64,000 bases of DNA from assembly GCF_000143965.1 (NCBI RefSeq), contig NC_014365.1:1763501-1827500 (forward strand), in the 5' to 3' direction. How positions within the stretch are numbered: position 1 is the stretch's first letter; each line of letters starts with the position of its first letter. The notes beneath the pieces are model-generated. The model worked only from the letters and a program-made list of their open reading frames with translations, did not search any database and was not told the DNA's origin. The position numbers were made by a program, and so were the translations under genes. The stretch is from Desulfarculus baarsii DSM 2075. GTDB lineage: Bacteria; Desulfobacterota; Desulfarculia; Desulfarculales; Desulfarculaceae. Positions 1-64,000 of this stretch are shown here, in pieces.

Positions 1-209
1 AGGGCCACGCCCTTGACCTGGTCCAGGTCGGCGTTGGCCGGGTCGTAAGGGGCCGCCAGGCCGTCGGCCGCGCCGATGGCGCAGACCAGGCCGGCGGCGA
101 TGGCCGTGGCGCCTTTGGCGTAGGTCCGCTCGATCCACGGGCCGCGCCCGCCTTTGATCTCCCGCTCAAAGCCGCTGTTTTGATAGATGGTTGCGTTGTG
201 GTCGCTCAC
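1..209 (-). CDS. Head decoration protein, C-terminus outside window (partial)
   Basis: The first 69 codons are visible, beginning at a GTG preceded by a good ribosome site (GGAGG, six bases upstream). The product starts MSDHNATIYQNSGFEREIKG and continues with a YAKGATAIAAGLVCAIG stretch. That pattern, a short N-terminal arm followed by a small beta domain that sets a value, is like lambda-gpD-type capsid decoration proteins. It follows the protease/scaffold gene by 12 bases on the same strand, where Mu-like phages often carry a decoration or major head protein. The family call rests on position and a short stretch, so a different small head protein is possible. Confidence 0.55.
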   Translation of the reverse strand, partial: MSDHNATIYQNSGFEREIKGGRGPWIERTYAKGATAIAAGLVCAIGAADGLAAPYDPANADLDQVKGVA

Positions 210-221
210 GATCGGCCTCCG

Positions 222-662
222 TTAAAATTTGGCCGCGAAATCGGCGCGGGGCGCGGCCTGGCTTTCGGTCGAGCCCGGCGCTTGGGCGAACTCGCCCAGC
301 AGGCCGCTGCCCGGCCGGCTGGCCAGCAGCGACCAGAAGGCCTCCTCGGCCGGACGCCTGACCACCGCGCCGCCCTCGGCAAAGCAAAGCTCCACGCCCG
401 CCTCCAGCGCGGCGGCGATGGCCAAGGCCGCGTCCTTTTCGCCGGGCAGGCACTTGCCGCCGGCCACCAGCTCATTGAAGCGGGCCTCGCGGTCCTTGGC
501 GGCCTGTTTTTGCTGGGCCTCGGCGTGGGCCGCCTCGGCGGCCCGCCTGTCTTTTTCGGCCTGGGCGGCGGCGGCTTCGGCCTGGGCGGCCTTGCTTTCC
601 GCCGCCTGGGCCTTGGCCTCCAGTTGGGCCAGCCTGGCCTTCATCTCCTCCAACTCGTTCAT
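222..662 (-). CDS. Nested in-frame scaffold protein (Mu gpZ-like)
   Basis: Inside the protease gene, in the same frame, an ATG follows GGAGGAGACG, a much stronger ribosome site than that of the full-length start. Translation from here gives 146 residues beginning MNELEEMKARLAQLEAKAQA and continuing as a charged coiled coil. In phage Mu the scaffold gpZ is made from an internal in-frame start within gene I in just this way. The sequence shows the start signal and the coiled coil; separate expression is inferred from the Mu precedent. Confidence 0.6.
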   Translation of the reverse strand: MNELEEMKARLAQLEAKAQAAESKAAQAEAAAAQAEKDRRAAEAAHAEAQQKQAAKDREARFNELVAGGKCLPGEKDAALAIAAALEAGVELCFAEGGAVVRRPAEEAFWSLLASRPGSGLLGEFAQAPGSTESQAAPRADFAAKF

Positions 663-1097
663 CGTCTCCTCCGTGGTTTGCTCCGCGCCTTCGCCAAACG
701 CCCACTCTTGCCAGTCGTCGTCGCCGCCAAACTCCACCGGGCCCAGGCCCTTGACCGCCGGCGGCGCGGCCCCCAAAAGCCCCACGTGGCGCAACCCGCC
801 ATCGCCGTAAAACGCCGCCGACTTGTGGCGATAACGCCCGGCGGCCACGGCCTGCTTGAGTTCCTCGGGCACGTCGTCGAGGCGGGCCAGGAGCCTGTCG
901 CCCTCGCGCCGCAGTTGGCCCACCCAGCCCCAGGCCGGGGCGTCGGCGCGCGGGTGGCCGATGACCAGCGGGGCTGCGTGCCTGGCCGGGTCGTAGCTGG
1001 CCACGGCCCGGTCCAGGTCGGCGATGGTCCAGGCCCTGGTCTGGCCGGCGCTGTCGGTGTGGGTTCCGGCGCGGAATATGGCGGTCCAAACGCTCAT
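222..1097 (-). CDS. Mu gpI-like prohead protease (with nested scaffold)
   Basis: A 291-residue protein resembling the phage Mu I protease family. The N-terminal half carries the protease fold, with conserved stretches such as PLVIGHPRADAPAWGWV and YRHKSAAFYGDGG. The C-terminal half, from about residue 145, is a long Ala/Glu/Lys/Gln-rich coiled coil typical of a fused scaffold. In Mu this product cleaves the scaffold and trims the head during prohead maturation. It lies directly upstream of the decoration gene and is transcribed away from the terminase block, which is not the usual Mu arrangement. The start ATG has only a weak ribosome site. Confidence 0.85.
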   Translation of the reverse strand: MSVWTAIFRAGTHTDSAGQTRAWTIADLDRAVASYDPARHAAPLVIGHPRADAPAWGWVGQLRREGDRLLARLDDVPEELKQAVAAGRYRHKSAAFYGDGGLRHVGLLGAAPPAVKGLGPVEFGGDDDWQEWAFGEGAEQTTEETMNELEEMKARLAQLEAKAQAAESKAAQAEAAAAQAEKDRRAAEAAHAEAQQKQAAKDREARFNELVAGGKCLPGEKDAALAIAAALEAGVELCFAEGGAVVRRPAEEAFWSLLASRPGSGLLGEFAQAPGSTESQAAPRADFAAKF

Positions 1098-1245
1098 GAC
1101 CCCAGCCTATCAACCGCCCATCGCCCTGATAATCCGGATCAAATCCTGATTAACCGGCCTGGCCGGCCGCAGGTATCCTGCGGCCGCGACCGTGCGCGGG
1201 GCGATGCGCCGGTCGCCGCTGGCCAGATCGCTTTTGGGAGGAAAC
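1098..1245. promoter_or_regulatory. Divergent intergenic region with perfect hairpin
   Basis: A 148-bp gap separates the leftward protease gene from the rightward head/terminase operon, so it should hold promoters for both. It contains a perfect 10-bp inverted repeat with a 3-base loop (CGGCCGCAGG TAT CCTGCGGCCG, 1164-1186). Neither side of the hairpin has a T-run, so it is not a simple terminator. It could be an operator, or a site left by a rearrangement. No clear -10/-35 pair was recognised. Confidence 0.4.
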
Positions 1246-1563
1246 GTGGAGAAACAAGTCCTGGAACTGGCCGTGGAGGCCTTGAAATACGCCGCACAGG
1301 TCGTGCAATACCTGGCGGCCCCGGCCGTGGGCTGGGCCCTGTGGTACGTGCGCGGCATCCGCAGGGATCAGGCCGATTTCGGCCAACGCCTGGTCCGGCT
1401 GGAATTCGATCACGCCGGCCTGAAAAAATGCGTCGACGACCGGCCCAGCGGCGTGGCCATCAAGGAGCTGGCCGGCGACATCAAGGCCGTGCGCGAGATC
1501 GTCGAGCGCGTTGAACGCATGGTCAACCGCCACGAAGACCACCTGCTGGGCGGGGGCCGCTGA
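1246..1563 (+). CDS. Mu-like DUF2730 protein
   Basis: A 105-residue protein with one hydrophobic N-terminal segment (VQYLAAPAVGWALWYV) followed by a helical, charged tail (IKELAGDIKAVREIVERVER). This is the layout of the DUF2730 family found upstream of the terminase genes in many Mu-like phages; its function is not known. The GTG start is chosen because GGAGG sits five bases upstream, and longer in-frame starts lack a site. The stop overlaps the next start, so the gene begins a tightly coupled head operon. Confidence 0.75.
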   Translation: MEKQVLELAVEALKYAAQVVQYLAAPAVGWALWYVRGIRRDQADFGQRLVRLEFDHAGLKKCVDDRPSGVAIKELAGDIKAVREIVERVERMVNRHEDHLLGGGR

Positions 1564-1874
1564 TGCCCGGCTACGACCAACTCATCGCCGAACACCTGCG
1601 CCTGACCATCCTGCGCTGTCTGGACGATCAGCCCGACTACGCCCTCAACGAGTCCCTGCTGCTGGACCTGGTCGAGCGCTTCGGCTTCGCCCCCAGCCAA
1701 GACCGCCTGGCCACGCAACTGGCCTGGCTGGCCGAACAAGGCCTGATCGGCCTGGGCGGGCCGGCCCAGTGCCGGGTGGCCACCCTGACCCGCCGGGGCC
1801 AGGACGTGGCCAAGGGCCGGGCCCATGCCCCCGGCGTCAAGCGGCCCCGGCCCGGCGAGACGGCATGGGCGTGA
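1563..1874 (+). CDS. Mu-like phage winged-helix protein (ArsR-like)
   Basis: A 103-residue protein whose helices and a final hydrophobic/Gly stretch (LAWLAEQGLIGLGG) look like a small winged-helix DNA-binding fold. Proteins of this size and type regularly sit between DUF2730 and the small terminase in Mu-like phages. The start overlaps the preceding stop as TGATG, and the 3' end overlaps the next gene by ten bases, indicating translational coupling. A role in packaging or late control is possible, but no function is established. Confidence 0.65.
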   Translation: MPGYDQLIAEHLRLTILRCLDDQPDYALNESLLLDLVERFGFAPSQDRLATQLAWLAEQGLIGLGGPAQCRVATLTRRGQDVAKGRAHAPGVKRPRPGETAWA

Positions 1875-2464
1875 TCGAACTCGACGGCCGCGAATATCCG
1901 CCCGAGGCCGTGTGGCGGGCCCAGGAGCTCTACTGCGTGGCCCGGCTGACCTACGCCCAGGTGGCCGAGGAACTGGGCGTGGCCGTCAGCACCCTCAAGC
2001 GCTGGGGCGCGCAATACGGCTGGCCGGCCAAGCGCGCCGAACTGGCCCGGGCCATGGCCGATATCCGCGCCGACACCGTCCTGGCCCGCTCGGCCATGCT
2101 CAAGGAACTCATCGAGGAGCGTAACCCGGCGGTGGGCTTTGCCGTGGCCAAGCTGGAGGAACTGGCCCTCAAACAGGCCCAGGCCCAGCGCGAGGGCAAG
2201 GCCGCCCCGGAGGCCACGGCCGCCCCACGCCGGGCCATCAACAACGCCGCCGAGGCCGCCGCCGCCCTCAAGGAGGCCATCGAGCTGAAGCTGGCCCGCC
2301 TGCTCTCAAGCCCAGAAGAAGTCGACCTGAAGGCCGTCAAGGCCATCAAGGACGCCATGGAGTTGATCGGCCAAATGGAGCCCAAGACCAAGGGCGAGGC
2401 CCAAGGCAAGGGCCTCTCGCCGGAAAGCATCCAGCGCATCCAGCGCGAAATCCTGGGGCTGTAG
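1865..2464 (+). CDS. Small terminase subunit, Mu gp27/DUF1804-like
   Basis: A 199-residue protein. Residues 15-45 form a helix-turn-helix (LTYAQVAEELGVAVSTLKRW), the remainder is helical and ends ...SIQRIQREILGL. This fits the DUF1804/DUF3486 group of Mu-like phages, thought to act as the DNA-recognising small terminase subunit. It ends one base before the large terminase gene starts. The ATG used gives the HTH a normal N-terminal position; an in-frame extension upstream only reads through the neighbouring gene. Confidence 0.75.
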   Translation: MGVIELDGREYPPEAVWRAQELYCVARLTYAQVAEELGVAVSTLKRWGAQYGWPAKRAELARAMADIRADTVLARSAMLKELIEERNPAVGFAVAKLEELALKQAQAQREGKAAPEATAAPRRAINNAAEAAAALKEAIELKLARLLSSPEEVDLKAVKAIKDAMELIGQMEPKTKGEAQGKGLSPESIQRIQREILGL

Positions 2465-3796
2465 ATGGGCTACTTTCTGCCCTATCAGCAAAAGTGGCTG
2501 GCCGACGACTCGCGCCTGAAGATCGCCGAAAAATCGCGGCGCATCGGCTTCACCTACGTGCAGGCCTACGAGGACGTGCGCGACGCCTGCCGGGCCGACG
2601 GGGCCCTGGACGTGTGGTTTTCCAGCGCCGACGAATCGGCGGCCAAGGAATACATCCGCTACTGCGGCCAGTGGGCCCGGCTGCTGAACGTGGCCGCCCA
2701 GGACTTGGGCGAGGTGGCCTTGGACGGCGACGGCGACGTCAAGGCCCTGGTGATCGAGTTCGCCAGCGGCAAGCGCATCCACGGCCTGAGCTCCAACCCC
2801 GCCGCTTTTCGCAGCAAGGGCGGCAAGCTGGTGCTGGATGAATTCGCCTTTCACCAAGACCCCGAGGCCCTGTGGAAGGCCGCCGCGCCGATCATCACCT
2901 GGGGCTATCCGGCCCGGGTGATCAGCACCTACAACGGCAAGGGCAACCGCTACGCCCGCATGGTGGCCGACGCCAGGCGCGGCAACAAATGGGCCTTGCA
3001 CACCGTGACCATCGAGGACGCCGTGGCCCAGGGCCTGGTGGACCGCGTCATGGGCCGGCCGGCCACGCCCGAGGAGGTGGCCGCCTTTCTGGCCGATTGC
3101 CGCGACATCGCCGGCGACGAAGAAACCTATCAGCAGGAATACATGTGCCAGCCGGTGGACGAGGCCACGGCCTGGCTGACCTGGGAACTGATCGCCAAGG
3201 CCCAGCACCCCGACGCCGGCCGGCCAGAACTCTACGCCGGCGGCCCGGCCTTCGTGGGCATGGACATCGGCCGCCGCCGCGACTTAAGCGTGATCTGGGT
3301 CGTGGAGCAGGTGGGCGACGTGTTTTGGACCCGCGAGGTGATCAGCCTGAAAAACGCCAGCTTCGCCCGGCAAGACGCCGCCCTGGACGGCGTGCTGGCG
3401 CGCTACAAGGTGGCCCGCGCCTGCCTGGACCAGACCGGCATCGGCGAAAAACCCGTGGAGGACGCCAAAACCCGCCACGGCGGCCACCTGGTCGAGGGCG
3501 TGATCTTCACCGCCCAGGCCAAACAGGCCCTGGCCACCACCGGCAAGCAGCTTTTCGAGGACGGCCGCCTGCGCATCCCCGAGGCCCGCGCCATCCGCGA
3601 CAGCCACCACGCCGTGCGCAAGATCGCCACCGCCGCCGGCAATCCGCGCTTTGACGCGGACCGCAGCGAGGCCGGCCACGCCGACGAATTCTGGGCCCAC
3701 ATGCTGGCCCTGCACGCCGCCGCCGACCCGGCCGAGCCCTGGCAGACCGCCACCGTGGCCCGCGACTATCTCCAACGCCTGACCAAGGGGTATTGA
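2465..3796 (+). CDS. Large terminase subunit, Mu gp28-like
   Basis: A 443-residue packaging ATPase/nuclease. A Walker A-like KSRRIGFT lies near residue 25 and a Walker B LVLDEFAF near residue 122, together forming the ATPase that drives DNA into the prohead. The C-terminal half carries the RNase H-like nuclease, with the acidic motif VGMDIGRRRDLSVIW and a later acidic region (DADRSEAGHADEFWA). It abuts the small terminase and is followed after one base by the portal gene, the standard Mu order. Length matches the family. Confidence 0.9.
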   Translation: MGYFLPYQQKWLADDSRLKIAEKSRRIGFTYVQAYEDVRDACRADGALDVWFSSADESAAKEYIRYCGQWARLLNVAAQDLGEVALDGDGDVKALVIEFASGKRIHGLSSNPAAFRSKGGKLVLDEFAFHQDPEALWKAAAPIITWGYPARVISTYNGKGNRYARMVADARRGNKWALHTVTIEDAVAQGLVDRVMGRPATPEEVAAFLADCRDIAGDEETYQQEYMCQPVDEATAWLTWELIAKAQHPDAGRPELYAGGPAFVGMDIGRRRDLSVIWVVEQVGDVFWTREVISLKNASFARQDAALDGVLARYKVARACLDQTGIGEKPVEDAKTRHGGHLVEGVIFTAQAKQALATTGKQLFEDGRLRIPEARAIRDSHHAVRKIATAAGNPRFDADRSEAGHADEFWAHMLALHAAADPAEPWQTATVARDYLQRLTKGY

Positions 3797-3797
3797 C

Positions 3798-5315
3798 ATG
3801 CCCGGCATTTGGGCCCCAAACGGGGATTGGATCGAGTTCGCCCAAGTCGATCACCGCTCGTTGACCGCCGAGATGGCCACCGCCGCCGCCGTGGGCGAGG
3901 ACTTGGGCTCCATGCTGGCCTATCTGCCCGACCCCGACCCGGTCCTGCGCAAGCGCGGCGACGACGCCAAAATCCTGGAAGACCTCACCGCCGATGACCA
4001 GGTGATGACTGCCATCCAGAACCGCAAGCTGCGTGTCTTGTGCCGCCGCGACTATGATTTTCGGCCCGGCGTGCTGCCCGGCAAGGAGGCCACGCCCCAG
4101 GCCACGGCGCTCTGCGAGGCCCTGACCAAAGACCTGGAGACCATCGGCCTGCGCGACGTCTTCGCCGAGATTCTCGATGCGCCGTTTTATGGCCACACCA
4201 TCTGCGAACTGATCTGGGCCGCCGACGGCGGGCGCATGCGCCTGAAAAACATCATCCCCAAGCCCCGCCAGTGGTTCGCCTGGGACAAAGACCGCCGCCC
4301 GTGCCTGAGGTCCAAGACCGGCCTGGACTTAAAACCCCTGCCCTGGGGCAAGTTCATCGTGGTGCGGCACTTTCCCACCTACCAAAACCCCTACGGCCTG
4401 CGCCTGCTCAGCCGCTGCCTGTGGCCCGTGGCCTTCAAGCGCGGCGGCGTGAAGTTCTACACCCGCTTTTTGGACAAGTACGGCCAGCCCTGGGTCTTGG
4501 GCCGGGCCCCGCGCGGCGCGAACCTGGACGCCAAACGCGCCATGGCCGGCGACCTGGCCGCCATGGTCCAGGACGCCGTGGCCGTGATCCCGGCCGACGC
4601 GGCGGTGGATTTGGTCGAAAGCAAGGGCCGGGCCGGCGATCAGTTCGAGGCCTACCTCAAGCGCTGGGACAAGGCCATCTTCAAGGTGATCATGGGCCAG
4701 ACCCTCACCAGCGAGATGGACGGCCAGGGCTCCCGCGCCGCCTCCGAGACCCACTACGGCGTGGCCGAGGACATGGCCGAGGCCGACCAATACATTATAG
4801 AAAGCGCCATGAACGAACTGGCGCTCTTGTACCGCGAGATCAACGCGCCCGCCGCCGAGGCCCCGGTCTTTGGCTTCAACGAGCCCGAGGACTACGGGGC
4901 CCAGGCCGATCTGGACGCCAAGCTCCACGGCGTGGGCGTGCGCTTCACCCGCGCCCACATCGAGCGGCGCTTTGGCCTGCAGCCCGACGAATTCATCCTG
5001 GACGGCGAAAAAGAGGCCGCGGCCGATGGCGACGAGGCCGCGTTCGCCGAGCCAGGGCCCGATCACCAGGACGCCCTGGACGCCCTGGTCGCGGCCATCC
5101 TGCCCGAATCCGTCAAACGAAACGCAAAATTCATCGAGCGCCTGGTCGCCCTGCTGAACAAGGCCCAATCCTTTGACGAGATTGCCCTTTTGCTGGCCGA
5201 GCACCTGGGCCAAGACGCCGACATGCGCCAGCAGGAAGACCTGCTGGCCGATCTGCTGACGGCCGCCGCCCTGATGGGCCGCGCCGCCGTGCGCGACGAG
5301 CCCGATGCCGCTTGA
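3798..5315 (+). CDS. Portal protein, Mu gp29/DUF935
   Basis: A 505-residue DUF935-family protein, forming the ring through which DNA enters the capsid. Recognisable stretches include DDQVMTAIQNRKLRVL, WGKFIVVRHFPTYQNPYG and YGQPWVLGRAPRGANLDAKR, then KVIMGQTLTSEMDGQGSRA, characteristic of Mu gp29 relatives. It lies directly after the terminase, and its last eleven bases overlap the gpF gene. The acidic C-terminus is typical of the family. Confidence 0.9.
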   Translation: MPGIWAPNGDWIEFAQVDHRSLTAEMATAAAVGEDLGSMLAYLPDPDPVLRKRGDDAKILEDLTADDQVMTAIQNRKLRVLCRRDYDFRPGVLPGKEATPQATALCEALTKDLETIGLRDVFAEILDAPFYGHTICELIWAADGGRMRLKNIIPKPRQWFAWDKDRRPCLRSKTGLDLKPLPWGKFIVVRHFPTYQNPYGLRLLSRCLWPVAFKRGGVKFYTRFLDKYGQPWVLGRAPRGANLDAKRAMAGDLAAMVQDAVAVIPADAAVDLVESKGRAGDQFEAYLKRWDKAIFKVIMGQTLTSEMDGQGSRAASETHYGVAEDMAEADQYIIESAMNELALLYREINAPAAEAPVFGFNEPEDYGAQADLDAKLHGVGVRFTRAHIERRFGLQPDEFILDGEKEAAADGDEAAFAEPGPDHQDALDALVAAILPESVKRNAKFIERLVALLNKAQSFDEIALLLAEHLGQDADMRQQEDLLADLLTAAALMGRAAVRDEPDAA

Positions 5316-6618
5316 GGCCGCGCCGCTTGCGCCCGCCCAGGCCCTGGAGTTTTGGAAAGCCAAGGCCCAAGTCACCCCGGCCGAGTTTGCCGATCTGACC
5401 CAGCAGGCCAAGGCCCGGGCCTTTGCGGTCAGTGGCCTGTCGCGCCGCGACCAGATCGCCGCCGTGCACGCGGCCCTGCAAGAGGCCCTGGAAAACGGCG
5501 AGACCCTGGCCGCCTTCAAAAAACGCCTGGCCCCGCTTTTCGAGCAAAAAGGCTGGACCGGCAGGGCCGCCTGGCGCGTGGAAAACATCTACCGCACCAA
5601 TCTGCAAAGCGCCTACCAGGCCGGCCGCCACGCCCAGATGAAGGCGACCGCCGACAGCCGGCCCTTTTGGCGCTACCTGGCCATCAAGGACCGCCGCACG
5701 CGGCCCACCCACCTGGCCCTGCACGGCCTGGTTTTCCGCCACGATCACGATTTTTGGGCCACCTGGTATCCGCCCAACGGCTTTCAATGCCGCTGCACCG
5801 TGCAAACGCTCAGCCAGCGGCAGATGGACCGGCGCGGCCTGGAAGCACAAACCAGCACCCCGCGCCTGGTCGAGCCCTTTGACCCCGCCAGCGGCAACAG
5901 GCTGCCCGCCCGGCCCCTGGTCCCCGAGCCCGGCTGGGCCGGCAACGTGTGCCACGACTGGCTGCACGGCCTGGCCCCGGCCCAAACCGCCGCGCCGATC
6001 ATCACCCTGGCCACCCGGACGCTCTGCCGCGAGGGCCGGGGCCTCTTTGCCGATGCCCCCTGTAAGCCGCCCCTGGCCGGCATCGAGCGCCGGCACGTCC
6101 TCACGCTGGACGAGGCCGACATCATGCCCGCCGGCCTGGCCGATGAAGACTATGTGCGCGCGTTTTTAAGAGAATTTGGCCTGGATGACCTCGACGGCTC
6201 GGTGGTGCATGAATTGCCCGGCGGCCTGCCCGTGGTCATCAGCAAGGCGCTTTTCGTCGACAAACTCAGCCGCACGCTGAAGGTAGGCAAAGGCGGCCGC
6301 GCGCCCTACATGCGGATTTTGGCCCGCACCATACTCAGCCCTTACGAAATTTGGTGGCAAACAATCAGGGCCCTCGACGCCAAAGGCGCGCCAACGGGGC
6401 GCATCCGCGAAAAGATATCTCTGCTGCGGCTGTTCGCTGGAGCGGACGGAAAAATCGGCGGGTTCGCCGTCTTCGATCTGATTGATGGTCGTCAGTGGCG
6501 CGGAACAGCTATTTTCACCCCGGGCGCAAACAAAAAAAACCAGGCAACGCGGGATGAATACATCCTTCGTTACCTGGAAGATCAGCGCGCCGGCGTGTTG
6601 CTGTACAGAGAGCCCTGA
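5305..6618 (+). CDS. gpF-like head morphogenesis protein with C-terminal PBECR-type nuclease domain
   Basis: A 437-residue two-part protein. Residues 1-230 or so are the Mu gp30/SPP1 gp7-type head protein, with WRVENIYRTNLQSAYQAGRH and the hallmark cysteine motif WYPPNGFQCRC. The C-terminal 170 residues (SRTLKVGKGGRAPYMRILA, SPYEIWW, GQIGGFAVF-like strands, QWRGTAIFTP) match the pattern of the phage Barnase-EndoU-ColicinE5/D-RelE-like (PBECR) domains. Such domains are known at the ends of phage head proteins and are proposed to enter the host with the DNA. The domain boundary and nuclease activity are inferred. The next canonical gene, gpG, is missing here. Confidence 0.8.
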   Translation: MPLEAAPLAPAQALEFWKAKAQVTPAEFADLTQQAKARAFAVSGLSRRDQIAAVHAALQEALENGETLAAFKKRLAPLFEQKGWTGRAAWRVENIYRTNLQSAYQAGRHAQMKATADSRPFWRYLAIKDRRTRPTHLALHGLVFRHDHDFWATWYPPNGFQCRCTVQTLSQRQMDRRGLEAQTSTPRLVEPFDPASGNRLPARPLVPEPGWAGNVCHDWLHGLAPAQTAAPIITLATRTLCREGRGLFADAPCKPPLAGIERRHVLTLDEADIMPAGLADEDYVRAFLREFGLDDLDGSVVHELPGGLPVVISKALFVDKLSRTLKVGKGGRAPYMRILARTILSPYEIWWQTIRALDAKGAPTGRIREKISLLRLFAGADGKIGGFAVFDLIDGRQWRGTAIFTPGANKKNQATRDEYILRYLEDQRAGVLLYREP

Positions 6619-7101
6619 GGTCGCCGGCCCTCAAGGTCCACGGCACCCTTGCTGCGAGCCTCGCCGGCGCGAGGGCTCAGGGTACGCCGTATACTTAAAT
6701 GATTGTATGCCACAATCTGATTGTCAAGAGGCAAGATGAGAAAGGGCGGGGGGTGGCTGCCAGCGGCCCTAGAAAAACCCAGCCCGAGCGGATGGGCGCT
6801 CGGGTGGAGGCGCTGGCCTACGGACCCTCCCCATCGAGGACAGCCAAGCACCTTATAACCTATATTTCGTTGAAAGTAGGACAAAAGTCAAGGGGCCGTG
6901 CTTCGATGCATGGCCCATCAATCCTGACGTACTTGCCAAACCACCACAGTTTTAGCCATGTTTCGTTCTTACAACCTTGAGGCCCTCAGCATTTTCGGGG
7001 TACATTGCCCTGGGCAACTCAATTCGGTGCTTTTTGAAGTCTAATTGCTGTTAGATCAAAAGCCACCAGCTTCTGGGCAAGTGCGGGGGATCATCAACAT
7101 T
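6619..7101. other. Noncoding junction between head block and RM cassette
   Basis: This 480-bp stretch carries no convincing gene. It starts with an imperfect hairpin (6656-6678) just after gpF. It then has an AT-rich patch holding GATTGT-ATGCC-ACAATC (6701-6717) and, on the minus strand, a TTGACA beginning at 6727, so a leftward promoter with an operator-like repeat is possible although no leftward gene follows. A minus-strand terminator comes next. The remainder upstream of the restriction gene has lower GC than the phage and may hold the cassette promoter. Confidence 0.5.
6772..6804 (-). terminator. Rho-independent terminator, leftward
   Basis: CCCGAGCG and CGCTCGGG form a perfect 8-bp stem around GATGGG, followed on the minus strand by GGGTTTTTC. 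It would stop leftward transcripts, yet no leftward gene lies between it and mor, about 6 kb away. Confidence 0.65.
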
Positions 7102-10100
7102 ATGGCTAATGAGTTTTTTGTACGGCCTATCTTAAACTCTCCTTATGAATATCCCCTGAAACATTGGGAGCTTGACGAAGGTCAACCCACCGGGCATGTG
7201 ATCGAGTCACGTCGAAGAGCAGAATACATCACACCGATTCCCAAACCCAAAAAAGTCAGGGGTCTGGCAACGCAAAAGATGTTGCCGTTGGACGAGGGCA
7301 AGGGTCTCTCGGACCAACAGCAACAATATGACCCGACCCCGATAATCAATGAGCTTCGTAGGCAAGTTGACCAGTGGCGGGAAATGCCTAATCCCAACGA
7401 TTGGCTGGTAACTCCAGAGACTGCTCGCCTGCTCAGTTATTGGCGGCACCACCATTTCAGCGACATCCGCCCGTTTTTTTGCCAGGTCGAAGCGGTCGAA
7501 ACGGCTATCTGGCTGACGGAGGTCGCCCCCAAGATGGGCAAAGCGGGTAAGAGGTTCCTTGATTACCTGGCCAACGCCAATAATGACGCCAACCCTGGTT
7601 TGATGCGCTTGGCCCTGAAGCTGGCCACGGGCGCTGGCAAAACCACGGTCATGGCCATGATTATCGCCTGGCAAACTGTTAATGCGGTGCGCACCCCTGG
7701 CAGCAAAAAGTTCACACGCGGTTTTTTGGTGGTCACGCCCGGTATAACCATCAAGGACCGCCTGCGCGTGCTGCAGCCCAACGACCCAGACAACTATTAC
7801 CGCAACCGTGAGTTGATCCCCGGCGACATGCTCGTCGACCTTGAGCGGGCCAAAATCGTCATCACCAACTACCACGCTCTTATGCTGCGGGAGCGGATGG
7901 ATATTTCCAAGGGCGGCCGCTCACTTCTCCAAGGGCGTGGACCAGCAATCAGCACGCTTGAAACCGAAGGTCAGATGATCCAGCGGGTCATGCCCGACCT
8001 GATGGGCATGAAAAATATCATGGTCATCAACGACGAAGCTCATCACTGCTATCGCGAAAGGCCAGGTTCAGCCGAAATCGAAGACCTTAAAGGCGAAGAC
8101 AAAGATGAGGCCAAGAGCAACAATGAGGCCGCGCGGGTCTGGATTTCGGGGCTGGAAATGGTTGGCCGTAAGCTGGGCCTGAACAGAGTCTTCGACCTTT
8201 CGGCCACGCCATTTTTCCTGCGGGGCTCCGGCTATGCCGAAGGCACGCTGTTCCCCTGGACCATGAACGATTTTTCGCTGATGGATGCTATCGAGTGCGG
8301 CATCGTCAAATTGCCGCGCGTGCCCGTGGCCGACGACGTCCCCGGCGAAGACATGCCCAGGCTGCGCAACCTATGGGCCCACATCGGCAAGGACATGCCC
8401 AAGAAAAACCGCAGCAAATCCAAGAGCCTCGACCCTTTAAAGATCCCGCCGATGCTGCAAAACGCCCTCCAGGCCCTTTACGGCCATTACGAAAGGACAT
8501 TCAATCTCTGGCAAGAAGCCGGCATCGCTTCGCCGCCGTGCTTCATTGTCGTTTGCAGCAATACGGCTTCATCCAAGTTGGTCTATGACTTCATCTCCGG
8601 ATTCCAGCGTCAAAACAAAGATGGCTCGTTTACTATTCAAAACGGCCAGTTGAAATTGTTCCGCAACTTTGACGAAAGCGGTAACCCGCTGCCAAAACCG
8701 CGCACTTTGCTTATAGACAGTGAGCAACTGGAATCGGGCGAGGCCCTGAAGGATGATTTTCGTGAGACGTTCAAAGACGAAATAGAACGCTTTCGCCGCG
8801 AGATCATTGAACGAACCGGCAACCGTAACGGGGCCGACAATCTGAGCGACCAGGAACTGCTGCGGGAAGTAATGAATACCGTGGGCAAGGAGGGCACCCT
8901 CGGCGCATCGATACGTTGCGTGGTTTCGGTTTCGATGCTCACCGAAGGATGGGATGCCAGCAACGTGACCCACGTCCTCGGCGTGCGCGCCTTCGGCACC
9001 CAGCTTTTGTGCGAGCAGGTCATCGGCCGGGCCCTGCGCCGCCAGTCCTACGACGTAAACGAAGATGGCCGGTTCAACGTGGAATACGCCGACGTATTGG
9101 GGGTGCCGTTCGATTTCACGGCCAAGCCCGTGGTGGCCCCGCCGCAGAAACCACGCGAGACCGTGCAGGTGAAGGCCGTGCGGCCCGACCGCGATCATTT
9201 GGAGATAACCTTCCCTCGCGTGATGGGTTATCGAACTGAGTTGCCCGAAGAGCGGCTGACGGCGAAATTCAACAAAGACTCCATTCTTGAGCTGAACCAG
9301 GACCTGGTTGGCCCATCCATCACCGAAAACTCGGGCATTATCGGCGAAAGCGTGAACCTGACCCTGGAAGACCTTGAAAAGGTCCGCCCGTCGACCATCG
9401 CCTATGAGCTGGCCTCGCACCTGGTGCTCAACAAGTGGCGCGATTCGGACGAGGAGCCCAAGCTCTACCTTTTCGGCCAGCTCAAGCGCATCGCCAAACA
9501 GTGGATGGACGAGTGCCTGGTATGCGCAGACGGCACCTATCCGGGCATGCTTCGCTATCACGACTTGAAGGACACGGCCTGTGAGCGTATCACCAAGGGC
9601 ATCATGGACCCGCTCTTGGTGGGAGACCGGCCCGTAAAGGCCATTCTGGACCCGTACAACCCCACAGGCTCCACCCGACATGTCAATTTCCGAACGTCCA
9701 AGACAGAGCGCTGGCAAACATCTCCGAACCATTGCCATATCAACTGGGTCGTCCTCGATAGCTCCTGGGAAGGCCAGTTTTGCCGCGTGGTCGAGGGGCA
9801 CCCACAAGTGAAAGCTTACGTAAAGAACCACAACCTGGGCTTTGACGTGCCATATCGCTTTGGCGCTGAAAACCGCATCTACCGGCCGGACTTCATCGTC
9901 ATCATCGATGACGGCAGGCCCGACCCGCTGAATCTGGTGGTGGAGATCAAAGGCTATCGCGGCGAAGACACCAAAGAAAAGAAATCCACCATGGAGACAT
10001 ATTGGGTGCCGGGCGTGAACAACCTGGGATCATACGGCCGCTGGGCCTTTGCGGAATTCACCGAAATTTTCAAGCTGGAGTCCGATTTCCGGAAACTGAT

Positions 10101-10131
10101 CGATTCCTTCACCGCCCAGCAAGCGGCCTGA
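7102..10131 (+). CDS. Type III-like restriction enzyme Res subunit (DEAH helicase-nuclease)
   Basis: A protein of about 1,009 residues. Helicase motif I is LKLATGAGKTTVMAM, motif II is VINDEAHHCYRE, motif III is FDLSATPFFLRGSG, and a later motif reads MLTEGWDASNVTHV. At the C-terminus a PD-(D/E)xK nuclease core is visible: YRPDFIVII ... LVVEIKGYRG. The enzyme would use ATP for DNA movement and cleave unmethylated DNA with its methylase partner, which starts ten bases downstream. The ATG is preferred over upstream TTG/GTG starts because the conserved sequence begins there and GGGGGA lies upstream. Its mixed codon use and lower GC differ from the surrounding phage genes. Confidence 0.88.
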   Translation: MANEFFVRPILNSPYEYPLKHWELDEGQPTGHVIESRRRAEYITPIPKPKKVRGLATQKMLPLDEGKGLSDQQQQYDPTPIINELRRQVDQWREMPNPNDWLVTPETARLLSYWRHHHFSDIRPFFCQVEAVETAIWLTEVAPKMGKAGKRFLDYLANANNDANPGLMRLALKLATGAGKTTVMAMIIAWQTVNAVRTPGSKKFTRGFLVVTPGITIKDRLRVLQPNDPDNYYRNRELIPGDMLVDLERAKIVITNYHALMLRERMDISKGGRSLLQGRGPAISTLETEGQMIQRVMPDLMGMKNIMVINDEAHHCYRERPGSAEIEDLKGEDKDEAKSNNEAARVWISGLEMVGRKLGLNRVFDLSATPFFLRGSGYAEGTLFPWTMNDFSLMDAIECGIVKLPRVPVADDVPGEDMPRLRNLWAHIGKDMPKKNRSKSKSLDPLKIPPMLQNALQALYGHYERTFNLWQEAGIASPPCFIVVCSNTASSKLVYDFISGFQRQNKDGSFTIQNGQLKLFRNFDESGNPLPKPRTLLIDSEQLESGEALKDDFRETFKDEIERFRREIIERTGNRNGADNLSDQELLREVMNTVGKEGTLGASIRCVVSVSMLTEGWDASNVTHVLGVRAFGTQLLCEQVIGRALRRQSYDVNEDGRFNVEYADVLGVPFDFTAKPVVAPPQKPRETVQVKAVRPDRDHLEITFPRVMGYRTELPEERLTAKFNKDSILELNQDLVGPSITENSGIIGESVNLTLEDLEKVRPSTIAYELASHLVLNKWRDSDEEPKLYLFGQLKRIAKQWMDECLVCADGTYPGMLRYHDLKDTACERITKGIMDPLLVGDRPVKAILDPYNPTGSTRHVNFRTSKTERWQTSPNHCHINWVVLDSSWEGQFCRVVEGHPQVKAYVKNHNLGFDVPYRFGAENRIYRPDFIVIIDDGRPDPLNLVVEIKGYRGEDTKEKKSTMETYWVPGVNNLGSYGRWAFAEFTEIFKLESDFRKLIDSFTAQQAA

Positions 10132-10141
10132 GGTTAGCAAT

Positions 10142-12958
10142 ATGGCCAAAAGAAAAGCTGCAACTCCCAAGTCCGTGGAAACGCTCAAGCACGAGGAAGC
10201 CACGCGCAAAAACATCCCCACCGTGGAATACCAGGCGGTGATGCACGACAAGGACAAGAGCCCCGTGCGGGTGGCCATGGAGCGCCGCAACCGCGATCTG
10301 GACCCGCAGTTGGTCTGGCGGGGCAAGGATGAGCAGGACTGGTCCGACCTTGTTGTGCAGGCCCCGCCGCTCTATATCCAGGAAAAGGTGCAGCCCAAGG
10401 CCCTGGTGGACGACCTGATGCGCCTGAGCAAGGCCTCGGAGCCGGCCGAGCCCCAGCTGGACCTTTTCGCCGATTTTAATGGCATTCCCGAAGGGGCCGA
10501 CAAAACCGATTTTTACCAGCACGACGGCAAGTGGAGCAACCGGCTGATCCTGGGCGACAGCCTGCAGGTTATGGCCTCCTTGGCCGAGCGCGAGGGCCTG
10601 CGGGGCCAGGTGCAGTGCATCTACCTCGACCCGCCCTACGGCATCAAGTTCAATTCCAACTTCCAGTGGTCCACCACCAGCCGTACCGTCACAGACGGCA
10701 AGGCCGAGCACATCACCCGCGAGCCCGAGCAGGTGAAGGCTTTCCGCGACACCTGGCGCGACGGCATTCATTCATACCTCACCTACCTGCGCGACAGGCT
10801 CACCGCAGCCAGGGATTTGCTGGCCGAATCAGGCTCGATTTTTGTGCAGATTGGCGACCAAAACGTGCATCGCGTGCGGGCGCTGATGGATGAGGTTTTT
10901 GGGGACGAAAATTTTATTGGAGAAATCGCTTATCATACGACATCAGGATCCACTTCCGAATATATCTCTAATCCAAAGAACTACGTACACTGGTATGCAA
11001 AAAGTCGAAGGGAGATGACCTTTCGTCGTTGCTTTGTCCCTCGCATTTTTAACCACGAAGAGCCAGGACCATGGCAACTAGTTGAATATAACGGAAAACG
11101 TTTCGGGTTAAATGATTTTTTAAAAAAGGGAGGAATGCTAAATAGCCCTGGAGTTCGAATTGCGAGAATGGGGGACGCAACGTCACAGCGGCAAGGGCGA
11201 GAAGCCGGGGAAAATTCTGCAATGGGTTTTTCCTTTGAGTTGGAAGGGGAGAGCTATCGCCCTTCTGGAACGAGAGGTTGGAGCACCACTATTACTGGTT
11301 TACGACGTGCCGCACGTGCATCAAGGCTTATTGGTGTAGGAAAATCGATTGGCCTCGTCCGGTATTTTGACGAATCACCGTATTTCCCTCTTAATAGTTC
11401 TTGGGATGACACCGGAGGTACTATCGGTGCCGCAAAAGTTTATGTTGTCCAGACAAATATAAAGGTAATTCAGCGCTGCATCCTCATGGCCACCGATCCC
11501 GGTGACCTTGTTTTGGACCCCACCTGCGGCAGCGGCACCACGGCCTACGTGGCCGAGCAATGGGGCCGCCGCTGGATCACCATAGACACCTCGCGTGTGG
11601 CCCTGGCCCTGGCCCGGGCGCGGATCATGGGCGCGCGCTATCCTTATTACATCCTGGCCGACAGCCCCGAAGGCCAGCAAAAAGTGGCCGAGGTCACTCA
11701 GGGCGCGCCTTCCTCGGCACCAACCCACGGCAACATCCGCCACGGGTTTGTCTACGAGCGGGTGCCCCACATCACGCTGAAATCCATCGCCAACAACGCC
11801 GAGATCGACGTGATATGGGAGCGTTTCCAGGAACAACTGGAGCCCTTGCGCGCGGCGCTGAACCAGGCGGCCGGCAAGGCGTGGGAAGAATGGGAGATTC
11901 CCCGCGATGCCGAGGCCAAATGGCCCGCCGAGGCCAAGGATCTGCACGCGCGCTGGTGGGAGCTGCGCATCGCCCGGCAAAAAGAGATTGATGCATCCAT
12001 CGCCGCCAAAGCTGACTTTGAGTATCTCTATGACAAGCCTTACGAAGACAAAAAAACAGTGCGCGTCTCCGGGCCGTTCACCGTGGAAAGCGTTTCGCCA
12101 CACCGGGTTATGGGCGTTGATGAATTTGACGAATTAATAGACCCGCAGGATAGCATCAAAGACCAGAGCGCCGACGAAGCCGACTTCGTCAAGATGATCT
12201 TGGCCAACCTGAAGACCGCAGGCGTGCAGCAGTCTCATAAGGACGACAAGATCGACTTCCGCACCCTCGTGCCATGGCCTGGAGATTATATCTGCGCTGA
12301 AGGCCGATATTACGAGGGAGGCGACGAGGCCGGAACCGGAAAGCGCGCGGCGATTTTCATCGGCCCGGAATTCGGCACGGTATGCAGAGAGGACTTGGTA
12401 GCCGCCGCCCGCGAAGCAGGCGAGGCAGGCTTTGATGTGCTTATCGCCTGTGCCTTCAACTATGATGCGCCATCGGCCGATTTCAACAAGATGGGCCGTT
12501 TGCCCGTGCTCCAGGCCCGCATGAACGCCGAACTGCACATGGCCACCGACTTGAAAAACACCGGCAAGGGCAACTTGTTTGTGATCTTTGGCGAGCCGGA
12601 CATCGACATCCTTGACGTGGATGACGATCAGGTTCAGGTGAGGATCAACGGCGTGGACGTGTTCAAGCCGAGCACCGGCGAAGTACAAAGCGACGACACC
12701 GATGGCATCGCCTGCTGGTTCATCGATACCGACTACAACGAAGAGAGCTTCTTTGTGCGTCACGCCTATTTCCTGGGCGCTGGCGACCCGTACAAGGCGC
12801 TGAAGACCACACTCAAGGCCGAGGTCAACGAGGAAGCTTGGGAGACATTGTATAGTGATGTTTCCCGACCTTTTGAGAAGCCCAAAACCGGCCGCATAGC
12901 AGTGAAGGTGATCAACCACCTTGGCGATGAGGTGATGAAGGTTTTCAGGGTGAGCTAA
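10142..12958 (+). CDS. Type III-like DNA methyltransferase Mod subunit (beta class)
   Basis: A 938-residue adenine-type methylase. The catalytic motif is DPPYGIKFNSNF near residue 162, and the SAM-binding motif LDPTCGSGTTAYVAEQWG comes later, near residue 457; this order defines the beta class. Between them lies the target-recognition region. The protein is longer than classic type III Mod subunits (about 650 residues), with some 250 extra C-terminal residues, as seen in large Mod/Res pairs. The segment from about 10,900 to 11,480 is strikingly AT-rich compared with both flanks, pointing to exchange of the recognition domain. It ends 14 bases before the convergent mor gene. Confidence 0.88.
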   Translation: MAKRKAATPKSVETLKHEEATRKNIPTVEYQAVMHDKDKSPVRVAMERRNRDLDPQLVWRGKDEQDWSDLVVQAPPLYIQEKVQPKALVDDLMRLSKASEPAEPQLDLFADFNGIPEGADKTDFYQHDGKWSNRLILGDSLQVMASLAEREGLRGQVQCIYLDPPYGIKFNSNFQWSTTSRTVTDGKAEHITREPEQVKAFRDTWRDGIHSYLTYLRDRLTAARDLLAESGSIFVQIGDQNVHRVRALMDEVFGDENFIGEIAYHTTSGSTSEYISNPKNYVHWYAKSRREMTFRRCFVPRIFNHEEPGPWQLVEYNGKRFGLNDFLKKGGMLNSPGVRIARMGDATSQRQGREAGENSAMGFSFELEGESYRPSGTRGWSTTITGLRRAARASRLIGVGKSIGLVRYFDESPYFPLNSSWDDTGGTIGAAKVYVVQTNIKVIQRCILMATDPGDLVLDPTCGSGTTAYVAEQWGRRWITIDTSRVALALARARIMGARYPYYILADSPEGQQKVAEVTQGAPSSAPTHGNIRHGFVYERVPHITLKSIANNAEIDVIWERFQEQLEPLRAALNQAAGKAWEEWEIPRDAEAKWPAEAKDLHARWWELRIARQKEIDASIAAKADFEYLYDKPYEDKKTVRVSGPFTVESVSPHRVMGVDEFDELIDPQDSIKDQSADEADFVKMILANLKTAGVQQSHKDDKIDFRTLVPWPGDYICAEGRYYEGGDEAGTGKRAAIFIGPEFGTVCREDLVAAAREAGEAGFDVLIACAFNYDAPSADFNKMGRLPVLQARMNAELHMATDLKNTGKGNLFVIFGEPDIDILDVDDDQVQVRINGVDVFKPSTGEVQSDDTDGIACWFIDTDYNEESFFVRHAYFLGAGDPYKALKTTLKAEVNEEAWETLYSDVSRPFEKPKTGRIAVKVINHLGDEVMKVFRVS

Positions 12959-12972
12959 TGGAATCATATTAA

Positions 12973-13353
12973 TTAGCGTAATGTTCTGTCAAACAGCGGC
13001 AGGGCCCGCGCCCGCTCCCTGCGCATGGCCTTGGCGCGGGCGCGCACATAGCGTTCGGTGGCCCCGGTTTGCATGGCGATGACGCGGTGGCTTGCGGCCC
13101 CGGCGCGCAAAAGTTCGTCCACGCGGCGGCGCTTGAGCAGATTGTCGCCCCGGGGCAGGGTGATGGCCGCGCCGCCGTAGTAGGCGCAGACCTTGGCCCA
13201 GGCGGCCTGGTCGTCCAGCAGGCGGGCCATGGCGTTGGGCGTGGCCGGGTTCTGGGGGATGTAGTGGCTAACGCCGCCAAAGGCCCGGCACAGGCGCAGG
13301 GCCGCATCCGCGCCGATGACCGCGCTGAGTTCGTCGAGCACGTCACCTTTCAC
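12973..13353 (-). CDS. mor: Mor-family middle transcription activator
   Basis: A 126-residue protein with the Mor/C fold: an N-terminal helical dimerisation part (LCRAFGGVSHYIPQNP, then LPRGDNLLKRRRVDELLRAG) and a C-terminal helix-turn-helix (RVIAMQTGATERYVRARAKA). In Mu, Mor activates the middle promoter, leading to late gene expression. It is the last gene of the leftward early operon. The GTG start follows GGAG by eight bases and overlaps the preceding gene. No second family member (C) is seen in this window. Confidence 0.85.
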   Translation of the reverse strand: MKGDVLDELSAVIGADAALRLCRAFGGVSHYIPQNPATPNAMARLLDDQAAWAKVCAYYGGAAITLPRGDNLLKRRRVDELLRAGAASHRVIAMQTGATERYVRARAKAMRRERARALPLFDRTLR

Positions 13354-13699
13354 GGCGGCGCTCCAGAAAGGCCAGCACGGCCTGGGCCTGCTGCAGGTGC
13401 AGCGGCGCGCAGCGCTTGCAGATGCCGGCGCGGGTGACCGGGCAGCGGGCGCAGGCCGCCTCGCGGATGACTTCCTCCAGTTCGACCAGGCCAGGCAGAT
13501 CGGCGGCCCCGTCGGCCGGCGCGGCCATCAGCGCGGCGCGGATGCGGCCCAGTTGGCGGCCGGCGTTGCCCTTGTAGCGCCCACGCAAAACGGCGTAGAC
13601 CGTGGTGCGGTTGAGCTCGGGGTTGGCGGCGCAAAAGGCGTGGACCGTGCCGAAACGCTGGTTGATGGCCGCCAGGAGCTTTTCGGGTTCGGTCAGCAC
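13343..13699 (-). CDS. Early phage protein with HTH and cysteine cluster
   Basis: A 118-residue protein starting at a GTG that overlaps the gemA stop. The N-terminal half looks like a small helix-turn-helix (FGTVHAFCAANPELNRTTVY). The C-terminal half has four cysteines in CARCP...CKRC spacing, suggesting a small zinc site. It does not match a family I can name with certainty. Its place between gemA and mor suggests an early regulatory role. Confidence 0.55.
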   Translation of the reverse strand: MLTEPEKLLAAINQRFGTVHAFCAANPELNRTTVYAVLRGRYKGNAGRQLGRIRAALMAAPADGAADLPGLVELEEVIREAACARCPVTRAGICKRCAPLHLQQAQAVLAFLERRRER

Positions 13700-14127
13700 G
13701 GCGTGGGGTCGATGCCGCGTTTTTTGCAGCGGTTGTGCAAGTCCTTGGCCAGGATCTGCAGCTTGTCCTGGTCGTGCAGCCACAGGAACTTGTCCACGCC
13801 GAACTGCTTTTTGCAGCGCGTGTCCAGGCCCGAGGCCTTCCAGCCCAGGGCCCGCCAGAGGGCGGCGATGTAGCGCTTCTGCTGGCAGTGGGGCGTGCGG
13901 TCGGGGATGGCGTACCAGCGGGCCTTTTCCTTGGCCTTGGCGGCTGGTTTGAAGCTCACGCCCTGGCCGGCCAGATAGGCGCACATGTCGGCCAGATCGG
14001 CCGGCTTTAGCTTGGCGGCGCTGTCCACGCCGTAGCGGCCGCGCAACACATCGCGGTAGGCGTCCTCGTCCCAACCCATGGTTTTGCGGCCAATGTGAAT
14101 CTTGGCCAGCATGGCGTTTCGGTCCAT
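13693..14127 (-). CDS. gemA: GemA/gp16-family regulatory protein (DUF1018)
   Basis: A 144-residue DUF1018 protein. Diagnostic stretches are AKIHIGRKTMGWDEDAYRDV near the N-terminus and QKRYIAALWRALGWK in the middle, then LQILAKDLHNRCKKRG. In Mu, GemA is an early protein that affects host gene expression and DNA supercoiling. It lies seven bases after the preceding small gene and overlaps the next one, so it belongs to the leftward early operon. Confidence 0.88.
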   Translation of the reverse strand: MDRNAMLAKIHIGRKTMGWDEDAYRDVLRGRYGVDSAAKLKPADLADMCAYLAGQGVSFKPAAKAKEKARWYAIPDRTPHCQQKRYIAALWRALGWKASGLDTRCKKQFGVDKFLWLHDQDKLQILAKDLHNRCKKRGIDPTPC

Positions 14128-14134
14128 GACGCGC

Positions 14135-14365
14135 CTACGCCTGGCCGATGACGGGCGGCATGGAGTTTATTGCCTCCAGGTCGTCGGCCACTGCCCGCAG
14201 GGCGGCGATGACGTCATCGCCGTCATCCTTGCCGTTGGTGACGTGGTCGGCCGTCCCGTCGGAGGAAAAAATAATCAGGGAAAAGGTCACGTTCCCGCCG
14301 TAAAGCTCTTTAAGAGCGCGCTGAACCCCCGCGCCCAGAATGGTCATGGCCTGTTCTTTTTTCAT
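14135..14365 (-). CDS. Small early phage protein, unknown
   Basis: A 76-residue acidic protein with an alternating hydrophobic segment (NVTFSLIIFSSDGT) followed by a helical acidic tail. A strong ribosome site (AAGGAG, six bases upstream) and its place in the early operon support translation. I recognise no family. About 85 bases separate it from the HU-like gene upstream, and that gap holds a small GC hairpin. Confidence 0.6.
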   Translation of the reverse strand: MKKEQAMTILGAGVQRALKELYGGNVTFSLIIFSSDGTADHVTNGKDDGDDVIAALRAVADDLEAINSMPPVIGQA

Positions 14366-14450
14366 GTCCGCTCCTTTCCTGTTTGGCTTGGCTCGTCAGG
14401 GGCGGGAAGCCATCTCCGCCCGACCGGCCCGCGTGGAGCCGGTTTCGCCG

Positions 14451-14732
14451 TCAGTGGTTGACGCGGCCTTTGAGCGCGTCGGCCGGCCGGAAGATCACGC
14501 CGCTGGCGGCCGGAATCTGGATGCTTTCGCCCGTGCGCGGGTTGCGGCCCTCGCGGGCCTTGCGGCCGCGCACCCGCCAGACGCCAAAGCCGTTGATGCG
14601 CACCTGCTCGCCGCGCCCCAGCGCCTCGGCCATGGCCTCGAAGGCCGCCTCCACCACCCGGCCGGTCACCGGCGCGCAGGGCCCATAGCCCAGCTTTCCA
14701 GCCACCGCCGCGATCAAATCCTTCTTGTTCAT
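14451..14732 (-). CDS. HU/IHF-family DNA-binding protein
   Basis: A 93-residue member of the bacterial histone-like family, starting MNKKDLIAAVAGKLG. The DNA-binding beta-arm is recognisable from RINGFGVWRVRGRKAREGR and NPRTGESIQIPA, followed by the conserved end GVIFRPADALKGRVN. Mu transposition depends on host HU and IHF for transpososome assembly, so a phage-borne copy could serve that step; this role is inferred. It follows gam by four bases, with a GGAAAGGA ribosome site. Confidence 0.88.
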   Translation of the reverse strand: MNKKDLIAAVAGKLGYGPCAPVTGRVVEAAFEAMAEALGRGEQVRINGFGVWRVRGRKAREGRNPRTGESIQIPAASGVIFRPADALKGRVNH

Positions 14733-14736
14733 GGTC

Positions 14737-15246
14737 CTATCCTTTCCGCCCAAGGTCTTCGGCCTTGAGCTCGATAAAAAACTCGTCGGCGCTCTTGCGC
14801 TCCATGCCCACCAGCTCCAGACGCTCGTCGGGCCAGTCGCGCATGGCCTCCTTGTCCACCGACTCCCTGACCTTGACCGCCTCCACAAAGGCGAATTGCT
14901 TGAGCTTTTCCAGCACGTCCGAGAGTTTGACCTTGGCCAGGGTCACCAGCCTGGTGCTCTTGCGAAAGCCGATCGCGCCAAAGGGCGTCTCCAGGCTTTT
15001 GCGCTTGGCGAAAAGCTCGGCCCGGCTGAGCTGGCCAAAGGTCATCAGCGCCGTTTCCAACGCCTTTTGCCGGGCCAACAGCGGTTCGGCCAGCCCGGCG
15101 GCCTGGGCCTTGGCCTGGTCGATGTCGGCGTTCATCTGGTCGGTGATGGCCGTAACGGACCGGCGGATGACGCAGAGCTCCTCCAGCGCGCCCGTGGCCT
15201 GCTCCAGGCTGGCGACGACCACGGCCTTGGGCTTCATGCGGGCCAT
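14737..15246 (-). CDS. gam: Gam-family host-nuclease inhibitor
   Basis: A 169-residue Mu Gam protein. The long N-terminal helical hairpin (ITDQMNADIDQAKAQAAGLA) is followed by the family core PFGAIGFRKSTRLVTL and a C-terminal ESVDKEAM...FFIEL stretch. Mu Gam binds DNA ends and protects them from RecBCD-type exonucleases; it is related to Ku. The start overlaps the preceding stop as TGATG and has GGAGG seven bases upstream. Confidence 0.9.
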   Translation of the reverse strand: MARMKPKAVVVASLEQATGALEELCVIRRSVTAITDQMNADIDQAKAQAAGLAEPLLARQKALETALMTFGQLSRAELFAKRKSLETPFGAIGFRKSTRLVTLAKVKLSDVLEKLKQFAFVEAVKVRESVDKEAMRDWPDERLELVGMERKSADEFFIELKAEDLGRKG

Positions 15247-15425
15247 CAGCGGGCCTCCGGCTTGAGCACCGCGCCCTCCAGGCCCTCCACCCGCTCGCTT
15301 TCGGCGATGATGGCGTTGATCGAGCGGATGGCCCGCTCCACGTCCTCGGCGCTCATCACCCGGTCCACGATGGCCCGCAGCTCCACGGCGTGGCTTCTGA
15401 TCTTATGGCTGATCATGGTCTCCAT
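15246..15425 (-). CDS. Small early phage protein, unknown
   Basis: A predicted 59-residue, largely helical protein (HKIRSHAVELRAIVDRVMSA). The ATG used here lies nine bases after AAAGGAGG; an ATG three codons upstream touches the ribosome site directly and is less likely. It overlaps both neighbouring genes, consistent with translational coupling in the early operon. Family not recognised. Confidence 0.55.
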   Translation of the reverse strand: METMISHKIRSHAVELRAIVDRVMSAEDVERAIRSINAIIAESERVEGLEGAVLKPEAR

Positions 15426-16050
15426 GGCTTTCATCCTCCTTTGCCGCCTCGGCGAAGCGGCCGGCTAATATGCCAAGTTCTTTCACGATTTTTGTTCTGA
15501 CATGCGGCTGGTTCGGGTCGGCCTCCATCATCAGGCGCACCAGCCGGCAGGCCGCGCCGCGCTCGGCCTCAAAAGGATCCTTGGGCCGGATCGGCGGCAA
15601 CGGGGCCACGCGCTGTTCCTGGGCCCGGCCGGTGGAGCGCCACAGGCGGGTGTTGCCCCGCCGGCCGGCCTGGGCGATGAAGCCCTCATCGGCCAGCCAC
15701 ACGGCGTAGCGCCGCACCATGGTGTAATCCACCCTGGTGATCTGGGCGATGTCTTGCCAGGTCCAGCCCGGCTTGGCCGCGCGGATGGCCCGCCACATGC
15801 GGCCAAAGCCCTCGCCCGCGCGCTTGGGCATGGCCTCGCGGTGGTAGGTGTAGCAACCGTCGCGGCCCTTGATGCGCCGCAGCTCGCCGCGCCGGATCAA
15901 GTCCTTGATGCGGCTGCGCAGACGGGCCTTGGCCGGCTCGTCCTCCAGGCCCAGGGCCTCGTAGAGCTGCTGGTGGCAGACGATCGTTTTGTCGTCCGGA
16001 CACAGGGCCAGGAGCGCCCGGCGCAGCTTGTCCGATTCGGGCGTGGCCAT
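15403..16050 (-). CDS. Early phage winged-helix DNA-binding protein
   Basis: A 215-residue protein that appears to contain two winged-helix units: an N-terminal one with IKDLIRRGELRRIKGRDG as its wing, and a central one (WTWQDIAQITRVDYTMVRRY followed by FIAQAGRRGNTRLWR). The C-terminal third is helical. Similar proteins follow MuB in other Mu-like phages, but no activity is known. The start overlaps the MuB stop (TGATG). Confidence 0.6.
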   Translation of the reverse strand: MATPESDKLRRALLALCPDDKTIVCHQQLYEALGLEDEPAKARLRSRIKDLIRRGELRRIKGRDGCYTYHREAMPKRAGEGFGRMWRAIRAAKPGWTWQDIAQITRVDYTMVRRYAVWLADEGFIAQAGRRGNTRLWRSTGRAQEQRVAPLPPIRPKDPFEAERGAACRLVRLMMEADPNQPHVRTKIVKELGILAGRFAEAAKEDESHGDHDQP

Positions 16051-16742
16051 CACTTGCCCCCCAGGCGGCGGGCCATGGCCTGGTCGATGATGTCGACCTC
16101 GGCGGCCCGGGCCATCTGTTCCAGGCTGAGCATGGCGTTATGCACGCGGCGGAAATTGCCGCGCGTCAGCCCGTGGACGAACTTGCTGGCCTCGGGCGTC
16201 AGGCGCAGATCGGCCGCCTCCATGGCGTAGAGGCTGATGTCCTGGCAGGTCACCGGCTCGAAGCGGATGCGAAACTCGGCCGGGATGCGGTCGTCGATGC
16301 GCCGGCGGGCCGAGAGCTTGGCCGCCAGACCCTCCTCGCCGATCAAGACCACCGGGCAGCCGGTCTCGTCGTGGATGTCGCGCAGATCCTCCAGCCGGCC
16401 CAGGGCCAGGCGGTCGGCCTCGTCGATGTAGATGGCCCGTGGCTCCGGGTCCAGGGCCTGGATGATGGCGACCTTGCTGCGATTGGAGCCGCGCGGCCGC
16501 AGGCCCGTGATCTCGAAGCACAGCGCCTGCAAAAAGGCGCTCTGGCTCCAGCCCTCCCAGGCCCGCAGATACACCCCGCCGCCCTCGGCAAAGGCGTTCA
16601 TGGCGCAGATGGTCTTGCCGCGCCCGGCCTCGCCCCAGGCCATCAACATGCCCGGCCGGCCGCGTTCAAAGTCGCGGGCCTGGGCCACCGCCGCCCGAAA
16701 GCGGGTCACGTTGCTGGTCTCCACGAAAACGCCTTTTTTCAC
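16050..16742 (-). CDS. MuB-like AAA+ transposition ATPase
   Basis: A 230-residue ATPase with Walker A GEAGRGKT near residue 40, Walker B AIYIDEAD near residue 108 and a sensor-like arginine pair (SARRRIDDR). In Mu, MuB binds target DNA in an ATP-dependent way, activates MuA and gives target immunity. This copy is shorter than Mu MuB (312 residues), lacking most of the N-terminal HTH arm, as in other DNA transposition AAA proteins of this phage group. The GTG start has AAGGAG six bases upstream. It lies 15 bases after the transposase. Confidence 0.88.
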   Translation of the reverse strand: MKKGVFVETSNVTRFRAAVAQARDFERGRPGMLMAWGEAGRGKTICAMNAFAEGGGVYLRAWEGWSQSAFLQALCFEITGLRPRGSNRSKVAIIQALDPEPRAIYIDEADRLALGRLEDLRDIHDETGCPVVLIGEEGLAAKLSARRRIDDRIPAEFRIRFEPVTCQDISLYAMEAADLRLTPEASKFVHGLTRGNFRRVHNAMLSLEQMARAAEVDIIDQAMARRLGGK

Positions 16743-16757
16743 GCCACGCTCCTTTCT

Positions 16758-18884
16758 TTAGCCGCGCCGAGCCGCCAGGCTCGCCGTCTCGGCCTCGACC
16801 TGGGCCAGCCGCCGCAGTTGGGCAAAACGCCGGCCGGTGATCTTGTATTCGTCGCTGGCCTCGTAGGCGGCCATGAACTCTTGGTCCTCGGCCACGAGGT
16901 CGATGTGTTGGAAGACTTTCAGATCAAACAGATAGCCGTAGCGGTCCAGGGGCGTGGCGTGCTCGGGCCGGGCATAGGCCGGGGCCAGGCGGCGGCGGGC
17001 CTCGAATTGGCGCTGGGCCGCCTCGATCTGCCGGCGCTCCTCGGCGCTCAGCTCCACCGGCCCCGGCGCGGGCGCGGGCCGCTCCGGCGGCGCATCGCCG
17101 AGGGGGACCATCTCGCGGGCCAGGGCCACGTGGGGGAACACGCCCAAGGCCTCGTCGGAGACGCCGGCCTCGCGGGCCAGGCGCATGGTGTCCTTTTTCA
17201 GCTTGGCCTGGCGCTTGTTGGCCTGCTGGATCTTCTCCAGATCGATCTCGCCGCCCAGATGGCGGGCCACCGGATGCAGGGCCGCTACCGGTCGGGCCTG
17301 GCCCAGGGCCTGGCCGCGTCGGTTGAACAGCCAGATTTGGCTCATGTCGGCCCAGGCGTACATGGCCAAGACCGGCTCGTTCAGGCCATAGAGCGCGTCG
17401 GACTCGTACTCCACGTTGGCCAGGCGCACCCGGCAGCGGCTGGGCCGCACCTCCTTGCGCCACAGGAAATCCCAGGCCAGGGCGTCCATGTCCACGCCCG
17501 GCCCGCGTCCGGCCGCGAAAACCTCCAACGGCGTTCGGCCATCCAGGCCCTCGTGGGGTTGTTGGCCATACCAGCCAAAATAGGTCTGGATAATCTCGGT
17601 GGCCTGGGCGATGGTCGGCACGGCGTCGTTGTGGCGGGCGCGGTGAAACTTCTCGTTGCGGGCCAGGTAGGCCGGCTTGTCGGCCACGTTCGCCCCGCGA
17701 TAGCTGGGCAACAGCCGCGCGCACTGGGCGTCGAACGTGCCGAAAAACCGCTCGACGATCTTTGTCCGCGCCTGGTAGGGCCGGCTGTATTGCACGGCGA
17801 TGCCCAGGCGCTGGTACAATCCCCGCGTCTGCATGGGCAGTTCGTCGTCCACGGCGCTGCTGAAAAACTTGGCCCGAAAGGCCCGGCCATTATCGAGGTA
17901 AACCACCTTGGGCGTCTGGCCCAGATTCTTGATGGCCATGAACAGGGCCGCGCTGATGGCCGTGGTGTTTTCCTCGGGCATGATCTCCCAGCCCACCGGC
18001 ATGCGCGAGGCCCAGTCCAGCCATAAAATCAGGCACATGCGGGCCGGCTTGCCGGTGAACGGGTGGATGCAGTCGAAATTCAGGCGATGACCGTCGGCCA
18101 CCAGCACGTCGCCCACGGCCAGTTGGCCGGCGTCGCGGGTGATGTAGGGCCCCACCTTGTCGGCCAGGGCCTTTTCGCCCTCGCGCATCAGCACCACCAG
18201 GTCGTGGTTTTCGCGGCTGTAGCGCTGGATGAAACGGCGGGTGGTGCTCTCGGTGGGCAGCGGCAGGCCGCGCTCGGCAAGCACGGCGCACATGGCCCGG
18301 AAGGCCAGGGCCACCGAAGGCCGCTGGGGCTGCAAGTAGATTTTGGTCAGGATTTCCTGGGCTTCCGGGCTGATGCGCCCCTGCGCGCCCTGGGCCTGGG
18401 CCCAGCCGCGATGGTCGCACAGCGCCCGGTAGTCGCCGCCGGCCTCCTTGAGCGCCCGGTCCCAGCGATAAAGCTGGTGCTTGGTCACCCGGCCCAGAAT
18501 CTTGAACACCGCCGGGTGGCTTTGGCCGCTGTTGTAGGCCGCCAGAAACGCCGCGTCGGCCGTGGTTTTAGCCTGGGCGCTCAGACGATGAACCCGCCAG
18601 GCCCCGTGCAGTTCCAGCTTGGCCAGGCCGATCTCGTGGGCCCTGGCCGGGATCGCCTGGCCCGCCGAGGGGCTGGGTCTGGTCGCCACCGCATTCTGGG
18701 CCTCGTGGGCCGTGATCGCCGCCCGAACGTCGGCGGGCAAATCAGCCGCGGCAAATAGCTTGCCGCCACCACGTCCCGGCCGCTTGCTGAACGGCCAAGA
18801 TTCGTTATTGGCGCGTCGAGAGATGGTCATTACTGAAACGGTTAAAACGTTGGCTAATTGCTGGGCGGTGAACAAGACACTCAC
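16758..18884 (-). CDS. MuA-type DDE transposase
   Basis: A 708-residue transposase. The N-terminus is a MuA-type winged DNA-binding domain (FTAQQLANVLTVSVMTISRR), followed by end-binding domains. The catalytic core has the DDE triad in VADGHRLNFD, VVYLDNGRAF and TKIVERFFGTFD. The C-terminal domain is the Mu transposase beta-barrel type, with the DGRTPLEVF motif. It cuts and joins the phage ends during integration and replicative transposition. A GTG start overlapping the preceding stop (GTGA) is chosen because GGAGGAAATGCC precedes it and the domain begins there. Length is close to MuA (663). Confidence 0.93.
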   Translation of the reverse strand: MSVLFTAQQLANVLTVSVMTISRRANNESWPFSKRPGRGGGKLFAAADLPADVRAAITAHEAQNAVATRPSPSAGQAIPARAHEIGLAKLELHGAWRVHRLSAQAKTTADAAFLAAYNSGQSHPAVFKILGRVTKHQLYRWDRALKEAGGDYRALCDHRGWAQAQGAQGRISPEAQEILTKIYLQPQRPSVALAFRAMCAVLAERGLPLPTESTTRRFIQRYSRENHDLVVLMREGEKALADKVGPYITRDAGQLAVGDVLVADGHRLNFDCIHPFTGKPARMCLILWLDWASRMPVGWEIMPEENTTAISAALFMAIKNLGQTPKVVYLDNGRAFRAKFFSSAVDDELPMQTRGLYQRLGIAVQYSRPYQARTKIVERFFGTFDAQCARLLPSYRGANVADKPAYLARNEKFHRARHNDAVPTIAQATEIIQTYFGWYGQQPHEGLDGRTPLEVFAAGRGPGVDMDALAWDFLWRKEVRPSRCRVRLANVEYESDALYGLNEPVLAMYAWADMSQIWLFNRRGQALGQARPVAALHPVARHLGGEIDLEKIQQANKRQAKLKKDTMRLAREAGVSDEALGVFPHVALAREMVPLGDAPPERPAPAPGPVELSAEERRQIEAAQRQFEARRRLAPAYARPEHATPLDRYGYLFDLKVFQHIDLVAEDQEFMAAYEASDEYKITGRRFAQLRRLAQVEAETASLAARRG

Positions 18885-19300
18885 GGCATTTCCTCCAGTT
18901 CCAGGAGGGCGCGTTGCCGTGTCTTGCGCGCTTGTTTGGCCAAAAGCTGGGCCCGGCCCAGTTCCATGAGCCGCTGTTCCCTGGGCCCGGCGATCACAGC
19001 CCCCAAGGGCGCGGCCAGAACCGCCAGCGGCGCGGTGGTCTCCACCACCTGGCAAAAGGCCGGCAAAAGCCGTAGCGGGATCAAGTGGCCGGGGCTACTC
19101 AGGCTCACCCACTTGTCCAGGCTGGCCTTGGTGATGGCCACGTTGACGCCGGCCTCGGCCAGCAGTCGGTTCATGCGCTCGACGACCTGCTCCCGGCTGA
19201 GCCGGCTCTCGGCCAGGCCGTGGACCATGGCCGCTTTGAGCCTGGGCACGATGTCCACGCTGGGGCCGAACAGGTCCATTTGGCTGGCCGGGTTGGACAT
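18881..19300 (-). CDS. Early phage protein, unknown
   Basis: A 139-residue, mostly helical protein (RLSREQVVERMNRLLAEAG, then VAITKASLDKWVS), which could be a DNA-binding helical bundle. The C-terminus is rich in Arg/Lys/Gln. It lies between the Ner-like gene and the transposase with overlaps at both ends (TGATG and GTGA), so it is translated with the transposition genes. I do not recognise the family. Confidence 0.6.
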   Translation of the reverse strand: MSNPASQMDLFGPSVDIVPRLKAAMVHGLAESRLSREQVVERMNRLLAEAGVNVAITKASLDKWVSLSSPGHLIPLRLLPAFCQVVETTAPLAVLAAPLGAVIAGPREQRLMELGRAQLLAKQARKTRQRALLELEEMP

Positions 19301-19689
19301 CAGGCGGCCCTCCCGCTGGGCTTGGCTGTCAACTCGGCGGGCTTTTGTTGACCTTGCGCCGCTTTTCGGCCACAATTTGCGGGGGTTGTGTCAGGCGAAA
19401 CCGCGCTTTTTGTCCGATCTGAACTTGGATTAGACATTGCGCAAGCGGGTAAGGTCTTGATAGGCTTTTGCTCGGGAGAGCGGCCTGGGCGCAGAAATTC
19501 GGGGCCAACCCCGATCAGGCGGCTCACCTCGGCAATGATGCTCGGGCTCGGCGTCCGGGTGTCGCCGTTGATCGTGCGCGTGACCGTGGATGTGGACACA
19601 CCGAGATTGGCCGCGATGGCCTTGGCCGTGATCCGCCGGCGTTTGAGTTCCGCCCAAATGTCGTCGGTGCTGAGCATACGTGTGTCCAT
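19300..19689 (-). CDS. Ner-like early regulator with HTH
   Basis: A protein of about 129 residues with a LacI/XRE-like helix-turn-helix at residues 10-40 (KAIAANLGVSTSTVTRTING). The Ser/Pro/Lys-rich tail appears disordered. As the first gene of the leftward early operon, divergent from the CI-like repressor, it sits where Ner is found in Mu; Ner turns down early and repressor transcription. Starts are possible at 19689 (MDTR) or 19677 (MLSTDD); a longer start would run into the operator. Confidence 0.7.
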   Translation of the reverse strand: MDTRMLSTDDIWAELKRRRITAKAIAANLGVSTSTVTRTINGDTRTPSPSIIAEVSRLIGVGPEFLRPGRSPEQKPIKTLPACAMSNPSSDRTKSAVSPDTTPANCGRKAAQGQQKPAELTAKPSGRAA

Positions 19690-19714
19690 CCATGCAAAAC
19701 TATTGCACACCAAA

Positions 19715-19730
19715 TATGCCTTTTGGCATA
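19715..19730. promoter_or_regulatory. Operator palindrome between repressor and early operon
   Basis: TATGCC TTTT GGCATA is a perfect 16-bp palindrome between the divergent repressor and Ner-like genes, and a further TATGCCAAG half-site lies at 19761. This is the expected place for the repressor or Ner operator that decides between lysogeny and lytic growth. Binding is inferred from position and symmetry. Confidence 0.7.
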
Positions 19731-19734
19731 AACA

Positions 19735-20484
19735 ATGTCAAGAGAAATTGCGTTTTGTCATATGCCAAGCAAGATGCTGCCTCTCCCGCCTGAAATTGGC
19801 GACCGCGTCAAGGCCGCCAGGGAGAGCTTTGGATATAATCAGAAAGATTTTGCAGAGTTACTTGCCATTGGCCAAAGCACGTTATCCCGAATTGAAAACG
19901 GTGAGCGCCCACCAAGCCCTGAACTTCTCTATAGATTGGCCCTCAAGTTTCCGTCCGTAGACCTGCGAGAGCTCCTTGTCGGCTATCCCTCTTGTCATAT
20001 TTGCGACAATGAACCGCAGCTGGTTATCAATGTCCTAGAAAATGATCTGGCAACTGGGCAGGACATAGCCGCTGCTGACTATTTGGCTGTCCCATTGGTT
20101 GATGGCAAAATTGCGGCTGGCCTCGGTTCAGTAGTCTGGGAGGATGTGCAATCCGTGGTATTGGCCTGCAGAGCCGAGCTGGGAAATAAACGACATTTGG
20201 TAAGCGTAAAGGTTTGCGGTGACAGCATGAGCCCAACCGTGCCCGATGGCGCGACAGTCGTGATCGACAGAGACGACTGGAGGCCATCCGGTAACCGTAG
20301 ACATATTTGGGCAATACGAGATCAATGGGGCGGGGCGGCCATTAAGCGTTTATTCAAGGTCGATGATGGCCTATTGGTGATCAGTGATAATTTCGACCAA
20401 TACCCACCTCAACCAGCCTGGACAGCTGACCTCCGCAAGTTGGTGATTGGCCGTGTCGTTTGGATGTGTCGCAAGTTAGAGTGA
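19735..20484 (+). CDS. CI-like repressor with S24 (LexA-type) peptidase domain
   Basis: Up to 249 residues. An N-terminal XRE helix-turn-helix (NQKDFAELLAIGQSTLSRIE) is followed by an S24 autopeptidase/dimerisation domain with the catalytic serine in VCGDSMSPTVPDGA and the lysine in GGAAIKRLFK. Such repressors keep the lytic promoters silent and are cleaved after DNA damage. The start is uncertain: 19735, 19762 and 19774 are all in frame, none with a clear ribosome site, and the shorter forms match the family's usual N-terminus better. GC is lower than in the neighbouring early genes. Confidence 0.85.
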   Translation: MSREIAFCHMPSKMLPLPPEIGDRVKAARESFGYNQKDFAELLAIGQSTLSRIENGERPPSPELLYRLALKFPSVDLRELLVGYPSCHICDNEPQLVINVLENDLATGQDIAAADYLAVPLVDGKIAAGLGSVVWEDVQSVVLACRAELGNKRHLVSVKVCGDSMSPTVPDGATVVIDRDDWRPSGNRRHIWAIRDQWGGAAIKRLFKVDDGLLVISDNFDQYPPQPAWTADLRKLVIGRVVWMCRKLE

Positions 20485-20703
20485 CGGTTGGGCATTGGCT
20501 GACATTCTCAAGGCTAGCCGTTGTTAGACTTTCACGCGATTCCATATCGCTTAACTGTTTGTTTTTATTTTAAATTATCTGTAATTGCTCTGTTAAACTT
20601 CGTGTTAAGGTTTGCATCTGGAACCATAACGCGTCCTCGTCGCAAAAATGCACCTAACCAATCATTATTAAATGACTTTTTCGGTCAGCTAAGCATAAAT
20701 TTT

Positions 20704-20877
20704 TTTGCGTTTCGTTTGACAGATTCAGCCCGAACGGCCGATTTTTTGCGTTTCGATTTTTGCGCGGATCGGGCCGGCCCCAAAATCCCTAAGACCGTGA
20801 TAGTCCTACGTTAGTCCTGCTTTGGTCCCATGTTTTCAAGGCAGTATGCGGCTTTGCGTTTCGTCTGGCAGGCTATA
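20704..20877. repeat. Phage-end direct repeat, copy 1 (three transposase-site-like motifs)
   Basis: A 174-bp unit repeated once more 254 bases away with only two differences that I see. It contains three copies of TTTGCGTTTCG, beginning at 20704, 20745 and 20853. Repeated short sites next to the terminus are typical of MuA-binding sites, so these are candidates. The AT-rich stretch before it (20485-20703) shows no credible gene. Confidence 0.75.
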
Positions 20878-20957
20878 GCGTTACCTTTAGTTATTGCATG
20901 ACTGCGGTCAACTGGTTAGAAATCAAAACCTTATCGCCCAAAAAGTCATGACAAAAA

Positions 20958-21131
20958 TTTGCGTTTCGTTTGACAGATTCAGCCCGAACGGCCGATTTTT
21001 TGCGTTTCGATTTTTGCGCGGATCGGGCCGGCCCCAAAATCCCTAAGACCTTGATAGTCCTACGTTAGTCCTGCTTTGGCCCCATGTTTTCAAGGCAGTA
21101 TGCGGCTTTGCGTTTCGTCTGGCAGGCTATA
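20958..21131. repeat. Phage-end direct repeat, copy 2
   Basis: The second 174-bp copy, with TTTGCGTTTCG at 20958, 20999 and 21107 in the same spacing as copy 1. It is the copy nearer the chromosome junction. The 80-bp spacer between the copies is AT-rich and not part of the repeat. A whole-unit tandem duplication of the phage end is the simplest explanation. Confidence 0.75.
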
Positions 21132-21181
21132 ATCGCTGTCGTGGGCGTGGCGGGGGGTGATTTGACATTTTGCAAAGCGAA

Positions 21182-21208
21182 AGGGGCTAGACGTAACGCC
21201 TAGCCCCT
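21182..21208 (-). terminator. Terminator of tRNA-Lys
   Basis: GGGGCTAG and CTAGCCCC form a perfect 8-bp stem (10 bp with the outer AA/TT), followed on the minus strand by CTTTCGCTTTG. It lies ten bases past the tRNA 3' end and marks intact host sequence beside the prophage. Confidence 0.75.
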
Positions 21209-21217
21209 TGGACATTC

Positions 21218-21293
21218 TGGTGGGCTGCGAAAGGATCGAACTTTCAACCTACGGATTAAGAGTCCGTTGCTCTGCCAGTTGAGCTAGCAGCCC
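21218..21293 (-). tRNA. tRNA-Lys (anticodon CTT)
   Basis: A 76-base cloverleaf including an encoded CCA. The acceptor stem is GGGCTGC/GCAGCCC, the D arm contains AGCTCAACTGGCAGAGC, the anticodon loop is CTCTTAA (anticodon CTT, lysine) on the stem ACGGA/TCCGT, and the T arm reads GGTTGAAAGTTCGATCCTTTC. The prophage end lies downstream of its terminator, and the tRNA itself is intact. Confidence 0.97.
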
Positions 21294-21401
21294 GTGAAGT
21301 GATTGCGGATATATCAGCCAGCCGAGCTTTCGTCAACAGATTTTTGCGCGCGCCGCCGCCAGGGGCGGCAGAAAATCAAGCCCTAGAGCCAGATGGGTTT
21401 T

Positions 21402-22517
21402 TCAATCGCGGGGGGCCAGCGCCACGGTGAGCATGGTCAGATCGTCATCCAGATTGGGTGATTGCGCGTGGTTCAGCAGGGCCTGTTCGATGTCGGTCAA
21501 TAGCTGGTCGGGTTGATCGGGGTCGGCCTGGGTCAGGATGCCCGCCAGGCGATCCTGACCGAACATGCGGCCGGCCAGGTCGGCGGTCTCCAGGGCCGCG
21601 TCCGAGTATACCAGCAGCAGTTCGCCGGGCTTGATGATCAGCGATTCCTGGATGAACTGTGTTTCGGCCAGCATGCCCAAGGCCAGGTCGGTGGGCCCCA
21701 GCAGGCTGACGCCGCCATCGACCGCGCGCAGCATGGCCGTGGTGTGCCCGGCCGAGGAATAGGTCATCAGGCCGCTGACTGGCTCGACGTGGGCGGCGAA
21801 GGCCGTGGCGAAGCTGTCGCCGACGGTGAGCTTTTCCAAGGTCTGGTTGATGCGGCTCATGAGTTTGGCCGGGTGTTGCAGGTGGCGGCTGTTTTCCTGC
21901 CAGAGGGTGCGCATGGTCATGGTGTAGAGGGCCGCGCCCAGGCCGTGGCCGGCGAAATCGGCCAGTATCAGGGCGTAGCCGTCGGGCGTGGCTTCGACCT
22001 GATAGAAATCGCCGCCGACCATTTCCTGGGGCTTGTAAAGGGCGTGAACGCTCACGCCTTTTCGGGGCAGTTCGGCGCTGAGGGCGTGACGCTGGATGCG
22101 CCGGGCCTGTTCCAGTTGGCGCATGCGCTCGCTTTCGTCCCTGAAGACCTCCACTCCGCCGATGACACGGCCATCCTTGCCAAAAAGCGGCGAAACGGAG
22201 ATGGCCACGGGGATGCGCCGGCCTTCGCGGTGATTGGCGAAGACCAGGCTGGCCGCGCACGGCTCGCCGCTGGCCATGGCCCTGTGCAGGGGGCAGCGGC
22301 CGGGCATGCACAGGCTGTTGCCGTGGCGGTCGATGTGCACCAAGATGTCGTCACGGCAGCGGCGGCCGACCACCTCGGAGGCTTTCCAGCCGGTGATGCG
22401 CTCGGCCGGCTTGTTCCAAAAAACGATGCGGCAGTCCAGGTCGGTGACGTAGATGCCTTCGCCGGTGTGGTCGAGGATGGCTTCGGCCGAGGCCTGTTCG
22501 AGGATGTTGTCGTTCAT
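21402..22517 (-). CDS. PAS-domain SpoIIE-type protein phosphatase
   Basis: A 371-residue regulator. Residues 10-130 form a PAS domain (DHTGEGIYVTDLDCRIVFWN) carrying a cysteine-rich insert (RCRDDILVHID ... LCMPGRCPLH). Residues 170-371 are a PP2C-like SpoIIE phosphatase with metal-binding aspartates in VGGDFYQVEA, LADFAGHG and LDDDLTML. Proteins of this build usually dephosphorylate an anti-anti-sigma factor in a partner-switching pathway. No partner is encoded next to it. The usual DG before the last helix is DA here (YSDAALE). The start was chosen for the GGAG ten bases upstream. Confidence 0.85.
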   Translation of the reverse strand: MNDNILEQASAEAILDHTGEGIYVTDLDCRIVFWNKPAERITGWKASEVVGRRCRDDILVHIDRHGNSLCMPGRCPLHRAMASGEPCAASLVFANHREGRRIPVAISVSPLFGKDGRVIGGVEVFRDESERMRQLEQARRIQRHALSAELPRKGVSVHALYKPQEMVGGDFYQVEATPDGYALILADFAGHGLGAALYTMTMRTLWQENSRHLQHPAKLMSRINQTLEKLTVGDSFATAFAAHVEPVSGLMTYSSAGHTTAMLRAVDGGVSLLGPTDLALGMLAETQFIQESLIIKPGELLLVYSDAALETADLAGRMFGQDRLAGILTQADPDQPDQLLTDIEQALLNHAQSPNLDDDLTMLTVALAPRD

Positions 22518-22653
22518 GAATATGGCGCTCCGTGCGTGGCTGATGTGGAGATAATGCTCATGGCCGGCGGCCATGTCAACCGCCGGGCGTTGGCCGCCGG
22601 GATCGAAAGTGATAGATTTGACCCTACAACGGCGACATCGCACGGAGGATGAC

Positions 22654-22815
22654 GTGATTCAAGTGACGATTACCTGCGGAGAATATCGCGGCGGCCGCAG
22701 GCTGTTGGCCCTCAAGCGCCGCCTCGACGAGGAGGGCGCGACGCTTTCGGAGAGCGAGCGCCGCGAGATCGAGCGCGAAATAGGCGAGCTAGAGCGCGAA
22801 TTGGGCATGGATTGA
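22654..22815 (+). CDS. Small charged helical protein
   Basis: A 53-residue protein starting at a GTG that has GGAGG five bases upstream. It begins with a short strand (IQVTITCGEYRGGRRLL) and then a long Glu/Arg-rich helix (SERREIEREIGELERELG). It ends just before the BtrH-like gene and could be cotranscribed with it. No family recognised. Confidence 0.6.
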   Translation: MIQVTITCGEYRGGRRLLALKRRLDEEGATLSESERREIEREIGELERELGMD

Positions 22816-22844
22816 GCCGCCGGGGCGGGGAAGGCGAGGACACG

Positions 22845-23819
22845 ATGGTTCTATTGCCGGTGACTCACCAGCCGGGCCGGCACTGCGCCAGCAGCGGCGC
22901 GCGGGATCTGGCCTGCTTTCACGGGCTGGAGCTGAGCGAGGCCATGTGCTTTGGCCTGGGGGCGGGGCTGGGCCTGTGGCTGATGGAGGCCGCCTCGCCC
23001 AGCCGATTGATCCACCTGCGCTCCCACGACATGGAAGCCCAGTTTTTCCGGCGCATCGGCCAGGATTTTCGCTGGACGCGCTTTGTCGACGGCCCGGCCA
23101 GCCACCAGGGTCTCATCGCCGCGCTCGATGATGGTCGGCCGGCTCTTTTGCGCAGCGATATTTATCACTTGCCATATTATAACACCAAAACGCACTTTCC
23201 CGGCCACGTCATCGTGGCCTGGGGCTACGACCAGGCCGCCGAGGAGTTTCTGCTCAGCGACACCGAGAGGTCGGAGTTGCAGCGCACGCCCTTCGCGGCC
23301 GTGCAACTGGCCCGTTTCAGCACCGACGGTTATTTCAAGATGAACGGCGACATGTACGCCCCGGCGGCCTTGACCGACCCCGGCCCCCTGGCCCCGGCCG
23401 TGGCCCAGGCCATTGTTTTTTGCAGCCGGCGCTTGCTCGAAGGTCACGGCGGCCACGGCGGCTTGACGGACATGGCGCGCTGGTTGGCCCAGATGCCGGC
23501 CTGGGGCGAGCTGCCCGATTGGCGTTGGACGACCAGGTTCTGCTATCAGATGATCGAACGACGCGGCACCGGCGGCGGCGGTTTTCGGCTGATGTACGCC
23601 GATTTTCTGGACGAGGCGGCGGAGCTGCTGCCGGAGGTGGGCCGGTTGAAGCTGCCGGCGCTGATGCGCGCCCTGGCCGCGGACTGGACCGCGCTGGCCA
23701 TGGCCCTCAAGGACGCCTCCGAGCGCGACGCGCCCGATTTCGGCCGCGCGACCGAGGCCCTGGCGGCGGTGGCGCGGGCCGAAGTCCAATACCATCGCCA
23801 GGCGGTTCTGCTGGCTTAA
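22845..23819 (+). CDS. BtrH-like N-terminal domain protein (DUF4872 type)
   Basis: A 324-residue protein. The N-terminal half matches the BtrH_N pattern: a conserved cysteine in RHCASSGARDLACFHG, then LSEAMCFGLGAGLGLW, and a histidine/aspartate region (FPGHVIVAWGYD ... LLSDTE), as in papain-like amide-forming or transfer enzymes. The C-terminal half is helical like DUF4872. BtrH itself transfers an acyl side chain in butirosin synthesis, but most relatives have no assigned substrate and no biosynthetic cluster is visible here. The ATG has GAGG five bases upstream. Its end overlaps the convergent ABC-F gene by four bases. Confidence 0.75.
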   Translation: MVLLPVTHQPGRHCASSGARDLACFHGLELSEAMCFGLGAGLGLWLMEAASPSRLIHLRSHDMEAQFFRRIGQDFRWTRFVDGPASHQGLIAALDDGRPALLRSDIYHLPYYNTKTHFPGHVIVAWGYDQAAEEFLLSDTERSELQRTPFAAVQLARFSTDGYFKMNGDMYAPAALTDPGPLAPAVAQAIVFCSRRLLEGHGGHGGLTDMARWLAQMPAWGELPDWRWTTRFCYQMIERRGTGGGGFRLMYADFLDEAAELLPEVGRLKLPALMRALAADWTALAMALKDASERDAPDFGRATEALAAVARAEVQYHRQAVLLA

Positions 23820-25810
23820 AGCTCTTTGTGCCGGGCTTCCAGTTCTTCCAGCTCCAGGGCCACCCGCTCCCAGCGCTGGCTGACCTTTTCCAGGCGCTGG
23901 ACAGCCTCGTGGTGCCGCGTGGACAGCTCGCGCCAGCGATCGGCGTCGGCGTAGGCCTGGGGCGCGACCATCTCGGCGACAAGCTCGTCGACCGCGGCGG
24001 TGGCCTGGGCCAACTTGTGCTCGACGTTGGCCAACTCGTCGCGCAGGGGCTTGAGCTTGCGATAGAGCTCGTTGCGGGCCTGGGCCTCGCGGCGTTTTTG
24101 CTCGGCCGATTTTTTGGCGCCGGCGGCGTCGGCCTCGCCGGCTTGCTCGAGCGGCGCGGCGGGGCCGCCGGGGCCCATAGGCTCCGGCTCCAGGCCGCCC
24201 TGGGGCAGGCGCTTTTTCCACAGACGCTGAAAATCGTCGAAATTGCCGGGCAGCAGCGTCACCCGGCCTTCCTCGACGTGGGCGATCTTGTTGGCGACGA
24301 TGTTGACCAGATGCCGATCGTGGCTGATCAACACCAGGGTGCCGTCGTATTCTTGCAGGGCCCGTTCGAGCACCATGCGGCTGGTGAGATCCAGGTGGTT
24401 GGTGGGCTCGTCGAGCAGCAGGAAGTTGGGCCGGGCGATCAAGAGCTTGGCCAGGGTCAGCCGGCTGCGCTCGCCGCCGCTTAGCACCTTGACTTTTTTG
24501 AACACGTCGTCGCCGCGGAACAGGAACGCGCCCAGAATCGCGCGCTGACGGCTCTGGGGCATCATGCCGGCCACGGTGGAAAGCTCGGTGAGGGCGTCAC
24601 GTTCGGGGTCGAGGTCTTCCATGGCGTGCTGGTTGAACACGCCCATCTTGACCCGGCCGCCCACCAGCCGCCGGCCGCCGGTGGGCTCCACGGCCCCGGT
24701 CAGCAGGCGCAGCAGCGAGGACTTGCCCGCGCCGTTGCGGCCCAACAGCACGATGCGGTCGCCGCGCTCGACGATGAAGTTGAGCCCCTTGTAGACCTGC
24801 TTTGGGCCATAGGACAGATCGACGTCGAGCAACTCGACGACGACCTTGGCCGAGCGGTCGGCCGGCGGCAGCTCCAACGAGATCGATTCGTCCTCGTGGG
24901 GCGGCTTGAGGCGCTCCATCTTTTCCAGGGCCTTGATGCGCCCCTGGACCTGGGCGGCGCTGGATTTGCGCGAGCGGTTGCGCTCGATGAAGCGCTCCAT
25001 CTCGCGGATGCGCTCTTGCTGGGCGTCGTAGGCCGCCTGCTGGGCCTTGCGTCGGCTGGCCCGCTGTTGTTCGTATTCGGAATAGCCGCCGCCGTAGACG
25101 AAGATGCGGCCCTCGTCCACCTCGACGATGCGGTTGACGACCTTATCGAGAAACACGCGGTCGTGGCTGACCAGCACCAGCGAGCAGGGCATCTGCGTGA
25201 GCTGGTTTTCCAACCACAGCAACGACTCCATGTCCAGGTGGTTGGTGGGCTCGTCGAGGAGGATCACGTCCGGGGCCGAGAGCAAGATGCGGGCCAGGGC
25301 CGCGCGCATCAGCCAACCGCCGGAAAGCTCGCTGACCTCGCGGTCGAGCTGCTCCTGGCGAAAGCCCAGCCCGGCCAACACCCGCTGGGCGCGGGATTCC
25401 AGGTCGTAGCCGCCCAGGTTTTCAAAGACGCTCTGCAACTGGCCCTGACGGGCCATCAGCTCGGCGGCGGCCTGGGGGTCTTTTTCGTTGGCCAGCTCGG
25501 CGTGGACCTGCTCCAACTCGGCCTCGACCTCGGCCAGGCTGTCGCCGGTGTCGGTGGCCAGTTCCAGGATGGTGCGGCCGCTGAGTTTGAGCAGGTCTTG
25601 GGGCAGATAGCCCATGCGCAGATTCTTGGCGCGGAACACCGAGCCCTGGTCGGGCTCGATCTGGCCCAGCATCAGGCCCAGCAGGGTGGATTTGCCCGCG
25701 CCGTTGGGGCCCACCAGGCCCAGGCGCATGTTGGGGCCCACGTGCAGGTCCACGCCGCGCAGGACATCTTGCTTGCCATAAAATTTGTGTACGTCGTGTA
25801 GGGTGATCAT
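23816..25810 (-). CDS. ABC-F family ATPase (Uup/EttA-like)
   Basis: A 664-residue protein with two ATP-binding cassettes and no membrane segments. Cassette 1 has GPNGAGKSTL and signature SELSGGWLMRA; cassette 2 has GRNGAGKSSLL and VLSGGERSRLTLAK. A charged linker between them and a C-terminal coiled coil (RKLKPLRDELANVEHKLAQ) match the ABC-F layout. These proteins act on the ribosome, relieving stalls. The start at the MITL codon is preferred, since the fold begins there. The upstream gap separates it from the divergent transporter. Confidence 0.92.
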   Translation of the reverse strand: MITLHDVHKFYGKQDVLRGVDLHVGPNMRLGLVGPNGAGKSTLLGLMLGQIEPDQGSVFRAKNLRMGYLPQDLLKLSGRTILELATDTGDSLAEVEAELEQVHAELANEKDPQAAAELMARQGQLQSVFENLGGYDLESRAQRVLAGLGFRQEQLDREVSELSGGWLMRAALARILLSAPDVILLDEPTNHLDMESLLWLENQLTQMPCSLVLVSHDRVFLDKVVNRIVEVDEGRIFVYGGGYSEYEQQRASRRKAQQAAYDAQQERIREMERFIERNRSRKSSAAQVQGRIKALEKMERLKPPHEDESISLELPPADRSAKVVVELLDVDLSYGPKQVYKGLNFIVERGDRIVLLGRNGAGKSSLLRLLTGAVEPTGGRRLVGGRVKMGVFNQHAMEDLDPERDALTELSTVAGMMPQSRQRAILGAFLFRGDDVFKKVKVLSGGERSRLTLAKLLIARPNFLLLDEPTNHLDLTSRMVLERALQEYDGTLVLISHDRHLVNIVANKIAHVEEGRVTLLPGNFDDFQRLWKKRLPQGGLEPEPMGPGGPAAPLEQAGEADAAGAKKSAEQKRREAQARNELYRKLKPLRDELANVEHKLAQATAAVDELVAEMVAPQAYADADRWRELSTRHHEAVQRLEKVSQRWERVALELEELEARHKEL

Positions 25811-25917
25811 GGCGCCATTAGTTACCATCAGCGCGCGCCCGGCGCAAGCGGCGGAATCTTGATCGAGCGGCCGCGGGTTGTGCTAATTTATAATATTTGC
25901 GCGCCGGAGGATGAAAT

Positions 25918-27216
25918 ATGCAAGCCGCGCCCTGGTACTACAACGTGATCAGCCTGATCGGCTTGTTGATGGTGACGTTCTTGTCGGGCCTGTGCGGCCT
26001 GGGGCGGGGCCCCGTGCCCTGGCGCACGGTGATCTGGGGCCTGATTTTGCAACTCGCGCTGGCTTTTTTCTTTTTTGCCGTGCCGGCTGGCGGTCAGGCC
26101 ATGCTGGCGCTCAACGACGTTTTTCTGACCCTGCTGGCCAGCGCCAAGGCCGGCGCCACGTTTCTTTTTGGGCCGCTGGCCATCTCGCCGGGTCAGCCGG
26201 GCTCGATCGGCTTTGTCTTTGCCGTGCAGGCGCTGAGCACGGTGGTGTTTTTCATGGCCTGCATGGCCATTTTATATCAGCTTGGGCTGATGCAGCGCGT
26301 GGTGCGGCTGCTGGCCAGGTTGCTCGCGCGGACGATGGGCCTCAGCGGGGCCGAAAGCCTGGGTGTGGCCAGCAGCATCATGGTCGGGGCGGAAATGGCC
26401 GGGGTGGTGCGTCCCTATCTGCCGGAGATGACCCGCTCGGAGCTGTTCATGCTGCTGACGGCGGCCATGGCCACGGTGGCCAGCACGGTCATGGGCGTGA
26501 TCGTGGCCAATCTCCACATGTATTTCCCCAACATCGCCGGGCACTTGATCAGCGCATCGGTCATTTCGGCCCCGGCGGCGGCGGTGGTGGCCAAACTGAT
26601 GGAGCCCGAGACCGGCCAGCCCTTGACCGCCGGCCAGGTGGTCGACCCCCACTTTGGCCGCTACGACGGCGTGATGGAGGCCGTCAGCGCAGGCGCGTTG
26701 GACGGCGTGAAGCTGGCGGTGGGCATCGCGGCGATGTTGCTTGCCTTCCTCAGCCTCACGGCCCTGCTCGATCAGATCTTGAGTTGGCTGACTGGCCTGG
26801 TGGGCCTGGAGGGCGTGGGGCTCAAAGAGGTGCTGACCTGGCTGGCCTGGCCCTTTGCCGTGCTGATGGGCGTGCCGCTGGAGGACGCGCCCAAGGTGGC
26901 CGCGTTGATCGGCCAGCGGGCCCTGGTCACCGAACTGCCGGCCTACGCCGAGTTGGCCAACATGCTGGCGCGGGGCGATTTGGCCTACAGCCGTAGCGCC
27001 GTTATCGCCTCCTACGCCCTTTGTGGTTTCGCCCACGTCGGTTCGGTGGCCATCTTCGTTGGCGGCTTTGGCGCGCTGGCCCCCGGGCGGGTGGGGGAAC
27101 TGGCCCGGTTGGGCTTCAAGGCCCTGTGGGCGGCGACGTTGGTCACGGTGATGACCGGCTGCGTGGCGGGGTTGTTCGCCTGGGGCGGCCGATCAATATT
27201 GGGAATTGTCCATTGA
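25918..27216 (+). CDS. CNT/NupC-like nucleoside transporter homologue
   Basis: A 432-residue membrane protein with about ten hydrophobic segments. It is recognisable as concentrative nucleoside transporter type from VVRPYLPEMTRSELFMLLT and ALCGFAHVGSVAIFVGGFG. In true CNTs the base-binding loop reads GQTEAP, while here it reads GAEMAG, and the usual CGFAN is CGFAH. Transport of a different solute is therefore likely. The gene has a strong ribosome site (GGAGGATGAAAT) and a TATAAT at 25889 without a clear -35. It is not in an operon. Confidence 0.8.
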   Translation: MQAAPWYYNVISLIGLLMVTFLSGLCGLGRGPVPWRTVIWGLILQLALAFFFFAVPAGGQAMLALNDVFLTLLASAKAGATFLFGPLAISPGQPGSIGFVFAVQALSTVVFFMACMAILYQLGLMQRVVRLLARLLARTMGLSGAESLGVASSIMVGAEMAGVVRPYLPEMTRSELFMLLTAAMATVASTVMGVIVANLHMYFPNIAGHLISASVISAPAAAVVAKLMEPETGQPLTAGQVVDPHFGRYDGVMEAVSAGALDGVKLAVGIAAMLLAFLSLTALLDQILSWLTGLVGLEGVGLKEVLTWLAWPFAVLMGVPLEDAPKVAALIGQRALVTELPAYAELANMLARGDLAYSRSAVIASYALCGFAHVGSVAIFVGGFGALAPGRVGELARLGFKALWAATLVTVMTGCVAGLFAWGGRSILGIVH

Positions 27217-27260
27217 TCTGTTTCCAAGCGCTGGCGGTTAATGATATTTTATGACAGCCT

Positions 27261-28877
27261 GTGCTTATATCGCACCAACAACCACGCTCCCCGGACCTGA
27301 TGAGCCGGGGCGACCGGAGCCGACTCGCCTTGCCAGAAGAACAGCCGAAAACCACCAAGGCAGAGTTCAAGGACAAGCTGGCGCTTGAGGTCTCGGAAGA
27401 TCGCATGGAGGCGCGGCTTTCCGGCGAGGTGCCCGAGGGGGCCGACCGCAAGCAGGTGCAGTACGCCATCACCGAGGCCCTGAAGAAAAGCGGCGTGCGT
27501 TATGGCATGGACGCCCAGGCCATGCGCCAGGCCATCGAGGCCCTGCTGGCCGGCCAGCGCGTGCAAGGCCTGGTGGTGGCCAGGGGCCAGGCCCCGGTCA
27601 GGGGCGAGGATGCGGCGATTACGCCGTTGGTCGACTTTGGCGCGGGAGTGGTCGGCCGGGTCAACAAAAAGGGCATCGTCGATTTTCGTGACCGGGGGCC
27701 GATTCCCACCGTGCAGCCGGGCACGGTGCTGGCCACGCTGAAAAAGGGCCTGCGCGGCGAGCCGGGCCGCGACGTGTTGGGCAAGCTGGTCCATCCGCCG
27801 GAGGTGCGCATGCTGCGCCTGCTGCCGGGCGATGGCGTGCGGATCGACGATGATGGGGCCACCGTGTCGGCGGCGGTGGAGGGCATGCCCGATCGGCCCG
27901 AGGAAGAACGCTTCGTGGTGCAGAGCGTTCTGGACATCGCCGGCGACGTGGACTTGAACACCGGCCATATCGAGTTCCCCGGCGCGGTGCGCGTGCAGGG
28001 CACGATCCGCTCCGACTTCAAGGTCAAATGCTATGGCCTGACCGCCGAGACCGTCGAGCCCAGGGCCATCATCGACGTCAAGGCCGACGTGGTGGTCTAC
28101 GGCGGGATCATGGGCGCGGTGGTGCGGGCCGGCGGCAACGTCATGGCCCGCTTCGTGCGCGACGCCAGGGTCGTCTGCAACGGCGACATGAACATCGACA
28201 CCGAGATCATCCAGAGCAAATTGCAGGCCGGCGGCCATATTCGGGTCAGCGGCCTGGAGTCGCGCATCGTCGACAGCCACATCGCGGCGATCAAGGGCGT
28301 TCAGGCCGGCGACGTGCTCTGCTCGCGGCGCGAGGCGACGATGATCCGCATCGGGGTCAACCCCGAGTTCGAAAAGCAATACTTCGCCAACAAGCGCGCC
28401 CTGGAGTCCCTGGTCAACCAGCGCGACCAGATCATGGAGGCGGTCGACGCCCAGAAGACCGAGTTGGCGGGCACCGAGGAAGAACTGCGCCACATGATCG
28501 AGGCCTTTCATTCCATGGAGGGCGTCAAAGATCGCGAGGTGCATCTGACGCAGATCAACATGATCAAGCCCCTGCGCGAAGCCCTCAAACAGGGGGTGGC
28601 CCAGGGCACGCTCCGGCTGGGCGAGATGGTCTTCGAGATTCAGCGCCTGCGCGAGCAGATCGCCCGCATGGAGGCCGTGGCGCCCCAGGGCGCGATTTGG
28701 CTGGATGTGCGGGGCAGGGCCGAGCAGGGCGTGGAAATCCGCACGCCCAGGGCCAGCCTGGTGCTGGAAAACACCCACCAGGGCTTTTCGGCCCGCGAGG
28801 CCACGATCCAGGACAAGCAAACCGGCGAGGAGCGACCGACCGTGAAGCTCTCCAGGCTGCGCACGACCGCCGCCTGA
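27261..28877 (+). CDS. FapA/DUF342 family polymer-forming protein
   Basis: Up to 538 residues of the DUF342 (FapA) family. An N-terminal variable part is followed by PLVDFGAGVVGRVNKKGIVD and the family's repetitive beta-helix core (GDVDLNTGHIEFPGAVRVQG, IDVKADVVVYGGIMGAVV), with a coiled coil near the C-terminus (QIMEAVDAQKTELAGTEEEL). Relatives are linked to flagellar assembly or to spatial control of motility; FapA affects motility in Vibrio. It is the first gene of a rightward set ending with motAB. The start is uncertain, as both the GTG used and an ATG at 27300 lack a good ribosome site. Confidence 0.8.
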   Translation: MLISHQQPRSPDLMSRGDRSRLALPEEQPKTTKAEFKDKLALEVSEDRMEARLSGEVPEGADRKQVQYAITEALKKSGVRYGMDAQAMRQAIEALLAGQRVQGLVVARGQAPVRGEDAAITPLVDFGAGVVGRVNKKGIVDFRDRGPIPTVQPGTVLATLKKGLRGEPGRDVLGKLVHPPEVRMLRLLPGDGVRIDDDGATVSAAVEGMPDRPEEERFVVQSVLDIAGDVDLNTGHIEFPGAVRVQGTIRSDFKVKCYGLTAETVEPRAIIDVKADVVVYGGIMGAVVRAGGNVMARFVRDARVVCNGDMNIDTEIIQSKLQAGGHIRVSGLESRIVDSHIAAIKGVQAGDVLCSRREATMIRIGVNPEFEKQYFANKRALESLVNQRDQIMEAVDAQKTELAGTEEELRHMIEAFHSMEGVKDREVHLTQINMIKPLREALKQGVAQGTLRLGEMVFEIQRLREQIARMEAVAPQGAIWLDVRGRAEQGVEIRTPRASLVLENTHQGFSAREATIQDKQTGEERPTVKLSRLRTTAA

Positions 28878-28996
28878 GGCGCCTGATCGCCGACCGCCGC
28901 GCCACAAATGCCATGGCGCGGCCAACAGAGCCAAGCTATAATAAAAGCGCCACCCCAATCCTGAAATCGCGAAAGCCAGCTTGCCAGGGAATGCCC

Positions 28997-29764
28997 ATGG
29001 GTGAAAAAAAACGGCTGCTCACTGTGCTTTTTTTGGCACTGTGCATGTGCGCGCCCAATGCGGCCCTGGCCGGCGACGATCCCAAGGCGAGGGCGCTGTT
29101 GGGCCAGATAAGCCTTCAACTCGACGCCGACAACGAGTGGGAGGCCTGTCGCCTGGCCGTGGGCATGGAGCAATACAAAGGCACGGACTCCTATGCCCTG
29201 GCCGAGCAAAAGCTCCTGGCCCGGGGTGTCAGCATAGCCCAGCCGCTGCACTCCTACACCATCAAGCAGATCGTCGCCGTGCAAAACGAGGCGGAGCAAA
29301 ATCGCCGCAAGACCGGCATGCTGCCGCGCCTGGGCCCGCGCGAAAACTTCAAGGACGGCTGGGGCATGCCCCTGCGGGTGGAGTTCGTCACCAGGGAGAC
29401 TTTCGTTTACGTGGTGCGTTCGGCCGGGCCCGACAAACGCTACATGACCACCGACGACCTGGTGATCGGCACCCGGGGCAAGGCCGAGGGCAGCCTGGGC
29501 GCCGACGACAAGTTCAAGCCGGCCAAGAAAGACGACGACGCCGCCGCCACGCTGGAGTCACTGATCGGCCAGCCGCCGGCCAAGCGGGCGGACAAGCCGG
29601 CCTCTTCCGGCGACGTGACGCGCAACAGCCTTTATCACGGTCAGAGCAGGCCCGACACCAAGAATCAGCCCGCCGATCCCTTGCTGCTGCCGGGCAAGCA
29701 GGGCGGCAACCCCGCCGAGCGAGAGATAACGCTCGACGAGCTGAAAGAAGTCATCGGAAACTAG
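28997..29764 (+). CDS. Exported protein with GspG-like C-terminal signature
   Basis: A 255-residue protein with a signal peptide (KRLLTVLFLALCMCAPNAAL, cleavage near ALA). The middle part contains ENFKDGWGMPLRVEF followed by SAGPDKRYMTTDDLV, a pattern like the calcium-binding C-terminal domain of type II secretion GspG pseudopilins. It lacks the GspG prepilin leader and long N-terminal helix, so it is not a normal pseudopilin. It lies between fapA and motA, 30 bases ahead of motA, suggesting a link to the cell envelope around the motor; that is inference. Confidence 0.65.
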   Translation: MGEKKRLLTVLFLALCMCAPNAALAGDDPKARALLGQISLQLDADNEWEACRLAVGMEQYKGTDSYALAEQKLLARGVSIAQPLHSYTIKQIVAVQNEAEQNRRKTGMLPRLGPRENFKDGWGMPLRVEFVTRETFVYVVRSAGPDKRYMTTDDLVIGTRGKAEGSLGADDKFKPAKKDDDAAATLESLIGQPPAKRADKPASSGDVTRNSLYHGQSRPDTKNQPADPLLLPGKQGGNPAEREITLDELKEVIGN

Positions 29765-29794
29765 CGCGGCGCGGTAGGACAGGGAGCGGCCAGA

Positions 29795-30577
29795 GTGGAT
29801 CTCGGAACAATCATCGGCATAGTGGTCGGCCTGGTTCTGGTGGTGGTCAGCATCCTGTTGTCGGGCAGTTTGGTGGCCTTTATCGACGTGCCGTCCATCC
29901 TCATCGTCATCGGCGGCACCATTTCGGCCACCCTGGTGGCTTATCCCATGAGCGCCGTGGTCAGGTCGATGAAGGCTTCGATGAGTATTTTTTTTCAGCC
30001 GCGCATCGACCACGTGGGCACGGTGCGCGAGCTTCTCAAGGCCGCCGACGCCGTGCGCAAGGAAGGCCCCCTGGCCCTGGAAAAGATGAAGCCGCCCAGC
30101 GAGTTCATGGGCACGGCCTTTCAACTGGTGGCCGACGGCATGCGGCCCGAGGACATCCGCCACGTGCTGACCATCGAGGCCGAAGCAGCCTATTCGCGCA
30201 GCATGGAGGTCATCGGCGTCATGGAAAAGATGGCTGAACTGGCCCCGGCCTGGGGCATGATCGGCACGCTGATCGGCCTGGTGATCATGCTGTTGAACCT
30301 CTCTGACCCCAGCGCCATCGGCCCGGCCATGGCCGTGGCCCTGCTGACGACCTTCTACGGCGCGTTGTGGGCCAACTTTCTGCTTTCACCGGGGGCCACC
30401 AAGCTGGAGGAGCGCGCCGGCCGACAGAGCGAGGACTTCAAGCTGGTCATCGAGGGGGCCATGGGCATGGCTCGCAACGAAAACCCCCGCCAGATCCAGC
30501 AACGCCTGATGGGCTTCATGCCGCCGTCGGATCGCGCCGAGCTTCAGGCCAAGGCCATGGCCAAGAAGAAGGCCTAG
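29795..30577 (+). CDS. motA: Flagellar motor stator protein MotA/PomA
   Basis: A 260-residue stator subunit with four membrane segments: two at the N-terminus (IIGIVVGLVLVVVSILL, VPSILIVIGGTISATLVA) and two near residues 150-205 (WGMIGTLIGLVIMLLNL, VALLTTFYGALWANFLL). These are the conserved TM3 and TM4 of MotA. With MotB it forms the ion channel that turns the flagellar rotor. The start is GTG with GGGAG upstream. motB follows after four bases. Confidence 0.95.
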   Translation: MDLGTIIGIVVGLVLVVVSILLSGSLVAFIDVPSILIVIGGTISATLVAYPMSAVVRSMKASMSIFFQPRIDHVGTVRELLKAADAVRKEGPLALEKMKPPSEFMGTAFQLVADGMRPEDIRHVLTIEAEAAYSRSMEVIGVMEKMAELAPAWGMIGTLIGLVIMLLNLSDPSAIGPAMAVALLTTFYGALWANFLLSPGATKLEERAGRQSEDFKLVIEGAMGMARNENPRQIQQRLMGFMPPSDRAELQAKAMAKKKA

Positions 30578-30581
30578 CCCC

Positions 30582-31325
30582 TTGCCGCCCGAGAAAAAAA
30601 TCAAAAAAGGCTCTCCGCCCTGGATGGCCACCTTTGCCGACTTATCCACGCTTTTGCTGACCTTTTTCGTCTTGTTGCTTTCGATGGCCAACATGGACGT
30701 GCAGAAGTTTCGCGAGATGCTGGGTTCGGTGCAGGCGGCCTTTGGCGTGCAATACGAGGTGCAGGGCGATTTTCAGCCCGTGGCCGTCCCCACGGCGGCG
30801 CCGAGCGCGCAAAACGCCGCCGCGCCCAGCCGGCGCATCTCCGAGGCCAGGGCGGCCATGGAGTCGCGCCAGATGTCCGAACAGGTGCAAAATTTCGTCA
30901 ACGAGACCGGCCTGGGCAGCGAGGTCAACGTCAACGCCGGCAACAAAGGCGTGCGGCTGCGCGTCAAGGGGCACCTGTTCTTCGAGCCGGGCGGGGCCGA
31001 GATTCGCCAAGAGGCCAAAAAGCTTTTGGAAGGCATCGCCAAGGTCACCAAAAAGTTCGACTTTTACCTGACCGTCGAGGGCCACACCGACGATCAACCC
31101 ATCTCCACGCCGCGTTTTCCGTCCAACTGGGAGCTAAGCGCCGCCAGGGCCGCGGCGGTTTTGCGCTACCTGGCCGGCGACGGCGTGCCCGAAAAGCGCA
31201 TGTCGGCCATTGGTTACGCCAGCAGCTTTCCCATCGCCGCCAACACCAGCGAAGCCGGCCGCAACAAAAATCGCCGGGTTGAGTTTGTTTTCACCAAACA
31301 ACCGCCGCGACTTGGCATAGACTGA
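30582..31325 (+). CDS. motB: Flagellar motor stator protein MotB
   Basis: A 247-residue protein. The single N-terminal membrane helix has the essential aspartate in [18 protein letters not shown], and the C-terminal OmpA-like domain has the peptidoglycan-binding pattern [13 protein letters not shown] ... NWELSAARA ... NKNRRVEF. It anchors the stator to the cell wall. A TTG start is used, four bases after the motA stop, with AAGAAGG upstream; this gives the family's usual short cytoplasmic tail. The ion (proton or sodium) cannot be told from this alone. Confidence 0.95.
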
Positions 31326-31429
31326 TAATCATTGGCGAGAGCTGGCGCGCGCGGACCGGCCGAAAAAGCGATGGTCGCCTCGGCGCGGGCCGGCGGACGA
31401 CACTCAGATCTCAATCGCGGAAGTGCGTC

Positions 31430-33094
31430 ATGAAAGCAAGACTGATGCGTTGGTCCATCGGCAAGAGGATCATTCTGGTCAACGCCTGCTTCACGCTGGC
31501 CATCGTGGCCTCGTTGATGGCCCTCTACGCCGTGCAACAATACCGCGAGACCATTGACGCCTTTATCCAGGCCGCCCGCATCACCACTTTGCAGGTCGAA
31601 AGCTCGCGTCAGGAGATGGAGGACAAGTGGGCCTCGGGGGTGTTTTCCGTTGATCAGGTGCGCGGATACGCCAAGGAGGGCGACATGGGCAAGCTCCTGG
31701 CGGTCATCCCCGTGGTGACGGCCTGGCAGACGGCCATGCGCAAATCCGAGGAAGGCGGCTACACCTTCAAGGTGCCCAAATTCCACCCGCGCAACCCCAA
31801 GAACGAGCCCGACGCCGTGGAGGCCGAGGCCCTCAGGCGCATGGAAAGCGACAACACCAACAGCTACTACGTCATCGACAAAGATATCAATTCGGTGCGT
31901 TATTTCCAGGCCGTGCGCCTGACCAAACCCTGCCTGCTCTGCCACGGCGACCCGGCTACGTCCAAGGAGATCTGGGGCAACGACCAGGGCCTGGACCCCT
32001 TGGGCGCGCGCATGGAAAACTGGAAGGAAGGCGAGATTCACGGGGCCTTCGAGGTTATCTATTCCCTGGATCCGGCCGACCGCCAGATGGCGGCCTCGCT
32101 GGCCATGGCCGGCGGGGTGGCCGTGGTGGTGCTGGGGCTGGGCGTGTTTTTGGCCATGCTGCTGGCGCGCAACCTGGGCCGGCCGATCAAGTCGGCCGCC
32201 GCGGCGGTCAACAGCACGGCGCTGGGCGACTTTACCCTGGCCATCCAGCAAGCCGAACTTACGCGCAGTGACGAATTGGGCGACATGCTGCGCTCGGTGG
32301 AAAAAATGAACCAGGATCTCTCCGAGACCGTGCGCCACGTGGCCGGCGCGGCCGGGGTGGTGGCCGAAAACGCCCAGGCCATCAGCGTGGGCAATCTGGA
32401 GCTCAGCGACCGCACCCAGCAGCAGGCCAGCGCCATCGAACAGACCGCCTCGGCCCTGGAACAGATGACCAGCTCCGTCAAGCAGAACGCCGAAAACGCC
32501 ACCCAGGCCAACGCGTTGGCCCAGCGCACCGCCGAGGTGGCCCATCAGGGCGGCCAGGCCGTGGAACGCACGGTCACGGCCATGCGCGAGGTCAGCGTCT
32601 CCAGCAAAAAGATCAGCGACATCATCGATGTGGTGAACGAAATAGCCTTCCAGACCAATCTGTTGGCTTTGAACGCCGCGGTGGAGGCGGCCCGGGCCGG
32701 CGAGGCCGGCCGCGGCTTCGCGGTGGTGGCTGGCGAGGTGCGCGGTCTGGCCGGCCGGGTCTCGGCGGCCTCCAAGGAGATTCAGAAGCTGATTGTCGAG
32801 TCGGTGGCCAAGGTGGACCAGGGCGGCCGGATGGTCGAGGAAAGCGGCCGGCTGTTGGGCGAGATCATCGAAAACGTCCAGCATGTCTCCGACACCGTGG
32901 CCGAAATCTCGGCCGCCAGTCAGGAGCAGGCCGCCGGCATCGAGGAGGTCAACAAGGCGGTGGCCCAGATGGACGCGGCCGTGCAGCAGAATTCGGCCCT
33001 GGTGGAAAAGGCGGCCAGCAACTCCGAGGCCATGGCCACGGCGGCCGAGGAGCTGCGCGGGTTGATGGGCCAGTTCAAGGTGCGCGGCGCATAG
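31430..33094 (+). CDS. Methyl-accepting chemotaxis protein with heme c-binding sensor domain
   Basis: A 554-residue chemoreceptor. A first membrane helix near residue 20 is followed by a periplasmic DUF3365/Tll0287-like domain, which contains a CxxCH heme motif ([14 protein letters not shown], about residues 168-172). A second membrane helix ([20 protein letters not shown]), a HAMP segment and the signalling hairpin ([20 protein letters not shown]) complete it. The heme suggests sensing of redox state or a gas such as oxygen or NO. It follows motB by about 100 bases with no terminator seen, and may be expressed with the stator genes. Confidence 0.9.
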
Positions 33095-33112
33095 AGCTTT
33101 TCAGGCGGGGCT

Positions 33113-34183
33113 TCAGCCCTGACGCCCGAAGTCCTGGCCGATGACGCGGATCTCGGCCGGCTTGTCGAAGCGCGGCTCCAGCAGTTGCAGCGAGCCGGGC
33201 CAAAAGGCCTCGATGACCTTGGCCGAGGCCTTGAGGGCGGCCGGCAGGCTGGGCAGGCTCAGGCGACTGACGCCTTCGGCGCAGGCCAGGATCGTCAGCA
33301 GATCGCCGGCCATGCGGGCCGGCAGGCCCACGCCGCTTTGCAGGAAGGTCAAAAGGCCCTCCACCGCCTCGATGGCCACGGCCTCGGGCCGTCCGCCACG
33401 GTGGCCCAGCGCCGAGAAGCCCACGCACAAGCCCTCCGCCGACTGGGCCCAGGCCAGCACCGACAGCCCGTGGCCGCCCCGCGCCCGGCGGATGCGGCTT
33501 TCGGCGCGCACGCCCTTGAGGGCCAGCCTGTCCTGGGCCCCCTGCATGGCCATCTCGGCCAGGTGCACCGGCAGCCCCGAGGAGACGATCTCCAGGCCGA
33601 CCTTGCGCGGCATGAACGGCCCCTGGGCCTGCAACGAGCGGATGAAGGCCGGGCCCTTGACCTGCATTTCGGCCTCGCCGCCGCCCAAGGGCAAAAAGCC
33701 CGGCGCGATCTCGGAACAGCTCACGGGCAGGCCCAGCCACGACATGGTGGGGGCCAGCACGTAGCGCATTTCGTCGCTGGTGGGCGCGGCGTGGACGTGG
33801 GTGCCGCCGGTGACCACCAGCGAGCTGTCGCCGGCGGCCAGGGCCAGGGCCGGCAAAAGGCAAAGCATGATCGGCGTGACGGCGGCGGCGCTTTTGCGCT
33901 GGGCCGAAACGTCGAAGACATAGGCGTCGGGGCGGATTTCGCGGGGGCGGAAAGAGCCGTCGGGGTTGCCCAGGCGCGCCTCGTAGACCGCGCCGCTGAC
34001 GGCCGCCGCGGCCTTGACGGCGGTGAAGCCGCCGGGGCCCAGGCCCGGCTTGGGGTGCTGGCCGTCGTCGACGGCGTCGAAAAACTCGAAGGGCCGGCCG
34101 GTGATCATCGACAGACTAAGGGCCGTGCGCAACGCTTGATTGCGTCCGGCGCCGGCGTTTCGCAGCTTTAGAACCTGTGGCAA
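33113..34183 (-). CDS. RNA 3'-phosphate cyclase (RtcA/Rcl1) homologue lacking the catalytic histidine
   Basis: A 356-residue protein of the RtcA fold, with NQALRTALSLSMITGRPF near the start, HPKPGLGPGGFTAVKAA and a C-terminal insert domain. RtcA cyclises RNA 3'-phosphates through an AMP-histidine intermediate. Here the region that normally reads S-x-H-x-x-T-N reads LPSLPAALKASAKVIEAF, with alanine in the histidine position. The N-terminal EGGGQ is also changed (AGAGRNQ). A non-catalytic, binding role as in eukaryotic Rcl1 is possible. The TTG start has GGAGAAG upstream. It converges on the chemoreceptor gene and diverges from mfd. Confidence 0.8.
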   Translation of the reverse strand: MPQVLKLRNAGAGRNQALRTALSLSMITGRPFEFFDAVDDGQHPKPGLGPGGFTAVKAAAAVSGAVYEARLGNPDGSFRPREIRPDAYVFDVSAQRKSAAAVTPIMLCLLPALALAAGDSSLVVTGGTHVHAAPTSDEMRYVLAPTMSWLGLPVSCSEIAPGFLPLGGGEAEMQVKGPAFIRSLQAQGPFMPRKVGLEIVSSGLPVHLAEMAMQGAQDRLALKGVRAESRIRRARGGHGLSVLAWAQSAEGLCVGFSALGHRGGRPEAVAIEAVEGLLTFLQSGVGLPARMAGDLLTILACAEGVSRLSLPSLPAALKASAKVIEAFWPGSLQLLEPRFDKPAEIRVIGQDFGRQG

Positions 34184-34291
34184 CGTCTTCTCCCGCGCTC
34201 CAAGATAGACCGCCTAGTATACCCTATACCCTGGCGGCGGCCATGATTACAGTAATTTCGCCGACCGTTGCCGTGGCGGCGATAAAGGATT

Positions 34292-37200
34292 ATGTTTTGC
34301 TCCATGGAAAAAACGGCGTCAACAACACAAAGCGCGCCCACGGCCTGGCCTCTTGGCGGGGCCCTGGCCCAGGTGGCGGCGGCCATGCGCGACGATGGCG
34401 CGGCCTTGATCGGCGGCGTGGAGGGCGCGGCGCGGGCCTTTGCCCTGGCCCGGCTGTGGCTGGACATCCCCGGTCCCACGCTGGTGGTCTGCCCGACCCT
34501 GCCCGTGGCCGAGACCTTGTGCCGCGATCTGGAGTTTTTTCTGGGCGCGGCCGGTCCGGTGCGCCTGTTCCCTTCCTATGAGGTCTCGCCCTACCAGGGC
34601 GTGGATCCGCCGGCCGAGGTCACGGCGCGGCGTCTGGCCATCTTGTGGGAACTGATCGCCGAAGAGCGGCCGCTGATCGTGGTGACCTCGGCCCGGGCCC
34701 TGGCCGGCCGCCAGCCGCCGCCCGAGCATCTGGTCGATCATTCGCTGGTGGTCGAGCCGGGCGCGACGCTGGAGCGCGACGAACTGGTGCGCTATCTGGT
34801 CGACGGCGGCTACAGCCCGGCCCCGCTGGTCGAGCAGGTGGGCGATTTCGCCGTGCGTGGCTCGGTGGTGGACTTTTTTGGCCCGCTGCTCGACGACCCG
34901 GTGCGCGTGGAGTTTTTCGGCGACGAGATCGACAGCGTGCGGCGTTTTGATCCGGTGGATCAGCGCTCGCAACTGCCCCTGACCGGGGCCACGTTGATCC
35001 CTTGCCTGCCGGTGGAGCTTTCGGCCCCGGCGGTGGAGCGGGCGGTGGAGCGCCTGCGCCGGCTGGCCAAGGACGAGGGCCTGGGCGCGCGGCGGCTGAG
35101 CGAGCTGGTCGAGCGCCTGGAGCGGCGCGCGCCCTTTGCCGGGTTGGAAGGCCTGCTGCCGCTGTTTTTTCAGCGGTCCGGCGATCTGTTCGACTATCTG
35201 CCCGAGGGTTGCCGACGCGTGGTCATCGAGCCGGCCGAGGTGGAGGCCCGCCTGCGCGCCGAACAAGAACGCCTGGCCGAGGGCTTTGCCCAGGCCCGTG
35301 AGGAAGGGGCCATCGTCCTGGCCCCGGAGATGCTTTGCCGCACGCCGGCCCAGGTCCAGCAGCGTCTGGCCGCCGGGCCGCGCCTGTTGTGCCGGGCCCT
35401 GGCCATGGGCGGCGAGGAGCAGGGCGGCCGGGCCATCCGGCTGCGGGCGGCGGCCCACACCGGCCTGCGCCAGGAGCTTTGCCGCGGCGGTGAGGGCTCG
35501 CTGATCGCCAGCCTTTTGCAGTGGTGCGCGGCCAAAAACGAACAAGGCCGCCAGGTGGCGTTGGTCTGCCGCTCGCGGACCCAGGTCGAGCGCCTGGCCG
35601 AGCTGTTGGCCCAGCGCGAGGCCCCTTGCCGGGTGATCCAGGCTCCGGCCCAGGCCGAAGGTTTTGTCCGCCGGCCCGAGGACAGCCTGCTTTTGTTGCA
35701 GGGCGGGCTGACGGTGGGCTTCGAACCCGACGACCTGCCGCTGTGTTTTGTCACCGAGGACGAGATCTTCGGCGCGCCGCGCATCGTGCGCCAAAAAGCC
35801 CCGCCCAAGCTCAGCGCCATGCTGGCCGCCCTGGACGACCTGGCCCCCGGCGATCTGGTGGTGCATATCGACCACGGCGTGGGTCGCTACCAAGGCCTCA
35901 AGACCATGGCCGTGGGCGCGGCCGAAAGCGATTTTCTGGAGATCAGTTACAAGGACGGCGACCGACTCTACCTGCCGGCCGACCGCATGGCGCTCATCTC
36001 CAAGTATCGCGGGCCCGACGGCGCGGCCCCGGCGCTGGACCGCCTGGGCGGCAAGGCCTGGGCCAAGGCCAAGGGCCGGGTCAAAAAAGCCGTGGAGACC
36101 ATCGCTCATGATCTGGTCGAGCTTTACGCCGCCCGCCAGGCCTCCAAGGGCTTTGCCTTCACCCCGCCCGACGGGGCTTACCGCGAGTTCGAGGCCGGCT
36201 TCCCCTACGAAGAGACGCCCGACCAGGCCCAGGCCATCGAGGACGTCATCGCCGACATGATCACCGACAAGCCCATGGACCGGCTGGTCTGCGGCGACGT
36301 GGGCTACGGCAAGACGGAAGTGGCCCTGCGCGCGGCGTTTCTGGCGGCCATGCAGGGCAAACAGGTGGCCTTCCTGGCCCCGACCACGGTGCTGACCGAG
36401 CAACATTGCCAAACCCTGACCCAGCGCCTGAAGGATCAGCCGCTAGTCGTCGAGTCGCTCAGCCGTTTCAAGACGCCGGCTCAGCAAAAAGACATCCTCG
36501 AACGCCTGCGCCAGGGCAAGGTCGACATCCTGGTGGGCACCCACCGCATCATCCAAAAAGACGCCGTGTTCAAGGACTTGGGCCTGGTCATCGTCGACGA
36601 GGAACAGCGCTTTGGCGTTAAAGACAAAGAGCGCCTGAAAAAGATGCGCCGCCTGGTCGACGTGATCACCCTCACGGCCACGCCTATCCCGCGCACGTTG
36701 CAAATGAGCCTTTCGGGCGTGCGCGACCTGTCGGTGATCAACACCCCGCCCGAGGATCGTCAATCGATCAAGACCTATCTTTCGGCCTTTAGCCCCGGCG
36801 GGGTCAGCGAGGCCGTGGCCCGCGAGCTGGAGCGGGGCGGGCAGGTCTTTTTTGTCCACAACCGCGTGCAGGATCTGGACAAGATGGCCGGCCTGGTGCG
36901 CCGCCTGGCCCCCCAGGCCCGGGTGGCCATGGCCCACGGCCAGATGGCCGAAAAGGAACTGGAAAAGGTCATGCTCCAGTTCGTGCACAAGGAAGTGGAC
37001 GTCTTGGTCTGCACCACGATCATCGAATCGGGCCTGGACATCCCCAGCGCCAACACCATCATCATCAACAACGCCGACAAGTTCGGCCTCAGCCAGATCT
37101 ACCAGTTGCGCGGCCGCGTGGGCCGCAGCGCCCAGCGGGCCTACGCCTACCTGTTCATCAAGTCCGAGGCTGCCCTCAGCTCCGATGCGCGCAAGCGCCT

Positions 37201-37828
37201 GAAGGCCCTGATGGACTTCACCCAACTGGGCTCGGGGTTCGCCATCGCCATGCACGACATGCAGATCCGCGGCGCGGGCAACATGCTCGGCGAGGCCCAG
37301 AGCGGCATGGCCGCCGAGGTGGGCTACGAGCTTTATCTGGGCATGCTGGAGGACGCCGTGGCCCGGCTCAAGGGCGAGGCCCCCAGTGAAGGCCCCGAGC
37401 CCGAGATGAACCTGGCCCTGCCAGCCAGCCTGCCCGAGGGCTTCGTGCCCGACGCCGATGTGCGCCTGTCGCTCTACAAGCGCCTGAGCGCCGCCCGCGG
37501 CCAGGAGGACGTGGAGGCCATCGGCGCGGAGTTGGCCGATCGTTTCGGCCCACCGCCCAGGGCCGTGAGCAACCTGCTGGAGTCGGTGTCTTTGAAGGCC
37601 CTGCTGCGGCGCATGCACGCCACGCGCCTGGATCTGGCCGCCGAGGCGCTGACGGTGCAGTTCACCCAGACCACGGCCCTGGACCTGGAGCGCCTGCTGG
37701 ACATGGCCCAAAGCCAGCCCGACAAGCTGCGCGTCTTCCCCGACGGCAAGGTCCACCTCAAACTGGAGCCGGACCAGGAGCCCATGGCCGGGGCGCGGCG
37801 GTTCCTGGAACATATTGCGCAGGCGTGA
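34292..37828 (+). CDS. mfd: Transcription-repair coupling factor Mfd
   Basis: A 1,178-residue protein, full length for Mfd. The N-terminal third is UvrB-like (PSYEVSPYQGVDPP, FAVRGSVVDFFGP), followed by the RNA polymerase-interacting domain (VHIDHGVGRYQGLKTM). The RecG-type translocase has Walker A GDVGYGKTEVAL near residue 670 and VDEEQRFGVKDKERLK, then the TRG region (TTIIESGLDIPSANT). It removes RNA polymerase stalled at DNA damage and recruits UvrA. Starts at 34292 and 34304 are both possible. Confidence 0.97.
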   Translation: MFCSMEKTASTTQSAPTAWPLGGALAQVAAAMRDDGAALIGGVEGAARAFALARLWLDIPGPTLVVCPTLPVAETLCRDLEFFLGAAGPVRLFPSYEVSPYQGVDPPAEVTARRLAILWELIAEERPLIVVTSARALAGRQPPPEHLVDHSLVVEPGATLERDELVRYLVDGGYSPAPLVEQVGDFAVRGSVVDFFGPLLDDPVRVEFFGDEIDSVRRFDPVDQRSQLPLTGATLIPCLPVELSAPAVERAVERLRRLAKDEGLGARRLSELVERLERRAPFAGLEGLLPLFFQRSGDLFDYLPEGCRRVVIEPAEVEARLRAEQERLAEGFAQAREEGAIVLAPEMLCRTPAQVQQRLAAGPRLLCRALAMGGEEQGGRAIRLRAAAHTGLRQELCRGGEGSLIASLLQWCAAKNEQGRQVALVCRSRTQVERLAELLAQREAPCRVIQAPAQAEGFVRRPEDSLLLLQGGLTVGFEPDDLPLCFVTEDEIFGAPRIVRQKAPPKLSAMLAALDDLAPGDLVVHIDHGVGRYQGLKTMAVGAAESDFLEISYKDGDRLYLPADRMALISKYRGPDGAAPALDRLGGKAWAKAKGRVKKAVETIAHDLVELYAARQASKGFAFTPPDGAYREFEAGFPYEETPDQAQAIEDVIADMITDKPMDRLVCGDVGYGKTEVALRAAFLAAMQGKQVAFLAPTTVLTEQHCQTLTQRLKDQPLVVESLSRFKTPAQQKDILERLRQGKVDILVGTHRIIQKDAVFKDLGLVIVDEEQRFGVKDKERLKKMRRLVDVITLTATPIPRTLQMSLSGVRDLSVINTPPEDRQSIKTYLSAFSPGGVSEAVARELERGGQVFFVHNRVQDLDKMAGLVRRLAPQARVAMAHGQMAEKELEKVMLQFVHKEVDVLVCTTIIESGLDIPSANTIIINNADKFGLSQIYQLRGRVGRSAQRAYAYLFIKSEAALSSDARKRLKALMDFTQLGSGFAIAMHDMQIRGAGNMLGEAQSGMAAEVGYELYLGMLEDAVARLKGEAPSEGPEPEMNLALPASLPEGFVPDADVRLSLYKRLSAARGQEDVEAIGAELADRFGPPPRAVSNLLESVSLKALLRRMHATRLDLAAEALTVQFTQTTALDLERLLDMAQSQPDKLRVFPDGKVHLKLEPDQEPMAGARRFLEHIAQA

Positions 37829-37832
37829 AACG

Positions 37833-38474
37833 ATGCATCTGGTGATGTTCGACATAGACGGCACCTTGGTCCAGTCCACCGGATTCGATTCGGACTGCTT
37901 TCAATCATCGGTGCGGGATGTGCTGGGAACCCATATCGACCCCAACTGGGGCCGTTATACGCACGTGACCGACGATGGGGTTTTGGGCCAGATCCTCGAC
38001 GAGCACAACGTCCGCGAAGGCCGGGAGCGCATCTTCGGCTCCGTCAAGGAGCTGTTCATCCAGCGCATAGCCAACCACATCGCCGAGCACGGCGTTCGGC
38101 CCGTGCCGGGCGCGCGGGAATTTCTGGCCGCCCTGGCCGCCCGCGACGACGTTCGCCTGGCCTTGGCCACCGGCGGCTGGCTGCAAACCGCCGAACTGAA
38201 ACTGCGCGCCGCGGCCATAGATTACGCGGAGATCCCCATCGCCACCTCCGACGATCACTACAGCCGCGTCAAAATCATGGAGACGGCGGCCTTGCGGGGC
38301 GGTTGCGGCCAATGCGTCTCCAAGACGTACTTCGGCGACGCGGATTGGGACATGAAGGCCTCGGCCAAACTGGGCTACAACTTCGTCCTGGTGGGCAATG
38401 GCTTCGCATATGGGCAGTCCATCGCCGACTACACCGATATCGGCGGTATTCTGGCGCTGATCGGCCTGCGATGA
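37833..38474 (+). CDS. HAD-superfamily hydrolase
   Basis: A 213-residue HAD phosphatase. Motif I is MFDIDGTLVQSTG at the N-terminus, motif II is LALATGGW, and the motif III/IV region reads YFGDADWDMKAS. A helical cap lies between motifs I and II, as in phosphoglycolate phosphatase-like enzymes; the substrate cannot be named. It starts four bases after mfd and ends at a bidirectional terminator. Confidence 0.88.
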   Translation: MHLVMFDIDGTLVQSTGFDSDCFQSSVRDVLGTHIDPNWGRYTHVTDDGVLGQILDEHNVREGRERIFGSVKELFIQRIANHIAEHGVRPVPGAREFLAALAARDDVRLALATGGWLQTAELKLRAAAIDYAEIPIATSDDHYSRVKIMETAALRGGCGQCVSKTYFGDADWDMKASAKLGYNFVLVGNGFAYGQSIADYTDIGGILALIGLR

Positions 38475-38497
38475 GCGGTCCTGGCCGGGCGGCAATA

Positions 38498-38526
38498 AAA
38501 AACCGGGGAACAGCGCCCCGGTTTTT
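38498..38526. terminator. Bidirectional terminator
   Basis: AAAAACCGGGG and CCCCGGTTTTT form an 11-bp perfect stem around a 7-base loop, with T-runs on both strands. It serves the HAD gene from the left and flgE from the right. Confidence 0.93.
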
Positions 38527-38547
38527 CACGTGTTGCCGGCGATGGGG

Positions 38548-39906
38548 TCATGTCTTCATGTTGATGGCGGTCTTGATCATCTCGTCGGAGGTGGTGACGG
38601 TCTTGGAGCTGGCCTGGAAGGCCCGCTGATAGATGATCATGTTCATCATTTCGGTGGCGGTGTCGACGGTGGAGGTTTCCAGCGATTGGTCTTCGATGGC
38701 CCCCATGGCGAATTCCTCGTCGGTGGGTTGGCCCACCCAGATCTCGCCGGCGTCGGCGTCGTAGGCCCAGAGGTTGTCGCCCTCGCGCCGCAGGTTGCCG
38801 GGGCTGGCGAAGGTGGTCAGGGCCACCACGCCCACGTCGACCATCTCGCCGTTGCTGTAGTAGGCCGTGACAAAGCCGTCCTCGCTGACCGCCACGCTTT
38901 CCAGGCCGCCCTCGGCAAAGCCGTCCTGGGTGTTGGTGGAGGTGGAGTAGCCCTCGGCGACCTGGGTGGTGGCCTGGCCGGCGGCGGGGGCGAAATCCAG
39001 GGTGATGGCCTGCTGGCCGGCCTCGCCGAAGTCCATGGTCAGGCCGATGCTGTCGGCGCTGACGGTGGCGCCGGTGCTGTCGGTGACGCCGGCCAAAGCC
39101 CCGGTGTCGGTGAAGTGCAGGTAGAAGGTGTTGGCCGGATCGGCGGGGTTGGCGACCTGTTCGCCGTCCTGGGTTTCGAAGGTCGAGGCCTTCCAGACTG
39201 TCTGACCGCCTTCGGGGACCGTGCCGGCGTAATCGTCGACGCGCTGGTAGTAGACCGATATCTGGTGCGTGTCGCCATTGGCGTCGTAGACGGTGGTGCT
39301 GGAGCTGTAGTTGTAGGTGCCGCTGACTTCGGGGTCGATGTCGGTGGCCACTTGGTTGACCCTGGTGTCGGCGGGGTTGAGGTTGACGCCCAGGCCGACG
39401 ATCGTCGTGGCCTCGCCGGGCAGGTTTTCCACGGGAATCTGCAGGTCGATCAGGTTGCCCACGATGGGCTCTCCGTCGTCGCCGATGGCGAAGCCCTGCA
39501 GGCGATAGCCCTGGTCGTTGATGATGAAGCCCTCCTGGCCGACCACGCCATCCACGCCGAACTGGCCGGCGCGGGTGTAATACAGCTCCTCGGTGTCGAG
39601 GTTTTTGACCGTGAAGAAGCCGTTGCCGTCGATGGCCAGATCCAGCGTCCGACCCGTCTCCTGGATGGCGCCCTGGTTCATCAACTGGTGGGACCAGACG
39701 GTGGCCCCCTGGCCGACTTGGTCGATTTCGGTGGTCAGGTCCGAGCCGGTGTAGCTCAGCTCCCTGTAAAGCACGTCGGCGAATTCGGCGCGGGAGGACT
39801 TGTAGCCGTAGGTGTTGGAGTTGGCCAGGTTGTCAGCAACGATGTTGAGCCCCTGCGAGAAAGACTTGAGCCCGCTGACGCCGTTGAAGAAAGAAGTAGC
39901 TTGCAT
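38548..39906 (-). CDS. flgE: Flagellar hook protein FlgE
   Basis: A 452-residue hook protein. The N-terminal signature is GLKSFSQGLNIVADNLANSN, and the C-terminal heptad segment reads MNMIIYQRAFQASSKTV. The central part includes the hook domain (SSTTVYDANGDTHQISVYYQ). FlgE polymerises into the curved hook between basal body and filament. It stands alone here, away from other flagellar structural genes, and has a sigma-54 promoter 57 bases upstream. Its Asp-rich composition without Cys is normal for the family. Confidence 0.95.
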   Translation of the reverse strand: MQATSFFNGVSGLKSFSQGLNIVADNLANSNTYGYKSSRAEFADVLYRELSYTGSDLTTEIDQVGQGATVWSHQLMNQGAIQETGRTLDLAIDGNGFFTVKNLDTEELYYTRAGQFGVDGVVGQEGFIINDQGYRLQGFAIGDDGEPIVGNLIDLQIPVENLPGEATTIVGLGVNLNPADTRVNQVATDIDPEVSGTYNYSSSTTVYDANGDTHQISVYYQRVDDYAGTVPEGGQTVWKASTFETQDGEQVANPADPANTFYLHFTDTGALAGVTDSTGATVSADSIGLTMDFGEAGQQAITLDFAPAAGQATTQVAEGYSTSTNTQDGFAEGGLESVAVSEDGFVTAYYSNGEMVDVGVVALTTFASPGNLRREGDNLWAYDADAGEIWVGQPTDEEFAMGAIEDQSLETSTVDTATEMMNMIIYQRAFQASSKTVTTSDEMIKTAINMKT

Positions 39907-39962
39907 GGCCGGCTGCCCTTTGTTTGATTTTCGTGCGGCGAGTCGCCTCGATGGGCGTCTGA

Positions 39963-39978
39963 TGCAAATTGCGCGCCA
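39963..39978 (-). promoter_or_regulatory. Sigma-54 promoter of flgE
   Basis: On the minus strand TGGCGCG-CAAT-TTGCA matches the -24/-12 consensus with exact spacing, placed 57 bases before the flgE start. Its -24 half overlaps a perfect palindrome, GCGCCATTAATGGCGC (39973-39988). RpoN control of hook genes is common in polar-flagellated bacteria. Confidence 0.85.
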
Positions 39979-40175
39979 TTAATGGCGCCTTGGCTGGTCG
40001 TGACGAAAAGTAGTGTTCGATCAGGTTGTTGGCGTGATTGCGCCGATTGGGTCGTGGCATTGACGGAATTATTTGCCGCCAATGGGCTGTTTGGGGGTGA
40101 AATATCGGCTGGCCTGGTTCGCCGCGCGGGCAGTTGTTGCATTCTTCGGGCGGTGATGGTAACAATCCGCCTATC

Positions 40176-41129
40176 ATGAGGATGAACGTCCGCCCATTTT
40201 TTGCGCTGGCCTGTCTGCTGCTCGTATCGACGGCGGCCGCGCTGCTTGTCGCCTGCGATCGTTCGGGCTCCACGGCCTGGGTCGCCGCCGTTGACGACGA
40301 AAAAATCTCCCTCCATCAGTTCAACCAAAAAGCCGCCTTCATGGGGCTGGGCGCCGACGCCAAGTCGTTGGACGCCGGCCTGCGCAAGGCCGTGCTGGAT
40401 GAAATGATCCAGCGTTTGGTGATCCTGCGCCAGGCGGCCAAGCTGGGCGTGGAGCTGAGCGATCAGGAGTTGGACAGCGAAGAAGAGCGGATACACCACG
40501 GCATGGACGCCGCGGCCTTTCGCGAGGGCATGTTGGCCAGGGGCATGGACTACCAAGACTGGCGCGATGAGCTGGCCCGCGACCTGCTGGTGCGCAAGAC
40601 CATCGACCTGGTGCTGACGCCCAGGATCAGCGTCGACCAGAGCGAGATCGTGGCTTATTACGACGAGCACAAGGATCAGTTCAGCCGCCCCGAGCAGATT
40701 TTGGCCCTGCACCTGGTCTTGCCCGACAAAAAAATGGCCGACGAGTTGGTGGCGCGCATGGACCGGGGTCAGGACATGCTGGCGGCGGCCAAGGAGATGG
40801 GCGTGGCCCTGGGCAGCGACGGCCGGCCGGATTGGTTGGGCCGCGGCCACATGCCCGGCAAGCTGGAAAAGGCCGTGTTCGCCGCGCGGCCGGGCCGTCC
40901 GGCCGGGCCGTTTCACAGCGACTACGGCTATCACGTGGTTTGGGTCATTGAAAAACGGCCGGCCATGGTTTTACCCCTGGCCGAGGCGGCCGGGCGCATT
41001 CAAGACGCGTTGGCCAAGGAGAAAAAGGACGCCTTGACCGTCGGGTGGCTGGAAGAATTAAAGAGCGAATCCAAGATTTGGGTCGACCCCCATTTCTTGA
41101 AGTCTGGCATGGGCAGTAACAAGAGGTAG
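40176..41129 (+). CDS. Parvulin-type peptidyl-prolyl isomerase lipoprotein
   Basis: A 317-residue lipoprotein with a signal peptide ending in a lipobox (AALLVAC, then acylated Cys). The N-terminal SurA-like helical domain (DDEKISLHQFNQKAAFMGL) is followed by a parvulin domain (LALHLVLPDKKMADELVARM ... SDYGYHVVWVIEKRP). It should help fold exported or outer-membrane proteins. It ends six bases before a second SurA-type gene, so the pair forms an operon. The start codon lacks a strong ribosome site; ATGs at 40176 and 40182 are both possible. Confidence 0.85.
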   Translation: MRMNVRPFFALACLLLVSTAAALLVACDRSGSTAWVAAVDDEKISLHQFNQKAAFMGLGADAKSLDAGLRKAVLDEMIQRLVILRQAAKLGVELSDQELDSEEERIHHGMDAAAFREGMLARGMDYQDWRDELARDLLVRKTIDLVLTPRISVDQSEIVAYYDEHKDQFSRPEQILALHLVLPDKKMADELVARMDRGQDMLAAAKEMGVALGSDGRPDWLGRGHMPGKLEKAVFAARPGRPAGPFHSDYGYHVVWVIEKRPAMVLPLAEAAGRIQDALAKEKKDALTVGWLEELKSESKIWVDPHFLKSGMGSNKR

Positions 41130-41135
41130 ACGATT

Positions 41136-42119
41136 ATGAGACTGCGTTCAGTGATCGCCGGTCTGGCGTTTGTGACGATGGCTTTCGCGCCGCTGGCGGT
41201 TTTGGCCGAGGAGTTGGTCAACCGGGTGGTGGCCGTGGTGGGCGACGAGCCGATCACCGCCGCCGAGCTGGATCGCAGCATCCAGGGGCTGCTCCAGCGG
41301 CTGCAGATGATGCAGCAGCAGCAAGGCCAGAACATGGCCATGCCGCCGGCGGCCGAGGTGCGTTACATGGCCCTCAACTCGCTGATCGACGAAAAGCTCT
41401 TCAACAAGGAAGTTGAGCGGCTGAAGATCAGCGTCAGCGAGGAAGAGGTGAGCATGTTCCTCGAGCGGCTCAAGGCCGCCAACAACATGACCCAGCAGGA
41501 GTTCATCGCCCGGCTCAACGAAACCGGCATGACCCCCGAGGAATACCGCGAAAAGGTCCGCAACGACCAACTCAAGCGCAAGCTGATCAACTACGAGGTC
41601 AAGAACAAGGTCGTCATCAGCGACAAGGAAGTGGACGACTATCTGGCCGAGCATCCCGAGTTGGTCCAGGGCGGCGGTCCGCAACTGACCATCCAGGCCC
41701 TGTTCCTCAAGCTGCCCGAGAACGCCGGCGACGACGTCAAGGCCCAACTGCGCGCCAAGGCCGAGGCCCTGCGCGAGGAGGCCGTCGACGGCGCGGACTT
41801 CGACGAGATGTGCCGCGCCAACTCCCAGGGACCGGGCGCGGCCAGCGGCGGCAAGATCGGCCCGCTGAGCAAGAGCGACCTGTTGCCCGAGATGGGCAAG
41901 GCCCTCGAGACGATGAAAGAGGGCGACATGTCGCCGGTGCTGGACATCCCCTCGGGCGTGGTGTTCATGCGCCTGATCTCGTTGACCGATGGCAAGGAAG
42001 GCTCGGCGGAGGTGCGCGACCAGGTCCGCGCCCGCTTGGAGAACAATCAGCTCGAGGAGCGCTTCGGCGAGTGGATGAAGGAGCTGCGGGCCAAGACCTA
42101 CATCCAGATCATCGAGTGA
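41136..42119 (+). CDS. SurA-like periplasmic chaperone/isomerase
   Basis: A 327-residue exported protein (signal peptide ending AVLAEE). It begins with the SurA start VNRVVAVVGDEPITAAELDR and a long helical chaperone domain. A single parvulin domain follows (AANSQGPGAASGGKIGPL-like, PSGVVFMRLISLTDG). SurA escorts outer-membrane proteins through the periplasm. E. coli SurA has two parvulin domains, so this is the shorter type. It follows the lipoprotein gene in the same operon and precedes a strong terminator. Confidence 0.88.
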   Translation: MRLRSVIAGLAFVTMAFAPLAVLAEELVNRVVAVVGDEPITAAELDRSIQGLLQRLQMMQQQQGQNMAMPPAAEVRYMALNSLIDEKLFNKEVERLKISVSEEEVSMFLERLKAANNMTQQEFIARLNETGMTPEEYREKVRNDQLKRKLINYEVKNKVVISDKEVDDYLAEHPELVQGGGPQLTIQALFLKLPENAGDDVKAQLRAKAEALREEAVDGADFDEMCRANSQGPGAASGGKIGPLSKSDLLPEMGKALETMKEGDMSPVLDIPSGVVFMRLISLTDGKEGSAEVRDQVRARLENNQLEERFGEWMKELRAKTYIQIIE

Positions 42120-42140
42120 GGCGCTTGACGCCTGGCCAAG

Positions 42141-42168
42141 GAGCCCCCGCGCGGGGGCTCTTTTTTTT
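42141..42168 (+). terminator. Rho-independent terminator of the chaperone operon
   Basis: GAGCCCCCGC and GCGGGGGCTC form a perfect 10-bp stem followed by eight T. The remaining bases up to the acyl-CoA synthetase hold no gene; a TTGACA at 42278 has no convincing -10. Confidence 0.95.
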
Positions 42169-42450
42169 GGCAAAAAACCGGGGCAATGAAATTATGGGGC
42201 TTTATTTTGGCTTGTTCGCTCATGTAAGATGGCTATTCAGGACGGCAAACAAAAGGGCAAGTTGAAAAACACCGTGATTGACAACATTGTTCTTCATATC
42301 ACAACCGCCTTTTGCAGCGACGCTGCATGGCGTCGAGACCAGATCGTTTCGGCGAACCACAACGCGCGACTCCGTTTCGGCCCGTTGCCCGCGAAGGCTG
42401 GGTGCGAGGCGGTTTTTTGGGGATAATTCAAATCAGCGGGTGAAGGGTCC

Positions 42451-44301
42451 ATGGCAACAATCGGGCAAGCCACAGCGAACGAATCTTTTTCCATCGATGA
42501 TCCGATCGAGGAAACCATTCCCCAGCTCATGCATCGCCGGGCTGCCGAGTTGGGCTCGCGCACGGCGTTGCGCTACAAGAAGTTCGGCCTTTGGCGCGAT
42601 GTGAGCTGGCGGGAATACGGCCAGACGGTGCGCGACGTGGCCATGGGCTTTTGCGCCCTGGGCCTGCGCCCGGGCGAGGTGGTGGCCATCATCGGCGACA
42701 ACTGCCCCGAGTGGCTCTACGCCGACCTGGGCTGCATGAGCGCCGGCGGCGTTTCGGTGGGCATCTACACCACCAACTCGGCCGACGAGTGCGCCTACAT
42801 TCTCAAACACTCCGAGACCAAGATCTACATCGTGGAAAACGAGGAGCAACTGGACAAGGCCCTGGAAGTCCGCGACGACTGCACCGACATGAAGAAGATC
42901 GTGGTCATCGACACCGAGGGCCTGCGCAACTTCTCCGACCCCATGGTCATCAGCTTCGAGCAACTCATTGCGCTGGGCAAGGAGCACGACGCCAAGAACC
43001 CCGGCCTGTTCGAGCGCCGCCTGGCCAGCCGCAAGCCCGACGACCTGGCCCTTCTGATCTACACCAGCGGCACCACCGGCCCGCCCAAGGGCGCCATGCT
43101 CAGCCACGAAAACGTGTTGTGGACCAGCAAGGCCATGTCCACCGCCCAGGAGATCCTGCAAGACGACGAGTCGATCAGCTTCCTGCCCCTTTCGCACATC
43201 GCCGAGCGCAACTTCTCGACGTTCATGCCGCTGATCTTCAAAAACACCGTCAACTTCATCGAAAACGTCGACACCGTCACCGACAACGTCATCGAGATAT
43301 CGCCCACGGTCTTCTTCGCCGTGCCCCGCATCTGGGAAAAATACGCCAGCACCATCTTCATCAAGATGAAAGACGCCACCTGGTTCAAGAAGGCCGTTTT
43401 CGCCACGGCCATGAGCATCGGCAAAAAGAGAGCCGAGGCCAGGCTCAGCCCCCAGGGCGTGCCGGCCCTGCTCAAGCTGACTTACGCCTTGGCCCACTTC
43501 GCGGTCTTCCGCAAGCTCAAAGAGCGCCTGGGCTTCGAGCGCATGCGCGTGGCCATCAGCGGCGCGGCGCCCATCAGCGCCGACGTGCTCAAGTTCTACC
43601 ACGCCATCGGCATCCCCCTGCGCCAGGTCTACGGCCAGACCGAGGACACCGGCCCCACCTCCATGCACCAGGACGACATCATCGAGGCCGACAACGTCGG
43701 CCCGGCCATCCCCGGCGTGCAGATCAAGATCGCCGAGGACGGCGAGATCCTGGTCAAGGGCCGCAACGTGTTCATGGGCTACTACAAAAACCCCGACGCC
43801 ACCGCCGAGACCCTGGTCGACGGTTGGCTGCACTCCGGCGACGTGGGGACCATCGACGAGCGCGGCTTTTTGAAGATCACCGACCGTAAGAAAGACCTGA
43901 TCATCACCAGCGGCGGCAAGAACATCGCCCCCCAGAACATCGAAAACCAGCTCAAGGCCAGCCCCTACATCAACGACGCCGTGGCCATCGGCGATCGCCG
44001 CAAGTACATGACCGCCCTCATTTTCATCGACGAGGACAACGTGGTCAAGTACGCCCAGGACCACAAAGTTCCCTTCACCACCTACGAGACGCTTACCCAG
44101 CGCAAGGAGGTGGTCGAGCTGGTCCAGCAGGAGATCGACAAGGTCAACGAGACTCTGGCCCGCGTCGAGCAGATCAAGAAGTTCACCATCCTGCCCAAAA
44201 AGCTCATGGAGGAAGACGGCGAGGTCACCCCCACCATGAAGCTCAAGCGCAAGGCCATCAACAAGGCCTATTCCGAGATGATCGAGGCCATGTACCGCTA
44301 G
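42451..44301 (+). CDS. Long-chain acyl-CoA synthetase (AMP-forming)
   Basis: A 616-residue adenylate-forming enzyme. Motif A3 is LIYTSGTTGPPKGAML, A5 is VYGQTEDTGPT, A7/A8 read GWLHSGDVGTIDERG and FLKITDRKKDLIITSGGKN; the catalytic lysine region lies near the end. It activates fatty acids to acyl-CoA for beta-oxidation or lipid synthesis. The length and the ITSGGKNIAPQN motif are typical of bacterial FadD15-like enzymes. AAGGG precedes the ATG. It is flanked by terminators and is therefore monocistronic. Confidence 0.93.
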   Translation: MATIGQATANESFSIDDPIEETIPQLMHRRAAELGSRTALRYKKFGLWRDVSWREYGQTVRDVAMGFCALGLRPGEVVAIIGDNCPEWLYADLGCMSAGGVSVGIYTTNSADECAYILKHSETKIYIVENEEQLDKALEVRDDCTDMKKIVVIDTEGLRNFSDPMVISFEQLIALGKEHDAKNPGLFERRLASRKPDDLALLIYTSGTTGPPKGAMLSHENVLWTSKAMSTAQEILQDDESISFLPLSHIAERNFSTFMPLIFKNTVNFIENVDTVTDNVIEISPTVFFAVPRIWEKYASTIFIKMKDATWFKKAVFATAMSIGKKRAEARLSPQGVPALLKLTYALAHFAVFRKLKERLGFERMRVAISGAAPISADVLKFYHAIGIPLRQVYGQTEDTGPTSMHQDDIIEADNVGPAIPGVQIKIAEDGEILVKGRNVFMGYYKNPDATAETLVDGWLHSGDVGTIDERGFLKITDRKKDLIITSGGKNIAPQNIENQLKASPYINDAVAIGDRRKYMTALIFIDEDNVVKYAQDHKVPFTTYETLTQRKEVVELVQQEIDKVNETLARVEQIKKFTILPKKLMEEDGEVTPTMKLKRKAINKAYSEMIEAMYR

Positions 44302-44321
44302 CGGCCAAGCTTATCAACTCC

Positions 44322-44356
44322 AGCGCCCGTCGCCCCGCGCGGCGGGCGCTTTATTA
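44322..44356 (+). terminator. Terminator after acyl-CoA synthetase
   Basis: AGCGCCCG and CGGGCGCT pair around a GC-rich loop and are followed by TTATTATT. The T-run is interrupted but the stem is strong. Confidence 0.75.
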
Positions 44357-44484
44357 TTGTGGATGAAAAAGGCCCTTGCCCAGCCCGGTGGTGGTTGCTT
44401 ATCATGAAATTACGCCACTGCTTCGCCTCGCGCGCCATTGAACGCGTTTTCCCACAAAAACACGCCACATTCGCGGAGGAAGGC

Positions 44485-45060
44485 ATGCCCGACCAAGAGG
44501 CCGCTCCCGCCGAACAAAACAAAAAACGCTGGCGTGGCCGGACGCTGACCGTGGGCCTGTTGGTGGCCCTGGGCGTGGTGTTGGGCTTTCCGCTGTTCAG
44601 CCTGACTTACTACACCATGGCTCGCACCTCCACGCCCCAGTTCTGCGCCAGTTGTCACGAGATCCAGCCGGCCTATTTCGACTGGCAGACCTCCAGTCAC
44701 GTGGTCAACGACAAGGGCTTCGTGGCCGACTGCATGGACTGTCACCTGCCCGCGCCCCACGACACCATCAATTTCTTCTACGTCAAGACCGCCCACGGCA
44801 TCCGCGACGTGCTGCTGCATTTCGTGGGCGGCCCCTACGACCGCCAGGCCATGCGTCAGCAGGCCTGGGCCACCATCGAAAACGACCAATGCCTGAAGTG
44901 CCACCGCAATCTGCTCTACATGCCTTACCAGCGTGGGGCCATGTTGGCCCATCGCGCGGTGATCTACCCCAGGCCCGGCTACGAAAAACGCTGCACGGAT
45001 TGCCACCGCAATTTTGTGCACAGGCCGCGCGGCCTTTATGCCTATGACCAAAAGATGTAA
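44485..45060 (+). CDS. NapC/NrfH-family tetraheme cytochrome c
   Basis: A 191-residue membrane-anchored quinol dehydrogenase. One N-terminal membrane helix (TVGLLVALGVVLGFPLFSL) precedes four CxxCH heme motifs: CASCH, CMDCH, CLKCH and CTDCH. Such proteins take electrons from menaquinol and pass them to a periplasmic multiheme reductase, here the octaheme protein encoded 22 bases downstream. The ATG is chosen for GGAGGAAGG directly upstream; an upstream in-frame extension would place an unusual tail before the helix. Confidence 0.92.
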   Translation: MPDQEAAPAEQNKKRWRGRTLTVGLLVALGVVLGFPLFSLTYYTMARTSTPQFCASCHEIQPAYFDWQTSSHVVNDKGFVADCMDCHLPAPHDTINFFYVKTAHGIRDVLLHFVGGPYDRQAMRQQAWATIENDQCLKCHRNLLYMPYQRGAMLAHRAVIYPRPGYEKRCTDCHRNFVHRPRGLYAYDQKM

Positions 45061-45082
45061 TGATGGGAAGGAGTTGGTTGGC

Positions 45083-46483
45083 ATGAAAAGACTCTTGGCC
45101 TGGACGGTCGCCCTGCTGGCGGCCGCGGTGCTGGGCGGGGCGGCCCTGGCGGCAAACGAGAGCCCCAACATGCCCAAACAAAAAGAGTTTCGCATCGAAC
45201 GCGGCCTGAGCCCCCAGGCCCTGGCCTGCATCGAGTGCCACAAGGCCGAAAACCCCGGCATTTTTGCCGACTGGGCCCACAGCCGCCACGCCAGCGCTGG
45301 CATCACCTGCCTGGACTGTCACCAGGCCGATGAGCACGACCCCGACGTGGCCAGCGGGCACTTCAAGCAATACGAGCGCGCCGACAGCCCCTGGGGCAAG
45401 TCGGAATATCGCGTGGCCATCGCCGCGGCGGTGACGCCCAAGGATTGCAGCCGCTGCCATCCCGACGAGGCCAAGCAATACGCCCAGAGCAAGCACGCCA
45501 ACACCATGGAGATCATCTGGAAGATCGACCCCTGGCTGAATCAGGGCCAGAACAGCGACTTCGAGCGGGCCAACGGCTGCTTCCATTGCCATGGCACGGT
45601 GTTGGCCATCAAGGACGGCAAGCTTGACCCCCTGACCTGGCCCAACGTGGGCGTGGGCCGCGTCAACCTGGACGGCAGCAAGGGCTCTTGCGCGGCCTGC
45701 CACACGCGCCATCGTTTCTCGGTGGCCGAGGCCCGCAAGCCCGAAACCTGCGGCCAGTGCCACCTGGGCCCCGATCACCCGCAGATGGAGATTTGGGAAG
45801 AATCCAAGCATGGGGCCATCTACAACGGCGCGGGCACGACCTGGAACTGGGACGCCGCGCCGGGCACCTGGACGCCGGGCGTGGATTACCGCTCGCCCAC
45901 CTGCGCGGCCTGCCACATGTCGGGGGCCGGGGCGGTGCTGACCAGCCACGACGTCACCGAGCGCCTAAGCTGGGAGTTGCAAGCCCCGCTGACCATCCGC
46001 CCGCAGGATTTCAAGGCCTTCCCGGCCAAGAGCGACTGGCAAGACGAGCGCAAGAAGATGCAGCAAATCTGCCTGCAATGCCACGCCCAGCAGTGGGTCG
46101 AGAGCCACTACAGCCAGATGGACGGCGCGGTGCTGCTCTATAACGAGACCTATTACAAGCCGGCCCTGGCCAAGCTCGAGGAGCTTTTCGCCAAGAATCT
46201 GCTGCCCAAGGACGCCTATTTCCGCTCGCCGCTGTGGACCGAGTTCTACGAGCTGTGGCACCACGAGGGCCGCCGGGCGCGCATGGGCTCGGCGATGATG
46301 GCCCCGGACTACGCTTGGTGGCACGGCTTCTACGAGTGCAAGAAGCGCTACGTCGTTTTCATGCATGAGGCCGACGAACTGATCGCCCACAACAAGAAGG
46401 CCTACGTGGCCCAGGACTTCCCCGGCGCCGGCGGCAGCACGCAAAAGCCGCCCCAGCTCTTTGGCCCGGAGGCTGGCAAATAG
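45083..46483 (+). CDS. Octaheme cytochrome c, hydroxylamine oxidoreductase (HAO)-like
   Basis: A 466-residue exported cytochrome with eight CxxCH motifs: CIECH, CLDCH, CSRCH, CFHCH, CAACH, CGQCH, CAACH and CLQCH. The signal peptide ends near ALAANE. Heme count, spacing and the conserved end (YAWWHGFYECKKRYVVFMHE) fit the HAO family, and there is no CxxCK motif as in NrfA. With a NapC-type partner, as in epsilonproteobacterial HaoCA, it is more likely a reductase of nitrite or hydroxylamine than an ammonia-oxidiser enzyme. Whether the heme-crosslinking tyrosine is present cannot be decided by eye. Confidence 0.9.
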   Translation: MKRLLAWTVALLAAAVLGGAALAANESPNMPKQKEFRIERGLSPQALACIECHKAENPGIFADWAHSRHASAGITCLDCHQADEHDPDVASGHFKQYERADSPWGKSEYRVAIAAAVTPKDCSRCHPDEAKQYAQSKHANTMEIIWKIDPWLNQGQNSDFERANGCFHCHGTVLAIKDGKLDPLTWPNVGVGRVNLDGSKGSCAACHTRHRFSVAEARKPETCGQCHLGPDHPQMEIWEESKHGAIYNGAGTTWNWDAAPGTWTPGVDYRSPTCAACHMSGAGAVLTSHDVTERLSWELQAPLTIRPQDFKAFPAKSDWQDERKKMQQICLQCHAQQWVESHYSQMDGAVLLYNETYYKPALAKLEELFAKNLLPKDAYFRSPLWTEFYELWHHEGRRARMGSAMMAPDYAWWHGFYECKKRYVVFMHEADELIAHNKKAYVAQDFPGAGGSTQKPPQLFGPEAGK

Positions 46484-46510
46484 TCTGACAGGCCCTCCTT
46501 CCTCCTAGCT

Positions 46511-46550
46511 GGCCGGCGAACTGGGCGATCCTGGTTCGTCGGCCATTTTT
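46511..46550 (+). terminator. Terminator after the HAO-like gene
   Basis: GGCCGGCGAAC pairs imperfectly with GGTTCGTCGGCC and is followed by ATTTTTCG. It separates the cytochrome operon from the rubredoxin-like operon. Confidence 0.75.
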
Positions 46551-46701
46551 CGTCTAGCGGTCGATCGGCGGCGGCGTTGTTGGGGCTGTTTTTGCGCGGG
46601 GGCCATGGTTTAAAATGTTGACAGGAGGAATGGAGAGGCTCAGCATATTTAATAATATTTCCGGTAATTGCTATCGGATTGCCGGAAAGAGGAGATTGGC
46701 C

Positions 46702-46872
46702 ATGTCTCAACCGATGAAAATGAGCTGGAAATGCACCAACTGCGGCTACACCATGGAGATTCAACGTCCGCCGGAGAAGTGCCCGTCTTGCAAGCAAAAA
46801 TGCGAATTCATCGACGTGACCTGTTACACGCCCGACTGCTTTGGCGTGGGCAAGGACGACAGGCTGCGTTAG
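46702..46872 (+). CDS. Rubredoxin-like small metal-binding protein
   Basis: A 56-residue protein with CTNCGYTMEIQRPPEKCPSC, two CxxC knuckles as in rubredoxin-type sites, and two more cysteines in VTCYTPDCFG. The PP before the second knuckle matches rubredoxin-like domains. The site likely holds iron or zinc, and a role in electron transfer is inferred from the flavoprotein neighbours. GAGGAGATTGG precedes the start. The next gene starts 16 bases later. Confidence 0.8.
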   Translation: MSQPMKMSWKCTNCGYTMEIQRPPEKCPSCKQKCEFIDVTCYTPDCFGVGKDDRLR

Positions 46873-46888
46873 GAGCGGCGTATCCATC

Positions 46889-47236
46889 ATGAAAAAGGTC
46901 GTGCTTTTCGCCTTTAACGGCGAGGTGATGTGTTTCGTGCACGTGTTGCTCAACGCCCTGGACATGGAGGCCAAGGGCTGGGAGGTGGGCGTTGTCATCG
47001 AGGGGGCGGCCACCAAGCTTGTCCCCGCGCTGGCCCACGCCGACAACCCCATGCACGGGCTCTATAAAAAGGTCAAGGACGCCGGGCTGATCTGGGCGGC
47101 GTGCAAGGCCTGTTCGCAGAAAATGGGCGTGTTGGAGGCCGTGATCGCCGAGGGCCTGCCTCTGGGCGAGGACATGAACGGCCACCCCGGCATGGCGGCC
47201 TATCTGGAGCGAGGCTTCGAGTTGATAACCTTCTGA
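46889..47236 (+). CDS. DsrE-family sulfur-relay-like protein
   Basis: A 115-residue protein with the DsrE/YchN-type fold: an N-terminal strand and helix (KKVVLFAFNGEVMCFVHVLL), a central strand (WEVGVVIEGAATKLV) and a loop with conserved cysteines (LIWAACKACSQKMGV). DsrE relatives carry persulfide sulfur on such cysteines in sulfur metabolism. It lies between the rubredoxin-like and iron-sulfur flavoprotein genes, giving a redox/sulfur setting. Substrate unknown. Confidence 0.75.
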   Translation: MKKVVLFAFNGEVMCFVHVLLNALDMEAKGWEVGVVIEGAATKLVPALAHADNPMHGLYKKVKDAGLIWAACKACSQKMGVLEAVIAEGLPLGEDMNGHPGMAAYLERGFELITF

Positions 47237-47264
47237 GCGCGCGCGGCGATGCTGGGGTGAACGA

Positions 47265-47855
47265 ATGAATGTGTTGGGGATTTACGGCAGTCCGCGCAAA
47301 GGCGGCAACAGCGATCTGCTGCTGGACCAAGCCCTGCAAGGGGCCCGCGAGGCCGGAGCGACGACGGAGGCGGTCTATTGCCGCAAGCTGCGCATCTCGG
47401 GCTGTATCGAGTGCGGCGCTTGCGAGGCCACGGGCCAGTGCGTCATCGACGACGGCATGCAAGACGTTTATCCGCTGCTGCGCCAGGCCGACGCCATTAT
47501 CCTGGCCGAGCCGATTTTTTTCTATGGCGCGCCGGCCCAGACCAAGGCCCTCATCGACCGGGCCCAGGCCGAGTGGTCGCGCCGTTTGCTGGGCAAAAAG
47601 ACCAAGGAAGAGCGCAAGGTCTATGACGGCGGTCGGGGCTATCTGATCGCCGTTGGCGCGACCCAGGGCAAGAACATGTTCGTCTGCGTGGAGTTGGAGG
47701 CCAAGTACTTCTTTGACGCGCTGGACATGAGCTATGAAGGCGGCATGCTGATCCGCGGCGTCGAGGCCAAGGGCGGCATCCTCGAACACCAACAAACCAT
47801 GCAACAGGCCCATGACCTCGGCCGCGCGATCGCCGGCCAGGCCGGGCGATCGTAA
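47265..47855 (+). CDS. Iron-sulfur flavoprotein / NADPH-dependent FMN reductase-like
   Basis: A 196-residue flavodoxin-fold protein. The FMN-phosphate loop is YGSPRKGGNSDLLL, and a compact cysteine motif CIECGACEATGQC fits a [4Fe-4S] site of archaeal/anaerobe iron-sulfur flavoproteins. Further FMN contacts lie in EPIFFYGAPAQTKALIDR. It probably moves electrons between ferredoxin-like carriers and small acceptors, perhaps in oxygen or peroxide defence. It is the third gene of the redox operon, 11 bases before flavodoxin. Confidence 0.85.
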   Translation: MNVLGIYGSPRKGGNSDLLLDQALQGAREAGATTEAVYCRKLRISGCIECGACEATGQCVIDDGMQDVYPLLRQADAIILAEPIFFYGAPAQTKALIDRAQAEWSRRLLGKKTKEERKVYDGGRGYLIAVGATQGKNMFVCVELEAKYFFDALDMSYEGGMLIRGVEAKGGILEHQQTMQQAHDLGRAIAGQAGRS

Positions 47856-47866
47856 GGAGCTTGCAC

Positions 47867-48301
47867 ATGGCGAAAGTGCTGGTCGCTTATGCGACGCGAG
47901 CCGGAGAAACCAAGAAAATCGCCGAGTTGATCGCCGAAGGCCTGCGTTTTGGCCTGGCCGAGGTCGAGCTAAAAGACGCCGCGGAGATCAAATCGCCCGA
48001 GGCCTTGGGTGGCTATGACGGTTATGTCTTCGGTTCGGCCACCTATCATGGCGAGATGCTGCCCAGCATGAAGCAGCTTTTGTTTTTGGGCGAAAAAGCC
48101 GATCTGGCCGGCAAGGTCGGGGCCTCGTTCGGGGCCTATGGTTGGAGCGGCGAGGCGCCGGAGCGCATTTTCGAAACCATGCGCCACATCTTCAAGATGG
48201 ACATGGTCGGCGACAGCCTGCGCCTGAAGGCCGCCTCCCTGGACGGGGCCGTGCCCATGGCCCAGGGCTATGGCAAGCAGGTGGGGGCCAAGCTGGCCTG
48301 A
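47867..48301 (+). CDS. Flavodoxin-like protein
   Basis: A 144-residue flavodoxin. The FMN-phosphate loop is VAYATRAGETKKIAELI, the middle loop is VFGSATYHGEMLPSM, and the end loop reads FGAYGWSGEAPERI, as in the C-terminal flavodoxin domains of flavodiiron proteins. It would carry electrons in the same operon as the rubredoxin-like protein. AAGGAG stands seven bases upstream. A terminator follows closely. Confidence 0.88.
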   Translation: MAKVLVAYATRAGETKKIAELIAEGLRFGLAEVELKDAAEIKSPEALGGYDGYVFGSATYHGEMLPSMKQLLFLGEKADLAGKVGASFGAYGWSGEAPERIFETMRHIFKMDMVGDSLRLKAASLDGAVPMAQGYGKQVGAKLA

Positions 48302-48323
48302 TCCGACCACGCGTCGTGTGTTT

Positions 48324-48357
48324 GGCCCGTCGGGAGCGAATATCCCGGCGGGCCTTT
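48324..48357 (+). terminator. Terminator of the redox operon
   Basis: GGCCCGTCGGGA pairs with TCCCGGCGGGCC (one G-T pair) around GCGAAT-A and is followed by TTTTGTTT. Confidence 0.9.
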
Positions 48358-48414
48358 TGTTTGGCGCGCGATAGGCCAGACTGAAGGTCATCAAAGGTCA
48401 TCCATGGCAAATTA

Positions 48415-48501
48415 CTAAACTATATCGAGTTGTTAAAGAGCATTGCGTAAATAGTTTAGCTACTGAAAAAACTTGACACGGCGCGGATGCTCTGCTACGA
48501 A
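48415..48501 (+). promoter_or_regulatory. Promoter with upstream inverted repeat for the TonB-receptor locus
   Basis: TTGACA (48473) lies 17 bases before TACGAA (48496), a plausible sigma-70 promoter with a weak -10. Just upstream, CTAAACTAT (48415) and ATAGTTTAG (48451) form a perfect 9-bp inverted repeat separated by 27 bases, a candidate regulator site. A short direct repeat, AAGGTCAT, lies further upstream. The promoter is about 300 bases from the receptor start. Confidence 0.6.
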
Positions 48502-48807
48502 ACAGGCATCAATGGCGCTTTAGAAAAAACGCATCGTATCTTCGCTTTGGGCGGCCGGATGGCCCGCCCCGCAATTCGACCACCAGCCATGGCAAAACTC
48601 CCGGCCACGAAGGCCCAAGTCCCCGCAGGGGCGTGGTCTTTGGTGGCCGAGTTGTTTTTAGACTCCGGGGGGATTTTGCCTTTGCCGCTATCCCGCTGAA
48701 AAACCAACCTGAAATTTGCCGCCCATGATTTCGTCCGGATGCGATTCCGGGCGTGGGCGGCGGGAGGGCGGCGCGCCGTGACGCGGGCCGCCAAGGGGGA
48801 AGTACGC
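48502..48807 (+). ncRNA. Structured 5' leader with candidate attenuator
   Basis: CGGCCAC (48602) pairs with GTGGCCG (48643) to close a hairpin that is followed by AGTTGTTTTTAG, resembling a terminator within the leader (48602-48659). Inside it CCCC-GCA-GGGG forms a nested stem, and CCACG can instead pair with CGTGG (48605 with 48632), giving an alternative fold. This suggests transcription attenuation, perhaps by a ligand-binding leader. It does not match the cobalamin riboswitch core. No known class was recognised and no gene is seen in the leader. Confidence 0.5.
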
Positions 48808-50949
48808 ATGCGCTGTCACGCAATGCTCAAGGCCGTGGGCAAGGCCTTGATCGCCACCACTCTATTGACCATGGCCTGCGCCACGCCAGCCGCCTGGGCC
48901 GCCGACGAGGCGACCGCCGAGGCCAAGGCCGCCGGCGAGGAAAAACAAGTCCACAAACTCGACCAGATCGTGGTCACCGGCCAACAAGCCGGCCAGCAGG
49001 TGGAGCTGACGCCGGAGGCCTCCACCATCGTGCTCGACGACTACCTGACCATCGACACGCCGCAAAACATCGGCGACTATATGAAGAACCTGATCATGTT
49101 CGATTACCGTGACACCTCCGATCTGGTGCCGGGCTCCGACAGCTTCAACATGCGCGCCTGGGACACCAACCGCTTCACCATGGCCGTCGACGGGGTGGAC
49201 CTGCGCAAGACCGGCGGCCGCAACGCCAACAACAGCGTGGACTACGCCACCTTGCCGCCGTTTTTGGTCGAAAAGATCGAAGTGTTGCCCGGCCCGCACT
49301 GGGCGCTCTATCCGGCCAAGAGCATCGGCGGCGTGGTCAACCTGGTCTCCCGCGCGCCGATGCTCAAGGAAAGCGCCAAGCCCGACGTCAAGTTCAGCGG
49401 TTCGTACAAGTCGTACAACACGCAGAACTACAACCTCTCCGGCCAGGGCAGCGCCGACCAGTTCACCTACGACGTGGGCTTCCAATACTATAAAACCGAC
49501 GGCTATCTGCGCAACAGCGAGGCCGAGATCAGCACGGGCGTGGGCCGCGCGGGCTACGTGATCCCCTCGGGCGGCTACGTCGCCCTGACCGGCTCCTACA
49601 CCGACAACAAGCGCAACGACCCCGTCAACAACGATCCCAACAGCTCCGACTACGACAGCGATTATCCCACCGTGACCAATTCGGCGCGCAACATGAGCCA
49701 GAACCCCACCTGGAACGGCGACAGCAAGCGCCTGCGGTTGGATTATCAACAGCCGTGGGCCATCGGCGATGTCTCGTTGGACGCCTACTATGGCGAGGAA
49801 TATAAAAACCGCGCCTACTACAACAACGGCAAGCTGAGCGAGCTGTTCACCCGCTGGTATCAGACCGGGGCCAAGCTGCAAGACAAGTTCAGCTTTGCGC
49901 CCAATCACGTCACGACCGTGGCCCTGGACGGCCAGCAGGCCTGGGACGGCGGCAAGGACACCGGCGACAAGGACAAGCGCTTGCGCATCCTGGGCATGGC
50001 CGCCCAACACGAGTGGACGATCATCCCCCGCCTCAAGCTGACCCTGGGCCTGCGCTACGAGCACGACACCATCTGGGTCAGCAACAGCTACATCACCACC
50101 GAGGGCGAGTGGATCGAGCGCAACTTCGACGGCCTGATGCCCAAAAGCTTCCTGACCTACCAGATGGACGACCTGGCCCTGTGGCTGCGCGACACCTCCT
50201 TCAGCGTGGGCGTCAGCCGCATCTGGCACGCGCCCGACAGCCACAGCCTCTACAATCCCCAGGGCCGGCCCACCGGCGCCTGGCTGGACCCGGAGCAGGG
50301 CGTGGGCCTGGACGCCATCCTGGAGCGCCGCCTGTTCGGCAACGTCCGCGCCAAGCTCGATTACTTCTACTATGCAATCAACGACTACATCGCCTCCAAC
50401 ACCTCCTACGCCAAATACACCCCCAGCAAATCCAACCCGGTCAAGCCCGGCCAGGAGTGCAAGGACTACTTCATCAACCTGGACCAGATGATCACCCAGG
50501 GCATCGACCTGGAGTTCAGCGGCAACATCACCGAAAAGCTCTCGTTTTATCTGGGTTACGCCTATCTGGACATGGAAAACCAGGGCGACGAGTTGGCCGG
50601 CGTGGACGCGGCCGCCGACCGCGCCAAGCACCGGGTCAAGGCCGGCCTGAGCTACGAGATCATCAAGGGCAGCGCGGTGCTGTTGGACTACCAGTTCCAA
50701 GACAAGCAGGTCAACGAATACTCCGAGGAGATCGCCGAGGACGAGTGGATCGTCAGGAAGGTGTCCATCGACGCCTACAGCCTGGTCAACATCGGCTTCC
50801 GGCAGAGGCTGTTCCAACAGTGGGGGCCGCTGCACGACGCCACGGCCAGGGTGTTCATCGACAATCTCTTTGACGAGGAATACCAGGACGCCAGGGGCTG
50901 GCCGGCCACCGACCGCGTCTATGGCGTTGGCCTGAGCTTCAGCATGTAA
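48808..50949 (+). CDS. TonB-dependent outer-membrane receptor
   Basis: A 713-residue receptor. The signal peptide ends near AAWAAD, a TonB-box-like DQIVVTGQQ follows, then the plug domain (MRAWDTNRFTMAVDGVDLRK, EKIEVLPGPHWALYPAKSIG) and a beta-barrel ending in a strand with a terminal aromatic/hydrophobic pattern (VYGVGLSFSM). It imports a scarce compound using TonB energy. The ligand is unknown; the following genes (exported tetrapyrrole-methylase-like protein, DUF4198) hint at a metal-tetrapyrrole or metal chelate. The ATG is chosen for the GGGGGA site and a normal signal peptide. Confidence 0.9.
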   Translation: MRCHAMLKAVGKALIATTLLTMACATPAAWAADEATAEAKAAGEEKQVHKLDQIVVTGQQAGQQVELTPEASTIVLDDYLTIDTPQNIGDYMKNLIMFDYRDTSDLVPGSDSFNMRAWDTNRFTMAVDGVDLRKTGGRNANNSVDYATLPPFLVEKIEVLPGPHWALYPAKSIGGVVNLVSRAPMLKESAKPDVKFSGSYKSYNTQNYNLSGQGSADQFTYDVGFQYYKTDGYLRNSEAEISTGVGRAGYVIPSGGYVALTGSYTDNKRNDPVNNDPNSSDYDSDYPTVTNSARNMSQNPTWNGDSKRLRLDYQQPWAIGDVSLDAYYGEEYKNRAYYNNGKLSELFTRWYQTGAKLQDKFSFAPNHVTTVALDGQQAWDGGKDTGDKDKRLRILGMAAQHEWTIIPRLKLTLGLRYEHDTIWVSNSYITTEGEWIERNFDGLMPKSFLTYQMDDLALWLRDTSFSVGVSRIWHAPDSHSLYNPQGRPTGAWLDPEQGVGLDAILERRLFGNVRAKLDYFYYAINDYIASNTSYAKYTPSKSNPVKPGQECKDYFINLDQMITQGIDLEFSGNITEKLSFYLGYAYLDMENQGDELAGVDAAADRAKHRVKAGLSYEIIKGSAVLLDYQFQDKQVNEYSEEIAEDEWIVRKVSIDAYSLVNIGFRQRLFQQWGPLHDATARVFIDNLFDEEYQDARGWPATDRVYGVGLSFSM

Positions 50950-51014
50950 CGCAAAGCATGGGCGGCCCGCGTCCGCGGCGACGCGGGTCGCTTTTCACCG
51001 AGGAAGGAACGAAA

Positions 51015-52655
51015 ATGAACGGCAAGGTTAAACAATTGGCCAGAATGCTCGCCTTGGCGGCGGCCCTGTGCCTGAGCGTCGCCGGGCTGGCCCTGGCCGC
51101 CGGGCAGGGCAGTTATCAACTGGTGGGCCTGGGGCCGGGCGCGGCCGATTTGATGACCCCGCGCCAGTTGGCGGCCATCGAGGCGGCCGACATCGTTTTT
51201 TGTGACGACAAAACCAAACAGATGCTCGCGGCCAACGTCGACCTGAGCGGCAAGGAGATCATCGGCGGCTACGGCCTGGCTTTCCCCTATTTCGGCAAGG
51301 ACTGCGCCAAGGTTCCGGCCGAGGCGGGCAAGCGCTGGGGCAAGAGCTGCGAGGAATTCCACAAGCTGCAAGCCGAGTTCGTGGCCATGGTGCAAAAGGC
51401 CGTGGCCCAGGGCAAGAAAGTGGTCATGACCAGCGGCGGCGACCCGACCATCTACGGCCCCGGCGTCTGGACGCTGATCGCCCTGAAAGACTTGCAACCC
51501 ACCGTCGTGCCCGGCCTAAGCGCCCTCAACGCCGGCAACGCCGCCCTCAAGGCCAGCCTGGGCGAGGTGATCATCACCGCGCCCTTTGACAAGCCCGGCC
51601 AAAAAGACAACATCGAAAACATGGCCGGCCAACCAAAGGCCACCATGGTCATCTACATGCCCCGCGACATGGATAAGCTCCTGGCCCGCCTGGCCAAGGC
51701 CTATCCGGCCGACACGCCCGTGGGCGTGGTCGAAAACGCCGGCGGCGCGGAAAAGCAAAAGGTCGCCCTGGGCACGATCGCCGACATCGGCCGGAAACTG
51801 GGCGACATGAAGGCCATGAACTGCCTGGTCTACGTGGGCCAGCCCCTGGCCAAGGCCCAGTTCAACCCGGCCGACACGCCCGGCGCGCAATCCGGCCAGG
51901 GCAAGTATTACCTGGTGGGCATGGGCCCCGGCGACGCCGACCTGGCCACGCTGCGGGCGCTGGAGGTGATCAAAAAGGCCGATCTTATTTTTGTGGGCCG
52001 GGGCATGAAGGAGCGCTTCGCCAAGGAGTTGGCGGGCAAGAACGTGGTGGAGGGCTACTACCGCCTGTTCCCGTTCTATGGCCAGGATTGCAGCAAGATC
52101 CCCGCCGCCGAAAAATCCCGCGAGCGCATGAGCTGCGAGGAGTATCAGCAAAAGCAGGCCGAATTCGCCGCCATGGTCCGCCAGGCCGTGGCCAAGGGCC
52201 AGACCGTGGCCATGCTCGACAGCGGCGACCCGCTGATCTACGGCCCCTGCTCGTGGAGCCTCATCGAACTGCGTGACATCCCCACCGAGGCCGTGCCGGG
52301 TATGAGCTGCTTCAACGCCGCCAACGCCGCCGTGGGCGCGGGGATCACCGAAGGCAAGTCCAGCCATTCGGTGCTGCTGGCCTCGGGCTGGAGCGTGGAG
52401 GAAATGGCCAAGCACCAGGCGGCCATGGTCCTGTTCACCATGCGCACCGAGTTCAAGAAATTCGTCGACGCCCTGCTCAAGTCCTACCCGCCCGAGACGC
52501 CGGTGGCCATCGTCTTCAGCGCCGGCTACGCCAAGGAAGAACATGTCCTGCGCGGCGCGCTGGGCGGCGTGCTCCAGCAGGTCGAGGGCCAGAAGCTGCC
52601 CTTTGAGCATCTGCTCTACGTGGGCGATTTTCTGACCAACGATAGTCCGTACTAA
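51015..52655 (+). CDS. Exported tandem tetrapyrrole-methylase-domain protein
   Basis: A 546-residue protein with a clear signal peptide (MLALAAALCLSVAGLALA) and two complete tetrapyrrole-methylase (CbiF/CobA-type) domains. Domain 1 has YQLVGLGPGAADL, MTSGGDPTIYGPG and VPGLSALNAGNAA; domain 2, from about residue 298, has YYLVGMGPGDADL, LDSGDPLIYGP and VPGMSCFNAANAA. These are the family's glycine-rich SAM loop and GDPxIYG motif. Each half carries the same insert with cysteines (DCAKVPA ... SCEE and DCSKIPA ... SCEE). A periplasmic location has no known SAM supply, so a binding role may have replaced catalysis. It follows the TonB receptor by 65 bases. Confidence 0.85.
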   Translation: MNGKVKQLARMLALAAALCLSVAGLALAAGQGSYQLVGLGPGAADLMTPRQLAAIEAADIVFCDDKTKQMLAANVDLSGKEIIGGYGLAFPYFGKDCAKVPAEAGKRWGKSCEEFHKLQAEFVAMVQKAVAQGKKVVMTSGGDPTIYGPGVWTLIALKDLQPTVVPGLSALNAGNAALKASLGEVIITAPFDKPGQKDNIENMAGQPKATMVIYMPRDMDKLLARLAKAYPADTPVGVVENAGGAEKQKVALGTIADIGRKLGDMKAMNCLVYVGQPLAKAQFNPADTPGAQSGQGKYYLVGMGPGDADLATLRALEVIKKADLIFVGRGMKERFAKELAGKNVVEGYYRLFPFYGQDCSKIPAAEKSRERMSCEEYQQKQAEFAAMVRQAVAKGQTVAMLDSGDPLIYGPCSWSLIELRDIPTEAVPGMSCFNAANAAVGAGITEGKSSHSVLLASGWSVEEMAKHQAAMVLFTMRTEFKKFVDALLKSYPPETPVAIVFSAGYAKEEHVLRGALGGVLQQVEGQKLPFEHLLYVGDFLTNDSPY

Positions 52656-52698
52656 TTTTGTTTGGCTATAGTAAAATTATGTGCTACCCACATAACGG

Positions 52699-53571
52699 AT
52701 GGACGAAATGAAAAAATCGCTGATCATGACGGCCCTGTTGGGCGCGAGCCTGCTGCTTTGCGCGCCCCTGGCCCTGGCCCACGACCTGTGGCTCAACCCC
52801 GATAACGCCCGGCCCAACGTTGGTGATGCGGTCAAAGTCGACATCGGCTTTGGCCACGGTTACCCGGCCGACCGGGCCGGCGAGCCGCTCAAGGAAGGCA
52901 TGCAGATCGACGTGACGGCGGTGGGCCCCGACGGCCAGGCCGTGGCCGTGCAAAGCCCGTCGGCCGGCTCGCGCCAGCTCACCGTCGACAAGCCCGGCGC
53001 CTACATGGTCCAGGCCCAGACGAAGCCCGGCTTTTTCTGCCGCACCAAGGACGGCATGAGGCGTGGCGACAAAAAGCAAAACCCCGGGGCGACCAAGTGC
53101 ATGTCGTTCACCATGTGCGCCAACGCGCCCCTGGTGGCCGGCCCCGGCGGCGGGGAATTCGTGATGGCGGCCGATCAGGCCTTGCAGATCCAGCCCTTGG
53201 CCGACTTGGCCACCGTGAAAAAGGGCGACGCCCTGCCGGTGCGCGTGCTTTTCGAGGGCAAGCCCCTGGCCGAGGCCAAGGTGGTTGCCACCTACGCCGG
53301 CTACAAGCCCCAGCCGCCGGCCGGCGCGGCCGCGCCGCCCAAGGACAATAAGCCCCTGTCGCGCCGCGAGGCCGCCCGCCAGAAGGCCATGCAAAAGACG
53401 GCCGTGCACTTCCCGGTGGAGGTCAAAACCGACGCCCAGGGCCAGGCCACGCTCAAGCTGGACCAGGCCGGTTGGTGGCTGGTGCTGGTCGGCCACGCCA
53501 CGCCCTACGCCGATCCGTCGGTCTGCGACGAAAACATGTACAAGACCAGCTTCACCTTCAACGTGAACTAG
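52699..53571 (+). CDS. DUF4198 periplasmic protein
   Basis: A 290-residue exported protein whose mature part begins HDLWLNPDNARPNVGDAVKV, the DUF4198 start with an N-terminal histidine just after the signal peptide. An Ig-like C-terminal domain ends GWWLVLVGHATPY. DUF4198 proteins often accompany nickel/cobalt or siderophore uptake, the N-terminal His being a possible metal ligand. A cysteine-bearing loop (GFFCRTKDG ... TKCMSFTMCANA) is unusual. It follows the tandem methylase gene by 43 bases. Starts at 52699 and 52708 are both possible. Confidence 0.8.
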   Translation: MDEMKKSLIMTALLGASLLLCAPLALAHDLWLNPDNARPNVGDAVKVDIGFGHGYPADRAGEPLKEGMQIDVTAVGPDGQAVAVQSPSAGSRQLTVDKPGAYMVQAQTKPGFFCRTKDGMRRGDKKQNPGATKCMSFTMCANAPLVAGPGGGEFVMAADQALQIQPLADLATVKKGDALPVRVLFEGKPLAEAKVVATYAGYKPQPPAGAAAPPKDNKPLSRREAARQKAMQKTAVHFPVEVKTDAQGQATLKLDQAGWWLVLVGHATPYADPSVCDENMYKTSFTFNVN

Positions 53572-53596
53572 CGAAACCGAAAGCGACGTAATCAAC

Positions 53597-54979
53597 ATGA
53601 GCGACAAGTGCAATGGCCTGGAAAGGGCGCTGCGTCCGCTGGACGCGGTGATGATCGTGGTGGGCAACGTGGTTGGCGTGGGTATTTTCACCACCACCGG
53701 TTTTATCGCCGGGGACATTGCCGATGCTTGGTTGATCATGGCCGTCTGGCTGCTGGGCGGGGCGTTGACCCTTTTGGGAGCCCTTTCCTACGGCGAATTG
53801 GGCGCGGCGTTCCCCCGGGCCGGCGGCGATTACGTCTATCTGCGCGAGGCCTACGGCCCCTTGGCCGGCTTTCTGGTGGGCTGGGTGGGCTTTTTCATCA
53901 TCAACCCCGGCTCCATCGCCGCCCTGGCCCTGGGCTTGGCGGAGTATCTGCTACCGCTGGCGGCGGGGCCGGCAGAATATCCGGTGGCCAAAAAAGTCGT
54001 GGCCCTGGCGGTGATCGTGCTGTTTTCGGCGCTGAACTATTTCAGCGTGCGCTGGGCCTGCCGGGTGCAAAACGCGGTCAGCGGCCTGGGACTGCTTACG
54101 ATCATCGTGGTGGCGGCGGCCGGCTTCATCTGGGGCCGGGGCGACTGGGCCAACTTCGACTTCCACGGGCCCAGCGCCTCGCTGGCCGATCTGTTCGGGC
54201 CGGCCATGGTCTCGGTGTTTTTCACCTACAGCGGTTGGTTTGTCTCGGCCTACGTGGCCGGAGAGCTGAAGGAGCCACAAAAATCATTGCCCATATCGCT
54301 GATCATCAGCAGCCTTTTGGTCATGGCGCTTTATGTGCTGATGAACGCCCTCTACATCTACGCCTTGCCGGTGCCCGGCATGGCCGGCGTGGTCGATATC
54401 GCTCGCCAGGCCTGCCTGGCCCTGTTCGGCGGGCCTTGGGCGGCCAACCTGGTCTCGCTGATGATCATCGTGGCCATTCTGGGCAGCCTCAATTCGGTGG
54501 TGCTGACTGCGCCGCGCATCTACTACGCCATGGCCAGCGACGAAGTTTTCCCCGCTCGCCTGGCCAGGGTGCATCCCCGCTTCAGGACACCCCATTGGGC
54601 CATCGGCGCGCAGACGGTTTTGTCATGCCTGCTGGTGCTGGTGGGCAATTTTTATCAGCTTTTGTCCTACACCGTTTTTTTCATGCTGCTGACCTCGACG
54701 GCCACGGCCTTGGGCGTGTTCGTGCTGCGCCGGCGCAAGCCGGATCTGACCCGGCCCTATAAGGTCTGGGGCTATCCTTACACCACGTTGGCCTTTGTGG
54801 CCGCCTACGCCTGGATCGCCGCGCGCATCTTTTGGCACAACCCCTGGGACGCGGCCATGGGCCTGTTGATCACCCTTTCGGGCGTGCCGTTTTATCTGTG
54901 GTGGAGCCGTCGCGACGTGGAGAGTCAGGAAACGGCCATGGGCCTGGAGGCCGAGCGGGGCCAGGAAAGCCGGCCCTGA
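53597..54979 (+). CDS. APC-superfamily amino acid permease
   Basis: A 460-residue permease with about twelve membrane segments. The conserved first helix is VIVVGNVVGVGIFTTTGFIA, where the GxG loop binds the amino-acid backbone, and a later stretch ELGAAFPRAGGDYVYLREAY matches the LAT/APC family. The substrate cannot be named. It lies 26 bases after the DUF4198 gene and may belong to the same transcript as the receptor locus. Confidence 0.9.
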   Translation: MSDKCNGLERALRPLDAVMIVVGNVVGVGIFTTTGFIAGDIADAWLIMAVWLLGGALTLLGALSYGELGAAFPRAGGDYVYLREAYGPLAGFLVGWVGFFIINPGSIAALALGLAEYLLPLAAGPAEYPVAKKVVALAVIVLFSALNYFSVRWACRVQNAVSGLGLLTIIVVAAAGFIWGRGDWANFDFHGPSASLADLFGPAMVSVFFTYSGWFVSAYVAGELKEPQKSLPISLIISSLLVMALYVLMNALYIYALPVPGMAGVVDIARQACLALFGGPWAANLVSLMIIVAILGSLNSVVLTAPRIYYAMASDEVFPARLARVHPRFRTPHWAIGAQTVLSCLLVLVGNFYQLLSYTVFFMLLTSTATALGVFVLRRRKPDLTRPYKVWGYPYTTLAFVAAYAWIAARIFWHNPWDAAMGLLITLSGVPFYLWWSRRDVESQETAMGLEAERGQESRP

Positions 54980-55071
54980 GCGGGCTGGGGGAGGCGCGGC
55001 GGCGCGGCGGCGATGAGCGCCTCGCCGCCGGCCGTGACCTGGCTGGCGGCTTGTGGCGCAAACGGCGTGGC

Positions 55072-55404
55072 TTACGGACGGGCGGCCTTTGGCAGCAATT
55101 CGGCGGGAAAGGCGCCTTCGGCGATCTCGTGCAGCCACCACCACCAGGCCTCCTTGGGCGGCTGATCGCGCTCGCGGATGGAGGCAACACTGTCAACGCG
55201 CCAAAACTCGGCAACCTTGTCGGCGGCGTCAATCAGCACGGCGTCGGATGCGGCCACCAGGGCGCGCTCCTCGGCGGTCAATTCATCCCAAACATCGGCG
55301 ATTCCTTGGCGAAAATAGGCCATACGACTTACCGTTTCCGGCACGATCAGGCCATCATCAAGCTCAGGCAACAAGCAGCTAGTGTAGACATCCACTTCTC
55401 GCAT
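55072..55404 (-). CDS. Small protein of unknown function, paralogue A
   Basis: A 110-residue acidic, helical protein. Its C-terminus is WWWWLHEIAEGAFPAELLPK, preceded by QPPKEA; the middle contains LTAEERALVAASDAVL. The next gene upstream encodes a paralogue with the same ending. An AGGTGG site precedes the ATG. It converges on the permease gene. I do not recognise the family; the repeated tryptophans suggest a binding surface or membrane contact. Confidence 0.65.
   Translation of the reverse strand: MREVDVYTSCLLPELDDGLIVPETVSRMAYFRQGIADVWDELTAEERALVAASDAVLIDAADKVAEFWRVDSVASIRERDQPPKEAWWWWLHEIAEGAFPAELLPKAARP
55081..55164. repeat. 84-bp direct repeat, copy in paralogue A
   Basis: Identical to 55443-55526 except for one base (G for A). 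It encodes the C-terminal end of the paralogue. Such near-identity next to diverged flanks suggests a recent duplication or gene conversion. Confidence 0.85.
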
Positions 55405-55433
55405 GTGTCCACCTCACTGGCCGAGGGCGCGGT

Positions 55434-55778
55434 TTACGGCCGGGCGGCCTTTGGCAGCAATTCGGCGGGAAAGGCGCCTTCGGCGATCTCGTGCAGCCAC
55501 CACCACCAGACCTCCTTGGGCGGCTGGTATTTTTCGCGGTTGCGCTTGATGTCGTCTGTGCGCCAGTACACGGCCACCATATCGGCCGCCGCGATCAGCG
55601 CCAGATCGGCCTGGGCCACCAGGGCGCGCTCCTCGGCGGTCAACACATGCCAGACTTCGTGCAGTTCTTGGCGGCGATAGGCCCGGCGGCTGATCGTCTC
55701 CGGGGCCAACATGGTCTCGTCCAGCTCCGGCAATAGGCCGTCGGCGTAATCAACCACATCTTGTCTCATTTTGCCCAT
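55434..55778 (-). CDS. Small protein of unknown function, paralogue B
   Basis: A 114-residue protein closely related to the downstream gene. Both share LLPELDE/D near the start, PETxSRxAY, the LTAEERALVA core, and an identical last 21 residues apart from no change in WWWWLHEIAEGAFP. Gap to the paralogue is 29 bases, so the two form an operon. The N-terminal halves have diverged more than the ends. Function unknown. Confidence 0.65.
   Translation of the reverse strand: MGKMRQDVVDYADGLLPELDETMLAPETISRRAYRRQELHEVWHVLTAEERALVAQADLALIAAADMVAVYWRTDDIKRNREKYQPPKEVWWWWLHEIAEGAFPAELLPKAARP
55443..55526. repeat. 84-bp direct repeat, copy in paralogue B
   Basis: The second copy of the same sequence, encoding the C-terminal end of paralogue B. 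A further shared block of about 26 bases lies upstream in both genes, in the part encoding LTAEERALV. Confidence 0.85.
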
Positions 55779-55850
55779 CTCATCTGGTCGCCGGGCTGGT
55801 GGCGGCGCGTGGCGAGGCGTCGCATTGCCCCGCCGCGCGCGTCAGCCGGA

Positions 55851-56459
55851 TCAGATCAGCAGGCTGCCCAGGGCCTGCGAGCGCACCTGGCGCAGATAGG
55901 CCACCACCAGCGCGGTGAACACGCCCTCGATGGCCGCCACCGGCAGATGGGCCACCAGCAGGGCCTGGGCCGTGGAGATGAAGCTGTCGCCGCTGAGGTA
56001 GAGCGACAGGGCGGTCATGGCCGCGGTGAGCATCACCGACAGGGCCCCGGCCGAAAAGCCCGAAAGCATGCAAACCAGGCGCGAGCCGCCGCGCACCGGC
56101 CGGGCCAGCAGATAATGGCAAAATATGGCCGGCAGGGCCACGTTGAGCGTGTTGACGCCCAAAACGGTCAGGCCGCCGAATTGAAACAGGATCGCTTGCA
56201 GGGTCAGCGCCACCAGGATGGCCGGGAAAGCCGCCCAGCCCAGCATGATTCCCACCAGGCCGTTGAGCAGCAAATGCACGCTGGATGGCCCCACCGGCAC
56301 GTGCACCAGGCTGGCCACGAAAAACGCCGCCGCCAACAGCCCCGTGCGCGGCAGGTTTTCCACGTTGATCTTGCGCAGGCCCCAGGCCGTGCCGCCCGCG
56401 CTCAGCGCGGCCCCGGCGGCCAGGACCGGCCCCGAAAGCACTCCGTCGGCGATATGCAT
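55851..56459 (-). CDS. cbiM: Cobalt/nickel transport protein CbiM
   Basis: A 202-residue membrane protein beginning MHIADGVLSG. The second-position histidine and following aspartate are the metal-binding N-terminus of CbiM/NikM. Several membrane segments follow, with HVPVGPSSVHLLLNGLVGIM as the second metal-binding region. CbiM is the substrate-binding core of an ECF cobalt or nickel importer; the partner genes cbiN, cbiQ and cbiO are not in this window. It starts 37 bases after the efflux operon's last gene on the same strand and may be cotranscribed. Confidence 0.92.
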   Translation of the reverse strand: MHIADGVLSGPVLAAGAALSAGGTAWGLRKINVENLPRTGLLAAAFFVASLVHVPVGPSSVHLLLNGLVGIMLGWAAFPAILVALTLQAILFQFGGLTVLGVNTLNVALPAIFCHYLLARPVRGGSRLVCMLSGFSAGALSVMLTAAMTALSLYLSGDSFISTAQALLVAHLPVAAIEGVFTALVVAYLRQVRSQALGSLLI

Positions 56460-56495
56460 TTTTGGGCTCCTTTATTTTGGTTCGCCGTGGGCCGA

Positions 56496-57998
56496 TTATT
56501 GGGCCGCGGCGTTCGCCTCGTCTTTTGCCTTGGCTTGCCGGCCATCGTCGGCGTCGTTTTCCCGCCAGCCGCCGCCCAGGGCCTTGTAGAGGGCCACCAT
56601 GTCGGTGGCCGCGCCGCCGGCGCTCTGGGCCAGGGAGTCCTGGGCCGAATAAAGCGAGCGCTGGGCCTCCAGGACGCTGAGAAAATCGCCGTGACCTTGG
56701 GTGTAAAGCTCCAGCGAGAGGGCCACGGCCTTTTGGTTGGCCTGCACGGCCTGGGCGAGCAGGGCGCGGCGCTGGACCTCCTTGCCGGAGACGATGAGGG
56801 CGTCCTCGACCTCCCGCATGGCCGTCAACACTGTCTGACGATAGGCTATCACCGCCTGTTCTTCCAGCATTTTCTGCACCTCGATTTGCGCCTTGGTGCG
56901 GCCCGAGCCGAACAGATTCCAACTGACCGACGGCCCGAACGACCAGATCAGGTTGGCCGGCGTGAACCACGAGGCGGCTTGGCTGGCCGAATAACCGCTG
57001 GAGCCGATGATGTTGATTTTGGGAAACAGCTCGGCGGTGGCCACGCCGATGTTGGCCGTGGCCACGTGGATTTCGGCCTCGGCGCGGCGGATGTCGGGCC
57101 GGCGGCGCAGCAGATCGGCGGGCAGACCCAAGGGCGGGGTCGGCGGGGTCAGGGGCGCGGGCGCGGCGGCCGAAAGCTCGGCGACCAGGGCCGCCGGCGG
57201 CTGGCCCAGGAGGATGGCGATGTTGTGCATGGTCTGGCGGGCGGTGGCCTCCAGAGCGGGGATCTGGGCGGCGGTGGAGGCGACCTGGGCCTGGGCCTGG
57301 GCCGATTCCAGGCCATTGGCAAAGCCGGCCTGATAGCGCTTGATGGTGATCTGGGCGGTGCGCTGTTGGGCGGCCAGGTTGTTTTGGGCCACGTCGATGC
57401 GCTGTTGGGTGGTGCGCAGGGCCAGGTAGTTGCTGGCCACCTCGGCGGTGAGTGTCACCAGCACGTCGCGGCGGTCCTCGACGTTGGCGCGGATCTGGGC
57501 GTCGGCCGACTCCAGGCCGCGCCGCGCGCCGCCAAAGATGTCCAGCTCCCAGCTGGCGTCGAAGCCGGCCACGTATTGGTCGCCGATGTTCGAGCCGGCG
57601 TATTGACCGCCGCTGGATGTGCGGGATTGCCCGCGGCTGTAGGAGCCAGACGCGTCCAGGCTGGGGCCAAGGGCGGCCAAGGACACGCCGCGTTGGGCCA
57701 TGGCCTGGCGCACCCTGGCTTCGGCCAGCTTGAGATCCGGGTTGGCGGCCACGGCTCGTTGGATCAGCGACTCCAGCAGCGGGTCGTCGAAGGCTCGCCA
57801 CCACGCGGTCAAGTCCACGTTCTGGTCGCTTTGGGGCTTGGCGGCCTGTTCGGCCGACCACTTGGCCGGCGTTTCGACCTGGGGCGGCTGGAAATCCGGC
57901 CCCACGGCGCAACCGGCCAACAGGCCCAGGCACAGGCCCAGGGCCGCGGCCGACAGGGTCCGTCGGCCGCGCGGCGTTGGTTTCGCAAGCTTATTCAT
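56496..57998 (-). CDS. RND/NodT-type outer-membrane efflux lipoprotein
   Basis: A 500-residue outer membrane factor with a lipobox (LGLLAGC). It contains the two-fold OEP repeat: LIQRAVAANPDLKLAEARVR in the first half and RRPDIRRAEAEIHVATANIG in the second, the NodT/OprM signature. Three copies form the outer-membrane channel for drug efflux. The start overlaps the end of the MacB permease gene by eight bases, making it the exit duct of the same pump. The C-terminus is Ala/Lys rich. Confidence 0.93.
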   Translation of the reverse strand: MNKLAKPTPRGRRTLSAAALGLCLGLLAGCAVGPDFQPPQVETPAKWSAEQAAKPQSDQNVDLTAWWRAFDDPLLESLIQRAVAANPDLKLAEARVRQAMAQRGVSLAALGPSLDASGSYSRGQSRTSSGGQYAGSNIGDQYVAGFDASWELDIFGGARRGLESADAQIRANVEDRRDVLVTLTAEVASNYLALRTTQQRIDVAQNNLAAQQRTAQITIKRYQAGFANGLESAQAQAQVASTAAQIPALEATARQTMHNIAILLGQPPAALVAELSAAAPAPLTPPTPPLGLPADLLRRRPDIRRAEAEIHVATANIGVATAELFPKINIIGSSGYSASQAASWFTPANLIWSFGPSVSWNLFGSGRTKAQIEVQKMLEEQAVIAYRQTVLTAMREVEDALIVSGKEVQRRALLAQAVQANQKAVALSLELYTQGHGDFLSVLEAQRSLYSAQDSLAQSAGGAATDMVALYKALGGGWRENDADDGRQAKAKDEANAAAQ

Positions 57999-59355
57999 AA
58001 CGCAATGCCTCAATGGGGTCCAGGCGTGACGCTCGCCACGCCGGGTAGAATCCGAAAATCACGCCGATGGCCGCCGAAACCGCCACGGCCAACACGATGG
58101 CCTCGATGGATGTCTCCACCGGCCATTTCAGCACCAGCCGCACCAGGCTTGATCCGCCGTGGCCCAGCACAATGCCCAGCGCCCCGCCGGCCAGGCACAA
58201 CACCACCGCTTCCACCAGAAACTGGCGCAAGATGTCGCTGCCCCGCGCGCCCACGGCCATGCGCAGGCCGATCTCCCGCGTGCGCTCGGTGACCGAGACC
58301 AGCATGATGTTCATGATGCCCACCCCGCCCACCACCAGCGAGATCATGGCCACGCTCAAGAGCAGGTTGGCCATGAGGGTGGCGGTGGAGGAGAGGGTGT
58401 CGGTCAGTTCGGTCATGTTGCGGATGGTGAAGTCGTCGTCCTGACCGGGGCGGATGCGGTGGCGTTGACGCAGCAGTTGGCTGATCTCGTCGACGGCCGT
58501 GTTTATCTCCGCGGCGCTCCAGGCCGAGACCATGATCTCGTCGACGTCGCTGATGCGGCTGGTGATGGGGGTGTTTTGGGCCTGGGTGCTGGATTGCTCT
58601 GGGTAGAGGCTGGTCTGTTCACTGGGGTAGTAGCTGCCGGAGGTGCTGTCGCTGTCGCCGCTGCTGGCGCTTTGGTTGGTGCTGCCCAGCTTGGAGCCGG
58701 CCACGCGGTATTTGATCGTCGTCCAGGGGGCCACCAGCACGTCGTCCTGGTCCATGCCCATCATGTTGGCCCCCTTGACGCCCAGAACGCCCACGACCTT
58801 GAAGGCCACATCCTTGATGCGCACGCTTTTGCCCACCGGCGACTGGCCCTGGAACAGCTCGCGGGCCACGGTCTGACCCAGCACGCACACGCGCCTGGCC
58901 CCGGCCACGTCCTGGTCGGTGAACATCTCGCCCTCGGACATGGCCCCCCAGGCGCGGATGACCAGAAACTCCGGCGTGGTGCCGAACATGTTGGAGGGGG
59001 CCCAGTTGCGGTTGCCATAGACGACCTGGGTGCGGGCGCGGACCACCGGCGCGCTCAGGCGCACGCTTTCGCATTCGCGCTTGATGGCCTCGGCGTCCTT
59101 GGGCGTGAGTGTGGTGCCGCTGGCCGCGCCGCCGCTGACGCCGTGGGTCTGCAAGGCGCCGGGCCGCACCAGGATCACGTTGGCGCCCATGGTGGCGATG
59201 CTTTTTTGCAGGGCGGTGGACGAACCCTGGCCGATCTCCATCATGGCGATGACCGCTCCCACGCCGATGACGATGCCCAGGGTGGTGAGCATGGCCCGCA
59301 TGGGGTTGCGGCCCAGGGCCTTGAGGGCCATGCGCGATGCGCCGATGAGCTTCAT
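57991..59355 (-). CDS. MacB-type ABC transporter permease
   Basis: A 454-residue FtsX-family permease. The first membrane helix is MLTTLGIVIGVGAVIAMMEI, a large periplasmic domain follows (GVLGVKGANMMGMDQDDVLV), then three C-terminal helices with GGVGIMNIMLVSVTERTREI and IGVIFGFYPAWRASRLDPIE, both MacB hallmarks. A Ser/Gln/Thr-rich stretch (about 58,580-58,680) is an unusual insert in the periplasmic domain. The ATPase is a separate gene that overlaps the start by four bases, unlike E. coli MacB where both are fused. Confidence 0.93.
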   Translation of the reverse strand: MKLIGASRMALKALGRNPMRAMLTTLGIVIGVGAVIAMMEIGQGSSTALQKSIATMGANVILVRPGALQTHGVSGGAASGTTLTPKDAEAIKRECESVRLSAPVVRARTQVVYGNRNWAPSNMFGTTPEFLVIRAWGAMSEGEMFTDQDVAGARRVCVLGQTVARELFQGQSPVGKSVRIKDVAFKVVGVLGVKGANMMGMDQDDVLVAPWTTIKYRVAGSKLGSTNQSASSGDSDSTSGSYYPSEQTSLYPEQSSTQAQNTPITSRISDVDEIMVSAWSAAEINTAVDEISQLLRQRHRIRPGQDDDFTIRNMTELTDTLSSTATLMANLLLSVAMISLVVGGVGIMNIMLVSVTERTREIGLRMAVGARGSDILRQFLVEAVVLCLAGGALGIVLGHGGSSLVRLVLKWPVETSIEAIVLAVAVSAAIGVIFGFYPAWRASRLDPIEALRYE

Positions 59356-60053
59356 GACGCCTCGCCCTCCGCGCCGTCGGCGACGATGACGCCGTCGCTG
59401 ATGGCGATGGTGCGCTTGGCGTGACGGGCCACCTCGGCGTCGTGAGTCACCAGGATGATGGTGATGCCGTCTTCTTCGTTGAGTTTGGCAAACATTTGCA
59501 GCACTTCCTGGCTGGTTTTGGAGTCCAGGTTGCCGGTGGGCTCGTCGGCCAGGAGCAGCTCGGGCCGATTGATCAGGGCCCGGGCGATGGCCACCCGCTG
59601 CTGTTGGCCGCCCGAGAGCTGATTGGGCTCGTGGTGCATGCGTTGAGCCAGGCCCACGCGTTCGAGCATCTCGGCGGCCCGTTTGCGGGCCTGGCGGTCG
59701 CCGGGCTGGTCGGCGGCGTAGGCCAGGGGCATGGCGACGTTTTCCAGGGCGCTGGTGCGCGGCAGCAGGCTGAAGTTCTGGAAGACGAAGCCGATTTTCC
59801 GGTTGCGCAGCCTGGCCCGCTGATCGGCCGAAAAGCCGGCCACGTCGCGGCCGTCGAGCAGATACTGGCCCGCGCTGGGCCGGTCCAGACAACCCATGAT
59901 GTTCATCAGCGTGCTCTTGCCCGAGCCAGAAGCGCCCATCAAGGCCACCAACTCACCCTGGGCCACGCCCAGGGAGACGCCCTTGAGCACCGGAACCTGG
60001 ACTTCGCCTAGGTTATAAGTCTTTGTAATTTCGCGCAATTCTATCAGTTGCAC
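59352..60053 (-). CDS. MacB-type ABC transporter ATP-binding protein
   Basis: A 233-residue ABC ATPase with Walker [13 protein letters not shown], signature [15 protein letters not shown], Walker [14 protein letters not shown] and the H-loop VTHDAEVA. This is the LolD/MacB subfamily. It drives the tripartite pump with the permease that follows. The GTG start is supported by AAGGAG eight bases upstream. The gene lies 28 bases after macA. Confidence 0.95.
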
Positions 60054-60081
60054 AGGATATGCTCCTTGGCGCGACCGGCGC

Positions 60082-61425
60082 TTAGTGGGGCGGGCCGCCG
60101 CCGCCGGGCCGGCGGGGCATCTTGGGCGTGAAGGGGCTGGCCGCGCCGTCGGACTGGCTGGCCGCAGCGCTTTGCGTCCGCGCGCCTTGGCTGCCGCCGC
60201 CGACGATTACGCTCATGCCCTCGCTCAGGTCCGGGCCGCTGATCGCCGTGTGCGTGCCGTCGCTGACGCCCACTTTCACCTTCAGCGGCCGGGCGTAAGC
60301 GCCATCGGGAACCCAGATCACGCCGCGTTTGCCCTGGCCGCCGGCGTGAGCGCCGGGCTGGTCTTGCTTTTGCGGCTCGCGAAAGTCCGGCGAGATCGAC
60401 TCGTCGGCCGGCGTGAAGCGCAACGCCGCGTTGGGCGCCAGCAGCGCGCCGTCCTGACGCTGTTTTTCGAACAACACATTGGCCGTCAGGTAGGGCAAGA
60501 GCTTGCCGTCGGAGTTGTCGGTCTGCACCTCCACGGTGTAGCTGACCACGTTTTGGGTCATGGAGGCGTTGAGTCGCAGCTTGCCGACCTGGCCGCTGAA
60601 ATCGTGGCCGGGGAAGGCGTCGACGGTGAAGCTGACCTTTTGGCCGGGGTGGATGCTGCCGATGTCGGCCTCGTTGACGGCCACCCACAGCTCCATCTTG
60701 GTCAAGTCCTTGGCGATCAGAAACAGGCTGGGGGCGCTCATGCTGGAGTTGACGGTCTGGCCGATGTCCACGCGGCGGTCGATGATCACCCCCTTGACCG
60801 GCGAGGTGATGGTGCAATAATCCAGGTTGCGCTGGGCCCGCCACAGGGCGGCCTCGGCCTGGGCCAGGCTGGCCTTGGCCTGGAGGATGGCCGCCTCGCC
60901 CACGGTCACGTTGGCCTTGGCCGCCTCGAAGGCTGATTGATACGAATCAAAGCTGGCCTGGGAGATGGCCTCCGACGGCCCCAGTTTGCGGGCCCGTTGC
61001 CAGTCGCGCTCGGCCTGGCGGAACTTGGCCTTGAGTTGCTCCAGGTCGGCGCGGGCGCTCTGCAGGCTGGCCTTGGATGCGGCGACCTGGGCCTGGGCCT
61101 CGGTGACCGAGGCCTGATAAAGGGCGTCGTCGATCTTGGCCAGAACCATGCCGGCCTCCACCGGCGAAGAATAATCGATGGGCTTGCCGTTGGCGTCGAC
61201 GCCAAAGGAGATGATCTTGCCGCCGACCTGGGCGCCCACGTCGATGACGTCCTCGGGCTCCAGGGTGCCGGTGGCCTCGATGGTCGAAACCAAGTCGCCT
61301 TTGGTCACTCGGGCCGTGCGGAACGGGGCGGCGGCCTGGTCGTCCGGGCTGAAGGCCCACAACGCGCCCAGCAAGGCGGCCACGCCGCCCGCCGTCGCGC
61401 CAATGATTTTTGTTAACCGTTTCAT
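60082..61425 (-). CDS. macA: MacA-like periplasmic adaptor protein
   Basis: A 447-residue membrane fusion protein. The N-terminal anchor is IIGATAGGVAALLGALWAF, followed by RVTKGDLVSTIEATGTLEPE, a long coiled-coil hairpin (QARADLEQLKAKFRQAERDW), and a lipoyl/beta-barrel part with LDYCTITSPVKGVIIDRRVD. It links the inner-membrane MacB to the outer-membrane channel. It is the first gene of the leftward efflux operon. The C-terminus is Pro/Gly rich. AAGG lies six bases before the ATG. Confidence 0.93.
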   Translation of the reverse strand: MKRLTKIIGATAGGVAALLGALWAFSPDDQAAAPFRTARVTKGDLVSTIEATGTLEPEDVIDVGAQVGGKIISFGVDANGKPIDYSSPVEAGMVLAKIDDALYQASVTEAQAQVAASKASLQSARADLEQLKAKFRQAERDWQRARKLGPSEAISQASFDSYQSAFEAAKANVTVGEAAILQAKASLAQAEAALWRAQRNLDYCTITSPVKGVIIDRRVDIGQTVNSSMSAPSLFLIAKDLTKMELWVAVNEADIGSIHPGQKVSFTVDAFPGHDFSGQVGKLRLNASMTQNVVSYTVEVQTDNSDGKLLPYLTANVLFEKQRQDGALLAPNAALRFTPADESISPDFREPQKQDQPGAHAGGQGKRGVIWVPDGAYARPLKVKVGVSDGTHTAISGPDLSEGMSVIVGGGSQGARTQSAAASQSDGAASPFTPKMPRRPGGGGPPH

Positions 61426-61811
61426 GAGATACCTTGTTTCCGGTTGGCGATAAACGGTTGTCCGCGTTCGTTGGCTGGCTGAAGGCAAAGCAATCTTCGT
61501 GCCACGGTCGACGGTTGCGGGCGGGCGCTTTCAACTGATCCCAGGCCGGCCACGGCGGGGGCGTTGGTGGTTAACCGCTTGCGATAGCTTAAGATAGCCG
61601 GCCAAACTTCGCCGCGCCCACGGCTTTTTCACGCCGTCGGTCGCGGGCTGAGTTGGGCGACCTGGCTGTCGCTCGAGGTGGCGTGAAATCTTTGCACAGG
61701 GCGCGATAGGCCGGTGCATAAAAAGGTGGCGGCGGCGGGGAAAGACGTGGCCTGATGATTTTGTCGCGTGGTTACGGCATGTTGTCCAGACGTCATCGGC
61801 GATGCGCCGCC
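61426..61811. other. Intergenic region upstream of macA
   Basis: This 386-bp gap between the corrinoid gene's end and the macA start shows no credible gene. It should contain the promoter of the efflux operon, but I found no clear -35/-10 pair or strong hairpin in it. Confidence 0.4.
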
Positions 61812-62501
61812 TCAGTCGGCCTCGGTGCGCCACTTGAGCGCGTTTTGGCAGATCTTGAGCCCGTTGGCCGCGTCGCTGGCCCACAGGTCGCTGCCCACGA
61901 AGCGGGCCATGCGTTCGTCCAGGCAGGTGCCGCCGATGATCACCGGCGGGGCAGGCTTGGGCAGTTGGTCGCGCAACAACTCCACGGCTTCTTTCAGGCT
62001 GGGCACGCTGGTGGTCAACACGCAGCTTATGCCGATCAGGTCGGGCTTGTGCTCGATGGCCTTTTCCAGGAACGTCTGGGGCGAGACGTCCACGCCCAGG
62101 TCGACGACCTCGAACTGGTGGCAGCTCAGCAACAGCGAAAAGAGGTTCTTGCCCAGGTCGTGGATGTCGCCCTGGATGGTGCCGATGATGATCTTGCCGC
62201 CGCCGCCGGTAGTGGCGCGTTGGCCCAGATGGGGGCTGAGCGCCTCCATGGCCGCGCGCATGATTTCGCCGGCCATGATCAGGGCGGCGATGAAATAGCG
62301 TCCGGTTTCGAACATTTCGCCCACCCGGCGCATGCCTTCCATGAAGCAGGTCAGCAGTTCGGTGGGATCGACGCCCTCGTCCAGCAGTCGTTTCAGTTCG
62401 GCCAGGCAGGCGTCCTCGTTGAGCTCGGCGATCTGGCCGACCAGGCGTTGCAGGCGCAGATCCTTGGCGCCGGCCGCGGGGTTTTGCGCTTGCTCAGTCA
62501 T
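61812..62501 (-). CDS. Corrinoid (B12-binding) methyl-carrier protein, MtaC/MttC-like
   Basis: A 229-residue protein with the two-part layout of methanogen/acetogen corrinoid proteins. A helical cap (PTELLTCFMEGMRRVGEMFE) precedes the B12-binding Rossmann domain, with the histidine that ligates cobalt in TIQGDIHDLGKNLF and the later motifs SCVLTT and VIIGGTCLDE. It carries a methyl group between a substrate methyltransferase and a folate or CoM acceptor. The start overlaps the GntR gene's end by eight bases, so regulator and carrier are coexpressed. The substrate methyltransferase is not in view. Confidence 0.92.
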   Translation of the reverse strand: MTEQAQNPAAGAKDLRLQRLVGQIAELNEDACLAELKRLLDEGVDPTELLTCFMEGMRRVGEMFETGRYFIAALIMAGEIMRAAMEALSPHLGQRATTGGGGKIIIGTIQGDIHDLGKNLFSLLLSCHQFEVVDLGVDVSPQTFLEKAIEHKPDLIGISCVLTTSVPSLKEAVELLRDQLPKPAPPVIIGGTCLDERMARFVGSDLWASDAANGLKICQNALKWRTEAD

Positions 62502-63315
62502 GCCACACCCCCACCCGGCTGACCAGGGGCATCTTTTCGTGGCTGACGATAAACCAGCCAAAGGCCGCCGGCCGGTCGTCGAAGTCGTGGAACAAGTGCT
62601 CGAGCTTGAACACGCTGCGGCCCGGCTCCATGCGCAGCAGCCTGGCCTCGCGCGGGCCGAGGATGGTGGGGATCAAGCGCAATTCGCCTTTTTTGAAGTT
62701 GGAGTAGCCTTCCTGGAAAATCAGCCCGGTGAGAACCACGGTGTCGAGCATGGCCTCGACGGTGGGCGAGGCTGGATCGAAGCTGGTGAAGGACACATGC
62801 AGGGTGAAGGGCTCGTCGCGGTGCATGATCACCCGCTCGACCAGAATAACCGGGTCGGAGTCCTTCAGGCCCAACAGGGTTTTTTCCAGGCCGGGCGTGC
62901 GCTTGACCGAGGCGTTGACGATGCGCACGGCCAGGTTTGCCTCGTCGGCCAGCACCTGGCCCAAGGCGTCCAGGCCGAAATAGCTGGCCGCCACGCCGAT
63001 CTTGCGCACGAAGGTGCCGCTGCCCTGCACCCGCCGCACCAGGCCTTCTTCCTCCAGCACGGTGACGGCCTGGCGGGCGGTCATGGCGCTGACGCCGAAA
63101 GTCTTGGCCAGGGCCGATTCGGCCGGCAGCCTGTCGCCGGGGGCGTAAGCGCCGGTGGAAATCTTCTGGCGCAGGATGTTGGCCATCTGGGCGTAGGCGG
63201 GCAGGCTGGACGACTTGTCGATCTTGTGCTCGGCTATGGCTTGCGCTCCAGATTTATTTAGTAAATACGCCTGGTTATTCCGGGCTGCATTTTTGGGCAT
63301 GACCATGGCGACCAC
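62494..63315 (-). CDS. GntR/UTRA-family transcription regulator
   Basis: A 273-residue regulator. The winged HTH is at about residues 40-105 (GDRLPAESALAKTFGVSAMT, LEEEGLVRRVQGSGTFVRK), followed by a UTRA ligand domain (DSDPVILVERVIMHRDEPFT). It likely controls the corrinoid gene it overlaps and possibly the divergent DUF1638 gene. Starts at 63315, 63306 and 63300 are possible; none has a strong ribosome site. The upstream 268-bp gap is AT-rich. Confidence 0.88.
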   Translation of the reverse strand: MVAMVMPKNAARNNQAYLLNKSGAQAIAEHKIDKSSSLPAYAQMANILRQKISTGAYAPGDRLPAESALAKTFGVSAMTARQAVTVLEEEGLVRRVQGSGTFVRKIGVAASYFGLDALGQVLADEANLAVRIVNASVKRTPGLEKTLLGLKDSDPVILVERVIMHRDEPFTLHVSFTSFDPASPTVEAMLDTVVLTGLIFQEGYSNFKKGELRLIPTILGPREARLLRMEPGRSVFKLEHLFHDFDDRPAAFGWFIVSHEKMPLVSRVGVWHD

Positions 63316-63544
63316 TTGTGACTGAGTTGATTGCCGTTTTAAAAATATATTGCACGCCGTCGGATCGCGTCAACGGCCCTTGGCCCCCAACGCCGCCGGC
63401 CCGACGGCCTGTCTTGTCACAGACTATAACGCAAACGCACCCATTTTAAAACTGCTTGGTTATCAGCTCGTTAAGCCGGGCTGGTGAAAATACGCGCAAA
63501 AAATCGAACCATGTTCATTTTTCTGTGGCGCTCTTCTATAAGAC

Positions 63545-63550
63545 TATAAT
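63545..63550 (+). promoter_or_regulatory. -10 element upstream of the DUF1638 gene
   Basis: A perfect TATAAT in an AT-rich stretch about 35 bases before the gene start. The -35 region at the right distance is poor, which suits a promoter needing an activator or released by the divergent GntR regulator. Confidence 0.45.
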
Positions 63551-63583
63551 AATATATAGGCAGGACGGCAACAGGAGAATGAC

Positions 63584-64000
63584 TTGACCGACGATCGCCT
63601 CAAAATTGTCACTTGCAACGCCCTGGCCCACGTGATGCAGGCCCTGGCCGGGGAAGGGGCTTCGTGCACGGTCATGGATATCGCCCTGCATCTGAAGCCC
63701 GAGCGCCTGCGCGAAAAGCTTCAGGAGACCGTGGCCGAGTTGGAGGAGCCGGGCCTGACCATCGCCTTTGGTTATGGCCTGTGCGGCCGGGGGCTGGAGG
63801 GCGTTTGTTCGGCCAAGAGCACACTGGTGCTGCCCCGGGTCGACGACTGCGTGGGCGCGTTGCTGGGCTCGCGGGCCAGGCATCGGCGCATCCTGGCCGA
63901 CAGGGCGGGCTGCTATTTCCTGGAGCCCCGCTGGCTCGACACCGAGCTCAACATCTTCGAGCAGATGAAAAAAGGCCTGGATCGCATCCCGCCCCAGCGG
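63584..64000 (+). CDS. DUF1638 protein, N-terminal part (truncated by window end)
   Basis: At least 139 residues, open to the window edge. It starts at TTG, five bases after AGGAGA. The stretch IAFGYGLCGRGLEGVCSA followed by LVLPRVDDCVGALLGS is typical of DUF1638, a family found next to MttB-type methyltransferases and corrinoid proteins. The conserved cysteines may bind a metal. With the divergent GntR and corrinoid genes it suggests a methylamine-, betaine- or similar methyl-transfer locus continuing to the right; that is inference. Confidence 0.75.
   Translation, partial: MTDDRLKIVTCNALAHVMQALAGEGASCTVMDIALHLKPERLREKLQETVAELEEPGLTIAFGYGLCGRGLEGVCSAKSTLVLPRVDDCVGALLGSRARHRRILADRAGCYFLEPRWLDTELNIFEQMKKGLDRIPPQR

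Follow-up and report, generated by a model that had tools for sequence, protein, structure and literature searches.

What does a protein built on the fold of a cytoplasmic methylase do outside the cytoplasm, next to a TonB-dependent receptor? The question arises from a single gene of Desulfarculus baarsii DSM 2075, found in a 64,000-nucleotide stretch of its genome that was analysed as a whole (the window). The gene appears to belong to a widespread and previously undescribed outer-membrane uptake operon that probably serves nickel acquisition.

An exported protein with two methylase domains

The gene lies at 51015 to 52655 on the forward strand and encodes 546 residues, which the Pfam family TP_methylase (PF00590) matches twice (263.5 bits, E 2e-78). 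The sequence GAGGAAGG stands 7 bases 5' of the ATG at 51015, and the alternative in-frame start at 50958, which would lengthen the protein, has no similar site before it. A Sec-type signal peptide lacking the twin-arginine motif opens the protein (MNGKVKQLARMLALAAALCLSVAGLALA|A; residues 1 to 28, cleavage at ALA|A; 51015 to 51098, forward strand), recognised from the sequence and from our own rule-based scan of the homologues. Profile matches, alignment and a structural model place a first tetrapyrrole-methylase (TPM) domain at residues 32 to 280 (51108 to 51854) and a second at residues 295 to 541 (51897 to 52637), both on the forward strand. Each half has a GxGPG loop (GLGPG and GMGPG) and a GDPxIYG motif, which bears out the first-pass annotation in its claim of a strong signal peptide followed by two full copies of the fold.

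Fold prediction, which that annotation had proposed as a check, gave the same picture. The AlphaFold (AF2) model, computed from 18 double-domain sequences, reached pLDDT 87.6 and pTM 0.86, and both halves resemble B12 methylases: the C half matches CbiF (3ndc; Z 17.8, 2.4 Å over 222 residues) and the N half CbiL (8xj3; Z 17.2, 3.6 Å over 224 residues), in a search to which further solved folds may answer too. Double proteins carry conserved cysteine pairs in the alignment, C97/C112 in domain 1 and C359/C374 in domain 2, which are perhaps disulfides or metal ligands.

By the scan, nearly every close homologue starts at the same place and has a signal peptide, and many of those from Desulfobacterales have a lipobox (WVFGVGC, FVIGC and VLAAGC, for example). 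As a prediction from sequence, export from the cytoplasm is confirmed by these homologues, some of which would be lipoproteins, and this is not the cytoplasmic location expected of a B12 or siroheme methylase.

How far does the likeness to such enzymes go? The protein shares with CbiF/CobM, CobA/CysG and CbiL the fold, the GxGPG loop, the GDPxIYG motif and the SAM-contact positions, and its closest models are those of CbiF and CobA. It differs from them in being exported, in lying in a TonB operon, in lacking the catalytic residues of SUMT and in falling below every NCBIfam B12 equivalog cut-off (the best, cobM_cbiF, gave 180.7 against 259.65 bits). At CysG P225, G302, D303, I306, T331/A332 and G411, annotated in CysG as SAM contacts, the window halves have P, G, D, I, S, A/C and G; CysG M382 aligned ambiguously. 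With E. coli CysG as the reference, G302, D303, I306 (as I, L or V), T331 (as Ser) and G411 are retained throughout the exported groups and in nearly all of the 95 exported domains, and P225 is kept in the double proteins and not in most single ones. Across the exported domains these columns are more conserved than the others (MWU p 4e-4). D248, K270 and R298, the catalytic and proton-transfer residues of uroporphyrinogen methylation in SUMT, are not kept: the two halves have D/G, Y/Y and M/M there, at positions that are not required outside SUMT and whose residues other B12 methylases lack as well. The exported proteins have a signature of their own, GDPxIYGPxxW, PGxSxFNAxNA and FTMR, that sets them apart from B12 methylases.

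Two known B12-type enzymes of the periplasm, CbiK-P of Desulfovibrio and IhtB of Porphyromonas, also lie beside uptake genes and serve as precedents. There too the fold of a tetrapyrrole-synthesis enzyme occurs outside the cytoplasm next to TonB uptake genes, but these proteins are chelatases, not methylases, and have no DUF4198/APC operon.

The operon and its conserved partners

In the window the TPM gene is second of four on the forward strand, separated by gaps of 65, 43 and 25 bases. It follows a TonB-dependent receptor (48808 to 50949; PF00593 and PF07715, NCBIfam NF049945), whose start was taken at the ATG at 48808 in a frame open from 48739, and precedes a DUF4198 protein (52699 to 53571; PF10670, 141.5 bits). 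Both neighbours had been named in the first-pass annotation; the operon further includes a LAT-like amino-acid permease of the APC type (53597 to 54979; PF13520), which has LAT1 and xCT among its closest solved relatives. A strong terminator-like stem of the intrinsic type lies 5' of the operon (48324 to 48354, forward strand; consensus scan, 12 pairs, 10 GC). The four genes share one strand, but the consensus scan found no sigma-70-like site for the single promoter suggested earlier, so common transcription is what we infer. Convergent to the operon lies a lone CbiM-type cobalt/nickel transporter (55851 to 56459, reverse strand; NF004905, 264.8 bits, over cut-off), a gene that some relatives (L116, L108) have inside the TPM operon itself. 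Between the two stand a pair of paralogous reverse-strand open reading frames of about 110 residues that belong to no family (55072 to 55404 and 55434 to 55778).

Are these neighbours more than a local accident? Searching 394 genomes from the phylum and 85,000 species genomes (79 loci) with profiles yielded about 90 TPM homologue genes in Desulfobacterota, Thermodesulfobacteria, Planctomycetota, Pseudomonadota (Chromatiales, Thauera), Aliarcobacter and others; the loci for counting gene links were picked by sequence only. A TonB receptor lies at most four genes away on the same strand for 60 of 75 exported TPM genes, against 3 of the 15 homologues in which no signal peptide was recognised. For the APC permease the counts are 43 of 75 and none of 15, and Fisher tests give p of about 2e-5 for either link, values that are not independent because of shared ancestry. 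The group of 15 includes one fragment cut by a contig end, as well as the Janthinobacterium and Duganella proteins (L159, L161), whose scan-called signal peptides were judged false.

The receptor is the immediate upstream gene in 48 cases. D. baarsii itself has 19 TonB receptors in 3.66 Mb, and two of them directly precede its two exported TPM genes, the second of which encodes a single-domain protein (G000:C1:540823-541557). Where the permease gene follows directly 3' of the TPM gene (n=23), the two overlap in 17 cases, which come from distant phyla, and in 11 of these the overlap is exactly 4 bases. No other observation hints as strongly that both products act together. All or some of the order TonB receptor, TPM, DUF4198, APC, small DUF4198/CarboxypepD_reg protein and CbiM is found again in genomes ranging from Desulfobacterota to Thermodesulfobacteria. 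Receptor, TPM and APC alone form the set in Chromatiales, Thauera and Aliarcobacter, and the planctomycete operon consists of DUF1559, TPM and DUF4198, with no receptor or permease nearby. An uptake or scavenging operon, as first guessed from one locus, is well supported across phyla by the co-occurrence of exported TP_methylase proteins with TonB receptors and DUF4198. A putative exported inosine-uridine nucleoside hydrolase fused to FmdE is also encoded within TPM operons (L122 8888-10387; also L085).

Putative selenocysteine receptors

TonB receptors with selenocysteine, of the PCPU and FCYXU types, are known from NCBIfam, from the deep-Sep study (PMC12013277) and from a review (PMC13188914). 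The receptors beside exported TPM proteins belong to these families, and in many of them a TGA interrupts the frame at a constant position, either PCP*DYYWW (the PCPU site) or CEV*/CMP* (the CxxU site). From sequence, this TGA is consistent with selenocysteine. It occurs in the receptors of L059, L066, L067, L071, L085, L086, L101, L105, L116, L121, L122, L126, L130 and L138. The window receptor departs from this pattern: it scores 710 bits with NF049945 (FCYXU type), below the cut-off of 825, and has HAPDSHSLYNPQ at the FCxxU/C site, with neither Cys nor Sec there. Judged by its sequence it is a divergent FCYXU-type receptor, outside NF049945 by both score and motif. Functionally unassigned selenoprotein receptors are now tied to exported TPM proteins.

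Architectures and phylogeny

Exported TPM proteins come as single-domain and tandem forms and as fusions, with DUF4198 in one genome (L059/L126) and with an Oxidored_molyb-like N-terminal domain that Pfam shows for L072, L088 and L163. That N-terminal domain was noted in L072, L084, L088, L089, L163 and L166, some of them near ModABC, ModE or TupA-like genes, and these loci are perhaps a molybdenum or tungsten branch.

The tree separates the exported family from CysG and most B12-type methylases of the same genome, although its deep order is unsure because of the long branches of the B12 rows. In the double proteins, N halves and C halves make up two sister groups of 18 (support 92/97), a pattern that fits one duplication and fusion, and next to them branch the planctomycete single-domain proteins as their sister clade (85/86). 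Dethiosulfatarculus has a double protein (L118) that branches elsewhere and was probably doubled independently. Members without signal peptide sit within the exported group, so they are probably secondary. In three of them, of Marinobacter/Halomonas type (L154, L155, L160), 8 bases are common to the TPM gene and the gene of an MFS transporter. A TGA in the TPM match of L019 was considered for selenocysteine and is an ordinary stop.

Evidence for nickel

What would such an operon take up? DUF4198 is a secreted nickel-binding family in which one homologue binds Ni2+ through its N-terminal histidine with a Kd of 18 nM and has TonB and NikR genes among its neighbours (PMC12537917). After cleavage, the window DUF4198 would begin with HDLWLNP (His codon 52780-52782); it has GFGH as a second histidine motif. 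Most TPM-linked DUF4198s share this pattern, and a signal peptide|H..W junction is present in 26 of 33 open frames, split ones included. Selenocysteine was considered for the split DUF4198 genes of L098 and L103, which have frame changes instead. A TonB receptor together with a secreted DUF4198 bearing a predicted N-terminal histidine, as in the nickel system, is found in the window, with metal binding known from another DUF4198 (PMC12537917).

NikK and NikL have been proposed as extra periplasmic parts of nickel transporters (PMC545781), and the NikK of solved structure matches the window DUF4198 weakly (E 0.3). TPM operons share with TonB-dependent nickel uptake (DUF4198/NikK, NikL, CbiM/NikM) the receptor, the secreted DUF4198 with its predicted N-terminal histidine, a NikL-like small protein and CbiM, but include two further parts, the exported protein of methylase fold and the APC permease.

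Upstream sequences of the sister clade also point to nickel. A perfect palindrome, GTRTTAC-N13-GTAAYAC, which is the NikR type listed for delta-proteobacteria (PMC545781), stands just upstream of the planctomycete TPM operons of L109, L112 and L119, and L110 has a one-mismatch form of reverse type. In the genomes of L109, L112 and L119 (10.7, 3.5 and 5.4 Mb) the palindrome occurs once each, at the TPM operon, and the backwards control pattern has no match. NikR is present in 4 of 7 planctomycete genomes of this kind; one of the three site-bearing genomes, a MAG, shows no NikR gene. Over all loci NikR-type sites are in no general excess and at two mismatches are about as frequent as in shuffled sequence, so that only the planctomycete ones stand out; no other palindrome shared upstream across loci was convincing.

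A proposed periplasmic step in nickel uptake

With these observations in hand, we lean towards reading the double TPM protein as the component that works in the periplasm for a TonB-dependent uptake system, whose cargo is most likely a nickel complex, and not as an enzyme of B12 synthesis. The receptor would carry the nickel complex across the outer membrane, and the double protein would take it into the cleft in which its cytoplasmic relatives hold tetrapyrroles. Nickel would then pass to the N-terminal-histidine site of DUF4198 and on to an inner-membrane transporter of the CbiM/NikM type, and the APC permease would move an amino-acid-like molecule belonging to the same step. The metal, the ligand and the order of steps are our inference, and within the nickel explanation handling without methylation and true methylation stand about level.

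Several observations speak against this reading. In Caulobacter it is iron to which DUF4198 proteins respond (PMC3751524), and CbiM models are named for cobalt. The window genome has no NikR, and no NikR-type site was found in the window locus or upstream of other Desulfobacterota operons, so nickel there rests on DUF4198 and kinship. The molybdopterin-type fusions near ModABC, ModE or TupA-like genes mean that other branches may serve molybdenum or tungsten. On the same side stand the 15 of 75 exported TPM genes with no receptor within four genes, and the planctomycete operons without receptor or permease.

Could the protein instead be an active methylase? A periplasmic SAM-dependent enzyme, to which the LAT-like permease supplies SAM (SAM out, SAH in), is the alternative that survives best, though we think it unlikely. 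By methylating the chelate that comes in, the enzyme would either free the metal or fix it, which is compatible with a nickel system. The retained SAM-contact positions argue for it, as do the frequent presence of the permease near exported proteins alone and the overlap of the two genes. LAT-type carriers are exchangers of large amino acids, and the permease belongs to this exchanger type; the nucleoside hydrolase-FmdE protein of two operons could remove SAH. On the other side, to our knowledge no bacterial APC-family SAM/SAH carrier with such a role and no periplasmic SAM supply are known, and a literature search found no such carrier. That D248, K270 and R298 are not kept also counts against methylation, if less so given the other B12 methylases without them; the conserved motifs could be structural, and simple ligand import by the permease fits the same gene links. 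The full chain, in which the enzyme would methylate a nickel complex delivered by a (seleno)TonB receptor and the coupled permease would supply the periplasm by exchanging SAM for SAH, is more doubtful still.

We likewise consider it doubtful that the system imports a different metal (Mo/W, Co, Fe, Cu), or SAM-like or amino-acid compounds themselves, with nickel confined to some branches. In its favour are the Oxidored_molyb-TPM fusions and the FmdE, TupA-like and ModE/ModABC neighbours of some loci, the cobalt label of CbiM, and the Sec/Cys motifs of many receptors, which suggest a soft metal. The Mo/W links, however, fall in branches of the tree apart from the double clade of the window protein, a clade usually accompanied by DUF4198.

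The ligand first proposed for this locus was a corrinoid, heme or another natural tetrapyrrole, scavenged with the TPM protein as its periplasmic binder. The fold of the family does bind tetrapyrroles, CbiK-P and IhtB are precedents, and models of heme and B12 receptors give the window receptor weak scores. But no cobalamin or other metal riboswitch was found in the window or in eight related loci, BtuCDF-like ABC genes are absent from the conserved gene set, and an APC permease would be an odd tetrapyrrole carrier. With DUF4198 chemistry and the NikR-type sites of the sister clade favouring nickel, this ligand has become improbable, and heme or corrinoid uptake is less likely than nickel handling.

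An ordinary cytoplasmic B12 methylase with a mis-called start is refuted by the sequence and can be set aside: Pfam and NCBIfam do name the domain a B12 methylase, and distant Gamma- and Betaproteobacterial homologues (Marinobacter, Halomonas and Vibrio among them) have no signal peptide, but these are the only exceptions to a search that turned up neither a downstream start nor cytoplasmic, active B12 methylases among the homologues, nearly all close relatives have a signal peptide or lipobox, no B12 equivalog cut-off is reached, and the genome has other TP methylases elsewhere, outside this operon, which is not a B12 operon.

Place among known systems

Four elements of the system have been described before: the methylase fold, this type of receptor, DUF4198 and uptake of nickel. 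Searches of open-access literature turned up no account of an exported methylase and a permease belonging to such a system, and no paper on an exported TP methylase in an operon of this kind; the searched papers on TonB-dependent nickel uptake mention neither the methylase-fold protein nor the permease. A likely role is thereby offered for widespread exported proteins to which an automatic pipeline would give the name B12 methylase, and these are linked with both the selenocysteine TonB receptors and the nickel-binding DUF4198 family. Whether and how an enzyme of this fold works away from the cytoplasmic SAM supply is the question it poses, and the system is a concrete test case for SAM chemistry in the bacterial periplasm.

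Two RNA features were noted along the way. Several Acido-Lenti-1 RNA matches, possibly a repeat, surround the TPM genes of Desulfonema magnum (L105 1855-13171), and the window contains a Type II hammerhead ribozyme at 14381-14450 on the reverse strand (44.1 bits, against an Rfam gathering threshold of 37).
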